Part shown: positions 1-64,000 of the stretch, in pieces
How the letters are laid out: every line of letters begins with the position of its first letter
How positions within the stretch are numbered: position 1 is the stretch's first letter
From: Formosa algae
GTDB lineage: Bacteria; Bacteroidota; Bacteroidia; Flavobacteriales; Flavobacteriaceae
Assembly (NCBI RefSeq): GCF_001439665.1
Contig: NZ_LMAK01000056.1
Span: forward strand, 1 to 64,000
Direction: 5' to 3'
Length of the DNA stretch: 64,000 bases
The notes under the pieces: model-generated
Told to the model about the DNA's origin: nothing
Seen by the model: the letters and a program-made list of their open reading frames with translations, nothing else
Database searches by the model: none
Made by a program: the position numbers and the translations under genes

Positions 1-734
1 CCCGCCTCTGCCTTGTCAGCCGATACCGTTCCTACGGTATAATCATTATATAATTTATGAGCCTCCTTGGCCCCTTTAAACATATTTATCGTACGCTGTG
101 ATGCTTCTTTAGGAATTAGTGTAATTGGTGTGACCTCATCAGGTTTCCCTTTCCCTATATAGACTAATGGGTCGTTTGGATCTGCTCCTATTACACTTGT
201 GTTTTCAACATACACATAAGGCGGCGCACTATATACATGTGGAACCCCATAATAGTAATCGAACCCTAAATTATTGGGTTCTGGACTTAGAGGTTGTTTC
301 CAATCGTTTTCACCGGTTCCAAAGCCTAAGTGCCATTTCCCTAATGCGGCAGTAGCATAGTCACTATTTTTTAAAACACCGGCAATAGTTAATTGTTCTG
401 TATTAATTATTAAATCTGAAGTTATTGGTGCTGGTCCCCAAATACCATTACCATCATTTGCTCTCAATGGATACTCTCCAGTAAGCAATGCATACCGTGA
501 TGGCGTGCACACAGCAGACGCCGAATGGGCATCGGTAAACCGCTTACCTTCTTCAGCAAGTTTGTCAATATTTGGAGTTTTAACTTTTGTTGCACCATAA
601 CAGCCTAAATCACCATAGCCTAAATCGTCTGCAAATAGAATGATGATATTGGGTTTTTCTTGTACCTGCATGCCAATTACACTACAAGTAAATCCAAGCG
701 CAATAACGATATGTTTAGGTATTCTTTTTATCAT
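1..734 (-). CDS. Sulfatase (S1 family, partial, C-terminus outside window)
   Basis: The reading frame starts at 734 and runs off the left edge of the window, so only about 244 N-terminal residues are visible. A signal peptide (residues 1-22) is followed by the N-terminal sulfatase block: metal-binding DD in FADDLGYGD (about residue 36) and CTPSR at residues 76-80, whose Cys76 is the residue converted to formylglycine in S1 sulfatases. A GKWHLG motif follows. The protein probably removes sulfate esters from algal oligosaccharides in the periplasm. It is the last visible gene of the minus-strand carbohydrate operon, 77 bp after the GH117-like gene. The substrate cannot be read from this portion. 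Confidence 0.93.
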   Translation of the reverse strand, partial: MIKRIPKHIVIALGFTCSVIGMQVQEKPNIIILFADDLGYGDLGCYGATKVKTPNIDKLAEEGKRFTDAHSASAVCTPSRYALLTGEYPLRANDGNGIWGPAPITSDLIINTEQLTIAGVLKNSDYATAALGKWHLGFGTGENDWKQPLSPEPNNLGFDYYYGVPHVYSAPPYVYVENTSVIGADPNDPLVYIGKGKPDEVTPITLIPKEASQRTINMFKGAKEAHKLYNDYTVGTVSADKAEA

Positions 735-811
735 TGTATTTGTGTTCTAAAAAACTTTAATTGATTTAGTAATACTTTAAAATTTTTAAGATTCAAGCAC
801 TTCTATTGGAG

Positions 812-1864
812 TTATAAATCTAGATTGTTAATTTCAAACCGAAGCAAGTGCGCTTCCCCTTTACTTTGTCTCATACAAATTCCCCATCCTGGAATTTCTT
901 TTGCGGCATTATCATTTTCTAAATGTGGACGATACAAACCAGGAGCCATTGGAATACTACTTAGATTTTCAGCTAAAGGTTTAAAATCTAAACCATCTTT
1001 AGCCCAATGAATAGATTTACTTAAAGAAGTAAGCGATGCTACACTTTCATTTTGATTCCATATTAACACCTCATGACCACGCTCTACTAATGGTTTAGCG
1101 TACTTTTGAAAAGGCCCCGCAGGACTATCTGCCATGGCCACCCCCATCTGTGTTTTCTTTGGGCCTTGTTTTCCGTATTCTATACATCGTCCCTTGTAAT
1201 ACAACCATATTTTTCCATCTTTTACCAACATACTGGCATCATCTACGCGATAACTATCAAAATCAGACGACACCTTACTAGGTGCGATTACAATATTATT
1301 TTCAGGTCTTTTAAAAGGTCCATCAGGACTATCAGCAACCGCAACCCCAATAGCTGTAAAATCTGTAGTACTGTTTCCTTCAAAATCCTTATTGGGGTTT
1401 CCTAGAGTAGGCTGCACGCCTGTATAATACATATAATATTTACCTTGATAGACTAAAATATTGGGTGTAAAAACCGAATGGCTATCAAAGTTCCCTGCTT
1501 CTCCTACATCTAAAGCCATGCGTTGTTCTTGCCACGTATGACCTTCGTCTTCGGAAGTAGCATACCAAATGGTACCCCAATACCCCGATCGTACCGGTTT
1601 ATCCATACGCGTGTACCAGATGTAATAGGTATTATTAACCTTTATAATATCACTTGGATCTCTGCGGTTATAAACTGAATCTTGCCCTATACCTTCTATT
1701 TCTGAATAGGAAAAACGGACTGTCTCGGAAGGTATTTCCGTATTACTAACAGCTGCTTCCGACTCGGTTTTCTTGGCTTGTTTATTTCCACAGGCACAGA
1801 ACAACAAGGCTGAAATTGCAATTAGAGGTATATAACCTAAACTTCGTTTTATATTCATTTTCAT
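812..1864 (-). CDS. Glycoside hydrolase, GH117-like five-bladed beta-propeller lipoprotein
   Basis: I choose the start at 1864 (1858 is also possible) because the hydrophobic signal and Cys-rich lipoprotein end (around residues 23-25) follow directly. The longer frame back to 1939 would overlap the upstream gene. The 350-residue protein has the GH43/GH117 clan layout: RRDPSDII with Asp69, repeated YYIWYT and YYMYYT strands, an acidic YRVDDAS motif near 205-211 and YRPHLEN with His314. GH117 enzymes typically release 3,6-anhydro-L-galactose from neoagaro-oligosaccharides and use Asp and His at comparable places. The family call is from motif memory. A GH43-type or other propeller hydrolase remains possible. 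It starts 7 bp after the GH116 gene ends. Confidence 0.72.
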   Translation of the reverse strand: MKMNIKRSLGYIPLIAISALLFCACGNKQAKKTESEAAVSNTEIPSETVRFSYSEIEGIGQDSVYNRRDPSDIIKVNNTYYIWYTRMDKPVRSGYWGTIWYATSEDEGHTWQEQRMALDVGEAGNFDSHSVFTPNILVYQGKYYMYYTGVQPTLGNPNKDFEGNSTTDFTAIGVAVADSPDGPFKRPENNIVIAPSKVSSDFDSYRVDDASMLVKDGKIWLYYKGRCIEYGKQGPKKTQMGVAMADSPAGPFQKYAKPLVERGHEVLIWNQNESVASLTSLSKSIHWAKDGLDFKPLAENLSSIPMAPGLYRPHLENDNAAKEIPGWGICMRQSKGEAHLLRFEINNLDL

Positions 1865-1871
1865 AATTGTC

Positions 1872-4460
1872 TTATAGTTTAATTGAGATCGTTTCTCCTG
1901 ATTGTATCGTTTGTTTTTTAAGCTTTTTAGTCCCCACACCCTTTAGCGTAAATTGCTCTAAACTTAAATCTCCTGAAATCACTTTTAGTACTGCTTCTTT
2001 ATTTTTCACTTCGCAAGTCCCATAACTATAGCCATTACTCCAATAGTACGTTCCAGGTTTAGAGGTGAAGGTCATTGATTTTTCTACTGCTGAATACTGA
2101 AAGCCTGTGGTTGCTAAAATACCTGCCCAAGCCACCATGCTTCTGGCATAGTGATGTCCGGCTTCGGCTTCGTTAAACGGACTCCTTTTTTTACCATCAT
2201 AACGATCTCTAACATTTCGGATACTTAATAGGCCATTTTCCGTTTGTCCTTCCTGCAACATTCCAATGGCTGCAGAATATTCAAAACCTGTCATCACTTC
2301 ACTATAATAAGGAAATGGTTTTTCTGGTCGCTCACCAGGATATGCCGCCATCAATAATGCAGACTCATCCCCTATAGCATAAGACCGGTGAAAATTAGTA
2401 TGAGACGCCATGTTTTCAACATAATTATATTTCATTATCGACTCAAGGGTTTTCTTGATATTATCTTCATTCCCTAAATATCCTAACCCAACGATATGTG
2501 CGAACATTTGTCCCACTAACTGATCGACCAAAACCCCTTTTCCTAATTGAAAATCTGGCGAAGTAAAATCTATGGCATTTTTACTATCTGTAGCTCCTAT
2601 AAGCGATTCAGCCACGTTATCTGCCGACATAGGTGGTTGAATATGTTGCTCGTAATATTCACCATTGAACAAATTAGTGTCCATCCACTCAGAACCGTTT
2701 TTAAATAGGTTTTTACATGTATTGGCGAATGCATTATCTCCTAAATACGTAGCCATTTCTTCTGAAGCTTTCAAGGCACCTAAATACCAAAAGCCCATTT
2801 GCGGATTTGGCCCGAAATATTCCACATCCATGGTATTGTGCTGCGAGCCTTCCATAACGCCATTTTTATCAGCATCCCAACCACCTGGAATCCAACAGAA
2901 TTCTAATGTTTTTTTTACTTTTAGCCAGTGCTTCTTAAGAAATGCATCGTCTCCAGACAATTGCCATTCGCGATAAAACTTCATAATACTTCCCATTTGT
3001 CCGTCGGCTGCAGCTTTACCCCATTTCTGACCCTGATCTAAAGGTAAATACACTCTAAAACTCATTAAACCATCATCGTCTGTGGCATAATTATATTCGA
3101 CATCCCGCATGGTTTTAGCCAAGTCTCCAAATAAAAACGCTGTGGTTTGCTCGTAATTCCAAACATGTGTACACGACCCAAAGCAGGATCCATAATCATC
3201 GAAAATACCTTCCCAGCCTAATAAGTGCCCACTTTTTATTCTGAAGACTAATTGGGTTCTTAAATGTGCTAAATTAAAAAGTGAAGCTTCCTTTATTTCT
3301 TCAGGTATGTCACTTTCAATAAGTGCATTTACAAATGTTTTAGTACTAGTTTCCAATTCACCTAAACGGGGTAAGGTTTTAGAAATCACATCCCATGAAT
3401 CGCTATATTTTGTTGCGTAATAATTTCCAACTGTCGCTTTTATAAGCTCTTGAAAACCGGGTTTATCCCACGTTTGTCTGTTTGGAAAATTCCAACTAAT
3501 TAAAAATTGGAAATTTCTTGACTCGCCAGCCTTTAAAATCGTTTTAACTGCTAAGGATCCCATCGGAGCATTTGCCTTCTCGTTTACACGTGGTTCAAGC
3601 ATTCCATCGGTACTAAAATCGTCCCAAAACTCCAATCTCTTTTTATCCCATCTGCTCGTCATCGGTTGCCAAGCTGTGCGATAGGTTGTTGTCCCTTCAT
3701 TTAAAGACACGAAACTCATGGTTCCCCATTGTTCACTTTCAGGATCTACGCCGTTTGTAGTATAATGAATGCCTTTTACACCATCATCCTCACGATAAGT
3801 GTTTATATTTTTTATTGCTTCTCCCCTTTTCCCATCAAAGCCAATGAAATTCTGAATGCTTCCTGTCAAGGAAATCGTGATGTCCTGATCAATTGTGTTT
3901 TTTACGGTATAATTTAGAATAGCCATAGGAATACTACTATCGTCTATTTTCCCTGGAATTAGCGGATTAAAAGCCCCTACAACCACATCTACTGGTAAGT
4001 CATCATCACTTAAAAACACCTGTCCAAAGGGATAAGCTGTTTTAAATTCAGCATGCCCAAAACGCGGTAAACCATGATTATTGGAAGTTGCTCCCCAAGC
4101 CCCTTCGTAATAGGCTTCGTCTGATGGTCCCTCTAACAAACGTGTCTGTGTTTCACCTTTACGATCTTCAATATAAATGGCAAAAAATGGGCCTTTTTGT
4201 TTTACAGGCCCTCGATTTTCTAGGGTTGGATTAAAACCTTTAGCTGGTCGGTTCATAATTTCCCAATCTTCTAAAGATCCTCTTCCTGTTAAAGAAATGG
4301 TTCCTGTACCAATACCGCCAACGGGCATTTTTATCTTTTGAATATGGTCTTGGTCGTAGGTTTTAAGTACTGGCCAATCCATGCCTTTGGACTGCGCAAA
4401 AGATAAACTGCTAATACCTAATGCGACTAATAATGTAGTTAGCGGTTTAATTGTAGTCAT
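1872..4460 (-). CDS. GH116-family glycoside hydrolase (DUF608 / GBA2-like)
   Basis: This 862-residue secreted protein has a signal peptide (residues 1-22). Its N-terminal beta domain carries the family signature MPVGGIGTGTISLTGRG. The (alpha/alpha)6 catalytic half shows HVWNYEQTTAFLFGD (candidate nucleophile Glu), GVMEGSQHNTMDVEYFGPN (candidate acid/base Asp) and DGQMGSIMKFYREW. GH116 enzymes are retaining beta-glucosidases, beta-xylosidases or glucosylceramidases, so a beta-linked side sugar is the likely target. Length fits the family. It lies 20 bp downstream of the GH95 gene in the same operon. Exact substrate is unknown. Confidence 0.85.
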   Translation of the reverse strand: MTTIKPLTTLLVALGISSLSFAQSKGMDWPVLKTYDQDHIQKIKMPVGGIGTGTISLTGRGSLEDWEIMNRPAKGFNPTLENRGPVKQKGPFFAIYIEDRKGETQTRLLEGPSDEAYYEGAWGATSNNHGLPRFGHAEFKTAYPFGQVFLSDDDLPVDVVVGAFNPLIPGKIDDSSIPMAILNYTVKNTIDQDITISLTGSIQNFIGFDGKRGEAIKNINTYREDDGVKGIHYTTNGVDPESEQWGTMSFVSLNEGTTTYRTAWQPMTSRWDKKRLEFWDDFSTDGMLEPRVNEKANAPMGSLAVKTILKAGESRNFQFLISWNFPNRQTWDKPGFQELIKATVGNYYATKYSDSWDVISKTLPRLGELETSTKTFVNALIESDIPEEIKEASLFNLAHLRTQLVFRIKSGHLLGWEGIFDDYGSCFGSCTHVWNYEQTTAFLFGDLAKTMRDVEYNYATDDDGLMSFRVYLPLDQGQKWGKAAADGQMGSIMKFYREWQLSGDDAFLKKHWLKVKKTLEFCWIPGGWDADKNGVMEGSQHNTMDVEYFGPNPQMGFWYLGALKASEEMATYLGDNAFANTCKNLFKNGSEWMDTNLFNGEYYEQHIQPPMSADNVAESLIGATDSKNAIDFTSPDFQLGKGVLVDQLVGQMFAHIVGLGYLGNEDNIKKTLESIMKYNYVENMASHTNFHRSYAIGDESALLMAAYPGERPEKPFPYYSEVMTGFEYSAAIGMLQEGQTENGLLSIRNVRDRYDGKKRSPFNEAEAGHHYARSMVAWAGILATTGFQYSAVEKSMTFTSKPGTYYWSNGYSYGTCEVKNKEAVLKVISGDLSLEQFTLKGVGTKKLKKQTIQSGETISIKL

Positions 4461-4480
4461 AGTTTGTTTGTATTCTTAGT

Positions 4481-6949
4481 TTAGCTTGTCCAATGCTTCG
4501 TTTCCCCTTTTTTCAAAGTGATAACTTCACTGAGTTTTCCTTCGGAATATATTCTGAAAGCACCATCTGTGGTGGCGTGAATTTCAGCCTTCTTGAGCTT
4601 GCCATGTTCCCAGGCTACATCTACTTCAAATCCGCCACGAGCACGCAATCCTTTTATACTTCCTTTAGACCAAGCTGAAGGTAATGCTGGTAGCAAATGT
4701 AAAATATAAGATGCATCCGCTAAAGCTTCATTCGGAACAACGGGACTAAAATAATTTGGTGTTTTAGGGTCTTGCTGATACGCTACAAACGCTGCGGCGT
4801 CTATTGTTTTCGCCGTATTATCGACACTTCTTAAATGACTTTGCAATAACATCTCGCAAACGCCTGCGACACCACCAAAGTTTCCATCGATTTGAAAGGG
4901 AGGATGAAAATCGAACAGATTAGCATAGGCTCGCTTAGACGTTAAAAACTGATAAAATTGATGGGATTTATCGCCGTTATGAAGCCGTGCCCAAAAATTA
5001 GTTTTCCAAGCGGTACTCCAACCTGTAGAAATATCACCGCGATGTTTCATGGTTACCAGCGCTGCATCTGTTAATTCTGGTGTGGTTAGTGGCGAAAAAT
5101 CACGCCCTGGGTGCAAGGCTATTAAATGTGAAATATGCCGATGCTGATCGGTTGGGCTATCCCAATCTTCTGGCCATTCTTGTACTTGTCCATACTGCCC
5201 AATTTTTTGAGGCGACAATTTCAGAATTATCTGTTGAAGTTTTTTTCTAAAGGCTGCATCTTTATCTAAAACCGTTGCAGCTTCAATACAATCAGTAAAC
5301 AAATTCAAAACCAATTGCTGATCCCAAGCAGCTCCATAGGTCTGCTTATTTAATTTACTAAATTGCTCTGACAAATAGGTGTTTTCTGGAGACCACGTTG
5401 GGTATACTACAAGCGATCCATCTTTCCAAGGAGCTAAAAAGTCAACATAAAATTCGGCTGCACCTTTTAGTATAGGATAAATATCTTCTAAATACGTTTT
5501 ATCTTGATTAAACGCATAATGCTCGAAGAGATTCTGGCATAACCAAGCTCCAGATTGTTGCATGCGTCTACCGTGTTCATTAGGTGCTGTAAACCCAAAA
5601 ACATTTCCGTTAAGCCCGACACTCCACCCATTTTGTACACCATAAGCTTCTTTAGCCACATGTTTACCTGATTCCGCTAGAATTTTCATCCATTCAACAT
5701 AAGGAGAAAAAGAACTAGGTAAGTTTGCGGTTTCGACCATCCAATAATTCATAGCTACATTTATATCGTTATGATAATCGGCATTCCAAGCCGGTTTTAA
5801 ATGGCCATTCCAAAGCCCTTGCAAGTTAGATGGCACAGGAGCTGTGCGAGAACTACTGATTTGAAGGTACCGTGAATAATTAAAATACAGATTTTCTAAT
5901 TCTATACTTGCTCCTTTTTTTATTAACTGATCTGTAGTCAGTCCTGATGGCTTAAAATCCAACTCCAATTGACAACGATCCATGAGTGCCGAAACGTCTT
6001 TTACATGTATTTGTTTCAGATTTTCATAGCCTAGCACTACAGCTTCTTTCATCCTATCTTGTGTATCGGCCATAAAATCTCGCCCTTTAAACGTTGGATA
6101 AATAGGAAGATAATCTGAATAGGCAGTTAGGTATATTTTAACATCTGTAGCGCCTTCAACTTGCAGGGAACCATCTTTATTCTGAATTAATGTTCCATTA
6201 CCAGCATCTACATAAATTAATTGCTGAAAACTGATATTATCTTGCACCATGGCCGCTTCACCAGTCAAAATCACATAATGCCCTTCCGATGTAACCCTAT
6301 GATTTTCATGCAAAGTACTCGTTGAAATTTTCAAATTTAATTTGGCATGCTTCGCGGTATAACGCACTGCAATCACATCGTTTGGATGACTACAAAAATA
6401 TTCGCGTGTAAAATGTCCATTACCTATATTATATTCTACCCTTCCAATTCCTGAGTGAGCATCTAAGGAGCGCATGTAATTTGATACGGAAGTACTGTCA
6501 TGACCTGTGGAAATAAACACATCTGTAAATGGCGCATAATTCCCTAGAGGTTGTGTGGAGCTCAAATATTTGGTAGACATGGCTTCCATACTATCCTCGC
6601 CCGTGCCATAATGACTTTGTTCGTAAGCTTCTCTGACTTTGTCAAAATGCTTGTACCCTTCTAGTTTTACTCCAGATTGCGCTACGGAATCCATCCCACG
6701 TTTGCTATTCATCCAAAATGTAATATCGTTTATCAAAAGGTGTTCTTCATCTATTCCTCCAGAAAACATGGCGCCTAAGCGTCCGTTCCCAAATGGAAGT
6801 GCCTCTTGCATGTACCCGTTTTTCCTATAATTATTTCTTTGCTCCGTTGTGAATTTACTCGAAGGCTTATCATATTTCAATACTATTTGTGCCTTAGTTT
6901 GCAGAGAAACCATGGTTATTAAGATTAGAAATAGAAAAGCTTTATTCAT
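4481..6949 (-). CDS. GH95 alpha-L-fucosidase / alpha-L-galactosidase
   Basis: This 822-residue periplasmic enzyme has a signal peptide ending near LQTKAQ. It shows the full set of GH95 motifs: EALPFGNGRLGAM at the N-terminal domain, DYHNDINVAMNYW (the Asn pair that activates the catalytic water), WSPENTY (general-acid Glu), STGWSTAWKTNFWARL, and HPPFQIDGNFGG near the end of the (alpha/alpha)6 barrel (Asp). GH95 enzymes invert alpha-L-fucosides, and some members act on alpha-L-galactosides. In a sulfated-polysaccharide operon either is plausible. It is 51 bp downstream of the sulfatase gene. Confidence 0.93.
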   Translation of the reverse strand: MNKAFLFLILITMVSLQTKAQIVLKYDKPSSKFTTEQRNNYRKNGYMQEALPFGNGRLGAMFSGGIDEEHLLINDITFWMNSKRGMDSVAQSGVKLEGYKHFDKVREAYEQSHYGTGEDSMEAMSTKYLSSTQPLGNYAPFTDVFISTGHDSTSVSNYMRSLDAHSGIGRVEYNIGNGHFTREYFCSHPNDVIAVRYTAKHAKLNLKISTSTLHENHRVTSEGHYVILTGEAAMVQDNISFQQLIYVDAGNGTLIQNKDGSLQVEGATDVKIYLTAYSDYLPIYPTFKGRDFMADTQDRMKEAVVLGYENLKQIHVKDVSALMDRCQLELDFKPSGLTTDQLIKKGASIELENLYFNYSRYLQISSSRTAPVPSNLQGLWNGHLKPAWNADYHNDINVAMNYWMVETANLPSSFSPYVEWMKILAESGKHVAKEAYGVQNGWSVGLNGNVFGFTAPNEHGRRMQQSGAWLCQNLFEHYAFNQDKTYLEDIYPILKGAAEFYVDFLAPWKDGSLVVYPTWSPENTYLSEQFSKLNKQTYGAAWDQQLVLNLFTDCIEAATVLDKDAAFRKKLQQIILKLSPQKIGQYGQVQEWPEDWDSPTDQHRHISHLIALHPGRDFSPLTTPELTDAALVTMKHRGDISTGWSTAWKTNFWARLHNGDKSHQFYQFLTSKRAYANLFDFHPPFQIDGNFGGVAGVCEMLLQSHLRSVDNTAKTIDAAAFVAYQQDPKTPNYFSPVVPNEALADASYILHLLPALPSAWSKGSIKGLRARGGFEVDVAWEHGKLKKAEIHATTDGAFRIYSEGKLSEVITLKKGETKHWTS

Positions 6950-7000
6950 TTTTGATTTAATTAGTTGGTTTTAGTTTATTGTGGTTTAAATCCGACACCT

Positions 7001-8614
7001 TTAATTTTCGGTTGCTACTGCTGTAGTATCCTTGATTATTTCACTGCCCCACCAATCGGTATTTGGTTGGTAATTTGGACTTAGCATTTGTTTTCTTTTT
7101 GCATCTAATCTGGGCATCAATTTATTTTTATTATCCTCTAAACGCTTGTCCCAAGCCGACTCATCCCAATTTTCATCTAATTCTGCATATTCCGTATCCA
7201 TAGCTTTTAACCAATTCATCAGCTCGGTTTTCATTTCTGAAGCCTTTGTAACTTCTTCCGAAGCTAAATCATATATTTCACCTAAATCGGTATCTAAATT
7301 GTATAATTCGATATGAAGGTCTTCCCAATAATAAATCAGTTTCCAGTTTCCTTTTCTAATGATTGAAACCGGTTCGCCTCCTTGATTTCCATAATGCGGA
7401 TAATGCCAAAACAAGGGCCTTTCGACAATGGTACCCCCTTCTAAAAGTGGTTTTAAACTCACACCATCGGCATGTGCTTTTGGCTGAAGTGGAATATTGG
7501 CTAAATCTAATAGTGTAGGAAACAAATCGACTCCAGAAACAGGAACTTCAATCGTCCTACCACCTTGATGTAACCAAGGCACATATACAAAATAAGGCAC
7601 ACGAATACCACCTTCCCACTGATAACCTTTTCCGCCACGAAGTGACAATTGGTTGGTTGAAAAATTATCTCCCGAAGTCACGCCACCATTATCGGACGTA
7701 AACACCACAATGGTATTTTTATCTAAGCCATTAGCTTTCAAGGTTTGCATAACACTACCAATGGCGCCATCTACCTCTTCGATTAAGCCTGCATATACTG
7801 GATTATCTTGATACATTCTAAATGGCAACTCATGTTCCATTTCAAAACCTTGCTCGGCAATTCCCAAGCTATCGGCCTTGTTTCTATATTTTGTCCACTT
7901 GGCTTTTGTGGTCTGAATTGGAGCATGCACCGCATAAAACGACAAGTAGGCTAAGAAAGTGGTGTCTTTATTTTTTTCTATGAATTTTGAGGTTTCTTTA
8001 GCCAATTTCATGGAAAGTGACATGCCCTTTTCATCTTCATAATCTGTCATGTTTGGGTTATTAAAAGGTGAAAAATAACCTCCCGAATACGGTCCTCCTT
8101 TTTCATATCCCCCTTGGTTAACATCAAATCCATGATTTGTAGGTAAAGATTGTTCCGCTTCACTTCCCAAATGCCATTTTCCAGCAAAAAAAGTAGCGTA
8201 TCCGTTCGCTTTAAACACCTCTGGCAAGGTCACATCATTAGTATCTAAATGATGCTTATATTCTGGTGGCAAGAGTTTAGTATGCCTATTTTTCTTTTTC
8301 CAAGCCAATCCCGACGGTGCGCCATCGAATTGTGTAATACCATGTCTTGCCGTAAACTGTCCGTTTAATAAACTCGCCCGCGACGGACTACACACCGAAC
8401 AGGTGGCGTAACCATTGGTAAATATATTTCCCGAAGTTGCTAAAACATCAATATTTGGCGTTTCATAATAATGGCTTCCCATAACACTTAAATCGGCATA
8501 TCCTAAATCGTCTACCACAATAAAAAGGACATTTGGTTTTATAGGTTCTGGTTTTGTTTTACAGGATTGTAATACCAAAGTAATAAGCGCAAAAACATAT
8601 ATTGATTTGTTCAT
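7001..8614 (-). CDS. Sulfatase (S1 family) lipoprotein
   Basis: I place the start at 8614, where a lipoprotein signal follows (lipobox LVLQSC, Cys18). An open frame extends upstream to 8689 but only inside the preceding gene. The 537-residue protein has the sulfatase metal site FIVVDDLGYADL, the formylglycine motif CSPSR at Cys75, GKWHLGSE, and VVFTSDNGG near residue 310. It probably desulfates oligosaccharides at the outer or periplasmic membrane face so that the neighbouring GH95 and GH97 enzymes can act. The start codon is 1 bp after the GH97 stop, indicating translational coupling. It is clearly distinct from the truncated sulfatase at 1-734. Confidence 0.95.
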   Translation of the reverse strand: MNKSIYVFALITLVLQSCKTKPEPIKPNVLFIVVDDLGYADLSVMGSHYYETPNIDVLATSGNIFTNGYATCSVCSPSRASLLNGQFTARHGITQFDGAPSGLAWKKKNRHTKLLPPEYKHHLDTNDVTLPEVFKANGYATFFAGKWHLGSEAEQSLPTNHGFDVNQGGYEKGGPYSGGYFSPFNNPNMTDYEDEKGMSLSMKLAKETSKFIEKNKDTTFLAYLSFYAVHAPIQTTKAKWTKYRNKADSLGIAEQGFEMEHELPFRMYQDNPVYAGLIEEVDGAIGSVMQTLKANGLDKNTIVVFTSDNGGVTSGDNFSTNQLSLRGGKGYQWEGGIRVPYFVYVPWLHQGGRTIEVPVSGVDLFPTLLDLANIPLQPKAHADGVSLKPLLEGGTIVERPLFWHYPHYGNQGGEPVSIIRKGNWKLIYYWEDLHIELYNLDTDLGEIYDLASEEVTKASEMKTELMNWLKAMDTEYAELDENWDESAWDKRLEDNKNKLMPRLDAKRKQMLSPNYQPNTDWWGSEIIKDTTAVATEN

Positions 8615-8615
8615 G

Positions 8616-10517
8616 TTATTGGTTTTGATTGTTAGGTCTAATCCACATACAGTGTCCGCCACCGGCAACCATTTTCGCTGATACCACATCGCCCTTTTTT
8701 ACTGTGGCAGTGCGTACTTGGTAGGCTTCAGGATTAGTTTTACTATTTGTATCTTCGGCATCTTCGTAATAGGTAATTTTATAGGTTTCGCTGTCTTTTA
8801 GAAAGTCTAACGTAATATCTAAAGTGCCTCCATCTGCATGAACGGAACCAATATACCATGCATCGCCATGGCGACGAGCTGTAGAGATATAACGATCCAT
8901 TTTAGCATGTAGAATCTTGGTGTCGTCCCATTTACCAACAGGCATTTCTTTAATAAATTCGAATACATCTGATTTTTCCGAATACGCTTCTGGTGCATCT
9001 GGAATACAAACCAAACCACTAAAAATAATAAGTGTACGCGCGGCCTCTGCTGTAACGGTGGTGACTAACGAATTTAACTTTCTCGGTCCTTTTTCGCGTT
9101 CTCCAGCATTCACACTAGAAATATCGAAAACTCCATTATTCATATCTAGTGGCCCTTGAATGGCATTAATTAAAGCCATTCTAATAAAAGTTTTTGGCGT
9201 AAATGCACGTCTAGAATCTTGTTGCGCATGGCAAAACTCTTTCGTTATAGCATTTGGATAAGTTCTTGACACGCCTGTAAATGGCACTGGACCATCATGA
9301 AAATCTATTAACAAATTACTTGCGGCACTCATTTTAATCGCGTTTCGTGTAAACTCTACATCACTCCCCATAAACCCGTATTTAATCCCTTTCATACCCA
9401 ATGAATTATAATACGGAAACAAGGCTTCATCGCCATAATCGCCTTGACGTCTGTCGTAATACAATAGCAATGACACGCCTTTTTCTTTTGCATAAGCCGT
9501 CACTTTATCCAAATCTAATTTATCCGACATTTCCATATAACCCGGTTTAACATCGGTGTACCATGCATCGTCTATCATGAAATATTCTATATCGTTTTCA
9601 GCAGCAAAATCTATAAAACGATAATAACTTTCGTTATTGATACCATAGGTAAAACCGTCTTCTGCAGTAAAGCCATGTACGCGCCAATCCCATAAGGTTT
9701 TACCTGGTTTAATCCACGACGGATTTTCAATGGTATTAGCAGCAGCCACATTTAGTGGCACTGTATTGGTCAATAAATCGCCTATTCTATCTTCAATAAG
9801 AATAAGACGCCAAGGCGTTACCAAGTTGGTATCTTCTGAATTAAAATTGTTTTGAGACACTAACTTTTTGCGTTGTTGATCGAATTTAAAATCGATAACA
9901 TCAAAACCAGGTGTACTTACTAAATCGGATTCCAAAAGTGATAGAAACTGATTTTGATCTCCTTCAACAACCAAAGGCATTTTTAAATTGTGTTTTATGG
10001 AATCCTGACTTTTAAAATCTTGAATTGAAAATGGTCCGAATGGTTTACCTTCTCCCGCTGGTGAGTATAATGTACTAGAATCAGCCAAATCGTATTCCAT
10101 AAAAAAGGAAGGAGATATACCGTTTGAAACCTCAGTAACTTTAAAACGAAATGCTACACCTTTATCGTAAGTTCTTATAAGAAGTGTTGCAGACGTACCT
10201 TGATAATCTAGATATAGCTCCAATTCAGCATAGTGATTTTCAATGTCGCTAAACTGTCCCCACACGGGATGCCACGTCTCTTGAACCTGGTTCATTTTGA
10301 CTCCTAAAACTTTCACATTAAGATTTTGAAGTATTGAAATTTCAGAATTTAAAACCAAACCTATTCCGTTTTTATAAAGGTTGTACCTTAATTGCGAGTC
10401 TTGATCGTTTATCACAACTTTGACTTCACCATTTGGAGATACAATATCTAATTGCTTTGATTTAGAGCAACTACTTAAGGTTAATATAAAACTTATGACA
10501 ACGAGTATATTTTTCAT
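8616..10517 (-). CDS. GH97 glycoside hydrolase (alpha-glucosidase/alpha-galactosidase family)
   Basis: This 633-residue lipoprotein (LSSCSK, Cys17) has the GH97 N-terminal beta-sandwich beginning at SPNGEVKVVINDQ, a TIM barrel with YFMIDDAWY near 313-320, and DFHDGPVPFTGVSRTYPN near 405-421. GH97 splits into inverting (Glu base) and retaining (Asp nucleophile) branches. Asp405 in the DFH motif resembles the retaining alpha-galactosidase branch, but this is inference from remembered motifs. It is the first gene of the visible minus-strand operon, with 653 bp of non-coding DNA upstream where the promoter should lie. Confidence 0.9.
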   Translation of the reverse strand: MKNILVVISFILTLSSCSKSKQLDIVSPNGEVKVVINDQDSQLRYNLYKNGIGLVLNSEISILQNLNVKVLGVKMNQVQETWHPVWGQFSDIENHYAELELYLDYQGTSATLLIRTYDKGVAFRFKVTEVSNGISPSFFMEYDLADSSTLYSPAGEGKPFGPFSIQDFKSQDSIKHNLKMPLVVEGDQNQFLSLLESDLVSTPGFDVIDFKFDQQRKKLVSQNNFNSEDTNLVTPWRLILIEDRIGDLLTNTVPLNVAAANTIENPSWIKPGKTLWDWRVHGFTAEDGFTYGINNESYYRFIDFAAENDIEYFMIDDAWYTDVKPGYMEMSDKLDLDKVTAYAKEKGVSLLLYYDRRQGDYGDEALFPYYNSLGMKGIKYGFMGSDVEFTRNAIKMSAASNLLIDFHDGPVPFTGVSRTYPNAITKEFCHAQQDSRRAFTPKTFIRMALINAIQGPLDMNNGVFDISSVNAGEREKGPRKLNSLVTTVTAEAARTLIIFSGLVCIPDAPEAYSEKSDVFEFIKEMPVGKWDDTKILHAKMDRYISTARRHGDAWYIGSVHADGGTLDITLDFLKDSETYKITYYEDAEDTNSKTNPEAYQVRTATVKKGDVVSAKMVAGGGHCMWIRPNNQNQ

Positions 10518-11170
10518 TTTGATTAAGGTTTTGGTTTTTCACCAAACGCTAGTTGATGGTTATTTTTATTGCTAATTTACAAGTATAGACATTTCTATTC
10601 CAATTAGATTTACCTATTTCAACCATAAACATGTATAAAATTAACATTTTTGTTTTATCAATTTCTATCGGTTATCCCTATACAAACCATTTGAGCAGTT
10701 TGACTCACCACATGCACTAACATGCTCGACGTATATAAATAATGGTCTTAATATGTCTATAAAACCATTATTTCCAAAACCAAACATTAAACTAAAGTTC
10801 ACCCATTAAAAAGATAGTTAGTAATTACATTATAATAGAGCTTTCTAGTCATCCTGTTTACCATCCTTAGTATTCATTTTTATTTTCAACTTCTAAACTT
10901 ACAGACAGTACCGAAATTATTATTAGAGATATGATGATGCCTAACAAAGATGCGTTTGCATTCTGTGAAATCATAAAATCTGATACAAATCATTGCCATT
11001 TTCCAAACCGACATGGCGTTTCTCCTTCAGAGTTTTAAAAAAAATATTTTCTCCATACTAAGGATACGTTTGGAAACATTTAAGATAAATAATATCTAAT
11101 TTTAAGATAAGTTAGTCTGTTACGTTTTTCATATATTTGCGCTATATTTTTTACATAAATCACAATTATT
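10518..11170. other. Long intergenic region between divergent genes
   Basis: This stretch is AT-rich and I see no convincing coding frame in it. It should contain the promoter of the minus-strand carbohydrate operon. The nearest -7-like element on that strand is a one-mismatch TATACTTG around 10580-10587, without a well-placed -33 element. The plus-strand promoter of the downstream gene is listed separately. No stable hairpin or repeat was recognised. Confidence 0.5.
11132..11139 (+). promoter_or_regulatory. TAnnTTTG promoter element for the 4HB membrane protein gene
   Basis: The sequence TATATTTG matches the Bacteroidota -7 consensus TAnnTTTG exactly and sits about 31 bp upstream of the ATG at 11171. 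A matching -33 TTTG is not evident (GTTAG near 11111 is weak), so this is a probable core promoter only. Confidence 0.5.
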
Positions 11171-11770
11171 ATGACATTCTACAACAAAATAAAATGGGTT
11201 CTTGGTATTCTTATGGTTTTCGTTTTAATACTTGCGACAAACTTAATAGATAGAAATAATTTTTTAAGAGTTAAAGATTCCGTTATTACTATTTATAATG
11301 ATAGAATTGTTGCGAACGATATAATCTTTGAAATGTCACGGTTAGTGCAAGAAAAAGAAGTTGCCATGGCTAAACAAGATTCTATTTTTTTTGTAGACAG
11401 AAACAAGGAAGTCAATCTTGAAGTTCAGGCTTTAATTACGAGATTTGATCAAACAAAATTAACCGTTGAAGAAGGTAAAATATTTAATGCTTTTAAAGAT
11501 GATTTAAAAGCACTACAAAAATCTGAAGCCGCGTTAACACAATCAGGATTATCACAAACAACAGCTTTAGAAAATCAGATTAGAAGTGTAGAAGCCAACC
11601 TGTATAAGTTGTCCAAAATTCAACTAAGTGAAGGCAGAAGACAAACGTCTTTGAGCAAAAAAGCCATTAGTTCAATAGAATTATTCACACATATGGAAAT
11701 CTATATTTTAGTCTTTCTAGCCATCTTAGTTCAGATTATTGTTATTTATAAACCTAAAGAAGAGGAGTAA
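11171..11770 (+). CDS. Membrane protein with periplasmic MCP-type four-helix-bundle domain
   Basis: This 199-residue protein has a transmembrane helix at about residues 8-25, a long helical periplasmic region (about 26-170) and a second membrane helix at about 173-192 followed by a short charged tail. The layout matches the four-helix-bundle ligand-binding module of methyl-accepting chemotaxis proteins. No HAMP, kinase or signalling domain follows, so it is a sensor module without visible output. It is flanked by unrelated genes and preceded by its own promoter. The ligand and partner are unknown. Confidence 0.7.
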   Translation: MTFYNKIKWVLGILMVFVLILATNLIDRNNFLRVKDSVITIYNDRIVANDIIFEMSRLVQEKEVAMAKQDSIFFVDRNKEVNLEVQALITRFDQTKLTVEEGKIFNAFKDDLKALQKSEAALTQSGLSQTTALENQIRSVEANLYKLSKIQLSEGRRQTSLSKKAISSIELFTHMEIYILVFLAILVQIIVIYKPKEEE

Positions 11771-11876
11771 TATTTTTGGAAATATATTTTCTCATTACAT
11801 TTATAAATGCCTTATTATTTAATAATATACTTTAGTAGTTACAAAATGGTTAATTATTACATAAACTAATAAGTCT

Positions 11877-12683
11877 TTAATTTTCTTGTTTAAATCTTTT
11901 AAACTCTTTAATATATTTTTCTAACCTTTTGTTGTCTTTTGATTTTAAAAGAAATGGTTTTCTTTTTCCAACAATCATTACGTCATACTTCAAATTATTA
12001 TTTTGATCTTTAATTTCAACATCTATATATGGTTGAAACAAACTACATTTTGTGTTCAATAAAACTCTAGAAAGACCAGCTATTTCTTTTGTAGGGAATT
12101 GATTTGAAATATCTAAAAGTTCTAATTTTGACAAATTCCATAAAGGCTTAAGGGAATTATCTTTTAAACGTAAATTAATTAAACGTAAATATCCTAAATT
12201 TCTATTGACGGCGATTGATTTAAGAGAATCTAATTTCATTGGTTTCCACATTCCTCCTTCAAGTGAAAGAGATTTTAGTTGAGAAATATTTTCGATTTCA
12301 TCTATATTTGAAATTTTTGAAAAATCTCTAATAGATAAATTTTTCAATTTTTTATTTTTCTTAAAATCCCATAATTTTGTTGCCTTTGTATTCCAATCCA
12401 ATAACAATGTCTCACATGCTTTCAAATTTTCAAGACAACTCAAATCATTTATTAAAACTTGATATAAACTAACATATTTAGGCTGTATAAGATTGAAAAT
12501 TTTTTCAATATCTTTTTCCTTAGCCGAAAACAACCAGAGATTATCAATTTCCAAATTTTTTAAACGCTCTATATTCTTAACTTTCGAAGTGATTGACAAA
12601 CTATTTGAAGTGGAATCAAAGTCTTTTAGATCTTCTATTATTCCTGGTTTTGTTTCGTATGGATCAATCAAAAATTTTGTCAT
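11877..12683 (-). CDS. Leucine-rich-repeat-like cytoplasmic protein of unknown function
   Basis: This 268-residue protein has no signal peptide or membrane segment. From about residue 38 to 205 it shows irregular 20-25-residue repeats with L-x-x-L-x-L/I spacing (for example LKNLSIRDFSKIS, LKSLSLEGG, LGYLRLINLRL, LELLDISN), typical of a small LRR solenoid, then a Lys-rich tail. It is noticeably more AT-rich than its neighbours, stands alone, and has no operon partner. LRR proteins of this size sometimes serve as immunity proteins or protein-interaction scaffolds, but nothing here supports a specific role. Confidence 0.6.
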   Translation of the reverse strand: MTKFLIDPYETKPGIIEDLKDFDSTSNSLSITSKVKNIERLKNLEIDNLWLFSAKEKDIEKIFNLIQPKYVSLYQVLINDLSCLENLKACETLLLDWNTKATKLWDFKKNKKLKNLSIRDFSKISNIDEIENISQLKSLSLEGGMWKPMKLDSLKSIAVNRNLGYLRLINLRLKDNSLKPLWNLSKLELLDISNQFPTKEIAGLSRVLLNTKCSLFQPYIDVEIKDQNNNLKYDVMIVGKRKPFLLKSKDNKRLEKYIKEFKRFKQEN

Positions 12684-12827
12684 TTGTCAAATCTTTATTA
12701 AATATTAAAGTATAGCTTCTGTTTTGTTCAATGCAAAATCATCTGTATTTATATTCAGTTAGCAATACTTTTATTTATTAATTTTTATGTTTATCCAAAA
12801 CCTTTATAGTTCTATAATCACAAAACA

Positions 12828-14501
12828 TTATTCAGAATAATCTGCAGGTAACTTTCTAGATTTAGTTGCTTTTTCGAACGCTAAACCAAGCTGTAATAAT
12901 TCAACTTCTTGAAACGATTTGGTTATAAATGTTAAATTTTCAGGTTCCCCATTTGTTTTATACCCCATTGGAACAGTTAACGCTGGATATTTAGCTACAG
13001 CAGCCATACCTGCATAAAAATTATTAATACTCAAAATAGCATCTAACTGATTTGAATCTAAAATAGCATTTAAATGTGCTCTACTTTTATGCTCTAAATT
13101 GTCTTTAATTCCTTTTAATTGTTCTGTAGACACCGTATCGGCAACAATGCCTTCAAATAGCGCCTGACCATATGGTATTCTAATTAAACTATCTTGCTTA
13201 TTATAATGAATAACCTCTGAAATATTAGAAACTTCTAAAGTTTCCTTATTCAACACATGATTTTGAATGTAAGATGGTAAATCGTGTTTCATATCTATAC
13301 TTAAAATACTCCTAAACCCTGGTAAGCTTACACTTTCTGGAGTAAACACTACTATTGTTGCGCCTTGATCTTTTAAAACCTGAAGCGTTGCAGCATAAAG
13401 ACTATCGGTTTCCATTTTATCTTTAAATGCTCCAAACCGCTTTCCTGATAAAGACTGCTCCTCTATATTCTTAAAATGTTTATCGGTGTCTACAGATTTT
13501 TCGTCGCTAAGATCTTGTCCTGTCATAGCCGATAATAAAATTGCTGTATCTGTAACATTTTTTGCCATCGGACCAGGTGTGTCCAAGGTACTTGATATGG
13601 GTACAATTCCAGATCTACTTAACAATCCAATAGTAGGTTTTAAACCGACAATAGAATTTTGACTTGAAGGCGACAATATAGAACCTGACGTTTCTGTTCC
13701 CACAGCTGCAACCGCATAATTGGCAGCAACAGCTGTGCCACTTCCTGCACTAGAGCCACCAGTTTCGAAAATTTTTCGTCCATACGGATTTAAAGTTTGT
13801 CCGCCAACAGCGCTATAACCAACAGGGCAACCTGAACATAAAAAATACGCCCATTCGCTTAAATTAACTTTTCCTAAAATTAATGCTCCATGAGATTTTA
13901 ATTGTTTTACAATAAAAGCATCGTCTGTGTTGTTATCCATAAATGCGATTGCTCCTGCAGTAGTATGCATACCTTGAGTATCGATATTATCTTTTAAAAG
14001 AATGGGCATACCAAAAATCTCGTGTCTTTCAGCATTAGGAAATTTTGCTAAAGTTTCGTCACATAACTTGGCCTGATTTATCACCTCTTCATTTAAAGCG
14101 AGTATGGTATTTAAAGTCGTTTCATTATTTAATTCATAGTTATAAATACGATATAAATAAAATAAGACCAACTTTTCATAACTTAAATCTCCAGCAGCAA
14201 TATGCGCTTGAATGGTAGGTATATCTTGTTCTAAAATAAGAGGTTTCCATGTGTTGTAATCGGCTTCTGAAATTGCAGATACGTCCTTATAAAGCGGTAG
14301 AAAAATATCGTTTTTATCTAAAACTTTAGACTGAATGAGCTTATAGCGCATACGTGATTTTTGGTGATTTGCATTCGCGACAACATCTAGAGAATCATTA
14401 TATGGTTTCCAAATAACTTGACGTTCAATACTCTTATCTTTCTCTTTACACGCTATAATAAGAAGGAGAATACAAACAATTAAAATACGCTTAAAATTCA
14501 T
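12828..14501 (-). CDS. Amidase (amidase-signature family) lipoprotein
   Basis: The start at 14501 places a clean lipoprotein signal (MNFKRILIV...LLIIAC) at the N-terminus. An ATG four codons upstream (14513) is the alternative. The protein is about 557 residues and carries the amidase-signature Ser-cisSer-Lys triad: Lys in LLKDNIDTQG, cis-Ser in GGSSAGSGTAVAAN, and the nucleophile Ser in GTETSGSILSPSS. Downstream GLKPTIGLLSRSGIVPIS also matches the family. Such enzymes hydrolyse C-N bonds of amides; surface-exposed versions in Bacteroidota are of unknown substrate. It is a single gene with no operon partner. Confidence 0.9.
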   Translation of the reverse strand: MNFKRILIVCILLLIIACKEKDKSIERQVIWKPYNDSLDVVANANHQKSRMRYKLIQSKVLDKNDIFLPLYKDVSAISEADYNTWKPLILEQDIPTIQAHIAAGDLSYEKLVLFYLYRIYNYELNNETTLNTILALNEEVINQAKLCDETLAKFPNAERHEIFGMPILLKDNIDTQGMHTTAGAIAFMDNNTDDAFIVKQLKSHGALILGKVNLSEWAYFLCSGCPVGYSAVGGQTLNPYGRKIFETGGSSAGSGTAVAANYAVAAVGTETSGSILSPSSQNSIVGLKPTIGLLSRSGIVPISSTLDTPGPMAKNVTDTAILLSAMTGQDLSDEKSVDTDKHFKNIEEQSLSGKRFGAFKDKMETDSLYAATLQVLKDQGATIVVFTPESVSLPGFRSILSIDMKHDLPSYIQNHVLNKETLEVSNISEVIHYNKQDSLIRIPYGQALFEGIVADTVSTEQLKGIKDNLEHKSRAHLNAILDSNQLDAILSINNFYAGMAAVAKYPALTVPMGYKTNGEPENLTFITKSFQEVELLQLGLAFEKATKSRKLPADYSE

Positions 14502-14779
14502 AACTAATATCATTTTAGGGAGGCTTAAAATAACACTTCAGATGTTTCTTGGTGTGATTAATCAGCTGGTGAAGGACTAAATTTAACAATTAAATTAGAT
14601 ATTCAGCAATAATTAAATATTTGTAGAGCGAAGTAGCAGAAGTATTCTACAATTGTTGAAACAGTTAGGATTCCATTTTTATACTAACGTAGTGTAAGTT
14701 TACAGCCATATATAACTCCTCTTGAAGCAGTATTTTACATATAATTATCTTATATTTAAGATGTAAATTTCAATTATTA

Positions 14780-15472
14780 GTGCACTATACATTCCAAATC
14801 CCAAAACCATGTCATAAATCTTGGCAAAGCATGAAACCTACAGAACGTGGAGCTTTTTGTTCTGCTTGCCAAAAAACGGTTATAGATTATACACAGGCGA
14901 CACCTGCACAACTTCGTGACTTATTAAAACAAAAACAACCTGTTTGTGGTAAATTTAAACCTGAACTATTAGATGTGCCCATAACTAAGCCACATCCAAA
15001 ATGGTATTCTAAACTGGGCTTGTATTTGGGAGTATCGTCTCTATTTTTAATCTCTCCTGCTATTTTTAGTCAGGTACAACACACACCTCAACCAACTCGT
15101 ATTGCACCTACTGCTACTGAAAAAGAAAACGGCATTACCAATCCAGAACCTGTCTTAGATTCTATACGTCTTGAGGGTATTGTTTCTGATGCCAATTGGC
15201 CTTTACCAGGAGTAAATATCTTTCTTAAAGGAAGATCTGAAGGTGTGATTTCAGATTTTGATGGTCGATTTTCAATAACAATTCCTAAAACGGTTTTAAA
15301 ACACGAACCTGTGCTTATCTGTTCTTCTTTGGGTTACGAAACCAAAGAACTAACTATTACAGACCTAACCCAACCCATAAAAATTGAACTTTCTGAAGAA
15401 TTAGTAACCATTGGAGAAGTGGTGGTTGTAAAACAGAATGTGTTTCACCGTATTAGAAATTGGTTTAGATAG
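14780..15472 (+). CDS. Cys-motif membrane protein with carboxypeptidase-regulatory-like domain
   Basis: Translation appears to begin at a GTG (14780): no in-frame ATG lies close upstream, and the next ATG (codon 18) would cut into the conserved N-terminus. Residues 8-60 hold IPKPCHKSW, GAFCSACQKTVIDYT and VCGKF, a cysteine pattern found in a flavobacterial family. One membrane helix lies at about 76-94. The C-terminal half (about 128-215) is a CarboxypepD_reg-like beta sandwich (LEGIVSDANWPLPGVNIFLKG). Function is unknown. The protein is anchored with the beta domain probably periplasmic. Confidence 0.75.
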   Translation: MHYTFQIPKPCHKSWQSMKPTERGAFCSACQKTVIDYTQATPAQLRDLLKQKQPVCGKFKPELLDVPITKPHPKWYSKLGLYLGVSSLFLISPAIFSQVQHTPQPTRIAPTATEKENGITNPEPVLDSIRLEGIVSDANWPLPGVNIFLKGRSEGVISDFDGRFSITIPKTVLKHEPVLICSSLGYETKELTITDLTQPIKIELSEELVTIGEVVVVKQNVFHRIRNWFR

Positions 15473-15521
15473 AATGAACTAAATACGTTTCTAGCGGACT
15501 TACACAGCCTCTAAATTTCCC

Positions 15522-16550
15522 TTAAAAATTGACATATTTACGGACTTTAAATACTTCTATTGGTCGATTTGAATTTGTGTTTTCTATAGTATAATCCCAC
15601 ACAACTTCTCCAGAATCTGTCACTTCAATAAGATGCGCTTCTACTCCTGAACAAACTAAAGTATTTCCTGAATCCAGCCGTTGAGCCCCCGAAATATGAT
15701 CTGAATAAAATGTATTTGAATACAGCCAAACCAACACGTCTGATCTTGTAATTTCTAAAACAGCAGATTTAGCCGTTTCTGCTGTATTATTAAAAACAAG
15801 TATGTTTCCATTAACTAAAAAAGTAGCATCATGTTGCCCAGACAAAGCGTCTTCTGCAGTTAACTCTGCAATGATACCTTTACTCTCTTTATCTATTAAA
15901 TATAGCGTATTTTTACCCCTTGAACTTATAAGTATATTTCCATCCTTATAATCTACCGAGTTAAAATGTAAATAATCGTCTTGGTCATTATCTTCCGGAA
16001 AAATTCCGCCATCGTCCATAGCATTCCATTCCCAAATTACGGAATTATCTGTCTTGTCTATTAAAAGAACGACCTCGTTCCAATATTCTGAATTGTTATA
16101 TTCTCTCAGTTGCCAAGACAAAGCAATAATTGTATTCGTATCTACCTCTTTAAAATCATGATGAAATGTAGACGCATCACTATATTTATTAATAGACCAC
16201 AGAACCTCACTCTCATCATTAAGTTCTTCAATAACTGAAGACACCAATCCGCCAGAAGAAAACGTTCCATTATTCACTTCTGAAGATTTTCCTAAGCGTA
16301 ATAACGTATTGTTTTCTGACAGATAATATCCGCCCGAAGAGGAATAGGAAGACGACCAAGTTTTAACCTCTGCTCCTGTAGAATCTATAAGATAAGTCGT
16401 AGTGTCTCCAATTAAGCTATACAGCACATAACCTTCACTAACTTCATTTTCAGACTCAACACTATCGGTATCTGCTGTGGTGCTCTCACAAGCACTAATT
16501 ACACAGAATAAAACCAGAACAACCCCCAAATTAAATTTCTTATTTTTCAT
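15522..16550 (-). CDS. Arylsulfotransferase (ASST)-like lipoprotein
   Basis: This 342-residue protein has a lipoprotein signal (lipobox VISAC). Its body is made of beta-propeller repeats with conserved histidine motifs TFHHDFKEVD, DYLHFNSVDY and SGQHDATFLVNGN, followed by HISGAQRLDSGNTL. This resembles the ASST family, which moves sulfate between phenolic compounds through a catalytic His, although many Bacteroidota members are uncharacterised. It lies just downstream of the two DUF1566 genes on the same strand, separated by about 90 bp, and may be co-transcribed with them. Confidence 0.7.
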   Translation of the reverse strand: MKNKKFNLGVVLVLFCVISACESTTADTDSVESENEVSEGYVLYSLIGDTTTYLIDSTGAEVKTWSSSYSSSGGYYLSENNTLLRLGKSSEVNNGTFSSGGLVSSVIEELNDESEVLWSINKYSDASTFHHDFKEVDTNTIIALSWQLREYNNSEYWNEVVLLIDKTDNSVIWEWNAMDDGGIFPEDNDQDDYLHFNSVDYKDGNILISSRGKNTLYLIDKESKGIIAELTAEDALSGQHDATFLVNGNILVFNNTAETAKSAVLEITRSDVLVWLYSNTFYSDHISGAQRLDSGNTLVCSGVEAHLIEVTDSGEVVWDYTIENTNSNRPIEVFKVRKYVNF

Positions 16551-16642
16551 TTTTTAACAGCTATTAATTATCTGGTCTCGTGTTATATTCCGATTCTATA
16601 ATCAAAACAAGTTTAACCATTTTCACGTTTGGTGTTAACATT

Positions 16643-17881
16643 TTAGTTTACATCTCTTACACATCTAACAAAATTGTACACCTTACGAATATCTCCTTGC
16701 GGACCAAAAGTATCAGGGTAATCGTCTACACTCCCTGCTTTCGGGTCGTTACGTTGTGCTCCTGCACCGTGTACATCTAATAATTGACCATTCATTTCTC
16801 CTTTAGCTTCTCCAAAACAGAAATAAACCGCATCTGTATAAGGTGTTGGTCCGTCTTGTAAAGGCGAACTCGTCCAATAGTAACCATATTGACCAGAATT
16901 ACCTTCGTAATCTAAAATTGGAGTACATGTAAATAAAGGATCTATAGCTGGCGAACTAGTGGTTTGTGGAGATCTTGTATAATCTACAATACTTTGAAGT
17001 TCTTTTGCATTTGGCATTCTCCAATCTGAATGATCTCCTAAGCTTAGTGATTCTGCATAAGCTAAGCCACTTTCCCAGTCGTAAGTTTCGCCGTTATCTG
17101 CTTGTTGCCACATTAATCCTGTGGCACTATCTGTAATTGTTCCATCGCCATTATCTGTAAAAATATTTTCACCATACGTTACATTTCCTCTTACCATTCT
17201 AAAATACATGGTATTAGGTGAACCGTCTGAGGGGTCGTATTTAGGATAGCCTTTTAAACGCCCATCAACAAAATTGTATCCAAATACAGTTTCGTCTCCA
17301 TTCATGGTAAGTCCGACATATTCTGTAACAGACCATGTTTGACCATCAATTTCGCGTTCTCCAATAGACTCATCGCCTATAGGTTGAACAAAATAATTTT
17401 CATCTATAAACATATCTACAGCATCGTCACCATAACACCTCCCTGTGAAATTGGCTAACGAATAAAGCTCCTTGATTGTTGGTATTCTCCAATCTGTATA
17501 GTCCCCTAAATTAAAATCATCTATCAGTGCCACAGCATCTGCATAAGACATTTTTTCTCCCATATCTTGTTGCCACATTAATCCGGTTATATTGTCGGTA
17601 ACTGTGCCATCTCCGTTATCTGTATAAGAAGGCTGATTTCCATTATACGTAGCATCTTGTCCGTAGAAAGCATCACTCTCACTAGGCTCGGAAATTATGG
17701 CATCGCTACTATAAAAATCTGAAACGCCAGAATCTACAATAGCATAAGTATATCCGCTTACTACCGTTCCCGTATCTTCTTCTTGCTCTTCATCTACGCT
17801 AGTCTCGGTATCATTATCGCAAGAAAAAATAGCTAACACAACGAGTATACCCATTGAATATTTTAAAAAATTAGTGTTCAT
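16643..17881 (-). CDS. DUF1566 (Lcl C-terminal) tandem-domain lipoprotein, copy 1
   Basis: This 412-residue lipoprotein (lipobox AIFSC) is made of two DUF1566 units. The first is at about 85-240 (YTDNGDGTVTDNITGLMWQQ, DWRIPTIKELYSL). The second is at about 250-412 (FTDNGDGTITDSATGLMWQQ, DWRMPNAKELQSI). DUF1566 has a C-type-lectin/FGE-like fold and is usually a ligand- or substrate-binding extracellular module. An acidic linker (about 25-40) follows the lipid anchor. It is a close paralogue of the next gene upstream (18035-19222), sharing motif order and most positions. The ligand is unknown. Confidence 0.85.
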   Translation of the reverse strand: MNTNFLKYSMGILVVLAIFSCDNDTETSVDEEQEEDTGTVVSGYTYAIVDSGVSDFYSSDAIISEPSESDAFYGQDATYNGNQPSYTDNGDGTVTDNITGLMWQQDMGEKMSYADAVALIDDFNLGDYTDWRIPTIKELYSLANFTGRCYGDDAVDMFIDENYFVQPIGDESIGEREIDGQTWSVTEYVGLTMNGDETVFGYNFVDGRLKGYPKYDPSDGSPNTMYFRMVRGNVTYGENIFTDNGDGTITDSATGLMWQQADNGETYDWESGLAYAESLSLGDHSDWRMPNAKELQSIVDYTRSPQTTSSPAIDPLFTCTPILDYEGNSGQYGYYWTSSPLQDGPTPYTDAVYFCFGEAKGEMNGQLLDVHGAGAQRNDPKAGSVDDYPDTFGPQGDIRKVYNFVRCVRDVN

Positions 17882-18034
17882 AATTTATATTTTGATAGTA
17901 TTTGAATTAGATAGAAATTAAAGATCAGCAATACACTTTTATATTGGAAGCCTTTTCAATAGAATAGACTTTACAATCAATGAAAAATTTGTTTTTAGAA
18001 AAAATCCTTGATACTTAAGCTTATCAACTGAAAT

Positions 18035-19222
18035 TTAAAATTTTATATTACGTACACTTCTAACGTAATTGAACACATATCTTACATCGCCTTGAGGTCC
18101 GAAATAAGTAGGATACTGATTTTTATTACCACTTTTAGGATCACTTCTTTGGCATCCTGCGCCATGCACATCCATAAGCTGATTGCGCATTTTACCTTGT
18201 CCTTCTCCAAATGCGATATACACAGCACCAGAACTCGGATTTACACCATCTAAATGTGTTGTGCTGGTCCAAAAAAATGGATATTGACCAGAATTCCCGT
18301 TTGGATCTTTAATTTCTGTAGTAGAAAATATTGGGTTAATAGCTGGAGAATTAGTGGTCTGAGGCGACCGAGAATAATCTACAATACTTTGCAATTCTTT
18401 AGCATTAGGCAAACGCCAATCTGTATGATTTGCAAGTTCTAAATCTTCTGAATAATTTATAGCAGTTTCCCAATCCCGCGCTACACCATCATCTGCTTTT
18501 TGCCACATTAATCCTGTAGCATAATCGCTTATTGTACCATCTCCATTATCTATAAAATTATTTTTTCCGTAATCTGTATTTCCTCTTACCATTCTAAAAT
18601 ACATGGTATTTTCGGTACGTGTACGTTTCTTTTGTGTTGGATATCCTTTAATACGACCATCGACAAAATTAACGCCAAAAACAGTTTCATCACCTTTCAT
18701 GGTCACGCCCACATATTTTGTAGACGACCACGTTTGGGCATCAATTTCGCGTTCTCCAATTTTGGTGTTTCCTAAAGTCTGATTAAAATACTTGGTATCT
18801 ATAAACAGTGTATTAGATTTAGCACCTTTAATCTGACCTGTAAATAGTATTAGAGAATATAATTCTTTAATGGTAGGTACGCGCCAATCGGAATAGCCTC
18901 CTAAATTAGAATGTTGAGCTTTAGAAAAAGAAGCCTCAAAGGTCATTTTTTCACCCATATCTTTTTCCCACATTAAGCCCGTCACATTATCTGTAATTGT
19001 ACCATCACCATTGTCTGTATACGATGGCTGATTTCCTGTATACGTAGCATCTTGTCCATAAAACTCATCACCAGAGTTTGGTACTGAAATCACAGCATTA
19101 TTACTATAAAATACAGTTACACCTGTATCTACGATTGGATATGTTATTTGTGCGACTACAGAGTATCCTATGGATAAGCAAATACTTAAAAATAAAAACA
19201 CCTGTTTTATATACGTTTTCAT
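18035..19222 (-). CDS. DUF1566 (Lcl C-terminal) tandem-domain secreted protein, copy 2
   Basis: This 395-residue protein has a signal peptide ending near SVVAQ and then the same two DUF1566 units as its neighbour, with motifs YTDNGDGTITDNVTGLMWEK, DWRVPTIKELYSL, FIDNGDGTISDYATGLMWQK and DWRLPNAKELQSIVDYSRSPQTT. Unlike copy 1 it has a cleavable signal rather than a lipobox and lacks the acidic linker. The pair arose by tandem duplication. The LytTR response-regulator gene lies upstream on the same strand, so the pair may be a target of that system, which is inference from position. Confidence 0.85.
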   Translation of the reverse strand: MKTYIKQVFLFLSICLSIGYSVVAQITYPIVDTGVTVFYSNNAVISVPNSGDEFYGQDATYTGNQPSYTDNGDGTITDNVTGLMWEKDMGEKMTFEASFSKAQHSNLGGYSDWRVPTIKELYSLILFTGQIKGAKSNTLFIDTKYFNQTLGNTKIGEREIDAQTWSSTKYVGVTMKGDETVFGVNFVDGRIKGYPTQKKRTRTENTMYFRMVRGNTDYGKNNFIDNGDGTISDYATGLMWQKADDGVARDWETAINYSEDLELANHTDWRLPNAKELQSIVDYSRSPQTTNSPAINPIFSTTEIKDPNGNSGQYPFFWTSTTHLDGVNPSSGAVYIAFGEGQGKMRNQLMDVHGAGCQRSDPKSGNKNQYPTYFGPQGDVRYVFNYVRSVRNIKF

Positions 19223-19370
19223 AATTCTAAATTTAACTAATGTAAAGGTCTACATTTAGGTGTTCGTAAAAGAATAATATCAATAGAAGGCCTATTTCTT
19301 TCAACGAAATTTATTGAAAACTAGATGGTATTATTATAAGCGTCATGAAAACCTATAGCGGTATTGAATT

Positions 19371-20087
19371 TTAATTGAAAAAATTATTATTTAAAAAGGT
19401 TTTGAATTCGTCTTGATATGTCTCACTTACAACAATAAATTCTTGTCTACTATAAATAATTCTATTACGCTCTACCGTTACAATATGGTTTAGGTTAACA
19501 ATAAACGAACGGTGAATACGCATAAAATGTGCTTTTGGTAGAATGTCTTCAATATTTTTTAGTCGAAATAATGTTTTCACAGACTCACCATGAGTTAAAT
19601 GTATAGAGATATATTCTTTCTGTGATTCTATATATTTAATATCCTTAAAATTAATACGAATATGTTGCTGTCCCGATTTTATAAATAAAAACTCATCTTT
19701 CTTTTTAATCTCACCATCAGTCAAACGGGTTTGAAGTATCAGATCTGATGCTTTATTAGAAGCCTGCAGAAAATTGACATATTCTATGGGCTTTAATAAA
19801 TAATCTATAGCATTTACTTTATACCCCTCTACAGCATATTCACTGTAAGCTGTGGTGAAAATAATTTTAGGCGGATTTACAAGCGTTTTCGCCAATTCTA
19901 AACCATTTAAATCAGCCATATGAATATCAAGAAATATTAAATCGACAGCATGTTCATTAAGAAAACTAGACACACTTAAAGCATTAGTAAACTTCCCTTT
20001 TAGTTCCAGAAAAGGCGTTTGTTCTATATAAGACACAATTTGTCTGAGTGCCAAAGGTTCATCATCTACAGCGATACATGTAATCAT
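19371..20087 (-). CDS. LytTR-family response regulator
   Basis: This 238-residue protein has a receiver domain (residues 1-120) with acidic pocket DDE at 8-10, phospho-acceptor Asp54 in LIFLDIHM and the conserved Lys in YLLKPIEY. It ends in a LytTR DNA-binding domain (about 135-238: FLFIKSGQQHIRINFKDIKYIES, FMRIHRSFIVNLNHI). Its start overlaps the histidine kinase stop by 4 bp, so the two are co-translated. LytTR regulators bind direct repeats upstream of target promoters. No repeat was recognised with confidence in this window. Confidence 0.95.
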   Translation of the reverse strand: MITCIAVDDEPLALRQIVSYIEQTPFLELKGKFTNALSVSSFLNEHAVDLIFLDIHMADLNGLELAKTLVNPPKIIFTTAYSEYAVEGYKVNAIDYLLKPIEYVNFLQASNKASDLILQTRLTDGEIKKKDEFLFIKSGQQHIRINFKDIKYIESQKEYISIHLTHGESVKTLFRLKNIEDILPKAHFMRIHRSFIVNLNHIVTVERNRIIYSRQEFIVVSETYQDEFKTFLNNNFFN

Positions 20088-21193
20088 ATTGGTATTTTTA
20101 TAGTTGAACTAAATACATTTCCATGGTCTACACTATCAAATGTATAATTGTTTTGATACAGTAATTTTAATCGTTTCTGCGTATTTTCTATTCCTATTCC
20201 AGAGTTTTCTTCCGTTTTAAATTTTTCATGTAAACTATTTTCAATATTAAATTTCAATTCATGTTCATGAACGCTTAAGGTAATATCGATAAAAGATTCA
20301 TGCTCGTAACTCACACCATATTTAAAAGCATTTTCGAGTATATTAGTAAATAACAGTGTTGGAATTAAAATATTTGGTGGATTTTCAGGCAAATGTAATT
20401 CAATCTTAACGTCTTCGCAAAAACGCAATTTCATGAGTTCTACATAACTTTCAATAAATTTAATTTCTTTGGTTAATGCTATGGGTTTGTCGTTAGCTTC
20501 ATACAACAAATGTCGCATTAAAACAGATAGTTTTGCTATGGAGCTTTTAGCCTCTTTAGTATCAAAATCGACCAAGGCATGAATATTATTTAAGGTATTC
20601 ATTAAAAAATGAGGACTGACTTGATTGCGTAAAAAAGCCAATTCATTTTTAATACTTTCTTTTTCTATTTCTGCTTTTTGTCGCTGCATTTCTGCCCATT
20701 TCACAGAAAGTTTCATTCCGGTATCAAAACCAACTAGTAAAATAGATAACAAAATTAAATTTACATAAGGCGGATACATATCTGCAGGTGCATGCCTTGA
20801 TAATTGCCCCTGTGGTGCAATGTTTTTATTTGAGTTCGGAAACTGAAGAGGTGTTTGTCTAGGTGCTAAAGATGCATTTTGAGATAGAAAGGCTTTACGC
20901 ATAGTGAAAGACCCAAAGACAGTACATCCGATAACACCGAGAACCATTATAAAGTAAATAAATTTCTTATTTCTGAATAAAAAAAACGGAATTAGAAGGA
21001 ATCTGTTTACACTGAAGATTATTAGTAGTGGTAAATAATCAATCCAAACATTAAAAATTAAACGCCATTGTATAGCATCTGTATTAATCCATTGATAGAT
21101 TAACGGTAATACAAATAAAAGTATCCAGAATATAAAAGCGAAAACAGAATCAAAAAAACTTGAATTTTGTTTAATTAACACTGTTTTATTCAT
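20084..21193 (-). CDS. LytS-like sensor histidine kinase
   Basis: This 369-residue protein has three or four N-terminal membrane helices (about 14-32, 42-66, 78-98 and 145-160) with a short hydrophilic Pro/Gln/Asn-rich loop between the last two. A coiled segment and a His_kinase (PF06580-type) domain follow, with the phospho-acceptor His in FLRNQVSPHFLMNTLNNI (about residue 195). The ATPase part has LLFTNILENAFKYG and GIGIENTQKRLKLLY. There is no extracytoplasmic sensor domain, so the signal is probably membrane-derived. It forms a two-component operon with the overlapping LytTR gene. Confidence 0.94.
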   Translation of the reverse strand: MNKTVLIKQNSSFFDSVFAFIFWILLFVLPLIYQWINTDAIQWRLIFNVWIDYLPLLIIFSVNRFLLIPFFLFRNKKFIYFIMVLGVIGCTVFGSFTMRKAFLSQNASLAPRQTPLQFPNSNKNIAPQGQLSRHAPADMYPPYVNLILLSILLVGFDTGMKLSVKWAEMQRQKAEIEKESIKNELAFLRNQVSPHFLMNTLNNIHALVDFDTKEAKSSIAKLSVLMRHLLYEANDKPIALTKEIKFIESYVELMKLRFCEDVKIELHLPENPPNILIPTLLFTNILENAFKYGVSYEHESFIDITLSVHEHELKFNIENSLHEKFKTEENSGIGIENTQKRLKLLYQNNYTFDSVDHGNVFSSTIKIPI

Positions 21194-21559
21194 CTTTTAG
21201 TTGCATTTACATTAAAACTAATCTGTAACTAAACAAAAGTGCTATTTCTATACATAGGTATCAAATATTTTCAATAGAATCTTAGTTTTAATCAACCAAC
21301 AGTTAGAACTACAAACACATTTTACATTAAATGAATTTGATATTCCTCTTATTTATGGATGAGTAAAAAAGTTATTACTAATACGTTTTCAAGGTTTATA
21401 TGCACTAAAATCTACAATAATTTTGATAAGATAATGTTCATCTTGTTTCTTAAATTTAATATGCTGCCTTTTATACATATTTATACAATACCAGTATAAA
21501 ACATAGCATTTATCCGCTTTAAAAAACAGCATATTAAATATTTTATTGATGACAAGTTC
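21194..21559. other. Intergenic region with a nested inverted repeat
   Basis: No gene is visible in these 366 bp between two minus-strand genes. It should contain the promoter of the LytS/LytR-type operon and the 3' region of the peptidase gene. The one structured element is the long inverted repeat at 21454-21539, listed separately. Confidence 0.5.
21454..21539. repeat. Nested inverted repeat (13-bp outer arms, 8-bp inner arms)
   Basis: ATTTAATATGCTG at 21454-21466 is perfectly complementary to CAGCATATTAAAT at 21527-21539. Inside it, TTTTATAC at 21469-21476 pairs with GTATAAAA at 21494-21501, or alternatively part of it pairs with the A-run at 21521-21524. The element begins 15 bp beyond the peptidase stop and ends before the kinase. 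It could form a 3' hairpin of the kinase-upstream transcript or be the remains of a small mobile repeat. Confidence 0.6.
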
Positions 21560-23431
21560 TTAATCGACTATAATTTTTTTAGTAGTAATAATTGTATTAT
21601 TATCGTCTTGAACGTTCAAGAAATATATGCCTTTTGATAACTGACTCACATCTATTTCTACATCCTTTTGGGTATTAAATGTAGCTTCTAATTGTTTTTG
21701 TCCTACCAAATTATAAAGGTTAACCTTTATGTCTTGATATGTATTTGAATTCAGTTTAATATTCAAAACATCATTAACGGGATTTGGAAAAACAACAATG
21801 GTATCTTCTGCTGTCACTTCTGAAACAGACAGACTTTCTAATTTAACTCCATTAATAATTAATGAAAAGTCTTGTAAGCCATCTTGTAATGTGCCTTTAT
21901 GCGTTACATTTACAGTATATTGTCCAGATTCAATAGTTTCAACATTAATAATTTCAATATTATCTCTAAAATTATCTCCTTTTGAAGCCGCTGCCGTATA
22001 ATTATCATAAGAAGTATTAGGCACCATAATCCATGGGTAATACGTCTCTGACTCTGATACAACTCTCACGTCTAAATCGTTTATTAGCATAGGAGTCGAA
22101 TCATTATAAAGTTCATCTTCTAAAGGCTTTGCTGCAGGATCATTCCAACAAATAGCAACCGACAAAGGTTCTGAACCATCAACTTGAATATTTACCGAAT
22201 ATGTATCGTCTTGATTTAAGGTTAACTCTGATATTATTGCAGTTGTACCATTATTTGTAATTACTTCGGCTGCGTTATATGCGTTAAACAATCCCCAACC
22301 GTTAGAAAAATCTGGGCCATCAAAATCTCCTGCTTCATCGGTCGTACTTAAAATTAAACCTTTAGCCGTTGCAGCTTTCATATATACAGCGTTATTATTA
22401 TAATAATGCTGTTGTAACAATGCTAAACCTCCAGAAACAATAGGCGCCGCAAAAGAACAACCTTGTCCTGTAGTATAATTTGTATCACTTGCTTCTCGTG
22501 TAGAATATGAGGAAGTACCCACTGCAGTAATATCTGGTTTAATTCTCCAATCATCGGTTGGTCCCCAACTAGTAAATACGGCCTGATTTACAGATTCTGG
22601 TCCTGTATATTCTAGAACATCTGAGCATGCGCCAACCACAATAGAGTTTTTACCAAGTTTATTACTGGCTAGTAAATCGTATCTAGACCCATCAGGATTA
22701 TAGTTATTATTCCCATTATTTGAAGCTCCTGTACACATGACTAAATACGGGGCATTGTAAGATATGTCATCCCATAATTGTGAGTATTGGTTATAAACAC
22801 CAAATTTCTCATAATCAGATCCTGGGTTTGCAATAATATAAGAATGACTAGATATTAAACCGCCTGCTGCTGCCCAAGCTGGAACTTCAGAAATCCAATT
22901 TGATGACGTGTACGATTCTATGGTTGCAGATGGCGCCATACCTTTGGCCTCGGCAACAACACCAGAGGCTATTAATATCCCTGCAATATGTGTAGCGTGT
23001 GAAGACGTAGTAGTATTATCTATAATAGAAATATTATCATTAAACTCTTGATGCGTAATTCTTGGCGGGCCACCATCCCATAATCCAAATTCAATACCAC
23101 TTCCATTTAAATCTAAACCTGAGCTTCCTCCGGTTCTAATGACATCTATTTTTGAGGATATTGCAGAACTTTCATTTTCTAAAGTATAGTATACAGGATT
23201 TCCAGAAGTATCGAAATGCGAAAAATAGTTTATTTCGCCATCATTAGACACGATTTTATCTTGTACAGCTTTATGTTTAAACAGAAACTGCGTCGCTAAA
23301 TAGTCTTCTGAAATCTGATTCAGTTTTTCAATATTTGATTCACGTTTTATAAGTGCTCTATCCTTTTCGGTTTGAGAAAACATGACTGATACAAAAAAAC
23401 AAGTCAATATTAGTGTGTAAAATTTTTTCAT
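21560..23431 (-). CDS. Subtilisin-like S8 peptidase with T9SS type A sorting domain
   Basis: This 623-residue secreted protease has a signal peptide (1-19) and an N-terminal propeptide-like region (20-105). The S8 triad is Asp119 (FGLWDGG), His145 (SSHATHIAG) and Ser326 (GQGCSFAAPIVSGG), with oxyanion Asn near 238 (GASNNGNN). The Ser motif reads GCSFAAP rather than the usual GTSMAAP. A beta domain (about 395-530) precedes a 75-residue C-terminal sorting domain (VFPNPVNDVLNIKL ... GIYFLNVQD) typical of type IX secretion cargo. It is probably exported to the cell surface or medium for protein degradation. Confidence 0.94.
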   Translation of the reverse strand: MKKFYTLILTCFFVSVMFSQTEKDRALIKRESNIEKLNQISEDYLATQFLFKHKAVQDKIVSNDGEINYFSHFDTSGNPVYYTLENESSAISSKIDVIRTGGSSGLDLNGSGIEFGLWDGGPPRITHQEFNDNISIIDNTTTSSHATHIAGILIASGVVAEAKGMAPSATIESYTSSNWISEVPAWAAAGGLISSHSYIIANPGSDYEKFGVYNQYSQLWDDISYNAPYLVMCTGASNNGNNNYNPDGSRYDLLASNKLGKNSIVVGACSDVLEYTGPESVNQAVFTSWGPTDDWRIKPDITAVGTSSYSTREASDTNYTTGQGCSFAAPIVSGGLALLQQHYYNNNAVYMKAATAKGLILSTTDEAGDFDGPDFSNGWGLFNAYNAAEVITNNGTTAIISELTLNQDDTYSVNIQVDGSEPLSVAICWNDPAAKPLEDELYNDSTPMLINDLDVRVVSESETYYPWIMVPNTSYDNYTAAASKGDNFRDNIEIINVETIESGQYTVNVTHKGTLQDGLQDFSLIINGVKLESLSVSEVTAEDTIVVFPNPVNDVLNIKLNSNTYQDIKVNLYNLVGQKQLEATFNTQKDVEIDVSQLSKGIYFLNVQDDNNTIITTKKIIVD

Positions 23432-23720
23432 TAATAGTTATAGGTTTTGGGAGTTAATTAAGTGAGTTATGAAAATACCCATTATACTAACTATAGCATA
23501 AAAAACAGAGGTTACACATGTACTACGCATCCTCTTTTTTACGAACTCGATAAATATTGAATAAAAATATAAACGTTTGCTTATTTTATTGAACTCTAAC
23601 TAACAATCTGCAAATTGGATTCTGTTTGGATTTACATTAAGTAATATCTATAACTACGTATAAATAATGACTTTTTAAACAGCATTCTGATGAAATAACA
23701 GCACGATACCTTTTTAGAAA

Positions 23721-25064
23721 TTAAAATACAAGGCTAAATACAGAGCCTTCGCCTTCCACACTTTTTACAATAATTCTACCTTTATGAAGTAACATGATTT
23801 GCTTACAGAGGCTCAAACCAATACCGCTCCCTGTGGCTTTACTTGTAAAGAATGGCACAAATATATTTTCTAAAATGTCTTGAGGTATCCCTGAACCATT
23901 ATCGAAAACTTTTAGCACGATATCTCTATTCGGGTTTTGTACAGCAACAACTTTTATTTCGGCATTTGCTATATGTTTACAAGCGTCAACAGCATTAAGA
24001 ATTAAATTAATCAACACTTGTTCTATAAGATGTGTATCGATATCTAATTCTAGTTTTGGAGAAGTAATATTAAATGAAATATCTATATTTTTAGCTTGTA
24101 TGGACGGTTGCATAAGACGCTGTATATTATTAAATAATTCTGAAACCTTTGTTCTTTGTAAATTCAGGTTGGTCACTTTACTTAAACTGCGATACGTTTT
24201 AGCAAATTTTAAAAGACCTTCACTCCTATTCTTAATTGTTTTAATACCAGAATTAAGATCTTCTAATTCTAAATGTGAAGCCTCAGGAGTTTCAATTGCC
24301 ATCTGCACATTTCTCTGAAGAGTATCTGCTAAAGATGAAATTGGAGCTATCGAATTCATAATCTCATGCGTCATCACACTTAATAACTTCTTCCAAGATT
24401 CCGATTCATTTTTATTTAAGGTAGTATCAATGTCTTGAATTACAATCAATTTAAAAGCATCTTCACCCACCTGAAAAACGGTATCTGAAATTAGTATTTT
24501 AATACTTTCATTTTGTAAGGCTATCGAAATTGAATTGGGTTCGCGATGGTAAGTTTCAAAAATGGTATTAAATAATTCGGGTTTTCTATTTTCTACAAAC
24601 CGTACGTTTTTAAATGACGGAATATCGAGTATATCTCCAAAAGAATCGTTACTCCAAAGTACGTCTCCAGATTCTAAATTATAGGCAATAATTCCAATAT
24701 CCACCATTTCAAGAATCTTCTGAAGATACACGAACTGTGCCTGATTTTGAGAATTAATTTCTTTAATGGTCCGGTTAATTTCATTAAAACCGGTATATAA
24801 AAAACGAATATCTTTTGGTCCGCGATCTTCTGGAAACCATCTTGAAAAATCGCGATACTTTACGGCTTCAAAAAAATCATCCATAGCTACAAAACGCCGT
24901 TTTACAAAAGTATACGTATTAATAAATAAATAAAGGATAGCTAGAGTAGCAAGTACAGAATATCCGGAATAATGGTTATAAATAGTATATACCAACACCA
25001 AAATCACACTCACAATAAGTAGTATTCTTAAAAACAGTGCAAAAATGTAAGCTCTATAGTTCAT
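23721..25064 (-). CDS. NtrB/AtoS-type sensor histidine kinase
   Basis: This 447-residue kinase has two N-terminal membrane helices (about 8-28 and 35-52) with almost no periplasmic loop, then a PAS-like segment (about 110-215). The H-box MTHEIMNSIAP carries His233, the N-box is LINLILNAVDAC, and the G-boxes are DNGSGIPQDI and GSGIGLSLC. It overlaps the end of the response-regulator gene by 11 bp, so the pair is co-translated. The signal is presumably membrane or envelope related, since the divergent operon encodes an efflux machine. Confidence 0.93.
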   Translation of the reverse strand: MNYRAYIFALFLRILLIVSVILVLVYTIYNHYSGYSVLATLAILYLFINTYTFVKRRFVAMDDFFEAVKYRDFSRWFPEDRGPKDIRFLYTGFNEINRTIKEINSQNQAQFVYLQKILEMVDIGIIAYNLESGDVLWSNDSFGDILDIPSFKNVRFVENRKPELFNTIFETYHREPNSISIALQNESIKILISDTVFQVGEDAFKLIVIQDIDTTLNKNESESWKKLLSVMTHEIMNSIAPISSLADTLQRNVQMAIETPEASHLELEDLNSGIKTIKNRSEGLLKFAKTYRSLSKVTNLNLQRTKVSELFNNIQRLMQPSIQAKNIDISFNITSPKLELDIDTHLIEQVLINLILNAVDACKHIANAEIKVVAVQNPNRDIVLKVFDNGSGIPQDILENIFVPFFTSKATGSGIGLSLCKQIMLLHKGRIIVKSVEGEGSVFSLVF

Positions 25065-26406
25065 ACTTCTCCAAACGTCTATATAAAGCGGCTCTTGTAA
25101 TGCCTAGCTCTTTAGCCGATTTAGACACATTTCCTTTATTTTTTTCTAATACTGTGAGAATGGCGTTTTTTTCAATCTCGTCTAAGTTTAAACTATTGGT
25201 TGTATTACTAGTACTTGCCGGAGCACGTTCTATAGAAGAAAACACCAAATCTTCAGGTTTTAAAACTGCCCCATCTGTCATGATTACCGCTCGTTCTAAA
25301 ACGTATTGAAGTTCTCTTACATTTCCAGGGAATTCGTGTTTTTTTAATTTTGAAATAAATCCAGAATCAAAAGAAAAGGCACTTTTATTATATTTTTCGG
25401 CATATAGCGATACAAAATGATGAGATAATGCTGTAATATCTGTACCACGATCTCTTAATGGTGGTACAATAATATCTACCGTATTGATTCTATAAATTAA
25501 ATCTTTTCTAAATTTCTGTTCGTTTGCTAATACTTTTGGGTCGATATTGGTCGCACAAATCAATCTGATATCTACAGGAATAGCATCATTAGATCCTAAA
25601 GGTGTGACTTGTCTGTTTTGCAAAACGGTTAATAATCTTACTTGCTGACTTAAGCTAATATTTCCGATTTCATCCAGAAATAATGTACCGCCATTTGCGG
25701 CTTCAAAACGCCCTTTGCGGTCTTCTCTAGCATCTGTAAATGCTCCTTTTTTATATCCAAACAATTCACTTTCAAATAAGGAAGCGGTCAGGGCGCCAAC
25801 ATCTACCTTTATAAAAGGTTGGTCTCTCCTATTCGAATTATCATGAATTGCTCGTGCTATTAAATCTTTACCCGTTCCATTTTCTCCAAGCACCAATACA
25901 TTAGCGTCTGTAGGTGCTACTTTTTTTAGTTTTACAAACACATCTTGCATCACATCACTATCTCCTATAATCTCATTGCTATGTGTTTTAAGCGTATTAT
26001 TTTTAGTGTTCTTGGAGGCTTTATTCCCTAGAATTGTGGTAATGGTTTCTATTATTTTTTCATTTTTCCAAGGTTTCATTAAAAAATCTGAAGCCCCTTC
26101 TTTTAGTCCTCGTATAGCTAAATCTATATCGGCATAAGCCGTCATTAAAATAACCGAGGTGTCTGGTTTTTCTTTTCGGATTTTATTTAACCAAAAAATG
26201 CCCTCATTCCCCGTATTTACCAAACCATTAAAGTTCATATCTAAGATGATGATATCGTACGTTTTTTGAGTAATCTGGAAAGAAATATTACTCGGATTTT
26301 TTTCGGTAACCACTTCTTTTACGAGTGGTTTAAGTAGTAAACGTAACGCTGTGAGTACATCCACATCGTCATCTATTACTAATATTGTTGCGTTTTTTAA
26401 AATCAT
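25054..26406 (-). CDS. Sigma-54-dependent NtrC-family response regulator
   Basis: This 450-residue protein has a receiver domain with phospho-acceptor Asp56 (IIILDMNF). The AAA+ sigma-54 activation domain (about 145-385) has Walker A GENGTGKD, the sigma-54 contact loop [15 protein letters not shown] (GAFTDA rather than GAFTGA) and Walker [12 protein letters not shown] Fis-type HTH closes the protein ([22 protein letters not shown]). It is transcribed divergently from the efflux operon. The shared upstream region carries two AAGTGT..GAACA operators, the likely binding sites of this protein. Two perfect palindromes also lie just upstream of its start (26409-26421 and 26440-26456). Confidence 0.96.
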
Positions 26407-26408
26407 TA

Positions 26409-26456
26409 CTCGATAATCGAGATTTATTGGTTAGAAGTTACATCTTGAAAAGATGT
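26409..26456. repeat. Two short perfect palindromes upstream of the NtrC-type gene
   Basis: CTCGATAATCGAG (26409-26421, 6-bp arms, 1-nt centre) and ACATCTTGAAAAGATGT (26440-26456, 7-bp arms, 3-nt loop) lie 3-50 bp upstream of the response-regulator ATG. They would form hairpins in its 5' leader or serve as a protein-binding site. Confidence 0.6.
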
Positions 26457-26550
26457 GCATTATACTTTACTTAAAAGCTCAGTTTTACAATATTACGATT
26501 TTAAATTCAGCTTATAAAGATTAGAAAAACAAAATACATATCGCGTACAA

Positions 26551-26594
26551 AAGTGTGCATTTCCGAACATAAAGTGTACCAAAACCGAACACTT
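26551..26594. promoter_or_regulatory. Tandem upstream activator sites before the efflux operon
   Basis: Two inverted-repeat sites lie 21 bp apart, about two helical turns. Site A is AAGTGTGC-N6-GAACATAA (26551-26572). Site B is AAGTGTAC-N7-GAACACTT (26572-26594). The same pair with the same 21-bp phasing recurs at 36180-36223. Distance from the start of site B to the promoter TGG at 26645 is 73 bp, as in the second copy. This is typical of binding sites for an NtrC-type activator, here most likely the divergent response regulator. Confidence 0.8.
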
Positions 26595-26644
26595 TTATTT
26601 TAATCAAAAATATCAAACAGCTAAAAATCAGTTATTTATATTTA

Positions 26645-26660
26645 TGGCATCATCTTCACT
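26645..26660 (+). promoter_or_regulatory. Probable sigma-54 (-24/-12) promoter of the efflux operon
   Basis: TGGCATCATCTTCACT matches the -24 element TGGCA of sigma-54 promoters. The -12 element is degenerate (C at -12 present, preceding G replaced by A). It is conserved at 16 of 17 positions with the internal promoter at 36274, and stands 46 bp before the ATG at 26691. The conserved spacing to the upstream operators supports it more strongly than the -12 match does. Confidence 0.65.
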
Positions 26661-26690
26661 ATACCCTATAGTATAAATAACAAATCAATA

Positions 26691-27941
26691 ATGGACGTTC
26701 CAATTCAAAAGAAAAAATTTTCAAATCAAAAGCTTGGTCTTCTTCTCGGTATTCTAGCCATTTTAGCGTTAATAGTATATGTTACTATTAAAACGTCTGG
26801 TGGTTCTAAATTAAATGTAGAGACAGAACGCATATCTATAAACACAGTGACTAAGGCTGCATTTCAAGAAAACATACCTGTTAATGGTATCGTACTTCCT
26901 ATTACAACTATTTATTTAGATGCTTTAGAAGGTGGCCGAGTTGAAGAAAAATTTGTAGAAGATGGCGCTATGCTTAAAAAAGGCGAACCTATTTTAAGAT
27001 TATCGAATACCGATTTGGAATTAAGTTTAGTAAATCAAGAAACGTCTGTTTACAACTTGTTAACGCAAATGCAGATTTCTCAAAACGCAGCCCGCCAAAA
27101 TACTATTAATAGACAAAATCAATTTACAGATGTTGAAAATAACTTGATTGAAGCTGAACGTATTTACAATTTAAATAAGCGTTTATACGAAAAAGGCGCG
27201 ATTGGAAGAATGGATTACGAATCGTCTCAAAACAATTATGAATACCAAAAAGAGCTGATGAGATTGGCTAAACAAGTCTTAGCAGAAGATACCATTTCGA
27301 CAAAATTAGAAGTAAATCAGGCTAAAAATTCCTATGCCAGAACACAAAGTGCTTTAGCATTAATGCGAAAAAAAGTAGGCGATTTAGTGGTTAGAGCGCC
27401 TATAGATGGACAATTAACATCTCTAGATGCAGAAATCGGTCAATCCATAAATAAGGGTACACGATTAGGTCAAGTAGATGTAACGAGCGGTTACAAAGTA
27501 CGAGTAGATATTGATGAGCATTATATTTCCAGAATTTATAACGGACAAAGAGGCACATTTACGTTGAACAATAAGACGTATACGTTAGAAATTAAGAAAG
27601 TATTTACACAAGTGACTAACGGACGTTTTCAAGTAGATATGAAATTTGAAGGCGATATCCCAGAAGGCATAAGACGCGGTCAGAATTTACAAATACGTGT
27701 AGCACTAAGTGCTGAAAAAGAAGCCTTACTTATTGCTAAAGGCGGATTTTTTCAAAAAACAGGTGGCAATTGGATATTTAAAGTCAGTGAAGATGGTGGT
27801 TCTGCCTACAAAGTAAACATCAGATTAGGAAGCCAGAATACAGAATATTATGAAGTATTAGAAGGTTTAAACCCTGGAGATAAGGTAGTAACTTCGAGTT
27901 ACGATACTTTTGGTGATGCCGAAGAATTGATTTTGAAATAG
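26691..27941 (+). CDS. HlyD/MacA-type periplasmic adaptor (membrane-fusion protein)
   Basis: This 416-residue protein has one N-terminal membrane helix (about 15-34). A split barrel-sandwich (lipoyl-like) hybrid domain (about 60-105 and 230-275, VRAPIDGQLTSLDAEIGQSI) flanks a long alpha-helical hairpin (about 105-230), and beta-barrel and membrane-proximal domains reach the C-terminus. This is the adaptor layout of MacAB-TolC-like exporters. It is the first gene of the operon, 102 bp before the ATPase, and divergent from the NtrC-type system whose operators lie directly upstream. The transported compound is unknown. Confidence 0.93.
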   Translation: MDVPIQKKKFSNQKLGLLLGILAILALIVYVTIKTSGGSKLNVETERISINTVTKAAFQENIPVNGIVLPITTIYLDALEGGRVEEKFVEDGAMLKKGEPILRLSNTDLELSLVNQETSVYNLLTQMQISQNAARQNTINRQNQFTDVENNLIEAERIYNLNKRLYEKGAIGRMDYESSQNNYEYQKELMRLAKQVLAEDTISTKLEVNQAKNSYARTQSALALMRKKVGDLVVRAPIDGQLTSLDAEIGQSINKGTRLGQVDVTSGYKVRVDIDEHYISRIYNGQRGTFTLNNKTYTLEIKKVFTQVTNGRFQVDMKFEGDIPEGIRRGQNLQIRVALSAEKEALLIAKGGFFQKTGGNWIFKVSEDGGSAYKVNIRLGSQNTEYYEVLEGLNPGDKVVTSSYDTFGDAEELILK

Positions 27942-28043
27942 AGCCAAGAGGTAAGACTAAAGATTAAAAAGAATTTAAATATATAACCAGAAATTAGTTC
28001 ATAGAGACTATCAACTATCAACCAATTACTAAAGACTAAAAGC

Positions 28044-28721
28044 ATGATACAAATTACAGACTTAGAAAAGTTTTATAAAACTGAAGAAGTACAAACCATC
28101 GCCTTAAATAAATTATCATTTAATGTAAAAGAAGGTGAGTTTGTGGCCATTATGGGACCATCAGGATGCGGAAAATCTACCTTACTAAATATATTGGGAT
28201 TATTGGATGATCCTGACGGTGGTAGTTTTAAGTTTAACGGCACCGAAGTCGCTGGCTACAACGAACGTAAACGTTCAGAATTACGTAAACACAATATCGG
28301 TTTTGTATTTCAGAGCTTTAACCTAATTGATGAACTTACCGTTTTTGAAAATGTAGAATTACCATTGATCTATACCGGTGTAAAGCCTGCTGAACGCAAA
28401 AAGCAAGTCGAAGCTGTTTTAGAAAAAATGCAGATTATGCACAGACGGAATCATTTTCCGCAACAATTATCTGGAGGGCAGCAACAACGTGTAGCCGTAG
28501 CACGAGCAGTTGTAAATAATCCGAAATTAATTTTAGCAGATGAGCCTACAGGAAATTTAGATAGTACTAATGGTAACGAAGTTATGGATTTACTAATAGA
28601 CCTTAACGAAGCAGGAACCACCATTATTATGGTTACACACAGTGAGCACGATGCCAAATACAGCCACCGTATTATTAGAATGCTAGACGGACAAAAAGTA
28701 ACAGAGAATATTTTAGCATAA
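28044..28721 (+). CDS. ABC transporter ATP-binding protein (MacB/LolD type), first copy
   Basis: This 225-residue ATPase has Walker A GPSGCGKST, Q-loop FVFQSFNLIDELTV, signature LSGGQQQRVAVARA, Walker B LILADEPTG and H-loop VTHSEHD. It has the length and sequence character of the stand-alone ATPases that pair with FtsX/MacB-type permeases. It probably energises one or more of the five permeases that follow. A run of nine ATCA repeats and a hairpin separate it from the first permease. Confidence 0.96.
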   Translation: MIQITDLEKFYKTEEVQTIALNKLSFNVKEGEFVAIMGPSGCGKSTLLNILGLLDDPDGGSFKFNGTEVAGYNERKRSELRKHNIGFVFQSFNLIDELTVFENVELPLIYTGVKPAERKKQVEAVLEKMQIMHRRNHFPQQLSGGQQQRVAVARAVVNNPKLILADEPTGNLDSTNGNEVMDLLIDLNEAGTTIIMVTHSEHDAKYSHRIIRMLDGQKVTENILA

Positions 28722-28731
28722 GTAGATTTTC

Positions 28732-28837
<106 letters not shown>

Positions 28838-28870
28838 CAATCAAAAAACGAATAGTAAATCCTAACTGCC

Positions 28871-31270
28871 ATGCTTAAAAATTATTTCAAAATAGCGTTC
28901 CGGAATCTTATCAAAAATAAGGTGTATTCCATAATTAACATCTCAGGGCTAGCAGTCGGTATGGCAGCAACCATTATGATAGGCTTATGGGTTACCGACG
29001 AATTAAATTTCAATAACCACTTTAAAAACAAAGCTACTATTGCACAGGTATTTCAGAGCCAAACCATGAACAAAGAAACAGGTACTGGTCCTGCTATTCC
29101 GCGTCCGTTGGAATTTGTATTGCAACAAGAGTATGCAGATAATTTTAAACATATTATTATGTCGTCTTGGTTACAACCACGCTATTTAAAGTTTGGAGAT
29201 ACTAATATCTACAGGGAAGGGAATGCCATGCAAGAAGGTGCGACAGCTATGTTGGATTTAGACATTATCGCGGGAGAAAAAAATGGACTAAAACAGAAAA
29301 ACGCCATTATGTTATCGGAATCGGCTGCGAGGTCGTTATTTGGTAATTTACCTGCGCTTGGCAACGTCATAAAAATAAATAATGAAGATGATTTAGTGGT
29401 CACTGCCATCTATAAAGATATACCTGCCAACAATTCATTCAGTGACATGAAGTACATTATTCCCTGGAAACATTATATAACCACTCAAGACTGGATAGAA
29501 TTTTCTAAAGATGCATGGGATAATAATTCGTTTCAACTCTTCGTACAACTACATGATAATACGACTATGGAATCTGTAACAGCTAAAATTAAAGATATAA
29601 AGAAAGATACTGCACCAGATACCGCAGAATTTAATCCGCAGTTATTTTTATTACCCATGAAAGATTGGTACTTACGGAGCGATTTTGAGAATGGTGTGCA
29701 AGCTGGCGGACGTATTGAAAATGTTTGGTTGTTTGGCATTATTGGAATATTCATTTTATTACTCGCCTGTATTAATTTTATAAATTTAAGTACTGCCCGT
29801 TCCGAGAAACGAGCAACTGAAGTCGGCATAAGAAAATCGATAGGCTCAAAACGTAGTCAGCTCATTTTTCAATTTTTAAGCGAGTCGTTTTTAATTGTTG
29901 TACTATCATTTATTGTAGCATTGGGTTTGGTGTTATTATTCTTAAACGGATTCAATATTCTAGCGAGCAAAGCCATTGTTTTTCCTTGGTTCAACAGCCA
30001 ATTCTGGGCTATTTCATTATTTTTTGTTATTGTAACTGCATTTTTAGCAGGAAGTTATCCAGCCATTTATTTATCGTCTTTCAATCCTGTTACTGTTTTA
30101 AAAGGCACCTTTAAATCTGGCCGTTATGCCTCTTTACCAAGAAAAATTCTTGTGGTAACCCAGTTCACCGTTTCTGTAGCCTTAATAATAGGAACGCTGG
30201 TGGTAATGAATCAAATTCAATTTTCTAAAGACAGACCTGTGGGTTATAACAAAAAAGGACTTATTCAAATTCCTGTAATGAGTAATGAGTTCTTAGGAAA
30301 ACGAGATGTGATACGAAATCAGTTAATTGATTCTGGTGGCGCTATAGAAATGGCAGGAACTAGCGGACCCATGACAGATGTTTGGTCAAATCGTTCAGGT
30401 TATACTTGGGATGGAAAATCAGCAGGATTTCAAGAAGATTTAGCATACACCACCGTGTCTTATGAGTTTGTTGAAACTTTAGGCTTAAAAGTAACGGCCG
30501 GTCGCGGATTTTCTAGAGCATTTGCGACGGATTCTACTGCGGTCATTTTAAACGAAACTGCCGTAAAATACATGAATATTAAGAATCCGATAGGAAAATA
30601 TATCCGCGATTCTGATACCGAGAACCAAGATCCCCCTTTAAAAATTGTTGGTGTGGTTGAAGATATGGTTATTCAATCCCCTTATAGTCCTGTAAAACAA
30701 GCCATGTATGCATTTGACCGAAATGACAATACTGCTTTTTATAATGTAAGACTTAATCCTGAACACAGTACAAGTGAAAATTTAACTCGTATTGAAGGCG
30801 TCTTTAAAAAGAACTTCCCAGATACACCTTTCGACTATCAGTTTATAGATGAAGAATATGGCGCAAAGTTTAAATCTGAAGAACGCATTGCCAGTTTATC
30901 ACGCGTATTTACTGTATTGGCTATTTTTATTAGTTGTTTAGGCCTTTTCGGGTTAGCATCGTTTGTGGCCGAGCAACGCACTAAAGAAATTGGAGTTCGT
31001 AAAGTTTTAGGAGCATCCATCAGCCAGTTGTGGTTACTATTATCTAAAGACTTTATCACACTTGTAGTCATTGCTTTATTAATCGCTTCACCTATTGCCT
31101 ATGTTGTTATGGGACAATGGTTGCAGAAATTTAGTTACCGAACCACTGTAAGTTGGGATGTCTTTGCTATTGCGTGTTTGGGCGCTTTAATTATCACATT
31201 AATCACGGTGAGTTTTCAAGCGATTAAAGCAGCAACATCTAATCCTGTAGATTCTTTAAGAACCGAGTAA
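28871..31270 (+). CDS. ABC transporter permease, double FtsX/MacB_PCD type (permease 1)
   Basis: This 799-residue protein begins with the family start MLKNYFKIAFRNLIKNK and a membrane helix at about 20-42. The first periplasmic MacB_PCD domain spans about 50-275, the first FtsX block of three helices about 285-410, a central helix about 425-447, the second periplasmic domain about 460-670, and the second FtsX block reaches the C-terminus (EQRTKEIGVRKVLGAS, NPVDSLRTE). Such permeases are mechanotransmission exporters that couple cytoplasmic ATP hydrolysis to periplasmic movement, usually with an adaptor and TolC, both present in this operon. Confidence 0.94.
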   Translation: MLKNYFKIAFRNLIKNKVYSIINISGLAVGMAATIMIGLWVTDELNFNNHFKNKATIAQVFQSQTMNKETGTGPAIPRPLEFVLQQEYADNFKHIIMSSWLQPRYLKFGDTNIYREGNAMQEGATAMLDLDIIAGEKNGLKQKNAIMLSESAARSLFGNLPALGNVIKINNEDDLVVTAIYKDIPANNSFSDMKYIIPWKHYITTQDWIEFSKDAWDNNSFQLFVQLHDNTTMESVTAKIKDIKKDTAPDTAEFNPQLFLLPMKDWYLRSDFENGVQAGGRIENVWLFGIIGIFILLLACINFINLSTARSEKRATEVGIRKSIGSKRSQLIFQFLSESFLIVVLSFIVALGLVLLFLNGFNILASKAIVFPWFNSQFWAISLFFVIVTAFLAGSYPAIYLSSFNPVTVLKGTFKSGRYASLPRKILVVTQFTVSVALIIGTLVVMNQIQFSKDRPVGYNKKGLIQIPVMSNEFLGKRDVIRNQLIDSGGAIEMAGTSGPMTDVWSNRSGYTWDGKSAGFQEDLAYTTVSYEFVETLGLKVTAGRGFSRAFATDSTAVILNETAVKYMNIKNPIGKYIRDSDTENQDPPLKIVGVVEDMVIQSPYSPVKQAMYAFDRNDNTAFYNVRLNPEHSTSENLTRIEGVFKKNFPDTPFDYQFIDEEYGAKFKSEERIASLSRVFTVLAIFISCLGLFGLASFVAEQRTKEIGVRKVLGASISQLWLLLSKDFITLVVIALLIASPIAYVVMGQWLQKFSYRTTVSWDVFAIACLGALIITLITVSFQAIKAATSNPVDSLRTE

Positions 31271-31318
31271 ATTAATCAAAAAGGGTACAATCATGTTTAA
31301 AAATTATTTCAAAATAGC
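31221..31318 (+). repeat. Direct repeat at permease 1/2 junction (copy 1)
   Basis: This 98-bp segment spans the end of permease 1, the 22-bp spacer and the start of permease 2. It matches 33661-33758 with roughly eight mismatches and no gaps (constant offset 2440 bp). It marks the tandem duplication of a whole permease unit, including the spacer. Confidence 0.85.
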
Positions 31319-33710
31319 ACTCAGAAACCTTTGGAAGAATAGAACGTTTACAACACTCAATGTGGTTGGACTTACGGCAGCATTTGGAGTGGCCATATTG
31401 TTGGCGATGTATACCGTTTTTCAATTGTCTTTTGATCGCTTTCATGAGCATGGAGATGAAATCTATCAAGTGTATACAGAAGATAGTGGGTTAAATGGCA
31501 TTGAAGCTAACATCTCAAAATCCGAACCTTTTGCTGCGGCTTTAAAAGATGAGGTTGCGGGAGTTGAGAAAATTACACGCTATATTAGTACTGGTGTCTT
31601 ATTAAGTCAAGATGACAAGCAATTCGATATGAGTACGGCTTATGTGGATCCCGATTTTTTTGAGATATTTAGCTTTCCAATCATAAAAGGAGATACCAAA
31701 AACCCAATAACGTCAGAGTCTTCTGTGGTAATGACTGAGCTAGCTGCTAAACGTATTTTTGGAGATGAAGAGCCCATCGGACAAACGGTTAGCATTCTAA
31801 GAGATGAGCAACAAGTACCGTTTACGGTTACTGCAATCGTAAAAGATTTTCCGAATACAAGTTCAATGGATTTTGATATCGTTTTAAATTTTAAAAGTCA
31901 GAATGAACACGCATACGCCAGAACCATAGGGCGCTGGGACATGGAGAACCATGAAGTATATATGCAACTTGCAGAAGCTGTACAACAAGAGCAATTTGAA
32001 AAAAACACCACAGATTTCACCCAATTACATTATAAAAACGTGATTGATAATGCCAAGCGTGATGGGTTTCAGCCTAATCCTGAAGGTCTTTATAGACAAC
32101 TAAAACTATTGCCTTTGGCAGATGTTCGATTTGCTAATTTTAATCAAGGCGCAGTAACTGTAAGTCGTACCATGCCCTATTTGGTCTTGGGGATTTCAAT
32201 TTTAATTCTGTTTATCGCTTGTGTAAATTTTATCAATATGAGTATTGCTAAAAGTGCCCAACGTTTGCGTGAGATTGGCATGCGAAAAACATTAGGTGCA
32301 AACAAAAAACAACTGTTCTTTCAATTTTGGGGTGAAAGCATTTTAGTATTTTTAATTTCCATCGGACTAGGAATTTTATTAGCCGTGTTTTTACTACCAT
32401 ACTTTCAAACCATATTTAAAACCCAAGCGTCATTGGCAACCTTATTAAACCCATCATTGTTGTTGGTGCTTATTTTAAGTGTTTTGCTGATTACATTAAT
32501 TGCTGGAGGTTATCCTGCGTTATTAATGAGTCGTCTTGGAACCTTACAAAGTTTAAAAGGAAAGCTCGACGTTCATGGTAAAAATCATTTGCGAAATAGT
32601 TTAATGGTCTTACAATTTGGAATTGCTATTTTACTGATTAGTGGTACGCTTGTACTTTGGGATCAGGTGGAATTTATGAGGACTAAAGACTTAGGTTTCA
32701 ATAAAGATCAGGTGATTGCTTTTCCCTTGAATGGTCAACTTAACGATCAACAAGCAATAGAATTACTTCGAAATAAACTTCAAGATAAACCTAATATTTT
32801 AAGTGTTACTGCATCTAATACTATTTTAGGTTTAGGAAAAGATGGCTCGCGTTCGACAAGTGTCTTGGGTTTTGAACATCAGGGTCGCGGTGTGGATACA
32901 CACATGGTGGTGGTTGATGCCGATTATATTGAAACCTTAGACTTGAATATTATTAAAGGTCGTGCTTTTCGAAAAAACTTAGCGAGTGATAGTCTTTCGG
33001 TTATTATCAATGAAGCTATGGCAAAGCAACTCAATGAAGATGATATTTTAGCCTCACAGATAGATTTAGATGATGCTGTATATTCTGTTGTAGGTGTTAT
33101 TAAAGATTTCAATTTTCAGGAACTCGACCAGACGATTGCACCAATGACTTTATTTGCGCTTCCTAACTGGAATTTACGCAACGTATACGTTAAGGTGTCA
33201 TCACAAAATTTAGAACAAGCCTACACCGATGTAAAAGCAGCTTGGAATTCTATTGAACCAAATGCCGAATTTCAAGGGTCTTTTTTAAATGAAAATATTG
33301 ATAGAACCTTACGACATGAGCGCACTATGATTACCATGATTGGTAGTGGTTCTATTTTAGCTATTATCTTAAGTTGTATCGGTTTATTTGCCATGTCTTT
33401 GCTTATTGTAGCACAACGTAAAAAGGAAATCGGAGTTCGTAAAATAGTCGGCGCAAGTGTCTCGGCCATTACCATTTTACTTACCAAAGATTTTTTAAAA
33501 TTAATCGTTATAGCGTTTCTTATAGCATCACCAATAGCATGGTGGGCCATGAGCAAATGGCTACAGAATTATGTGTATCGTATAGAACTCAATATTTGGA
33601 TGTTTTTAGGAGCAGGTGGAATTGCTGTAGTGATTGCCATGTTAACCATAGCGGTAAAAACGATTAAAGCAGCGACTTCTAATCCTGTAGATTCTTTAAG
33701 AACCGAGTAA
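31293..33710 (+). CDS. ABC transporter permease, double FtsX/MacB_PCD type (permease 2)
   Basis: This 805-residue protein has the same architecture as permease 1: N-terminal helix about 22-42, periplasmic domain, FtsX block about 290-415 (RLREIGMRKTLGANKKQL), central helix, second periplasmic domain, and FtsX block about 685-805 (AQRKKEIGVRKIVGAS). Both the first and last segments and the 22-bp spacer are near-copies of those of the neighbouring permeases, while the periplasmic parts have diverged strongly. This indicates old duplication with local sequence exchange. The periplasmic divergence suggests different partners or substrates. Confidence 0.93.
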   Translation: MFKNYFKIALRNLWKNRTFTTLNVVGLTAAFGVAILLAMYTVFQLSFDRFHEHGDEIYQVYTEDSGLNGIEANISKSEPFAAALKDEVAGVEKITRYISTGVLLSQDDKQFDMSTAYVDPDFFEIFSFPIIKGDTKNPITSESSVVMTELAAKRIFGDEEPIGQTVSILRDEQQVPFTVTAIVKDFPNTSSMDFDIVLNFKSQNEHAYARTIGRWDMENHEVYMQLAEAVQQEQFEKNTTDFTQLHYKNVIDNAKRDGFQPNPEGLYRQLKLLPLADVRFANFNQGAVTVSRTMPYLVLGISILILFIACVNFINMSIAKSAQRLREIGMRKTLGANKKQLFFQFWGESILVFLISIGLGILLAVFLLPYFQTIFKTQASLATLLNPSLLLVLILSVLLITLIAGGYPALLMSRLGTLQSLKGKLDVHGKNHLRNSLMVLQFGIAILLISGTLVLWDQVEFMRTKDLGFNKDQVIAFPLNGQLNDQQAIELLRNKLQDKPNILSVTASNTILGLGKDGSRSTSVLGFEHQGRGVDTHMVVVDADYIETLDLNIIKGRAFRKNLASDSLSVIINEAMAKQLNEDDILASQIDLDDAVYSVVGVIKDFNFQELDQTIAPMTLFALPNWNLRNVYVKVSSQNLEQAYTDVKAAWNSIEPNAEFQGSFLNENIDRTLRHERTMITMIGSGSILAIILSCIGLFAMSLLIVAQRKKEIGVRKIVGASVSAITILLTKDFLKLIVIAFLIASPIAWWAMSKWLQNYVYRIELNIWMFLGAGGIAVVIAMLTIAVKTIKAATSNPVDSLRTE

Positions 33711-33758
33711 ATCAATCAAAAAGTGTAAAATCATGATCAGAAATTATTTCAAAATAGC
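33661..33758 (+). repeat. Direct repeat at permease 2/3 junction (copy 2)
   Basis: This is the partner of the repeat at 31221-31318, same orientation, 2440 bp away. Recombination between the two would remove permease 2 exactly, in frame, leaving a fused junction. Confidence 0.85.
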
Positions 33759-36180
33759 TTGGAGAAACCTTATGAAGCATAAGGTATTTTCTCTTATCAA
33801 TATTATTGGATTAACCATTGGTATAAGTGCGTCTGTTGTAATTGGTTTAATGATTTTTTACGATACTACTTTTGATACGTTTCATAAAGATAGCGATCGC
33901 ATATATAGAGTGGTTTCAGATTTTAGTGATCCCGAAGAGTCTTTTAGTAATTCAGGCGTCACACTTGCATTAGAAGATGCTATAAAAGAGCAATCTAATT
34001 TAGAAATTGTAAGTGGATTTTACATAGAACGCCCTTCTAAAGTTGAAAACAAAGCCTTAAATTCAGAATTTAAATGGCCAAACTTTGTCATTTATACCGA
34101 TGAAAATTATTTTAAAATATTCGATTATAATTTTCTAGCGGGCGATACAGACCATGTTCTTACACGTCCCAATACTGTTATTCTAACCGAACAGCGAGCA
34201 GCCAATTATTTTCCAAATACAGCAGCATCAGATATTATTGGGAAAACACTTGTTTATAATGACTCGCTTCAAATTACAGTAACGGGTATTGTAGAAAATT
34301 TTAAACAACGTACAGATTTTGTCTTTGAGGAATTCATCTCGAAACCAACACTGCTACAAACCCGATTAAGAGCACAGGTATTAGAAAAAAATTGGAATAG
34401 CACCAATTCAGATTCACAGCTTTTTGTAAAAATTAATGCTAATGCCGACTTACAAACTATTCAAAACACATTAGATGATTTAGCAAAAGAACATACCGAT
34501 GAAGACTCAAAAAAATATGGTGAAGAACGAAAATTTTCTTTACAACCTTTAGCAGATATTCATTTTAATGAAGCTTATGGCATTTACGATTGGAGTAAAG
34601 GTCAAGCCAGTACATCTTTATTACTAAATTTAGCATTAGTCGCTTTATTTTTATTGCTCTTGGGGTGTATTAATTTTATTAACCTCAACACTGCTCAAGC
34701 TTCACAACGTGCTAAAGAAATTGGGATTCGCAAAACCTTAGGAAGTTCAAGACAGCAACTTATTGGTCAGTTTATGGGCGAAACTTTTTTGCTAGTGCTC
34801 ATATCAGCACTACTTTCTGTGTTACTTTCTAAATGGTTAATTACTGTATTTTCAGATTTTGTTCCCGAAGGTTTAGATTTCGAACTGATTACATCTCCAA
34901 TAATCATTGTTGCTTTTATACTGTTGCTGCTTATCGTTACCTTTTTGTCTGGTTTTTATCCTGCCTTAGTCCTTTCAAAATTCAACACGGTTTCCGTTTT
35001 AAAAAATCATCTTGCTATTGGTCAGAAAAAAGCAAAGCTTCGTAAATTCTTAACCGTGTTTCAGTTCACCATTGCACAAGTATTTATCATTGCCACCTTG
35101 CTGGTTGGGAAACAAATTAATTTTCTGCTTACAAAAGATATGGGGTTTAAAACCGATGCTATTGTATCTGTTTATAGTCCTAGAAACGAACGTAGCATTG
35201 ATAAAAAAGAGCGTTATGCACGAGCACTTAGTAAAATTCCGGAATTAAAAACCATTAGTATAGGCGGTGTAGCTCCCGCTTCATTTAATGTCTCGAGTTC
35301 TGGATTATCTTACACAAATAAAAACAAAGAAATCCATACAGACATTCAATTTCTGTATGGAGATACCCACTATTTAGACCTCTTTGAATTACAATTACTT
35401 GCAGGCCGAAACATTAGAAACGACACCATACAAGAACTTGTAATTAATGAAACTAGCAGAAAACTTTTAGGTTTTGATAATCCCAATGAAGCGATTGGGC
35501 AAATAGTACAAGTAAACAATGAAACTGTTCCTATTGTTGGCGTGATGTCCGATTTTTATCAACGTTCATTACGAAGTTCCATTAAGCCCATGGCATTGCG
35601 TGGCGATTGGTACCGCCCAGATTATAGTCAGTTTCAAACTCTGCATATTGCATTTCATAATGAAAGTTCCGAAGGTTTAAAGCAGACATTATCTAAAATT
35701 GAAGATGCCTACAGATCGGTCTATACAGATACAGAAGAGTACCGCGTAGAGTTTTTAGATGAAAACATTCAGAAATTCTATAATCGTGAGCGTAAAATCT
35801 CTAAACTTCTAAATTGGGCAACTGGTTTATCTATTCTTATTAGCTGTTTGGGCTTATTAGGCTTGGTCATTTATACCACCAACAGACGTGTTAAAGAAAT
35901 TGGAGTGCGTAAGGTTTTAGGTGCTTCTCTAATGGAAATCAACACCCTATTATGTAAAGAGTTTTTAATTTTAGTCGCTATGGCTTTTGTTATTGCCGCT
36001 CCAATTGCATGGTATGGCATTACGCGTTGGTTGCAAGATTTTGCATATAAAACCAGTGTAAGCTTTTGGGTGTTTGTAGTAAGTGGTGCGGCCATGATAC
36101 TCTTTGCTTTACTAGTAATTAGTTTTAAAACGCTGCAGGCTGCAAATGCCAATCCTGTAGAGGCTTTGCGTTCAGATTAA
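33733..36180 (+). CDS. ABC transporter permease, double FtsX/MacB_PCD type (permease 3)
   Basis: This 815-residue permease starts MIRNYFKIAWRNLMKHK. It has an N-terminal helix about 20-42, two periplasmic domains (about 50-280 and 455-685) and two FtsX blocks (about 290-420, QRAKEIGIRKTLGSSRQQL; about 690-815, NRRVKEIGVRKVLGAS). The C-terminus ANPVEALRSD departs slightly from the SLRTE ending of its neighbours. The stop codon's last base is the first base of the second pair of activator sites, so transcription can restart immediately downstream of it. Confidence 0.93.
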   Translation: MIRNYFKIAWRNLMKHKVFSLINIIGLTIGISASVVIGLMIFYDTTFDTFHKDSDRIYRVVSDFSDPEESFSNSGVTLALEDAIKEQSNLEIVSGFYIERPSKVENKALNSEFKWPNFVIYTDENYFKIFDYNFLAGDTDHVLTRPNTVILTEQRAANYFPNTAASDIIGKTLVYNDSLQITVTGIVENFKQRTDFVFEEFISKPTLLQTRLRAQVLEKNWNSTNSDSQLFVKINANADLQTIQNTLDDLAKEHTDEDSKKYGEERKFSLQPLADIHFNEAYGIYDWSKGQASTSLLLNLALVALFLLLLGCINFINLNTAQASQRAKEIGIRKTLGSSRQQLIGQFMGETFLLVLISALLSVLLSKWLITVFSDFVPEGLDFELITSPIIIVAFILLLLIVTFLSGFYPALVLSKFNTVSVLKNHLAIGQKKAKLRKFLTVFQFTIAQVFIIATLLVGKQINFLLTKDMGFKTDAIVSVYSPRNERSIDKKERYARALSKIPELKTISIGGVAPASFNVSSSGLSYTNKNKEIHTDIQFLYGDTHYLDLFELQLLAGRNIRNDTIQELVINETSRKLLGFDNPNEAIGQIVQVNNETVPIVGVMSDFYQRSLRSSIKPMALRGDWYRPDYSQFQTLHIAFHNESSEGLKQTLSKIEDAYRSVYTDTEEYRVEFLDENIQKFYNRERKISKLLNWATGLSILISCLGLLGLVIYTTNRRVKEIGVRKVLGASLMEINTLLCKEFLILVAMAFVIAAPIAWYGITRWLQDFAYKTSVSFWVFVVSGAAMILFALLVISFKTLQAANANPVEALRSD

Positions 36181-36223
36181 AGTGTTCGATTACGAACAAA
36201 AAGTGTATCAAAAGCGAACACTT
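36180..36223. promoter_or_regulatory. Tandem upstream activator sites inside the efflux operon
   Basis: Site A' is AAGTGTTC-N6-GAACAAAA (36180-36201; core TGTTCG-ATTA-CGAACA). Site B' is AAGTGTAT-N7-GAACACTT (36201-36223). They are 21 bp apart, and B' matches site B before the adaptor gene at 21 of 23 positions. The start of B' is 73 bp upstream of the promoter TGG at 36274. They are likely sites for the same NtrC-type activator. Confidence 0.8.
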
Positions 36224-36273
36224 CTGTTTTTTAAAACAAACACAAAAACTTGATAACCAATAAATTAATAGTT

Positions 36274-36289
36274 TGGCATCATCTTAACT
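36274..36289 (+). promoter_or_regulatory. Probable internal sigma-54 (-24/-12) promoter
   Basis: TGGCATCATCTTAACT repeats the promoter found before the adaptor gene with one difference in 16 bases. It lies 58 bp upstream of permease 4. The shared TGGCATCATCTTMACTATA block is the strongest non-coding match between these two regions apart from the operators. Confidence 0.65.
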
Positions 36290-36331
36290 ATAGCTAGTAT
36301 AGCAGTTATTAATTCTATCAACAAAAACAAT

Positions 36332-38683
36332 ATGATCTTAAATTATATAAAAATCGCCTTCCGAACTTTATTCAAAAATAAAGGCTACAGTTTTCTAAAC
36401 ATTTTCGGATTAGCTATAGGAATTACCTGTGCCAGTTTAATCTTTCTTTGGGTTGAAGATGAGGTGAGTTTTGATTCTAATTTTCCAAAACAAGATCAAG
36501 TGTATTATGTACCAACGCATCAAGAATATGATGGTGAATGGCGCACATTTAATTCTACACCAGGACCATTAGCCGAAGCTATGAAAACAGAAATCCCAGG
36601 AATAGATAAAGCCACACCTACCAAACAAGCAGATTTTTTATTTACTGTAGGAGATCATGCTATTAATCGTTCGGGACGCTATGTAAATGCTGATTTTATA
36701 GATATTTTTAGTTTAAATTTTATTGAAGGACATAAAGACCAAGCGTTTAATACTCCTGAAGCTATTGTAATTACCCAAGAAACTGCCGAAGAGTTGTTTG
36801 GAAAAGACACCAAAGTCTTAGGAAAAACACTTAGAGTTAATAATAAAGATAATTACCAGATATCGGGAGTTATTGAAAACCTACCGAAAAACATTACGTT
36901 TCCTTTTAATTGGATTGCTCCTTATGAGCGCTATACAAAAGGCAAAGAATTTACTAAAGAATATGGAAGCTTTTTTGCCGATACCTTTGTAGCATTATCT
37001 CCCGAAGCTCATTTTGAAACTGTAGATGCACAAGTTAGAAACCTACTAGAACAAAAAACAGGCGAAAGTGATTCTAAAGCATTTTTACACGCTATAACAG
37101 ACTGGCATTTAAGAGATAAATTTGAAAATGGAAAACAAGTTGGTGGCGGTATTTTATATGTCCGATTATTTACAATCATCGCTTTAATTATACTTTTAAT
37201 TGCTTGTATTAATTTCATGAATTTATCTACAGCACGAAGCGAAAAACGCGCAAACGAGGTTGGTGTACGTAAAGCGATGGGCTCTGGACGTTCGCGTTTA
37301 ATATTTCAATTTATAACAGAAGCTCTAATCTTAGCTTTTATAGCAACACTAGTGAGTATTTTATTGCTCTTTCTTTTATTACCTCAGTTTAATTTAATTA
37401 TTGCTAAAGATTTAGTTTTAGGACTTTCTAATCCAGTACACCTTTTAGTTTTATTAGGAATAACCCTAGTTTGTGGTGTTTTTGCTGGCTTATACCCTGC
37501 GTTTTATTTATCGTCTTTTAAACCTGTTGAGGTTTTAAAAGGATTAAAAGTGACTCAAGGTTCGGCTTCCTTTATTAGAAAAGGATTAGTAGTAGGACAG
37601 TTTACCATTTCTATAGTTTTTATTATCAGTACCATTTTAGTTTATCAACAAATTCAGCATGTAAAAAACAGAGATTTAGGATATAACAAGGAGCAACTTA
37701 TATCACTAAATGTTAATGGTAATATGATTGAAAAATTTGATATCATTAAACAAGATTTACTAAAAACAGGAGCGATTACTAGTGTTGGCTTAAGCAATTC
37801 GGAATTATTATCTGGTGGTAACAATGGCTCTGGTTTAGAATGGACTGGCGGCACTAATACCGAAGATGTTTTAATTTCTTTTAGATATGTGAATTCTGAT
37901 TTTTTAAAAACCGTAGGCATGGAACTTGTTGAAGGCCGTGGGTTTAGTGAGAACAAAGAAAAAGATAGCAGCAGTGTTTTAATTACAGAATCATTCGCCA
38001 AATTAATGGGTACTGGCAGTGCCATAGGGAAACAAGTTATGCGAGACGATGTATACACTGTTATTGGCGTGGTTAGAGATTATCAATATGGTGATATGTA
38101 CGGACAGAGCGATCCTGTATTGTTTCATAATTACCACGAAGAATCTAGTTTTATGTATTTAAAAACGAATCCAAAAATAGCGCCTAACGAGATGCTAACT
38201 TTAGTAGAAGGTGTATTAAAACATCATAATCCCGCATTTCCGTTTGAATACAAATTTGTAGACGACACCTTCAATAACAAATTTAAAAGCGAACAATTGG
38301 TTGGTAAACTCTCTCAAATCTTCGCCATATTAGCCATTCTTATTTCGTGTTTAGGCCTTTTTGGATTGGCAGCTTATACCGCCGAACAACGCAGCAAAGA
38401 AATTGGAGTGCGTAAAGTTTTAGGCGCAAGCGTTTCGGGTATTGTAAGGTTACTTTCTAAAGACTTTCTAAAACTTGTAGGTCTTGCCATTATAATCGCC
38501 ATTCCCATTGCTTGGTATTCCATGCACAATTGGCTTCAAGCTTACGCATATCGTATAGAAATAAACTGGTGGATTTTTGTAATAGCAGGTGTTGTCGCCA
38601 TTTTAATAGCATTAGTCACCGTGAGTTTCCAAGCTATTAAAGCCGCCTTAGCCAATCCGGTAGATAGTTTAAAGACAGAATAA
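36332..38683 (+). CDS. ABC transporter permease, double FtsX/MacB_PCD type (permease 4)
   Basis: This 783-residue permease starts MILNYIKIAFRTLFKNK. It has an N-terminal helix about 20-40, FtsX block one about 270-400 (KRANEVGVRKAMGSGRSRL), a central helix about 415-435 and FtsX block two about 660-783 (EQRSKEIGVRKVLGAS, ANPVDSLKTE). In the FtsX segments it is closer to permease 1 than to permeases 2 and 3. It has its own promoter and activator sites, which make it the head of a second transcriptional unit containing permease 5, the second ATPase and TolC. Confidence 0.93.
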   Translation: MILNYIKIAFRTLFKNKGYSFLNIFGLAIGITCASLIFLWVEDEVSFDSNFPKQDQVYYVPTHQEYDGEWRTFNSTPGPLAEAMKTEIPGIDKATPTKQADFLFTVGDHAINRSGRYVNADFIDIFSLNFIEGHKDQAFNTPEAIVITQETAEELFGKDTKVLGKTLRVNNKDNYQISGVIENLPKNITFPFNWIAPYERYTKGKEFTKEYGSFFADTFVALSPEAHFETVDAQVRNLLEQKTGESDSKAFLHAITDWHLRDKFENGKQVGGGILYVRLFTIIALIILLIACINFMNLSTARSEKRANEVGVRKAMGSGRSRLIFQFITEALILAFIATLVSILLLFLLLPQFNLIIAKDLVLGLSNPVHLLVLLGITLVCGVFAGLYPAFYLSSFKPVEVLKGLKVTQGSASFIRKGLVVGQFTISIVFIISTILVYQQIQHVKNRDLGYNKEQLISLNVNGNMIEKFDIIKQDLLKTGAITSVGLSNSELLSGGNNGSGLEWTGGTNTEDVLISFRYVNSDFLKTVGMELVEGRGFSENKEKDSSSVLITESFAKLMGTGSAIGKQVMRDDVYTVIGVVRDYQYGDMYGQSDPVLFHNYHEESSFMYLKTNPKIAPNEMLTLVEGVLKHHNPAFPFEYKFVDDTFNNKFKSEQLVGKLSQIFAILAILISCLGLFGLAAYTAEQRSKEIGVRKVLGASVSGIVRLLSKDFLKLVGLAIIIAIPIAWYSMHNWLQAYAYRIEINWWIFVIAGVVAILIALVTVSFQAIKAALANPVDSLKTE

Positions 38684-38695
38684 AAATCAATCGTC

Positions 38696-41083
38696 ATGAT
38701 TAAAAATTATATTAAAATTGCATGGAGAAGCCTGAAGACCAACCGTCTGTTTTCGGCAGTGAATATTCTCGGACTTGCTTTAGGTTTAGCAACCACATTG
38801 CTACTGTTTTTATTTATACTGCATGAGCGTAGTTTCGATTCGATGTATGCAAAAAAAGACCGGATTTACAGAGTGCTTTTGCATACCACAGAAGAAGGTA
38901 TTGAAACTTGGGCGCAAGTGCCGTCTGCATTAAGTCCACAACTTACAGAACATATCCCGAGCGCACAACAATCCGGAAGACTTTTAAAAAATGATTATGG
39001 TGGAAATGCGTTTATAAAAGCAGGCGACAATATTCTTACAGAAAGTAAATTATTTTGGATAGATCCTTCTATTCTAGACATGTTTGATGTAAATATCCTT
39101 AGCGGTATGGGGGCAAAAGCACTGACTAAACCGAATACTATTTTGCTATCAAAAAGCACTGCTAAGCGTTATTTTGGTTCAGAAAACCCGTTAGGAAAAA
39201 CATTAACTGTAGATAATAGAAACACTTTTGAGGTTAAAGGCATATTTGAAGACTTTTCAGAACACAGTTCACTACAATTTAATGCTGTTGTCCCAATTAT
39301 GATGCGGCAAGAAGCTAAACATCCTAGTTGGGGAAATGCAAGCTTTGAAACCTTTGTAATGCTTAATTCGGACACAGGAAATCTGAATGATATTGATCAA
39401 AAACTTCAAAATATTATTGATTCAAATGTTGAAAAAGAACAGCAATGGTATACGTTTTCACTTCAACCTTTAGAGCAAATTCATTTACAATCTTCGGCTT
39501 ATACCGATAGTTATTTAGAAAACTATGGTGACATCAGTCAAATAAAAAACCTCACGATTTTAGGGATTTTAATTTTAATTATTGCATGTATTAATTACAT
39601 GAATTTAATTACAGCCCGCTCACAAAAGAAAGCCAAAGATGTCGGTGTAAATAAAACGTTGGGAGCATCTAGAACACAATTGATTTTAAGGTTTTATGTA
39701 GAGACCGGACTTATTACAGCCATAGCCATGATTTTAGGAGGTTTATTTACCATATTAATACTACCATCCTTTAATAACATTGTAAACAGAAATCTAGAGG
39801 CATCTTCACTATTTTCTTTACAGATCTTTGTATTCTTAGGTTTTATTTGGTTAGTAACTACACTTATTTCGGGGTCTTATCCGGCATTGTATTTGTCTCG
39901 TTTTTCACCTAAAGACGCTTTAAAGCCAACTTCTAATAAAGGAATTATGGCAAGTTTTATTAGAAAAGGATTAGTTGTAGTTCAGTTTTCGGCTTCTGTG
40001 GTCCTAATTGTTTCGGTTCTTGTGGTGCGTCAGCAATTAGAATTTGTCCAGAATAAAAACTTAGGCTTTAATCCAGAACAAGTAATAGCCATTTCAACAA
40101 CAGCAGTTCCAGATGTTGCAACCAATCATGCACTTGTAAATGCCTTTAAAAAATTGCCCAATGTATCTCTAATTTCGAGAGCTCAAGGTTATCCAACGGT
40201 TAGCGTAAGTTTAAACAGTATTTACAAACCCAATAGTGATGTTGGGATGAGTGTAAACACCAATTTAGCAGAACATAATATAGTAGATATTTTACAATTA
40301 AAGTTATTGGCAGGTCAACGGTTACCATCGCATAAACAAGATGGAGATTCGTTAGTTGAAGTCCTTATTAATAAAACGGCTTTAGATTTTTTAGGATACA
40401 CTCCAGAAGAAGCAATCGGAAAAAAAGTAGAAGCCAATCTTGGGAATAATAGTTATATCTATGGAGTTGTAGACGATTTTAATTTTGCATCACTCCATAA
40501 GCCTGTTGGAGCCTATGCGTTCCATAATACCGTAACAAAAGGAAATTATAATTATCTATTAGTCAGATTTAAAAATCAAAATCTCGCAACCACTGTTTCA
40601 GAATTTGAACGTACGTTTAAAAGTATTGCGACAACTTCTGCGTTTCAATATGCTTTTGTAGATAAAAACGTAGAACACTTATACCAAAAAGAGCAGCAAA
40701 TGGCAAAAGTTAGTTTGTTGTTTTCAATTTTAGCGATCATAGTCGCTTGTCTTGGCTTGTTCGCCTTGGCTGCATATATGGCTGAGCAACGCCAAAAAGA
40801 AATTGGTGTCCGTAAGGTTTTTGGTGCAAGTGTTCCAAAAATTGTTCAACTATTATCTATAGACTTTATGAAATTGGTTTTGATATCATTCGCCATAAGT
40901 TTCCCTTTAGCGTTATACATCATGAACCAATGGCTACAAGATTTTGCATACCGAGTTACGATAAGCTGGAAGGTATTTTTAATTACTGGTTGCTTAGTGC
41001 TACTCATCACTTTTATCACCGTAAGTTATCAAGCTATTAAAGCCGCTATTGCCAATCCGATAAACAGTTTAAGAACAGAATAA
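38696..41083 (+). CDS. ABC transporter permease, double FtsX/MacB_PCD type (permease 5)
   Basis: This 795-residue permease starts MIKNYIKIAWRSLKTNR. It has an N-terminal helix about 20-40, FtsX blocks at about 280-410 (KKAKDVGVNKTLGASRTQL) and about 670-795 (EQRQKEIGVRKVFGAS) and C-terminus ANPINSLRTE. It begins 12 bp after permease 4 and ends 16 bp before the second ATPase. It is the most divergent of the five in the periplasmic domains. It is a plausible specific partner of the downstream ATPase. Confidence 0.93.
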   Translation: MIKNYIKIAWRSLKTNRLFSAVNILGLALGLATTLLLFLFILHERSFDSMYAKKDRIYRVLLHTTEEGIETWAQVPSALSPQLTEHIPSAQQSGRLLKNDYGGNAFIKAGDNILTESKLFWIDPSILDMFDVNILSGMGAKALTKPNTILLSKSTAKRYFGSENPLGKTLTVDNRNTFEVKGIFEDFSEHSSLQFNAVVPIMMRQEAKHPSWGNASFETFVMLNSDTGNLNDIDQKLQNIIDSNVEKEQQWYTFSLQPLEQIHLQSSAYTDSYLENYGDISQIKNLTILGILILIIACINYMNLITARSQKKAKDVGVNKTLGASRTQLILRFYVETGLITAIAMILGGLFTILILPSFNNIVNRNLEASSLFSLQIFVFLGFIWLVTTLISGSYPALYLSRFSPKDALKPTSNKGIMASFIRKGLVVVQFSASVVLIVSVLVVRQQLEFVQNKNLGFNPEQVIAISTTAVPDVATNHALVNAFKKLPNVSLISRAQGYPTVSVSLNSIYKPNSDVGMSVNTNLAEHNIVDILQLKLLAGQRLPSHKQDGDSLVEVLINKTALDFLGYTPEEAIGKKVEANLGNNSYIYGVVDDFNFASLHKPVGAYAFHNTVTKGNYNYLLVRFKNQNLATTVSEFERTFKSIATTSAFQYAFVDKNVEHLYQKEQQMAKVSLLFSILAIIVACLGLFALAAYMAEQRQKEIGVRKVFGASVPKIVQLLSIDFMKLVLISFAISFPLALYIMNQWLQDFAYRVTISWKVFLITGCLVLLITFITVSYQAIKAAIANPINSLRTE

Positions 41084-41099
41084 ACAACACAACATCACC

Positions 41100-41771
41100 A
41101 TGAAAAATAAATTACTAAGTTTAAACATAGCCTCAAAAACCGTAAATTTGGGAAGTCATAAAATAGCTTTACTCGATAAAATAGATTTACAAGTACATGA
41201 AGGCGAATTTATTTCTCTTATGGGGCCATCTGGTTCTGGAAAATCTACATTATTAAATTGTATTGGCATGTTAGACCGTTTTACAGATGGTGGCTATACC
41301 TTTTTAGGAGAACCTGTACATAGCATGAAAGAAAAAAACCGTTCTAGACTCTACAAAGAGTATATCGGATTTGTATTTCAGGCCTATCATCTTATTGATG
41401 AACTTACGGTTTATGAAAATATTGAAACGCCCCTACTCTATAAAAACATAAAATCTTCTGAACGTAAAGCCATGGTTGCCGATATGTTGGACCGCTTTAA
41501 TATTGTAGGAAAGAAAGATTTATTTCCTATGCAGTTAAGTGGCGGACAACAACAATTAGTTGGCATAGCGAGAGCCTTAATCGGGAAACCAAAATTGATT
41601 TTAGCAGACGAACCTACAGGAAACCTAAACTCTAAACAGAGTGACGAGATTATGGAGTTGTTTGCACAGTTAAACGAAGAGGGCGTAACCATTATTCAAG
41701 CCACACATTCAGAAAGCAATGCTGCGTATGGTTCTCGAATTATCAATTTACTAGACGGAAAAATAGTATAG
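41100..41771 (+). CDS. ABC transporter ATP-binding protein (MacB/LolD type), second copy
   Basis: This 223-residue ATPase has Walker A GPSGSGKST, Q-loop FVFQAYHLIDELTV, signature LSGGQQQLVGIARAL (the Arg usually after GGQQQ is Leu), Walker B LILADEPTG and H-loop ATHSES. It is clearly distinct from the first ATPase of the operon. Two ATPases with five permeases imply that different heteromeric transporters may assemble from this one locus. Confidence 0.95.
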   Translation: MKNKLLSLNIASKTVNLGSHKIALLDKIDLQVHEGEFISLMGPSGSGKSTLLNCIGMLDRFTDGGYTFLGEPVHSMKEKNRSRLYKEYIGFVFQAYHLIDELTVYENIETPLLYKNIKSSERKAMVADMLDRFNIVGKKDLFPMQLSGGQQQLVGIARALIGKPKLILADEPTGNLNSKQSDEIMELFAQLNEEGVTIIQATHSESNAAYGSRIINLLDGKIV

Positions 41772-41832
41772 TTAATAACCCATATAAAATGTCTGTTATC
41801 CAGATATTAAAGGTGTTTAAAGAAACCAAACC

Positions 41833-43251
41833 ATGATACATAAAATCATAATATTAATCATTCTTTTTTTTATTAGCTTAATTAGTTTTTCTCAAACTAA
41901 AGAGGAAAAACAACTGACGTTAGACGAATGTATTGCTATCGCTTTAGAAAACAATCTCGATCTAAAATCTACTCATTTGTTGGAGCATTCGGCTAAAGTC
42001 AATTACAAACAATCCAAAGCCGATTTATTACCAAATCTAAATGGCGATTTTAATTTAGGTGTTAATGATGGTCGGAGTATAGACCCGTTTACAAACGATT
42101 ATATAGACCAAGAATTAACTTATTCTAATTTAGGTTTAAGTATAGATATGACTATTTTTAATGGTTTTCGCCTGTTAAATACTGCCAAACAAAATCGGTT
42201 AAATTCCCAAGCATCAGAATTGGAAACGGAAGCAGAACAACAAGATTTAATATTAAATGTGACTCTAGCTTATTTACAAGTTTTAAATGCTAAAGATGTA
42301 TTAGATTTAGCTCATGCTCGACTTGAAGCCACTAAACAACAGCTTAAAATACAGCAGGGATTCTTTGAAAGTGAATCTGGTAACCCTGCCGATTATGCCG
42401 ATATTTTAGGACAAATTGCTAATGATGAAACGAGTATTCTTGTTTCTGAAAGTAGTTTAAATAGTGCGAAATTAAGTTTAATGCTATTATTAAATGTAGA
42501 AGAACGTTTTGACGTAAATACAGAACACCTTTTTCTTGGTTTTGAACCTTACTCACTGAGTGTGAATGAAGTTTATAAAGCTTCACTTGAAAATTTAGCT
42601 ACATATAAAGCTAAAGATTTACGTATTGAAGCTGCAAAAAAAGGAATGCGCGTTGCAAAATCTCAGTTTACACCAGAGGTTTCTTTGTATGGCGGTGTGT
42701 ATACAAACCATTCTAGTGCTGCAGAATTATATACATCAAACGGGACGAGTGTAAGTGAAACTGGAGATTATGTAACTGTAAACGGACAAGATTTACCTGT
42801 AATTACAGAGCAAACACTATTCACCGCTGAACAAATTAACTACCGAGACCAATTAGATAATAATTTAAATACCGCTGTAGGTATAGCTGTGAGTGTGCCT
42901 CTTTTTAATGGTTTTAGAGCAAAAAACAACGTGGCTTTAGAAAAAATAAAAGTTGAAGAATCTATCATAGAATTAGAGCGCACACAAGTCTCTATTAAAA
43001 ACGTAATTAATCAAGTCTATTTTGATATGGATGCAGCCTTTAAAAGACATCAAAGTTTAGAAAAACAAGTTGTAGCTTATCAGGAATCTTATCGTATTAA
43101 TGATATCCGTTTCAAAAATGGAGTCTCTAATTTTTTAAATTACATTACAAGTAAAAACAATTTAGATAATGCAAAAGTTAATCTTGCTAATGCTAAATAT
43201 GAGTATTTATTACGTGTAAAAGTCTTAGACTATTATCGAGGTCTATACTAA
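41833..43251 (+). CDS. TolC-family outer-membrane efflux protein
   Basis: This 472-residue protein has a signal peptide (about 1-20, ending SFSQ) and two related halves of TolC type: helical hairpins with LTLDECIAIALENNLDLK at the start, YSNLGLSIDMTIFNGFRLLN in half one and NTAVGIAVSVPLFNGFRAKNN in half two. It supplies the outer-membrane channel for the adaptor and permeases of the operon. It is the last gene, followed immediately by a strong bidirectional terminator. Confidence 0.94.
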   Translation: MIHKIIILIILFFISLISFSQTKEEKQLTLDECIAIALENNLDLKSTHLLEHSAKVNYKQSKADLLPNLNGDFNLGVNDGRSIDPFTNDYIDQELTYSNLGLSIDMTIFNGFRLLNTAKQNRLNSQASELETEAEQQDLILNVTLAYLQVLNAKDVLDLAHARLEATKQQLKIQQGFFESESGNPADYADILGQIANDETSILVSESSLNSAKLSLMLLLNVEERFDVNTEHLFLGFEPYSLSVNEVYKASLENLATYKAKDLRIEAAKKGMRVAKSQFTPEVSLYGGVYTNHSSAAELYTSNGTSVSETGDYVTVNGQDLPVITEQTLFTAEQINYRDQLDNNLNTAVGIAVSVPLFNGFRAKNNVALEKIKVEESIIELERTQVSIKNVINQVYFDMDAAFKRHQSLEKQVVAYQESYRINDIRFKNGVSNFLNYITSKNNLDNAKVNLANAKYEYLLRVKVLDYYRGLY

Positions 43252-43290
43252 TTAAAAAAGGCTACACAGAGTTGTGAAGCCTTTTTTAAT
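43251..43290. terminator. Bidirectional rho-independent terminator
   Basis: A 13-bp perfect stem, ATTAAAAAAGGCT (43251-43263) with AGCCTTTTTTAAT (43278-43290), closes a 14-nt loop that can pair further (CAC/GTG). T-runs on both strands suit the convergent tolC and DUF4625 genes. The left arm starts at the last base of the tolC stop codon. Confidence 0.92.
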
Positions 43291-43314
43291 ATTTCTCAAT
43301 CCTATTTAATAGTA

Positions 43315-43794
43315 TTATTCCTTAATTTTTATATCTACAGATGTTCTAGCTTGCCATCCTGTTTCGTCTGTTACAGAATACGAGCAGTGATAATCTCCAT
43401 TATCAATATCGTTTGGAATGGTAACACTAACATTAATCTCGTAAGTAGGTAAACCCGTTTCAATATTGAAGTTTTCAATATAAATAAATGGGTTTACAGA
43501 TTCTTTTACCTCCTCCAGATCACATTCGCCAGCTTGATCGTCATGCGTATGATGATCGAAATTATGATGAATATCTATACTGTAAGATGCTAATGCTTTA
43601 TTGTCTGTCACTAAGGCTCTAAAATTATAAGTTTCGCCACGTTCTAAAACGCTACAAGCCTGAGGAAAACCATCGTCGTAATTAATATCTATAGTTGGTT
43701 TTTCTTCATCTATATCAACACTATCATCTCCAGAACAAGCAGCTAGAAGTAATAACATGGCTATAATACTACTGTATTTTAATATCCATTTCAT
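43315..43794 (-). CDS. DUF4625 lipoprotein, single domain
   Basis: This 159-residue lipoprotein (lipobox LLAACS) has an acidic linker and one beta-sandwich of the DUF4625 type with a metal-ligand-rich loop IHHNFDHHTHDDQAGEC around residues 74-90. Two further cysteines (Cys47 in PQACS and one near 138 in DYHCSYS) could pair. It is downstream of the two-domain DUF4625 gene and the TonB receptor, so it is probably a surface or periplasmic metal-binding part of the same uptake system. A strong hairpin separates it from the upstream gene. Confidence 0.8.
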   Translation of the reverse strand: MKWILKYSSIIAMLLLLAACSGDDSVDIDEEKPTIDINYDDGFPQACSVLERGETYNFRALVTDNKALASYSIDIHHNFDHHTHDDQAGECDLEEVKESVNPFIYIENFNIETGLPTYEINVSVTIPNDIDNGDYHCSYSVTDETGWQARTSVDIKIKE

Positions 43795-43809
43795 TTTTTA
43801 AAGTATTAA

Positions 43810-43839
43810 ACCGCATAGCACTACAACGTGCTATGCGGT
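43810..43839 (-). other. Strong GC-rich hairpin between the two DUF4625 genes
   Basis: ACCGCATAGCAC (43810-43821) pairs perfectly with GTGCTATGCGGT (43828-43839) around a 6-nt loop. No long U-run follows directly on the minus strand. It may attenuate read-through or stabilise the upstream part of the operon mRNA. Confidence 0.75.
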
Positions 43840-43856
43840 AGTATTAATATTAAATA

Positions 43857-44630
43857 TTAAGCGGTAATGTCTATTTGTGTTTCATATTCTGAAGTGTTTC
43901 CATTTTCATCTTCAACAGTAAAAATCATATGGTATTCTCCAGCTGGTGCAGTTAAAGGCACATCGATATGCTCATGAAACTCTATTGAAGTCTCTTCATG
44001 GTAACCTTCTAAAAATTCTTCTTCGTAATCCCATTCTACTTCACCATCTCCAGGAGTAATTCCATGCGCATGTATATCTACAGTTACACTGAGAATTCCG
44101 TTTACAGCATCTATTAAAAATTCTGCATGAAAATCGTCTCCTCTAGCAACAGTTGTGTCTATAGAGAAATCGCTTAATGTAATAGGATCTAAAATTTGTA
44201 AATAACCTTCAACTTCTGTGCTATTTCCTTGCTCGTCTACGACTGTTAATTCAATGTGATATTCTCCAGAAGGAATATCTGTCGGCACATCTACATGTTC
44301 GTGAAAGCCTGGATTAATTACCAAATAATCGCTATCTGTGTAAACTGTTTCGAAATCCCAATCAACCTCATCGTCTCCCAATTCCAAATCGTGAGCATGA
44401 ATAGACAACGTAATACTACTTACTGTAGCTTCTGCATAAATGTCTGCTGCAATATGAATATCTGATCCTTTATAGGCAAATAAATCTGTAGAATGGGTAC
44501 TCCCTTCTCCATATTCGAAGTCTGTTATTTCTGGAGCACTGGTTATTGCACTATCGTCATCACTGCTACACGATTGTAAAAAGAATCCTAATAATAGGAT
44601 AATTGCTAAAAATTTTAAATTTGTTTTCAT
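43857..44630 (-). CDS. DUF4625 lipoprotein, two domains
   Basis: I prefer the start at 44630 (MKTNLKFLAIILL) over 44645 because the lipoprotein signal (lipobox FFLQSC) follows directly. The 257-residue product has two repeated beta-sandwich units, each with a HAHDLELGDDEVDWDFE / HAHGITPGDGEVEWDYE segment and an FHEHVDVPTDIPSGEYH / FHEHIDVPLTAPAGEYH segment. The duplicated His/Asp/Glu clusters look like metal sites. It follows the TonB receptor by about 40 bp and probably hands metal to it or captures it at the surface. Confidence 0.85.
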   Translation of the reverse strand: MKTNLKFLAIILLLGFFLQSCSSDDDSAITSAPEITDFEYGEGSTHSTDLFAYKGSDIHIAADIYAEATVSSITLSIHAHDLELGDDEVDWDFETVYTDSDYLVINPGFHEHVDVPTDIPSGEYHIELTVVDEQGNSTEVEGYLQILDPITLSDFSIDTTVARGDDFHAEFLIDAVNGILSVTVDIHAHGITPGDGEVEWDYEEEFLEGYHEETSIEFHEHIDVPLTAPAGEYHMIFTVEDENGNTSEYETQIDITA

Positions 44631-44667
44631 AATTTCTGTTTTCATTGTTGTTGATAATTATTAATAT

Positions 44668-47037
44668 TTAAAAAGGTATTGTTAAGGATACGGATAGATT
44701 TCTTCCAGCTTCTGGCACGTCTATAAGACGATAGAAACTGGTGTGATCAAAATATTTTGTATTGAATACATTGTTTAGTTTTACTCGCATTTCTACAGGC
44801 AAACTATTTTTAAAAGGTTTTAATTCGGCAAGAAGCGACAGATTAAACAACTGATAACCTGGCGTGGTTTCTTCTGGCGGAACAATTTCGTCTTGTGAAG
44901 CGGTAATTCTGTAATCTGCAATAAGTTGTGGCATTTTTAAAAATATTACGTCTTTAAATTGATATCTTGCAGAAAACAAACCCGATAATGGAGGCGAGAA
45001 TGGTATTGTAAACCCTTCTTTAGGACCACTTGTTTGCATGGAGTACACATACTCTGCAGAGGCATCTAATTGTAAATTTTTAATAACCGTAGTACTTGCT
45101 CGAAGCTCACCTCCTATTCTAAAAACTTTACTTTGTGTATACTCATAAATTTGTAGCGTTTCGTAATAGTCTGAGGTCGGATTCAAGTAAATAAAGTTGT
45201 CGAACATATTAATAAACGGACTCATTCCTATGCTAAATACTGGAGTTGAATGATCGATATCTAAGTCTAATTGATAAGAAGATTCTGGATTTAAATCCAA
45301 GTTTCCTTTTTCGTAGCGATACATGTGGTAATTCACACCGTCTGAAGCCAATTCGTTTGCTAATGGCATTCTAAAACTTTTTCCGATATTAATTTTAAAC
45401 GTCGTATTATTTAAAATATAACTCAATCCTGTAGATGCACTGATGCTTCCAAAATTTAGGCTCTTGTCTTGAGCTCTTTGCAAATACACATAAGAGGTCG
45501 ATCCGTCTGCATTATTTATCGTAGAAGGAAACCAATCGTAATACGCTTTGGTATTTACTAAGCCATAATCGTAACGCAAACCTGCTAAAATATGGAGGTT
45601 AGAGTTCACCTCAAACGTATCAAAAGCAAAAGCTCCAACAGTAAAACGATTATACTCTGGAATTAAAAAACCCCATCCTCCAATAGAATTATGTTGATAT
45701 TCCATATTAACGCCTAAAACAACATCGTGAGAATCACTAAACGTAAAAGCATCTTTAACATTTAACGCATACGTATTTTTATTAAAGGCGCGTTCTTTAG
45801 TATTTGGAGGCGTTGGCATATAACCATGAGGAACGGCTTCTGAATGTTCTTCGCGATGATTATTTTGATAACCGATATCTAATAAAAAAGTATGATCTCC
45901 TGCTTTAACCGTTGTATTATTAGTTATTTTAAAGTGATTTACTTTATGATAAGGAAGATCTATATCTCTATTAGAACTGTCGTAATCGATATCTGAGGTT
46001 CTAACTTCTAAACCATGTGCGTTTGCAAAAAAACCATTTTTGGCATTTACGTTACTAAAGGTTGTTTCCGACTGTAAGTGGTCTGTTACATAACCAAAAC
46101 TAAAACTACCGTTGGCTTCTCGCCCCGCAGTGTTCCTTAAATTATTATCATGTAAATTGAAGATGTAATTTTCATAACTTATCTGAACTGTAGGCACTTT
46201 GTAATCGGCATAATCTCTATACGTTAAACGTGCTCTATAAAACCATTGATGATTTCTTGCTTGTATACCTGCAGAAACACCAAGTAAATCATTATTCGTT
46301 TCTCCTAAAAGATTTACTTCTCCCTGAAAGCTATGTAAAGATGGGATAGCATTAGGTTGAATATCAACCACACCAGCAATAGCATCAGATCCATATACTA
46401 ATGAAGCTGGACCTTTAATAATCTGAATATTTTCAATTCCGTACTGGTCTATTTCTAATCCATGGTCATTTCCCCATTGTTGAGCTTCGTGTTTTATCCC
46501 GTTTTGCACAACAGATACTCGATTAAAACCTAAACCTCTTATCACAGGTTTAGACTGTCCTGACCCTATACTAATGGTGCTTACTCCCGGTATTTTACTC
46601 AACGTCTGCATCAGACTATTTTCTCTATTTTCTTCTAAAAACGTTTCAGAAACGGAATAAGAAACTACTGGACTTTCCATAAGTTCTCGCTTTTTAGACT
46701 TACCGAGCACTTGTATTTCTCTTAAATTTGTAGCAAATTCTTCTAGATAAACCACAATATCTTTTAAGTCTGCATCCACCTGAACCGCAACTACTTGATT
46801 TGCGAATCCCATGCTAGAGACTTTTAAATTATAGCTGCGATTTTCTACATTATTAAGAGTAAATTGTCCACTACTAGACGTTATTGTAAATAAATTTTCA
46901 CAACTTACCGAAGCACCTTCAACAGGTTGTAAGGTATTTGCATTTAGCACAGTACCATGTATTTGAAAGGTATTTTGTGCAAACGCAACAGTGCATAGGC
47001 TAAACCATAGCCAAACACTAAATATTTTTTGAAGCAT
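44668..47037 (-). CDS. TonB-dependent outer-membrane receptor with CarboxypepD_reg-like domain
   Basis: This 789-residue receptor has a signal peptide (1-20), a carboxypeptidase-regulatory-like domain (about 24-105, IHGTVLNANTLQPVEGASVSC), a plug (about 115-235, IRGLGFNRVSVVQNGIKHEAQQWGNDHGLEID and IIKGPASLVYGSDAIAGVVDI) and a 22-strand barrel ending in a terminal Phe. The histidine-rich plug motif and the neighbouring His-rich proteins suggest transport of a transition metal such as zinc or copper. This is inference. A hairpin plus U-run lies about 20 bp upstream of its start. Confidence 0.94.
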   Translation of the reverse strand: MLQKIFSVWLWFSLCTVAFAQNTFQIHGTVLNANTLQPVEGASVSCENLFTITSSSGQFTLNNVENRSYNLKVSSMGFANQVVAVQVDADLKDIVVYLEEFATNLREIQVLGKSKKRELMESPVVSYSVSETFLEENRENSLMQTLSKIPGVSTISIGSGQSKPVIRGLGFNRVSVVQNGIKHEAQQWGNDHGLEIDQYGIENIQIIKGPASLVYGSDAIAGVVDIQPNAIPSLHSFQGEVNLLGETNNDLLGVSAGIQARNHQWFYRARLTYRDYADYKVPTVQISYENYIFNLHDNNLRNTAGREANGSFSFGYVTDHLQSETTFSNVNAKNGFFANAHGLEVRTSDIDYDSSNRDIDLPYHKVNHFKITNNTTVKAGDHTFLLDIGYQNNHREEHSEAVPHGYMPTPPNTKERAFNKNTYALNVKDAFTFSDSHDVVLGVNMEYQHNSIGGWGFLIPEYNRFTVGAFAFDTFEVNSNLHILAGLRYDYGLVNTKAYYDWFPSTINNADGSTSYVYLQRAQDKSLNFGSISASTGLSYILNNTTFKINIGKSFRMPLANELASDGVNYHMYRYEKGNLDLNPESSYQLDLDIDHSTPVFSIGMSPFINMFDNFIYLNPTSDYYETLQIYEYTQSKVFRIGGELRASTTVIKNLQLDASAEYVYSMQTSGPKEGFTIPFSPPLSGLFSARYQFKDVIFLKMPQLIADYRITASQDEIVPPEETTPGYQLFNLSLLAELKPFKNSLPVEMRVKLNNVFNTKYFDHTSFYRLIDVPEAGRNLSVSLTIPF

Positions 47038-47056
47038 ATTGAAATACTATAAGATT

Positions 47057-47083
47057 TAAAAAATGGTTCTTGAGATAAGAACT
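47057..47083 (-). terminator. Hairpin with U-run upstream of the TonB receptor gene
   Basis: On the minus strand AGTTCTT pairs with AAGAACC around a 5-nt loop (47065-47083) and is followed by a run of seven T (47063-47057). It lies 20 bp before the receptor ATG and about 195 bp after the small His-rich gene. It can be a terminator of the latter or an attenuator controlling receptor expression. Confidence 0.6.
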
Positions 47084-47277
47084 AAGGATTAAACCTATAC
47101 ATGTAATTTGAAGAGCGGGCAGCGTATAAATTTTAGCATACTGCTTTTTGAGAATGAATATCTGTATTAAATGCTATTGGTGCATACACGTACCAAAAAA
47201 ACATAACGAATATAGACTCCAAACCAGTTAAAAAGAAACTAGCGGAACTCTAAAAAATAAAAATGTACAGGGGAAAC

Positions 47278-47589
47278 TTATAGTAATGTAGGTGGAGGTC
47301 TACAGAAGAGTTCATTACTTGCTATCGCATTCGAATGAATATAATTGTAATACTTTCTTAAGTCTTGTGTAAAAACATACTCCTTAATTTCAAAAGAGAA
47401 TTCTTGTAAATCTGGAGCAAGTGCAGGAGTATGATTAACTGCTGCTGAATGAAAACAAATTACACAATGTAAATCGTGATCGTCATCGTCTTCATGATGA
47501 GATAGCGCATGAAGCCCAACCAATTTCATAGATAGAAAAAGGATGAGAAACAAATAAGATATACTATGTTTTACGCGTGCTGTTCTCAT
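47278..47589 (-). CDS. Small His/Asp-rich membrane-anchored protein
   Basis: This 103-residue protein has one N-terminal hydrophobic helix (about 10-28, possibly a signal peptide) directly followed by HALSHHEDDDDHDLHCVICFHSA (about 28-50), a dense cluster of His, Asp and Cys ligands including CVIC. The C-terminal half has no recognisable domain and ends CRPPPTLL. It is the first gene upstream of the TonB receptor and DUF4625 genes and is preceded by a 25-bp near-palindrome. A role in metal sensing, binding or delivery is likely but not demonstrated. Confidence 0.75.
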   Translation of the reverse strand: MRTARVKHSISYLFLILFLSMKLVGLHALSHHEDDDDHDLHCVICFHSAAVNHTPALAPDLQEFSFEIKEYVFTQDLRKYYNYIHSNAIASNELFCRPPPTLL

Positions 47590-47636
47590 TAATCCGCTAA
47601 ACTATTAAATAATTTTAAATGTAAATAATTTTGATG

Positions 47637-47661
47637 TGTTAAAATACCAGATAATTTAACA
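47637..47661. promoter_or_regulatory. 25-bp near-palindrome, candidate metal-regulator operator
   Basis: The sequence starts TGTTAAAATACC and ends with the complementary GATAATTTAACA. Ten of twelve position pairs match around a central A. It sits 48-72 bp upstream of the His-rich gene start, a normal position for a Fur/Zur-type operator. Confidence 0.5.
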
Positions 47662-47814
47662 ACTCGTTATGAGTCAAAATACTACATTATTTTATTAACT
47701 AATACACCATGTTAAGCATACAAAATTCAGAATTTTATATGTTTATAAACTTAATTATAAATAAAGGATTAATTATATTGAAGTGTTTAATTTTAAGAGA
47801 GGGTCTTAAACAAC

Positions 47815-47848
47815 AAAACCTTGTAAATCAAAAGACTTACAAGGTTTT
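47815..47848 (-). terminator. Rho-independent terminator downstream of tRNA-Pro
   Basis: AAAACCTTGTAA (47815-47826) pairs perfectly with TTACAAGGTTTT (47837-47848) around a 10-nt loop. On the minus strand it begins a few bases after the tRNA 3' end, and the stem's T-run gives the release signal. Confidence 0.88.
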
Positions 47849-47851
47849 TAG

Positions 47852-47926
47852 TCGGGGTGGCAGGATTCGAACCTGCGGCCTCCACGTCCCAAACGTGGCG
47901 CGATAACCGGGCTACGCTACACCCCG
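47852..47926 (-). tRNA. tRNA-Pro (anticodon TGG)
   Basis: The minus-strand transcript folds as a complete cloverleaf. The acceptor CGGGGTG pairs with CACCCCG with discriminator A. The anticodon stem is CCACG/CGTGG with loop TTTGGGA, giving anticodon TGG. The T-arm has GGTTCGAATCC. CCA is not encoded. Length is 75 nt. Confidence 0.97.
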
Positions 47927-47943
47927 AAAAATTATCGAGGGTG

Positions 47944-47971
47944 CAAATATACACCTTTTTATGAAAAACAA
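47944..47971 (-). promoter_or_regulatory. Bacteroidota-type promoter of tRNA-Pro
   Basis: On the minus strand TTG (47971-47969), a 17-bp spacer and TATATTTG (47951-47944) match the TTG-N17-23-TAnnTTTG consensus. The tRNA 5' end is 18 bp downstream, consistent with a short leader. Confidence 0.7.
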
Positions 47972-48010
47972 GTGCTTTTTTTATTAAATTGTAACTTTTA
48001 TTTTAAAATA

Positions 48011-49123
48011 ATGATTATGACCAATGTAAAACACATAGTATCAGTTATTTTACTTCTTCATTTTTTTGCTTGTGCCCAAGAAAAAAAGTCTAATAGCGCA
48101 AACTATTCCTATGAAACTATAGTTTCTGATATAGATATACCATGGGGATTTGTCTTTCTTCCCGATGGAGCTATGTTAATTACAGAAAAATCAGGAACAC
48201 TTATACTCTTTAAAAATGGTAACAAAACTACTATTACGGGTTTACCAGATATTACAAGATTAGGGCAAGGTGGTTTGTTAGATATTGCTTTGCATCCTGA
48301 TTTTAAAAACAACGGTTGGATTTATTTTACCTACGCCTCTTCTGAGGGTGAAGGTTCTGGAGCAAACACAGCCTTAATGCGTGCAAAAATTAAAAATAAC
48401 ACCTTAACTCAAAAAGAATTTTTATATAAAGCTGCTCCAAATTATAGCAGCGGCGATCATTTTGGGTCTCGTATTGTGTTTGACGACCAAGACTACTTGT
48501 TTTTTAGTATTGGCGAACGCGGACAAAGAGATCTAAACCCTCAAGATATTACGCGCGATGGTGGTAAGATTTACAGACTAAACGCTGATGGCTCTATACC
48601 TACAGACAATCCGTTTGTGAATACTCCTAAGGCTAAAAAGGCTATCTATTCTTACGGACATAGAAATCCGCAGGGCATGATTTTACATCCAGACACTAAT
48701 ACCATTTGGGCACATGAACACGGACCTAAAGGCGGCGATGAAATTAATATCATTTCAGCCGGAAAAAATTATGGTTGGCCGGTAGTCACTTTTGGTATTA
48801 ATTACTGGGGAACGTCTATTTCAGATGATACAGAAAAGGAAGGTATGGAATCGCCAATACATCATTGGACACCTTCTATAGCGCCTTCAGGCATGTGTTA
48901 TGTAACCTCAGATAAATATGCAGACTGGAAAGGAAACTTACTGGTAGGCTCGTTAAAATTTCAATATTTAAACCGTTGTATTATCAAAAATAACAGAGTA
49001 ATTAAAGAAGAACGCTTGTTAGAAAATCTGGGGCGTGTAAGGTCTATAGTTCAAGGTCCTGATGGGTTTATTTATGTTGGAATTGAAAATGTTGGAATAG
49101 TTAAAATTATTCCCAAGAATTAG
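48011..49123 (+). CDS. PQQ-dependent sugar dehydrogenase-like lipoprotein
   Basis: The start at 48011 (or the ATG two codons later) gives a lipoprotein signal (lipobox LHFFAC). An open frame reaching back to 47972 lacks this logic. The roughly 370-residue product is a six-bladed propeller of the soluble aldose dehydrogenase family: DIPWGFVFLPDGAMLITEKSG, GQGGLLDIALHPDF, GDHFGSRIVFD, GHRNPQGMILHP, EHGPKGGDEIN and the later SIAPSGM. These enzymes oxidise aldoses with PQQ. Cofactor use by this member is not certain. Confidence 0.9.
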   Translation: MIMTNVKHIVSVILLLHFFACAQEKKSNSANYSYETIVSDIDIPWGFVFLPDGAMLITEKSGTLILFKNGNKTTITGLPDITRLGQGGLLDIALHPDFKNNGWIYFTYASSEGEGSGANTALMRAKIKNNTLTQKEFLYKAAPNYSSGDHFGSRIVFDDQDYLFFSIGERGQRDLNPQDITRDGGKIYRLNADGSIPTDNPFVNTPKAKKAIYSYGHRNPQGMILHPDTNTIWAHEHGPKGGDEINIISAGKNYGWPVVTFGINYWGTSISDDTEKEGMESPIHHWTPSIAPSGMCYVTSDKYADWKGNLLVGSLKFQYLNRCIIKNNRVIKEERLLENLGRVRSIVQGPDGFIYVGIENVGIVKIIPKN

Positions 49124-49159
49124 TCTTAAATTTGCCCATTCATTAAATATAAAAAATCA

Positions 49160-49768
49160 ATGTTAATTATAGGTCTTACAGGTGGCACAGGTTGTGGAAA
49201 AACAACCGTAGTGAATCAAATTTTAAACGAACTGCCAGAAGCGGAAGTTGGTATTATATCTCAGGATTCCTATTATAACGACACCTCTCACCTAGCTTAC
49301 GACGAACGTAAACGTATTAATTTCGATCACCCAAAGTCTATCGATTTTGACTTATTGGTATCGCATTTAAAACAATTAAAATCGGGGCAACCCATAGAAC
49401 AACCGGTATATTCTTTTGTAAAACACAACAGAACTGGAGATACCGTGTTAACACATCCAAGGAAAGTCATGATTGTTGAGGGTATTTTAATTTTTACCCA
49501 TCCAGATATTCGTGAATTATTTGATATTAAAATATTTGTTCATGCCGATAGTGACGAGCGTTTAATTAGACGATTAAAACGAGACATTGCAGAACGTGGT
49601 AGAGATTTAGATGAAGTTTTAAACCGTTATCAAACCACTTTAAAACCCATGCATCAGCAATTTATTGAACCGATGAAAGAGTATGCAGATATTATTATTC
49701 CGAACAATAAATTTAATACCGTAGCCATTGATATTGTGCGTACCATTATAAATGAAAAGCTAATATGA
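49160..49768 (+). CDS. udk: Uridine kinase
   Basis: This 202-residue cytoplasmic kinase has the P-loop GLTGGTGCGKTT, the nucleoside-binding stretch QDSYYNDTSHLAYDERKRINFDHP, and DSDERLIRRLKRDIAERGRD typical of uridine/cytidine kinases that make UMP/CMP in pyrimidine salvage. The usual P-loop form is GGSASGKT, so TGGTGCGKTT is a mild variation. Its stop overlaps the next start by 4 bp, indicating coupling with the DivIC/FtsB-like gene. Confidence 0.95.
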   Translation: MLIIGLTGGTGCGKTTVVNQILNELPEAEVGIISQDSYYNDTSHLAYDERKRINFDHPKSIDFDLLVSHLKQLKSGQPIEQPVYSFVKHNRTGDTVLTHPRKVMIVEGILIFTHPDIRELFDIKIFVHADSDERLIRRLKRDIAERGRDLDEVLNRYQTTLKPMHQQFIEPMKEYADIIIPNNKFNTVAIDIVRTIINEKLI

Positions 49769-50094
49769 AGTTGAATTTTTTCAATAATAAATATATAAAA
49801 CCTTTTAAAAATCCCTTTGTTATTCCAGGGATAGGCTTTGTTGTTTGGATGTTAATCTTTGACAGCAACTCCTTTTTAATTCATAATGAATTGAATAACG
49901 ATATAGATAAACTAAACGACAAAAAGGAATACTATATTAATGAAATTACAAAAGACCGTAAAGCTTATAAAAAATTAAATACAGAAGAAGGTATTGAAAA
50001 ATTCGCGCGAGAAACTTATTATTTGAAACGCGAAGATGAAGAAATTTATATTATTGAATACGAAGATAGCCTAAACGTTGAAACAAATGAATAA
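49765..50094 (+). CDS. Septum-formation initiator, FtsB/DivIC-like
   Basis: This 109-residue bitopic protein has one membrane helix (about 17-35) followed by a coiled coil (about 37-70, HNELNNDIDKLNDKKEYYINEI) and the family ending EEGIEKFARETYYLKREDEEIYIIEYED. It fits the FtsB/DivIC division proteins that bridge FtsL/FtsQ. It overlaps udk by 4 bp and the mutase small subunit by 8 bp, forming a three-gene coupled unit common in Flavobacteriaceae. Confidence 0.92.
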   Translation: MKLNFFNNKYIKPFKNPFVIPGIGFVVWMLIFDSNSFLIHNELNNDIDKLNDKKEYYINEITKDRKAYKKLNTEEGIEKFARETYYLKREDEEIYIIEYEDSLNVETNE

Positions 50095-51463
50095 CTCCAA
50101 TTTATTTGAAGCATTTACTCCTGTATCGGCTAAGGCGTGGAAACAAAAAATTCAATACGATTTAAATGGTGCCGACTATAATAAAACACTTATATCGTTA
50201 ACTCAGGAAGATATTAATATAAAACCGTTTTATAATACAGACGATTTTAAAACTGCTGCGTTAAATTTTAAGTCGAGTTCTATACCGTTTTCAATCACTC
50301 AAACTATTTATGTCAATTCAGAAGAGAAATCAAATACATTAGCACTTCAAGCTCTGCAAGATTATGCCGAAGCTATTGCTTTTACAATTCCGACATCCCA
50401 TTGCGATTTAAATCAATTGCTTATCAATATAGATTTGCAATTAGTCACTATCTATTTCGATTTACAATTTTCTGATTCAGATTTTATACAAAAACTAAAT
50501 ACTATAGCTCAAGACAAACAGGCTGTATTTTATGTCGGTTTCGATATTATTGGTCATCTTACAACAGATGGAAATTGGTACACTTCATTACAATCAGATT
50601 TTAAAACATTAGAATCTGTATTAAAAAACAGTACACATCTAAAAAGTAGTGTTTGTGTTAATTTAGCCAACTATCAAAATGCTGGTGCCACTATAACGCA
50701 ACAATTGGCTTATGGTTTAGCACATGCTAACGAATATTTACAAAGCGAAGCACAGCTATTTAATACTCAAATTACATTTAAAACAGCTATTGGTGCTAAT
50801 TACTTTTTTGAAATTGCAAAACTGCGTGCCTTACGCCAATTATGGTTTACTTTAGCCCAAGAGTATCAGGCTAACTCACATTGCCATATTCGTGCAACAC
50901 CTTCGCGACGCAATAAAACAATTTACAGCAGCCAAACCAACACATTACGTACACAAACAGAATGTATGAGTGCCATTTTAGGTGGTGCAGATAGTGTTTG
51001 TAATTTGGCTCACAATGCCTTGTTTCGAAAAAACCACATTAGCGGAGAACACACGGCAAGACATCAACTGCACATTTTAAAAGCAGAACAAGCCTTTGGA
51101 AAAGCAACAAACCCCGCTGATGGAGCCTATTATATAGAATCTGTAACGCAACAATTGGCAGACAAGGCACTAACGCTTTTTAAGGAGATTGAAGCCCAAG
51201 GCGGATTTTTAAAATTATTAAAGGCAGGGGTAATTCAGAAAAAAATTAAAGAAAGCGCCACAAAAGAGCAAGAGCTATTTAACAGTGGAGCGCTAAGATT
51301 AATCGGAGTTAATTCCCATATCGATACTAAAGAAAAACTTAAAGATAAACTAGAACTATATCCGTTTGTAAAGCAAAACCCTAGAAAAACACTTTTAGAA
51401 CCTATTATACCTAAACGATTAGCTGAACCTTTAGAGCAAGACCGATTAACATCTGAACATTAG
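50087..51463 (+). CDS. mutA: Methylmalonyl-CoA mutase small (beta) subunit
   Basis: I choose the ATG at 50087, inside the end of the preceding gene. A TTG three codons earlier is also in frame. The 458-residue product has the flavobacterial small-subunit pattern: FTPVSAKAWKQKIQYDLNGADY at the start, QNAGATITQQLAYGLAHANEYL, NYFFEIAKLRALRQLW, RTQTECMSAILGGADSVCN and ATNPADGAYYIESVTQQLAD. Small subunits are catalytically inactive TIM-barrel partners of the large subunit, so this gene looks ordinary. What is unusual is the gene pair that follows in the place of the large subunit. Confidence 0.9.
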   Translation: MNNSNLFEAFTPVSAKAWKQKIQYDLNGADYNKTLISLTQEDINIKPFYNTDDFKTAALNFKSSSIPFSITQTIYVNSEEKSNTLALQALQDYAEAIAFTIPTSHCDLNQLLINIDLQLVTIYFDLQFSDSDFIQKLNTIAQDKQAVFYVGFDIIGHLTTDGNWYTSLQSDFKTLESVLKNSTHLKSSVCVNLANYQNAGATITQQLAYGLAHANEYLQSEAQLFNTQITFKTAIGANYFFEIAKLRALRQLWFTLAQEYQANSHCHIRATPSRRNKTIYSSQTNTLRTQTECMSAILGGADSVCNLAHNALFRKNHISGEHTARHQLHILKAEQAFGKATNPADGAYYIESVTQQLADKALTLFKEIEAQGGFLKLLKAGVIQKKIKESATKEQELFNSGALRLIGVNSHIDTKEKLKDKLELYPFVKQNPRKTLLEPIIPKRLAEPLEQDRLTSEH

Positions 51464-51477
51464 TATATTATAATTAT

Positions 51478-52815
51478 ATGAGCAGAAAGAATCTACAACA
51501 TATCACTTTAAAGTCTATAGCACATCTTTCACATGAAGTTGACAAGTATTCAGATGCCAATCTTGAAGCTGTACAGCATTTGGATTTTGTTGCTGGAATT
51601 CCTCCATTTCTACGTGGCATATCATCAACCATGTATGTGACGTCACCTTGGAATATTATTCAATCTAACATATACACTTCTTCTGAAGAATATAATACCT
51701 TCTTGAAACACCGAGTTAAAGCAGGTCAGCGTACATTTTTATTCGATTTAAACACTCAGGATGAAACACATAGTTTACCGGAAACTTTAACCGATTTTGA
51801 AACAATCTTTAAAGATATTCCTTTAGATAAAATCACTATCTTATTAAAAAACACCTCTTATGCCCTACCCATACTTGCTTATTATTCAGAATTAGCAGAC
51901 ACTCAAGGGTTAGCATTAAACACCATAAAAGGCGGATTTAGTATTGATGTTTTAGAGTGTTTATCAGACTCAGAACATGGATATATTAATTCTGTTATGT
52001 TTTCTAATGATATTCTACCAAACTTTAATCGTATAGAAATCTCTGGAGACTCTTTAAAAACAAAAGAGTTCAACCCCGAAATGGAATTGGCATTAATGTT
52101 AACTTGCGGCGTAACTTACATACAAAAAGGATTAAATTTAGGATTACAAATAGACGATATCGCCTCTCGCCTATCGTTTAATTTTTCTATCGGAATACAG
52201 CATTTTACAGAAATTGCAAAACTTCGTGCCGCTCGATTATTATGGGCAAAAATTATAACAGCTTATCAACCTAAATCAAATGCATCCTCTGCATTGCAAA
52301 TTCATTGTAACACACAACATTTTGATACTTTTGATGATTATGATGTCTTAGCAAAATCGACAATTGGAGCTGCCGCAGCTGTGTTTGCAGGTACACAAGA
52401 TTTGCAAATTCAGACTACAAACATCGTTAATGTAGAATCCCAAAACATACACGCCTTTTTAAAAGCAGAAACACAAATTACAAAAACAGTCGATCCTTGG
52501 GCTGGTAGTTATTATGTTGAAAAAGAAACACATGAGCTAGCGCTTAATACTTGGAAATTAATAGAAGAATTTCAGAAAACAGGAGATATCCCTGAAGATA
52601 TTCAATCGGAATTAGCAACATATAAATCTGCAACGATACCTCATACAGATTCACTTAAAAACGGACCAAGTGATCGTGATGAAAAAGCAGTATCTAGTGC
52701 GCTTATAAATCTTGAAGACGAATTAAAGCACAATAGAAACACGGTTCTAAAATCTACAATTGCAGCTGTTAAAAATCAGGCGACTTTAAGTGAAATTGTA
52801 AAACTCTTAAATTAA
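51478..52815 (+). CDS. Diverged methylmalonyl-CoA mutase large-subunit TIM-barrel homologue
   Basis: This 445-residue protein keeps the large-subunit framework: the MSRKNLQHITLK start, HLDFVAGIPPFLRGISSTMYVTSPW, IPLDKITI, IEISG, RLSFNFSIGIQHFTEIAKLRAARLLWAKI and ITKTVDPWAGSYYVE. Residues expected for catalysis look lost. The QYAGFS segment with the substrate-contact Tyr reads QSNIYTS (residues 62-68). The SGYHMQEAG segment with the active-site His reads SGDSLKTKE (189-197). The FMVRN Arg region reads IDVLECL (156-162). Internal deletions shorten it relative to normal, and it ends before the cobalamin domain. These comparisons rest on remembered mutase sequences. Confidence 0.8.
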   Translation: MSRKNLQHITLKSIAHLSHEVDKYSDANLEAVQHLDFVAGIPPFLRGISSTMYVTSPWNIIQSNIYTSSEEYNTFLKHRVKAGQRTFLFDLNTQDETHSLPETLTDFETIFKDIPLDKITILLKNTSYALPILAYYSELADTQGLALNTIKGGFSIDVLECLSDSEHGYINSVMFSNDILPNFNRIEISGDSLKTKEFNPEMELALMLTCGVTYIQKGLNLGLQIDDIASRLSFNFSIGIQHFTEIAKLRAARLLWAKIITAYQPKSNASSALQIHCNTQHFDTFDDYDVLAKSTIGAAAAVFAGTQDLQIQTTNIVNVESQNIHAFLKAETQITKTVDPWAGSYYVEKETHELALNTWKLIEEFQKTGDIPEDIQSELATYKSATIPHTDSLKNGPSDRDEKAVSSALINLEDELKHNRNTVLKSTIAAVKNQATLSEIVKLLN

Positions 52816-52823
52816 TTTTTGAT

Positions 52824-53297
52824 ATGGAACGTACTGAAAACACAGATCAAGCCATACTCTTACAAGCAAAAACATTGGCCGATATTTTTGCGACTCAAGA
52901 AGGACGCCGTCCGCGTTTATTATTGTCTAATTTAAACAAAGCAGACGAGACCAATTACGAAAAACATATAGCTACTGCTTATGCAGATATAGGTTTCGAT
53001 GTCGACTTAGCTCCGCTCTTTCAAAATCCAAAAGACATTGCTAAACAAGCTATAGAAAACGATGTTCATGCCATTCATTTACATGCCTTAACTCCGAAGA
53101 CTACAGCGATGGTTTCAGAAATTACCTCGTCGCTTTTAGATTATGATCGTGAAGATATTTTAATTGTTGTGGATGGTAATGACCTCTCTGAAACAGATAA
53201 CAAAACATTGAATGATTACGGTGTACATATACTATTACAACCAAATACCTCAACACAATCTGCTGCCATTAGCATTTTAAAGGCATTAACAGCATAA
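52824..53297 (+). CDS. Stand-alone cobalamin-binding-domain homologue with lost B12 motif
   Basis: This 157-residue protein matches the C-terminal B12-binding domain of mutase large subunits: TLADIFATQEGRRPRLLLSNL, IATAYADIGFDVDLAPLFQNP, AIENDVHAIHLHAL and the DREDILIVVDG strand. The DxHxxG loop, whose His ligates cobalt, is replaced by KADETNYEKH (residues 39-48). The GG of the VVGG strand is replaced by DGND. Cobalamin binding is therefore doubtful. The gene starts 8 bp after the preceding gene, so the two correspond to one normal large subunit split in two. Confidence 0.82.
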   Translation: MERTENTDQAILLQAKTLADIFATQEGRRPRLLLSNLNKADETNYEKHIATAYADIGFDVDLAPLFQNPKDIAKQAIENDVHAIHLHALTPKTTAMVSEITSSLLDYDREDILIVVDGNDLSETDNKTLNDYGVHILLQPNTSTQSAAISILKALTA

Positions 53298-53413
53298 GTT
53301 AATTAGTGTTTTTTAATCTTAGGGAGTCGGCTCATTATTTCTATCAATTAAAAATTCATTAGGGTCAACCTTCATGTTATGTAAAACATATATTACATAA
53401 AAAAATTAAAAGC

Positions 53414-53839
53414 ATGAATAAAAATACCCTTACCACTTCCAAAACGCAGCAATTTTTCAGAATCCTTTTAGGTTCATTAATGGTGATAGCCGCTATTGGA
53501 CATCTTACATTTCAACGTGAAGAATTTCAAGCACAAGTCCCTAGTTGGATCCCTTTATCTAAAGATTTAGTTGTTATTTTATCAGGTATAGTAGAACTTG
53601 GTTTTGGGCTTTCTATGATTTTCTGGAAACAACAAAGAGTAAACATTGGTATCGCTTTAGCTATATTTTATATTTTAATTTTCCCAGGAAATATTGCGCA
53701 ATATGTTAATGCAACCGATGCTTTTGGATTAAACACAGATACCAAAAGGTTAATAAGATTATTTTTTCAGCCCGTATTAATTTTTTGGGCCTTATGGTCT
53801 ACAGGTGCTACAACGTATTTAAATCATAAATTTGATTAA
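53414..53839 (+). CDS. DoxX-family-like small membrane protein
   Basis: This 141-residue protein has four predicted membrane helices (about 14-32, 50-70, 77-97 and 113-130) and the DoxX pattern RILLGSLMVIAAIGHL ... VVILSGIVELGFGL ... FPGNIAQYVN. DoxX-like proteins are small quinone-associated or unknown-function membrane proteins. It lies at the left edge of the nitric-oxide cluster, before the Rrf2 gene. Membership in that regulon is not shown. Confidence 0.75.
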   Translation: MNKNTLTTSKTQQFFRILLGSLMVIAAIGHLTFQREEFQAQVPSWIPLSKDLVVILSGIVELGFGLSMIFWKQQRVNIGIALAIFYILIFPGNIAQYVNATDAFGLNTDTKRLIRLFFQPVLIFWALWSTGATTYLNHKFD

Positions 53840-53956
53840 ATTTATACCCTCTAAAATAGTAACAGCATTAATCGGCTAACTTTGTTTTATCTTTATCATT
53901 ATAACCAGCTATTTTATAGATACGTAATATCTTCAATACCTAAATATATTTTAATT

Positions 53957-53972
53957 CGGATAAATTTGTCTT
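53957..53972 (+). promoter_or_regulatory. Candidate Rrf2 operator upstream of the first Rrf2 gene
   Basis: CGGATAAATTTGTCTT preserves 13 of 16 positions of the perfect palindrome found upstream of nirK, and is preceded by TTAATT as in the other sites. It overlaps the -33 TTTG of the promoter at 53965-53996, an arrangement expected for a repressor acting on its own gene. Confidence 0.65.
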
Positions 53973-53996
53973 AATTAAAATTTGTATCTATATTTG
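53965..53996 (+). promoter_or_regulatory. Bacteroidota-type promoter of the Rrf2/nor region
   Basis: TTTG (53965-53968), a 20-bp spacer and TATATTTG (53989-53996) match the TTTG-N19/20-TAnnTTTG consensus. The ATG of the Rrf2 gene is 19 bp downstream of the -7 element. Confidence 0.75.
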
Positions 53997-54014
53997 CAAT
54001 TAAAATTATAATCT

Positions 54015-54449
54015 ATGTTTTCAAAAGCATGTGAATACGGTATTCGAGCTTCAATTTTTATAGCCTTAAATTCTTTGGAACACAGACGTGTGGGACCTAA
54101 AGAAATTGCTAAAGAGATTAACTCTCCAGAAGCTTTTACTGCCAAAATTTTACAAGCTTTAGTACGCAACAATGTTGTTAATTCTGTTAAAGGTGCCCAT
54201 GGTGGTTTTGAAATAGATAAAAAAGACATAAAAACCATTATGATCGCAGATATTGTTAAGGCAATAGATGGAGACAACGTTTATAAAGGTTGCGGATTAG
54301 GATTACATGAATGTAATGAAAACAAACCCTGCCCTATGCATGAAAAATTTAAATTGGTAAGAGCCGAATTGAAGTATATGTTAGAATCTACAGATTTAGA
54401 ATCTTTGGCGTTAGACTTAAAATTAGGAGACACCTTTTTGAAAGTGTAA
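54015..54449 (+). CDS. Rrf2-family transcriptional regulator (Fe-S type), copy 1
   Basis: This 144-residue regulator has an N-terminal winged helix (about 1-65, EIAKEINSPEAFTAKILQALVRNNVVNSVKGAHGGFEI). A cysteine triad at Cys93, Cys100 and Cys106 (CGLGLHECNENKPC) is expected to hold an iron-sulfur cluster as in NsrR/IscR/RsrR. Loss of the cluster on contact with NO would release the promoter. It precedes norB and has a CGGATAAA-type operator overlapping its own promoter. It has a close paralogue at 62569-63003 with the same cysteine positions. Confidence 0.93.
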   Translation: MFSKACEYGIRASIFIALNSLEHRRVGPKEIAKEINSPEAFTAKILQALVRNNVVNSVKGAHGGFEIDKKDIKTIMIADIVKAIDGDNVYKGCGLGLHECNENKPCPMHEKFKLVRAELKYMLESTDLESLALDLKLGDTFLKV

Positions 54450-54467
54450 AAAAATTTATTCATAAAG

Positions 54468-54483
54468 AGGACAATTTTATCCG
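54468..54483 (-). promoter_or_regulatory. Candidate Rrf2 operator upstream of the NO reductase gene
   Basis: Read on the minus strand, CGGATAAAATTGTCCT, flanked by TTAATT on the same side as the other sites, matches 12-13 of 16 positions of the nirK palindrome. It lies 40 bp upstream of the norB start and 19 bp after the end of the Rrf2 gene. Confidence 0.6.
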
Positions 54484-54522
54484 AATTAAAATAAAATTAA
54501 TGAACTAACTATTTTTTGAATC

Positions 54523-56769
54523 ATGAACAAAGAAAAAAAACTATGGATTATTTTCGGCGCAGTAATACTCATTTCCTTTAGTGTTTTAGGGTATTACGGC
54601 TTCGAAATTTATCAGCAATCGCCACCTATACCTAAAGCAATAGTATCTACTCAAGGTGAAACGATTTTTAATGAAACTGATATCCAAGACGGACAAAACA
54701 TTTGGCAAAGTATTGGAGGTCAAGAATTGGGTTCTATTTGGGGACATGGAGCATACGTGGCACCCGATTGGACTGCAGACTGGCTTCATAGAGAAGCCGT
54801 TTACATCTTGGATTTGTATGCTAAAACGGATTTTAACAAACCATACGAAGATCTGAACGATGAGCAACAAGCCAGTTTAAAAATACGATTACAAAACGAT
54901 GTTAGAACAAATACGTATAATGAAACATCTAAAACCATAACTATTAGTGAACATCGCGAAAAAGCCATTGCACATTTAAGTGCATACTATCACGGGTTAT
55001 TTACTAACGATCCATCTTTCGATAAACTGAGAGCTGATTATGCCATCCCGACAAACACTATAAAAGATGAGGCTAAAATGCATAAAATGAATGCATTTTT
55101 CTTCTGGGCAACTTGGGCTACCGTTACCGAAAGACCAGATAGTAAAGTTAGTTATACACATAATTGGCCAGCAGACGAGTTGGTAGGAAATAGACCTACC
55201 ACAGATTTAATGGTCTGGTCTGGTGTGAGCATAATATTACTAATTTTATGTATTGGTATACTAGTGTTTTACCATGTAAAATCGGGAGCAGACGAAGATA
55301 CTCCTGCCCCAGCCGAAGATCCGCTCTTAAAGCAAGGTATGACACCGAGTATGCATCTCATAAAAAAATACTTTTGGGTCGTTACACTACTCATGGTTTT
55401 ACAAATGTTATTAGGTATAGTAACTGCACATTATGGTGTAGAAGGCGACGGATTTTATGGGTTTGCTTTAGATCAAATTTTACCATATTCTGTAACAAGA
55501 ACTTGGCATACACAACTCGCTATTTTTTGGATTGCCACTGCTTGGTTAGCTACAGGTTTATATATTGCACCAGCCGTATCCGGGAAAGATCCGAAGTTTC
55601 AAAAATTTGGAGTTAATTTCTTATTCTTCGCCCTACTTAATATTGTATTAGGTTCTATGCTTGGGCAATGGTTTGGAGTGATGCAAAAACTAAATTATGT
55701 CGATAATTTCTGGTTTGGTCATCAAGGTTATGAATACGTAGATTTAGGTCGTTTCTGGCAAATATTCTTATTTATTGGACTTGTACTCTGGTTAGCTTTA
55801 ATGGTTAGACCTTTGTTACCGGTTTTAAAACGTAAAACTGAAGAAAAGAACTTGATTATTATGTTCTTAATTTCATGTACAGCGATTGCCTTATTCTATG
55901 CGTCTGGATTAATGTGGGGACAACATACCAATTTAGCGATTGCTGAATATTGGAGATGGTGGGTAGTACACTTATGGGTAGAGGGATTTTTTGAAGTTTT
56001 TGCTACCGTAGTTATCGCTTTCCTATTTGTCCGCTTAGGATTACTAAAAACAAAAACAGCTACTTTAAATGTACTACTTGCAACCATCGTCTTTATGTCT
56101 GGAGGTATTTTAGGAACTTTTCATCATTTATATTTTTCGGGAACACCAAAAGCAGTCATGGCATTAGGAGCGACATTCAGTGCTCTAGAAGTTGTACCAC
56201 TAACCTTAATTGGATATGAAGCCTATCACAATTACAAATTATCGAAAGCCACCAAATGGATTGCAGATTACAAGTGGCCCATTTACTTTATGATAGCCGT
56301 AGCCTTTTGGAATTTCTTAGGTGCAGGAATCTTCGGGTTTATTATTAATCCGCCAATAGCGTTATACTATGTACAAGGCTTAAATACTACGCCTTTACAT
56401 GCTCATACTGCATTGTTTGGAGTTTACGGCATGTTAGGAATTGGATTAATGTTATTTGTATTACGAAGTTTGTATCGCCATGTGCAATGGAATACAAAAC
56501 TTATAAAACTATCATTCTGGTCTCTAAATATCGGATTATTAGCAATGGCTGTATTAAGTCTGTTACCAATGGGAATTTGGCAAGCTATTGAAAGTATAGA
56601 ACATGGCATGTGGTATGCACGTTCTTCAGCATTAATGCAAAACCCAGACATGATTACCCTAAAATGGTTACGAACTATTGGCGATGTTATTTTCGCTGTA
56701 GGAATCGTTACAATATGCTGGTTTGTATTCGAATTAACCTTGAAAAATAAAACAACAAAACACAATTAA
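54523..56769 (+). CDS. norB: Quinol-dependent nitric-oxide reductase (qNOR)
   Basis: This 748-residue single-subunit reductase is of the heme-copper oxidase superfamily. After an N-terminal membrane helix comes the NorC-like extension (about 35-240) with QDGQNIWQSIGGQELGSIWGHG. A 12-helix NorB core follows. Visible ligands include His in RTWHTQLAIFW, the FeB-site segment VVHLWVEGFFEVF with Glu residues, HHLYF, and HAHTALFGVYG. It reduces NO to N2O with quinol electrons, for NO detoxification or partial denitrification. It lies after the Rrf2 regulator and before ric in one plus-strand block. Confidence 0.94.
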   Translation: MNKEKKLWIIFGAVILISFSVLGYYGFEIYQQSPPIPKAIVSTQGETIFNETDIQDGQNIWQSIGGQELGSIWGHGAYVAPDWTADWLHREAVYILDLYAKTDFNKPYEDLNDEQQASLKIRLQNDVRTNTYNETSKTITISEHREKAIAHLSAYYHGLFTNDPSFDKLRADYAIPTNTIKDEAKMHKMNAFFFWATWATVTERPDSKVSYTHNWPADELVGNRPTTDLMVWSGVSIILLILCIGILVFYHVKSGADEDTPAPAEDPLLKQGMTPSMHLIKKYFWVVTLLMVLQMLLGIVTAHYGVEGDGFYGFALDQILPYSVTRTWHTQLAIFWIATAWLATGLYIAPAVSGKDPKFQKFGVNFLFFALLNIVLGSMLGQWFGVMQKLNYVDNFWFGHQGYEYVDLGRFWQIFLFIGLVLWLALMVRPLLPVLKRKTEEKNLIIMFLISCTAIALFYASGLMWGQHTNLAIAEYWRWWVVHLWVEGFFEVFATVVIAFLFVRLGLLKTKTATLNVLLATIVFMSGGILGTFHHLYFSGTPKAVMALGATFSALEVVPLTLIGYEAYHNYKLSKATKWIADYKWPIYFMIAVAFWNFLGAGIFGFIINPPIALYYVQGLNTTPLHAHTALFGVYGMLGIGLMLFVLRSLYRHVQWNTKLIKLSFWSLNIGLLAMAVLSLLPMGIWQAIESIEHGMWYARSSALMQNPDMITLKWLRTIGDVIFAVGIVTICWFVFELTLKNKTTKHN

Positions 56770-56782
56770 AACAGATAATATT

Positions 56783-57508
56783 ATGGAAGCAATAACACAA
56801 AAACACGTAGGCGCATTTGTTGCAGAAGACTTTAGAACAGCAGCAGTTTTTACAAAATATGGAATCGATTTTTGCTGTAGAGGGAACAGATCGTTAGAAG
56901 ATGTTTGTGAGAAAAACGGCATTGTAACAAGTGAATTGGTAAATAGTTTAGAACATGTTTTAAACACTAAAACCGATCAATCTATAGATTACAAATCTTG
57001 GCCTTTGGATTTATTAATTGATTATATCGAGAAAAAACACCACCGTTATGTGGAAGAAAAGTCGCCTATTATCAAACAATTTCTAGATAAACTTTGCAAA
57101 GTTCATGGGGAAAGACATCCGGAGTTATTTGAAATTAATGACTTATTTACGGCATCTGCAGGCGAATTGGCACAACATTTAAAGAAAGAAGAACTTGTAT
57201 TATTTCCTTTCGTTAAAAAACTTTTAAAAGCAAAAGCAGCTAATTCTCCCTTAGAAGCACCTGGTTTTGGAACAGTTAAAAATCCGATTGCCATGATGAT
57301 GCAAGAACACGATAATGAAGGTGTACGTTTTAGACAAATTGCATCCATCTCCGACAATTACACACCACCTGCAGATGCTTGTAACACTTACAAAGTTACC
57401 TTTGCGATGCTAGAGGAATTTGAACAAGATTTACACCTTCACATTCACTTAGAAAATAATATTTTATTTCCGGCCGCAGAGGTTTTAGAAAGCCAGTTCT
57501 GTTTATAA
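56783..57508 (+). CDS. ric: Iron-sulfur cluster repair di-iron protein (Ric/ScdA/YtfE)
   Basis: This 241-residue protein has the N-terminal ScdA domain (KYGIDFCCRGNRSLEDVCEKNG, CysCys at about 31-32) and a hemerythrin-like di-iron domain with histidines in HHRYVEEKSPII, HGERHPELFEI, LAQHLKKEELVLFP, MQEHDNEGVRF and HLHIHLENNILFP. It repairs Fe-S centres damaged by NO and may release iron or convert NO. It starts 14 bp after norB, so the two form a nitrosative-stress operon. An attenuator-like hairpin follows it. Confidence 0.95.
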   Translation: MEAITQKHVGAFVAEDFRTAAVFTKYGIDFCCRGNRSLEDVCEKNGIVTSELVNSLEHVLNTKTDQSIDYKSWPLDLLIDYIEKKHHRYVEEKSPIIKQFLDKLCKVHGERHPELFEINDLFTASAGELAQHLKKEELVLFPFVKKLLKAKAANSPLEAPGFGTVKNPIAMMMQEHDNEGVRFRQIASISDNYTPPADACNTYKVTFAMLEEFEQDLHLHIHLENNILFPAAEVLESQFCL

Positions 57509-57524
57509 CCGTTTTTAATGTCTT

Positions 57525-57561
57525 AAATTCCGGATGTATAAATAATGTATATCCGGAATTT
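57525..57561 (+). terminator. Hairpin with T-run after ric
   Basis: AAATTCCGGAT (57525-57535) pairs perfectly with ATCCGGAATTT (57551-57561), followed by TTTT. It ends 16 bp before the next ATG, so it can terminate the norB-ric transcript or attenuate the downstream membrane-protein gene. Confidence 0.75.
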
Positions 57562-57577
57562 TTAGTTTAAAATCATC

Positions 57578-58801
57578 ATGAAACTTAAACCTCTTTTTCT
57601 TGTCTGTCTTTTTAATTTTTTAATTGCTGCGGCAATGGGACTCGCAATGCGTTTTATTTTTATTTATCCCATAGCATTTAATTATCGGTTTTTAACACAT
57701 GCTCATTCGCATACCGCCATGTTAGGTTGGGTATACTTAATGTTATTCACACTTATTACACACTCTTTTGTTCCGAATCCGAAGCCTATTTTTACCAAAT
57801 TATTTTGGATAACAGAAGCCGCTGTTTTAGGGATGTTAATCAGTTTTCCGTTTCAAGGTTATGCAGCTGTATCAATAACATTTTCAACCTTACACATTTT
57901 TTGCAGCTATTATTTCGTGTATTTAATTTTTAAACATGCTGATATTGAAAACAATCTAACACGAAGACTTTTGAAAACAGCTCTAGTTTTTATGCTAATT
58001 TCTACGCTTGGAGTTTGGTGTCTCGGACCTGCCGTTGGAATTTTAGGACAAGCTTCAGCCTTTTATCAAATCGCCATTCAATTCTTTTTACACTTTCAAT
58101 TTAATGGTTGGTTTTTAATTGGCCTTCTGGCTTTATTATTTAACCCATTTCAAATTAAAGACAATCAGAGCTCTAAACGTTTTTACATCCTGTTGGTTAT
58201 GGCAACCATTAGCACACTCGCATTACCCGTAAGTTGGTTCGCCCCTCACCCCTTCCTAAATATTATAAATGGTATAGGAGTAATATGCCAATTGGGAGCG
58301 TTATACTATTTTGTAGACTTAGTAAAAGTAAAATTTTCAGCATCAACTTATCAACAGTCTAAACTTTTAAAATATTTATATCTATTTGCTTTAGGATCGT
58401 TTGCCTTCAAAATAGCCTTACAAAGCAGTTCTTTTATTCCTGCTGTAGCATTAATGGCTAAACAACAACATAATTTTGTAATAGGATTTATTCATTTAAC
58501 CATGCTAGGTGTAGTCTCTGGTTTTCTGTTTGCCTTTTTAATACAGACCAAAATCACGTTCCATTATAACTATTTTATTTGGGGTGTTTACAGTTTTATA
58601 TTTGGGTTTTTAGGCACAGAAAGCATCATGTTTTTACAAGGTCTATTATTTACTTTAGAGTGGGGTTTAATGCCAAAATATTACCTTTTATTATTTATAT
58701 TCAGTACGCTTTTAGTATTAGGTATACTCCTTATAATTATTGGTATCTTACATTCAAACACACACTACAATGACAATACTCAAACCATTAAAACGACATA
58801 A
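57578..58801 (+). CDS. Polytopic membrane protein, distant heme-copper-oxidase-like, unknown function
   Basis: This 407-residue protein has about 11-12 membrane helices and no large soluble domain. Conserved-looking histidines in helices (HAHSHTAMLGWVYLM about 41-55; FLHFQFNGWFLIG about 165-178; HNFVIGFIHLTMLG about 300-315) resemble the heme- or metal-ligand segments of heme-copper oxidases and NO reductases. The organisation falls short of a full subunit I. It sits between ric and a hemerythrin-domain gene, so a heme- or NO-related role is likely. I do not recognise a named family with confidence. Confidence 0.6.
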   Translation: MKLKPLFLVCLFNFLIAAAMGLAMRFIFIYPIAFNYRFLTHAHSHTAMLGWVYLMLFTLITHSFVPNPKPIFTKLFWITEAAVLGMLISFPFQGYAAVSITFSTLHIFCSYYFVYLIFKHADIENNLTRRLLKTALVFMLISTLGVWCLGPAVGILGQASAFYQIAIQFFLHFQFNGWFLIGLLALLFNPFQIKDNQSSKRFYILLVMATISTLALPVSWFAPHPFLNIINGIGVICQLGALYYFVDLVKVKFSASTYQQSKLLKYLYLFALGSFAFKIALQSSSFIPAVALMAKQQHNFVIGFIHLTMLGVVSGFLFAFLIQTKITFHYNYFIWGVYSFIFGFLGTESIMFLQGLLFTLEWGLMPKYYLLLFIFSTLLVLGILLIIIGILHSNTHYNDNTQTIKTT

Positions 58802-59234
58802 AGCTTTACAACCCTTAAGCCGAGAGCATCATCAGGGGTTATTATTATCTTGGAAAATAAGAACCGGATTTAAGAAAAAGATTCTACCTGAACGCATGAA
58901 AGTCTATGCCTATTGGTTTTACAAAACGCATTTAGCAGCTCATTTTTCTATGGAAGAAACCCATATCTTTCCGCTTTTAGGAGCAGGTCATACACTATGC
59001 CAACAGGCTATTTTAAAACATAAACGTTTAGTAAGCTTATTTGCTAATCAATCTAATTCAGATAAAAATTTAACTGAAATTGCTGATACTTTAGAGCAAC
59101 ACATTCGTTTTGAAGAACGCACTTTATTTCCAGAAATTCAAAAGGTGGCTACTGAAGCACAAATGAAACAGATTGAAAACATCCATGACGAAACAGATTT
59201 TCAAGACAATATCTCTGATGAATTCTGGAAATAA
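58770..59234 (+). CDS. Hemerythrin-domain protein
   Basis: I choose the ATG at 58770, inside the end of the preceding membrane-protein gene (32-bp overlap). The open frame reaches back to 58740. The 154-residue soluble protein has a four-helix hemerythrin-like pattern with metal ligands SREHHQG, HLAAHFSMEETHIFPLLG, ILKHKRL and LEQHIRFEERTLFPEI. Such proteins bind a di-iron centre for O2 or NO. The overlap indicates co-translation with the HCO-like protein. Confidence 0.88.
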   Translation: MTILKPLKRHKALQPLSREHHQGLLLSWKIRTGFKKKILPERMKVYAYWFYKTHLAAHFSMEETHIFPLLGAGHTLCQQAILKHKRLVSLFANQSNSDKNLTEIADTLEQHIRFEERTLFPEIQKVATEAQMKQIENIHDETDFQDNISDEFWK

Positions 59235-59252
59235 TTTACGCAATAGGTACAA

Positions 59253-59864
59253 CTACATTTCACTTACAGCTTTTTCTATATTTTGAATAGTAGCATCAGA
59301 ATTTACGCCTAATCCTTCTTGTTGAAACACCAATTCTCCAGCATCGTTAAACACACTAATAATATTAGAGTGAGAAAAATCCATAGGAGAAATTTCTTTA
59401 TATTTTACGGCTAAAACTGCTGCAAATTCTCTTGTGTTTTCTTCTGTAGATCTTAAAAATGTCCAAGGCTCTTGGTCCATAAAGTTCTCTTGAGCGAACA
59501 CTTTTAATCGTTCTGGCGTATCTGTTTCTGGGTCTATGCTCACAAAAATCATCTTCACTTTACCTGAAGTCGATTCAGGCAATCGCTTTTCTATATTACG
59601 CATATCGGCAACCAATCTTGGGCATGCAGCTTTGCAGGTGGTATAAATCATGACCATTACTAATACATCGCCTTTTAAATCTTTTAGCTGAATATCCTTA
59701 CCGTTCTGATTGGTCCAAGTAGATGGCAAATTATAAATAGACATATCTGAAATCGTTTCAGACTCATTAGACGTTTCAGTCGCCTCAGCAACTGCTGTAT
59801 TGTTTTGTTTACAGGACACTAGTCCTAAAACTAAAATCGCAACTATTATTATATATGTTTTCAT
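59253..59864 (-). CDS. SCO1/SenC-family copper chaperone lipoprotein
   Basis: The start at 59864 gives a lipoprotein signal (lipobox LGLVSC, Cys18). The frame upstream to 59906 lies in the preceding gene. The 203-residue thioredoxin-fold product has the copper motif CKAAC (Cys77, Cys81) and the distal ligand His165 (MDFSHSN), as in SCO proteins that load copper centres. As the gene after nirK and the FGE-like gene it most likely helps metallate the copper nitrite reductase. It converges with the hemerythrin gene. Confidence 0.93.
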   Translation of the reverse strand: MKTYIIIVAILVLGLVSCKQNNTAVAEATETSNESETISDMSIYNLPSTWTNQNGKDIQLKDLKGDVLVMVMIYTTCKAACPRLVADMRNIEKRLPESTSGKVKMIFVSIDPETDTPERLKVFAQENFMDQEPWTFLRSTEENTREFAAVLAVKYKEISPMDFSHSNIISVFNDAGELVFQQEGLGVNSDATIQNIEKAVSEM

Positions 59865-59880
59865 TATTTTTATTTTTAAA

Positions 59881-60660
59881 TTATTCAACAGGCACATCTT
59901 GCACACATCTAAATCCTAAGTTTTTAATACTGTATCGCGCCGTAATACTACCACGAAAAGCATACCGCATAAATGCAGCATAATTCATTAAATCGGTTAC
60001 GCCTACAGCAGCACTGCCACAAAATAAACTAGAATCTTTATCGACATCTTTTCGAGATTCTCCAGTAATTAATATGGAATTAAAATCTGAAGTCCACTCC
60101 CAAACCAAATCATGTAAATCTTTAACACCCCAAAAATTTTCTGGGTTACGTCCAACTTCATAGGTACTCGTTTTTGGTGCTTCGTACCAGGATAGTATCT
60201 TCTCGTTATACGTTTTCTTTACCCGTGCATCTGCAAGCTCTTCATCTGCCATTGCTACATATTCCCATTCATCTACAGTTGGTAATCGCTTACCTTGACA
60301 TTCACAATATTTACTTGCTGCAAACCACGACACGTATGTTATCGGACTTTTGAGATGTTCTGTATCTTCTAAAAGTGTGTCATTTTTCCAATTTCTTAAA
60401 TACATTTGATCTGCGAACAATCCTTTCACTTTAGACCTTTGCCATTCCGGATACTGTTTTACAAAATCTACGTATTGCCGATTTGTAACAGGTAATTTGT
60501 CCATAAGAAAATCGTCTACCTCAACCATGCTAGAATCTCGACCATACAGCGGAATATAACTTCCGCCACGGATGTGCACCATATTTGTAGTTACTTGCCC
60601 AAACGCAGTAAGCTGTAATAAAAATGCCATGCATAACAGTATATATGTTTTTTTAAGCAT
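59881..60660 (-). CDS. Formylglycine-generating-enzyme-like (SUMF1-fold) protein
   Basis: This 259-residue secreted protein (signal peptide 1-21) has the FGE-sulfatase domain fold: MVHIRGGSYIPLYGRD, FLMDKLPVTNRQYVDFVK, SPITYVSWFAASKYCECQGKRLPTVDEWEYVA, LVWEWTSDF and RYSIKNLGFRCVQD. It lies 8 bp downstream of nirK and upstream of the SCO gene, so it is more likely a NirK maturation or accessory factor than a sulfatase activator, although two sulfatases are encoded elsewhere in the window. The usual FGE active-site cysteine pair near the C-terminus is not evident. Confidence 0.9.
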   Translation of the reverse strand: MLKKTYILLCMAFLLQLTAFGQVTTNMVHIRGGSYIPLYGRDSSMVEVDDFLMDKLPVTNRQYVDFVKQYPEWQRSKVKGLFADQMYLRNWKNDTLLEDTEHLKSPITYVSWFAASKYCECQGKRLPTVDEWEYVAMADEELADARVKKTYNEKILSWYEAPKTSTYEVGRNPENFWGVKDLHDLVWEWTSDFNSILITGESRKDVDKDSSLFCGSAAVGVTDLMNYAAFMRYAFRGSITARYSIKNLGFRCVQDVPVE

Positions 60661-60668
60661 CGTTATTA

Positions 60669-62138
60669 TTATTTCTGATTTCTAACTTTTTCAACCATTG
60701 CTGTAGTGATAACTTTTTTAGAATTCCCCCAGCTGTTATACACGTAGGTTAATACATTTGCAACTTCACTAGGCGATAAACTTTGTCTAGTCATTACACT
60801 ATTGTATGTTTCTCCATTCACGGTTATTTCTCCTGTTAAACCATTAAGCACAACACCTATCGCACGATCCACATCGGCATTTAAGTAATCTGAATTTGCC
60901 AAAGGAGGAAATGCACTTGGTATACCTTGACCTTCACTTTGGTGACACGCGAAACAGGTTTGCATATAAGCTTGCTTTCCACGTTCTAGTTGTTCTTCTA
61001 AAGATTGTAATGGTGCTTCTTGAACAACATTATCTCCTTCGGGCATGGTTTGAATACCTCCTCCTTCTGGCAAATAAATGTCGTCTCTCAACTCGCCCGA
61101 ATATATTTTTTTATTCTCTTCACCTTCAACTTTAAGCATTCCTAAAGCCCCTTTATTAAAGGCTCTAAAAATAGAGTGATCTACCATAATAAATGTGCCT
61201 GGAACTTCCACTTTAAATTCAACAATGGCAGCACCTCCAGCAGGTATTAAGGTGGTTTGTACATTTGTATTAATAAGATCACCTCCTTCTACATGAACTT
61301 TATCAAATATTTCTCCAATAACATGAAATGAAGACACTAAGTTTGGTCCGCCATTCCCTAAAAATAACCGTACAGTTTCTCCAACATTAGCCGTAATAGC
61401 ATTATCGCCTGTAAGTGCACCTACTTTTCCGTTAAACACTACATAATCTGCTTTTTCGTCAATGGCTTTTTGCATATCGAAAGCTTGTAAACCACGTTCA
61501 CCATGTGCTCCTTTGGTATAAAAATCGCCTTGCATAAGGTAGTATTCTTTGTCTACTAAAGGAAGTCCGCCTTCTGGTTCTACTAAAATAAGTCCGTACA
61601 TACCATTTGCGATATGCATTCCTACAGGCGCAGTTGCACAATGGTATACGTACAAACCTGGATTTAATACTTTAAAAGAAAACACTTTTTCGTGACCAGG
61701 CGCAACAAAAGAAGATTCTGCACCTCCACCAGGACCGTTTACAGCGTGTAAATCGATATTATGTGGTAATTTGTTATCTGGGTGATTTTTTAAATGAAAC
61801 TCGACTTCGTCACCAACTCGGGTTCTTATAAAACTGCCTGGCACCGAACCTCCAAAAGTCCAATACACATAACTCACGCCATTAGTCATTTCCCCTTCTT
61901 CTTCGAGGATTTCCATATCTACTATAAGTTTTTTGGCTTTTCGTCTTCCTACTGGAGTTGGCACATGTGGCGGAGCAGTTAATTCTGCTATCATTTCTCG
62001 ACTCACTGGAATGTCTTCAGCATCCTTGGGTTCCGACTTTTCTTTGTTGGAACACGCAGTTAGAGTTATAAACGCTAAGGCTAAAAGTGCTAATTTATAA
62101 TTAAAGTATAGTCTTAAAAAGTTTGGTTGAGTTTTCAT
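60669..62138 (-). CDS. nirK: Copper nitrite reductase NirK fused to cytochrome c
   Basis: This 489-residue lipoprotein (Cys29) has two cupredoxin domains with type 1 copper ligands His126, Cys167, His175 and Met180, and type 2 ligands His131, His166 and His321. The catalytic Asp129 and His272 are also present. The short [14 protein letters not shown] loop fits class II NirK. Residues about 380-489 form a cytochrome c domain with CFACH (Cys396, Cys399, His400) and likely distal Met450. It reduces nitrite to NO. A perfect CGGATAAATTTATCCG palindrome lies 35 bp upstream of its start. Confidence 0.96.
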
Positions 62139-62568
62139 ACAATTAAGGTGTTAATTTGCGTTTGTTTTAATTCGGATAAATTTATCCGCTTTATGAATCA
62201 AAAATATACATAGTAATTGTTTTTAAACATGATAATTATCAGGTTGCTAGTAAAAATGCATGTATCCTAAAAAAATGAATTATTTTTCACTTTTGCACTT
62301 ATAAGTAATTTACAGCTAACACCTTATACACGCTGTGTTTTTAGACACATAGAAGATTCTGTTTGTTAAACTAAAACAATAATAAATTTTAAAACTGATA
62401 GATGTCATTTCTGAGGTCTAAGCCATTACCTACCTTTAAAAACCCTAACAAACAACTAGCTATCAAATAAATACTAGAGTAATTAACTAACTGAATAAAA
62501 AAATTAGTTGAATTTAAGATATAGCAGTCTTAATTCCGCTAATTAAAATTCAAACAATACAAAATAAT
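62139..62568. promoter_or_regulatory. Divergent control region of nirK and the second Rrf2 gene
   Basis: No gene is visible in these 430 bp. The nirK side holds the 16-bp palindrome (62173-62188) and, just beyond it, a minus-strand -7 element TATTTTTG (62206-62199), so the operator would cover the start of transcription. The Rrf2 side contains TTAATTCCGCTAATT near 62532, a much weaker relative of the operator. The central part is featureless AT-rich DNA. Confidence 0.55.
62173..62188. promoter_or_regulatory. Perfect 16-bp palindromic operator upstream of nirK
   Basis: CGGATAAATTTATCCG is a perfect inverted repeat of 8+8 bp. Related sites lie before the first Rrf2 gene (53957) and before norB (54468), all flanked by TTAATT on one side. 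It is probably the binding site of one or both Rrf2 proteins. Confidence 0.75.
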
Positions 62569-63003
62569 ATGTTTTCAAAAGCTTGTGAATACGGCATTAG
62601 AGCGACAGTGTTTATTGCTGTAAATTCTTTGAAAAATCAACGCGTAAGTCCGAAAGAAATCGCCAAAGAAATTAATTCTCCTGAAGCTTTTACGGCAAAA
62701 ATTCTTCAAAAACTGGCCAAAAATCATGTCGTAAACTCTATAAAAGGGGCTCATGGTGGGTTTGAAATAGATACGGTGAATATGAAAAACATCACATTAT
62801 CTGATATTATCAAGGCCATTGATGGCGATCATATTTACGAAGATTGCGGCACTGGATTAAGTGAATGTAGCGATAGTAATCCTTGCCCTATGCATGCTAG
62901 ATTTAAAAATGTACGACGAGATTTGAAATTTTTTCTAGAAACTACAAACCTAGAAGACATGGCTTTAGACATTACATTGGGAGAAAGCATACTAAAACGT
63001 TAA
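62569..63003 (+). CDS. Rrf2-family transcriptional regulator (Fe-S type), copy 2
   Basis: This 144-residue protein is collinear with the Rrf2 protein at 54015-54449: same length, winged helix EIAKEINSPEAFTAKILQKL, and the same Cys93/Cys100/Cys106 triad (CGTGLSECSDSNPC). The DNA-recognition helix region is almost identical, so both may bind the same operator. It is divergent from nirK across a 430-bp control region. Two paralogues may divide NO sensing and Fe-S sensing, or nitrite and nitric-oxide control. Confidence 0.93.
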   Translation: MFSKACEYGIRATVFIAVNSLKNQRVSPKEIAKEINSPEAFTAKILQKLAKNHVVNSIKGAHGGFEIDTVNMKNITLSDIIKAIDGDHIYEDCGTGLSECSDSNPCPMHARFKNVRRDLKFFLETTNLEDMALDITLGESILKR

Positions 63004-63234
63004 AAATATACATCACATAAGAATAAACAACCTGTATAAATTCGTAAAAAAACACCTAACAGCTACAATAAAACCCTTTTAAACTCTGCATTATGGTTAT
63101 AAAAAGTGCACTTTCGGTTATTTAAAAAGATTAAACACATTAAAAAAGAAAAGGCACTTAACATTTGTTAACAAGTTACATTTTTAAAACTCATAAATAG
63201 TTGTATTTTTACACCTAATAAAACCAAACTATTA

Positions 63235-63999
63235 ATGGGTAAGATCATTGCAATTGCAAATCAAAAAGGAGGCGTAGGAAAAACTACGACTTCTGTTAAT
63301 TTAGCAGCCTCTTTAGGGGTGCTTGAAAAGAAAGTATTGCTGATTGATGCCGATCCTCAAGCCAATGCCACTTCTGGATTAGGCATAGATGTTGAAACTG
63401 TAGAAATTGGAACCTACCAATTATTGGAACACACCAATACAGCTCGAGAAGCTATTTTACAAACAGATACACCTAACCTAGACATTATTGCTTCTCACAT
63501 CGACTTAGTTGCTATTGAAATTGAACTTGTAGATAAGGATGATAGAGAGTATATGATGCGACGCGCATTACTGGATATTAAAAACGATTACGATTTTATT
63601 ATCATAGATTGTGCACCCTCTTTAGGTCTTCTAACTCTTAATGCATTAACTGCTGCAGATGCAGTAATTATTCCTATTCAATGCGAGTATTTTGCATTAG
63701 AAGGATTAGGAAAATTGTTAAACACCGTTAAAAGTGTTCAAAAAATACACAATCCAGAATTAGATATTGAAGGGTTATTATTAACCATGTACGATTCGCG
63801 TTTAAGATTATCTAACCAAGTGGTAGAAGAAGTGCAAAAGCATTTTAACGATATGGTATTTAAAACCATTATACAGCGAAATGTACGTTTAAGTGAAGCG
63901 CCTAGTTTTGGCGAAAGCATTATTAATTTTGATGCGAGTAGTAAAGGTGCCATCAACTATTTAAGTTTGGCAAAAGAAGTAATAACTAAAAACTCCTAA
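63235..63999 (+). CDS. parA: ParA-family chromosome-partitioning ATPase
   Basis: This 254-residue protein is complete within the window (its stop codon is at 63997-63999). It has the deviant Walker A KGGVGKTTT at residues 9-17, Walker A' DADPQANAT, Walker B IIIDCAPSLG, and the C-terminal RNVRLSEAPSFGESI typical of Soj/ParA. It moves the origin region together with ParB, which presumably follows outside the window. A perfect palindrome AAAGTGCACTTT (63103-63114) lies about 120 bp upstream but does not match the ParB parS consensus. Confidence 0.97.
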   Translation: MGKIIAIANQKGGVGKTTTSVNLAASLGVLEKKVLLIDADPQANATSGLGIDVETVEIGTYQLLEHTNTAREAILQTDTPNLDIIASHIDLVAIEIELVDKDDREYMMRRALLDIKNDYDFIIIDCAPSLGLLTLNALTAADAVIIPIQCEYFALEGLGKLLNTVKSVQKIHNPELDIEGLLLTMYDSRLRLSNQVVEEVQKHFNDMVFKTIIQRNVRLSEAPSFGESIINFDASSKGAINYLSLAKEVITKNS

Positions 64000-64000
64000 A

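Follow-up and report, generated by a model that had tools for sequence, protein, structure and literature searches.

A split MutB without catalytic and cobalamin-binding residues is retained beside MutA in Formosa algae, whose genome carries a second methylmalonyl-CoA mutase

The window, i.e. the whole stretch of 64,000 nt that was analysed, is located on contig C56 of the 4.3 Mb Formosa algae genome. Its forward strand, on which all features described below are located, contains an operon in the order udk, divIC, mutA, MutB barrel gene and B12-fold gene. The first gene (49160..49768; PF00485, 153 bits) encodes a uridine kinase-like protein and the second (49765..50094; PF04977, 31.2 bits) a DivIC-like septum formation initiator. 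The native short MutA, the small non-catalytic subunit of methylmalonyl-CoA mutase (MCM), comprises 458 residues (50087..51463; PF01642, 220 bits). Its start, read from the sequence as the ATG at 50087, overlaps the end of divIC at 50094, and a B12-fold domain is absent from it by Pfam search. MutA is followed after 14 nt by a degenerate MutB substrate-barrel protein of 445 residues (51478..52815; PF01642, 257 bits) and, after a gap of 8 nt, by a free B12-fold protein of 157 residues (52824..53297; PF02310, 25.6 bits). The two adjacent genes together correspond to one large subunit, as had been proposed: both frames are present at 51478–53297 and match the barrel and the B12 fold, respectively. 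They are also open and tightly spaced as described, with no stops in the barrel gene. The udk-divIC-mutA order is found in 22 of the 24 native short MutA loci read, G278 and G027 being the exceptions. Formosa G005 has the same gene order with a 457-residue MutA and an unsplit MutB of 709 residues, which is likely the ancestral state of the Formosa locus.

The window barrel was aligned with 77 intact flavobacterial MutBs. The columns are taken from this alignment, and the site names follow what we take to be the P. shermanii numbering. The barrel has no equivalents of R82, T85, R87, Y89, Q197, R207, Y243, H244, F287 and Q330. The positions of T85, R87, Y89, Q197, R207, Y243 and H244 are occupied by Asn, Ile, Ser, Ser, a gap, Asp and Ser, respectively. 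In all 77 intact MutBs, Y89, R207, Y243 and H244 are Tyr, Arg, Tyr and His. The former CoA/substrate segment, in which T85, R87 and Y89 are changed, now reads PWNIIQS (51646..51666) with Ser in place of R82 just before it, and the former Tyr243-His244 pair is Asp-Ser (52048..52053). Deletions occur in the first half of the barrel and the HRGYDSD region is mostly deleted. Thus the predicted absence of the substrate Tyr, the active-site His and the Arg is borne out: the protein has the substrate barrel of MutB and lacks the equivalents of Tyr89, Arg207, Tyr243 and His244. The changes are substitutions or deletions, and no catalytic residues were found at shifted positions in the alignment with intact MutBs, which rules out that they are displaced rather than lost. 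Lone survivors are found among the Formosa barrels, namely Y89 in the uncultured isolate 2B12100 (2B12), T85 in G001 and H244 in G003; none of these barrels keeps the complete catalytic set. All five Formosa barrels still have R283, S285 and Q361, to which the window barrel adds N236 and H328.

The conservation is unevenly distributed over the barrel. In the Formosa barrels the N-terminal arm keeps 8–9 of 9 conserved columns and the AGxxPYLRG-TMY segment 10–11 of 13, followed by strand 5/helix 5 (28–33 of 47) and strand 8 (17–21 of 29). Strands 1–4 (33–40 of 137), strands 6–7 (8–15 of 38) and the linker (12–18 of 63) are poorly kept. Accordingly, strand 5/helix 5 and strand 8 are well kept in the C-terminal part of the window barrel (52024..52572) and strands 6–7 poorly (14 of 38 columns); this stretch is partly kept in the mini-MutBs of other genera too. 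The PF01642 match covers profile positions 12–405 of 512 with a score far above the cut-off of 22.1 bits. The AlphaFold model of the barrel (pLDDT 69.5, pTM 0.71) has MCM catalytic chains as its top PDB matches; the alignments behind this model and that of the B12-fold protein include intact relatives, and both models may lean to the intact fold.

The free B12-fold protein scores below the curated PF02310 cut-off of 32.1 bits. Its model (pLDDT 85.3) has its best PDB match in 8dpb_D, the cobalamin domain of MCM in complex with MeaB. The DGHDRG cobalt-ligand loop, which had been reported missing, is indeed replaced by ADETNY (52941..52958), and only 4 of the 22 conserved columns of the cobalamin motif (DxHxxG...SxL...GG) are kept. 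According to PMC9974510 and PMC10356863, the mutase residues contacting MeaB or MMAA comprise the edge strand, Asp609/Asp640, Asp632, Asp634, Asp644, Phe651, Gln652, Asp663, Arg614, Arg616 and Arg694; human Asp640 is given there as the counterpart of bacterial Asp609, and the two numberings were aligned on this pair. The set of docking-edge columns was put together in this analysis from these two papers, leaving out Glu577, which is not conserved here. The window protein retains GRRPR (52902..52916) as part of the putative G-protein docking edge, the edge strand FDVDL (52995..53009), whose counterpart in the solved complex is paired with switch I of MeaB, and END (53055..53063) at the probable MeaB salt-bridge positions.

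Among ten free B12-fold proteins, which are not independent as six are from Formosa, 10 of the 13 docking-edge columns are kept in at least eight (115 of 130 cells). For the cobalamin motif this holds for none of the 22 columns (58 of 220 cells; 1 to 13 per protein), and for other conserved columns for 22 of 60 (356 of 600 cells). For docking against other columns Fisher p is 0.009, and in a comparison with polar columns only Mann-Whitney p is 0.013. With an earlier, smaller docking set from one paper, 7 of 8 columns are kept. The equivalents of human D663 and bacterial Asp632 are Glu here. MutA itself is an ancient pseudo-subunit, a mutase homologue with a barrel and a B12 domain incapable of catalysis (PMC10481361). 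The B12 fold of the long MutA described below served as a control; unlike the free proteins, it keeps little of the docking edge (15 of 52 cells in four proteins) and 12 of 88 cells of the cobalamin motif. Twelve of these 15 docking cells fall at R581, F610 and V612, which are kept in all four domains, so part of the edge signal may reflect a constraint of the fold. MeaB is present in 21 of the 28 genomes searched, which are all 21 MCM holders. It was not found in the other seven, among them G170, G027 and G278, which also have no B12-domain match.

The description of the small subunit as normal-looking is correct insofar as it is a short MutA in udk-divIC-mutA synteny. Its sequence, on the other hand, departs from the norm: it keeps 112 of the 127 columns conserved in 71 partnered MutAs, which themselves keep a median of about 125 (fifth percentile about 119). 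In the five Formosa genomes with a barrel, MutA has 110–117 of these columns, and in G004 it has 123. The losses in Formosa cluster at window residues 281–337 and 413–418. Positions 281–283, 309, 336, 416, 418 and others are lost repeatedly in lineages with a degenerate MutB; these positions may form a face needed only by the active mutase. The MutAs without any native MutB ("clean orphans") of G088, G334, G348 and G137 keep 125–126 columns (126 each in G334 and G137) and the other four 116–122. In a MutA tree, the mean distances of the split and orphan lineages do not exceed the range covered by 70 partnered MutAs (z −1.3 to 2.1), with G295 (z 3.9) and G170 (z 3.7) as outliers. The Formosa barrels are extreme among MutBs (z 18.5–21.2); elsewhere the barrels reach 6.1 (G148), 2.8 (G180), 1.9 (G361) and 1.5 (Mariniflexile).

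Both MutB pieces and MutA are under purifying selection. For the closest Formosa pair (G002 and 2B12, dS about 0.7), dN/dS is 0.37 for the barrel (bootstrap 0.28–0.48), 0.23 for the B12-fold protein (0.14–0.36) and 0.13 for MutA (0.09–0.18). Mean pN/pS in Formosa is 0.55 for the barrel (10 pairs), 0.54 for the B12-fold protein (15) and 0.33 for MutA (21). The second-copy MutB has a mean pN/pS of 0.075 and its MutA 0.25 (10 pairs each), and udk and the PQQ-dehydrogenase-like gene have 0.07 and 0.21, respectively (21 pairs each). With dN/dS of 0.03–0.06 for the second-copy MutB, the MutB pieces are far less constrained than a working MutB. When one lineage is simulated under neutrality, the barrel gene acquires 12.7 stops on average and none of 500 runs is free of stops; the real gene has none. 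For the B12-fold gene the mean is 3.3 stops and 3.2% of the runs are stop-free. The orphan MutAs of G334 and G137, which have no native MutB, show a dN/dS of 0.10 at a dS of 0.82. The pieces thus have neither the stops or frameshifts nor the dN/dS near 1 of a pseudogene, and a recent pseudogene is ruled out by dN/dS and simulation. The original prediction of a retained, apparently non-catalytic locus rather than simple decay is therefore supported by the open frames of the split pair in the Formosa genomes, by dN/dS values clearly below 1 and by the absence of the simulated stops; the relatives in Formosa do not carry mere frameshifted remnants.

A search for a separate intact large subunit was successful. 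Contig C62 carries a complete second MCM with frames of 717 and 614 residues, and the host genome contains an additional IcmF-type frame of 1169 residues. The second MCM consists of a long MutA of about 603 residues and a MutB of 712 residues, and all six catalytic and cobalamin motifs searched are present in the nine second-copy MutBs checked. Its neighbours in Formosa and other relatives are presumably an acetyl-CoA hydrolase/CoA-transferase and an oxaloacetate decarboxylase, by their appearance. The C-terminal domain of the second-copy long MutA (L042 8643–10454) aligns as a B12 fold that has degenerated and carries no cobalamin motif, an older example of the same fate. In G098 (C1:352784–354153, near L207) the long MutA is distributed over two frames of 187 and 442 residues; this second copy may itself be broken or contain a sequencing error.

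The degenerate native locus is associated with the second MCM. Among six Formosa genomes, all five with a second MCM have a split or degenerate native locus, and the sixth has an ordinary MutB and no second MCM. In Formosa G004 the barrel is lost, with MutA and the B12-fold gene kept. The long MutA is present in 25 of 397 genomes of the family Flavobacteriaceae. In 15 of these the native MutB is split, shrunken or lost with the native MutA kept. Seven of them have a reduced MutB: it is split in G000, G003, G148 and G361, limited to the barrel in G180 and to the B12 fold in G161, and in G295 it is a mini-MutB of 205 residues. MutA stands alone in the other eight, from seven genera (G059, G088, G098, G137, G146, G173, G334 and G348), and no MutB remnants were found within about 3 kb downstream of these eight genes at E 0.01. 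Seven further genomes (G019, G067, G074, G144, G223, G288 and G390) have both pairs at full length, a class that is defined by frame lengths; the long MutA of G144, G223 and G390 matches at only 44–45% identity and may be of another type. The native pair is lost in G029, G279 and G284. A native MutB without a native MutA was found in none of the 25 genomes. In genomes with a second MCM, the native MutA thus often outlives a reduced or lost native MutB.

Among the genomes without long MutA, 57 of the 397 have no MutB B12-domain match (37 of them deduced from gaps in the list numbering, with an agreeing tally), and 46 of these 57 also have no MutA-family match. Without a second MCM, MutA has thus mostly been lost. 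G143 (96% complete, 200 contigs) has a MutA beside an unrelated gene. G412, G297 and G075 were left out as MutA-only cases since their assemblies are 76–82% complete; in G075 and G297 MutA is located near a contig end. Of the 340 MutB-positive genomes of the family, 34 of the weakest-scoring ones without long MutA were inspected: 31 have frames of at least 687 residues, two frames end at contig ends and the last one is G177. In G177 (L282 3025–5069) a frameshift separates the MutB barrel from the B12 domain, with DGHDRG and RQYAG still present. This frameshift, in a genome without long MutA, is either an error or a very early split and was not counted.

The split is not confined to the window. 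It is present in three single-contig Formosa genomes (G001–G003), with barrel identities of 42–49% among the four, and in Mariniflexile fucanivorans, G148 and G361 MutB is split at the same linker; in G180 only the barrel is found. M. fucanivorans, which has a second MCM, encodes pieces of 574 and 156 residues. Its barrel is 68% identical to intact MutB (35–36% in Formosa). The Mariniflexile and G361 barrels keep several active-site residues, e.g. Y243 and H244, so those splits need not be inactive. In the genus of G361, the locus is degenerate in the two species that have a second MCM, and the three without it have a MutB of 708–709 residues. All 77 loci of other named relatives contain an unsplit MutB according to one pattern scan. 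Mini-MutBs of 193–258 residues are located beside MutA in G170, G295, G027 and G278. In G170, G027 and G278 no PF01642 match was found besides the locus of MutA and mini-MutB. The minis of G027 and G278 are not recognised by PF01642 and are tied to MutB by their position, by AGxPPYxRG and TKTIDPF-like motifs and by weak BLAST links. In those of G295 and G170, 121–123 of the 137 strand 1–4 columns are deleted and the better-kept segments are partly retained.

One ancestral split for all lineages is disfavoured by the MutA tree. In this tree, the sister group of G361 is the intact G423/G425 (support 0.96), with G180 falling outside of them. G148 clusters with intact Algibacter (0.91), and within Formosa the intact G005 branches off first (0.995). 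The tree of MutA plus barrel differs: split Formosa and the MutA-only lineages form a group with G148 and Mariniflexile, away from intact G005, with G361 and G180 staying in their own genus. This grouping is read as attraction by long branches and missing data.

Heterodimeric MCM (MutA/MutB; P. shermanii 1REQ, M. tuberculosis 6OXC) is homologous in sequence and predicted fold, and its MutA-MutB gene order matches the intact G005 locus. In the window, however, MutB is split and without catalytic and cobalamin residues, and the genome contains a complete second MCM. The two-chain B12 mutases, 2-hydroxyisobutyryl-CoA mutase (4R3U) and archaeal MCM (2YXB), likewise carry the B12 fold on its own chain, and both entries are among the sequence and structure matches. 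Mutases of these types are active enzymes with a cobalamin motif, whereas the split observed here lacks this motif and is confined to some lineages. The complexes of MeaB with the MCM domain (8DPB) and of human MMAA with MMUT (8GJU) are related to the free B12-fold protein through the largely conserved residues of its putative docking edge, but it has no cobalamin motif to load. Among CC-licensed PMC papers, none was found on MCM as a pseudoenzyme, and those on Formosa and MCM, judged by their listing, do not deal with this subject. To our knowledge, the reason why heterodimeric MCMs carry a non-catalytic MutA is unexplained. Lineages whose MutA outlives MutB under strong purifying selection open a MutB-independent role to a direct test. 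In the graded series, a large radical enzyme is reduced in several steps in several genera, and the free B12-fold proteins may naturally separate chaperone docking from cofactor binding, which would be useful for the MeaB/MMAA field.

In the native locus, MutB no longer has its substrate, radical-chemistry and cobalamin sites, and the break in it falls at the interdomain linker. The preferred explanation, to which we give an even chance, is that in this native flavobacterial MCM locus the catalytic job passed to the second MCM and that the product is now a MutA-centred, cofactor-blind remnant complex. A complete MCM elsewhere in the genome would have taken over catalysis, and selection would now act on a scaffold centred on MutA. 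The barrel would be kept since its N-terminal arm, the AGxPPxLRGxxxTMY segment, strand 5/helix 5 and strand 8 still pack on MutA; convergence between lineages suggests that the kept segments face MutA. The free B12-fold domain would be kept as it still presents an edge for docking on the G-protein chaperone MeaB; without itself loading B12, it could hold or titrate MeaB or stimulate it. Some findings speak against this explanation. Strands 6–7 are poorly conserved although they are part of the kept half, and the constraint on the barrel is relaxed (0.37). Seven of the 25 genomes keep both pairs, and MutA is mostly missing where no second MCM exists. Furthermore, G004 and G161 have the B12 fold without a barrel and eight genomes have MutA alone, so no MutB piece is generally needed. 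A broader version appears doubtful: retired mutases would repeatedly yield a B12-independent system of MutA and a (β/α) half-barrel scaffold, as in G170, G027 and G278, and where MeaB exists, a B12-fold mimic would dock on it and regulate or compete for B12 loading of the second MCM.

The chief rival, possible though rather unlikely, is a decay that is merely slowed. MutB would be lost stepwise by splitting, shrinking and deletion without any new role for the pieces; with the same modest probability, they would persist only because MutA needs a partner for folding or because too little time has passed. The series from Mariniflexile through Formosa to G004, which has no barrel, fits such a course, as do the eight genomes without MutB or a nearby remnant and the weaker constraint on the pieces compared with the working copy. 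On the other hand, both pieces have dN/dS values considerably below 1 and the frames are open in every Formosa species having them. Additionally, the same segments are kept in separate lineages, and mini-MutBs persist in three genomes in which no other mutase-family gene was found.

It is unlikely that the second MutB has adopted the native MutA as an alternative small subunit, with the MutB pieces as bystanders. The four best-conserved clean-orphan MutAs (G088, G334, G348 and G137), all from genomes with a second MutB, and the 46 of 57 MutB-less genomes without a MutA-family match would be in line with such a recruitment. Yet the second MutB already adjoins its own long MutA, no MutB other than the minis was found in G170, G027 and G278, which keep MutA, and in Formosa selection acts on the MutB pieces themselves. 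It is very improbable that the barrel is a new CoA-binding enzyme or sensor that acts on acyl-CoA without B12. R283, S285 and Q361, which presumably contact CoA, are retained in every Formosa barrel with the radical-chemistry residues mostly gone. Of the other sites that we take to be CoA contacts, however, none of the five Formosa barrels retains R82 or R87 and only one of them retains T85; G004 has no barrel at all, and most of these sites are missing from the two tabulated mini-MutBs. An assembly or sequencing artefact, for which the plain frameshift in the motif-keeping MutB of the relative G177 could be cited, is refuted by the same split in G001–G003 at the barrel identities given above and has practically no probability.

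Two sets of neighbouring genes were observed. Downstream of the locus, at 54015–57508 of the window, there are genes for an Rrf2-like regulator, a nitric-oxide-reductase-like protein of 748 residues and a RIC-like iron-sulfur-repair protein, named by resemblance. This trio follows the locus in several Formosa genomes also; within the stretches examined, the Rrf2-like gene alone is present in G003 and all three are missing from G005. In several genera, MutA is followed by a putative lipoprotein of 198–220 residues with SCKKE or SCKNE near its start (L157 10090–10743, L260 5405–6055, L261 6775–7437 and L262 4913–5509). In G361 it sits between MutA and the MutB barrel.
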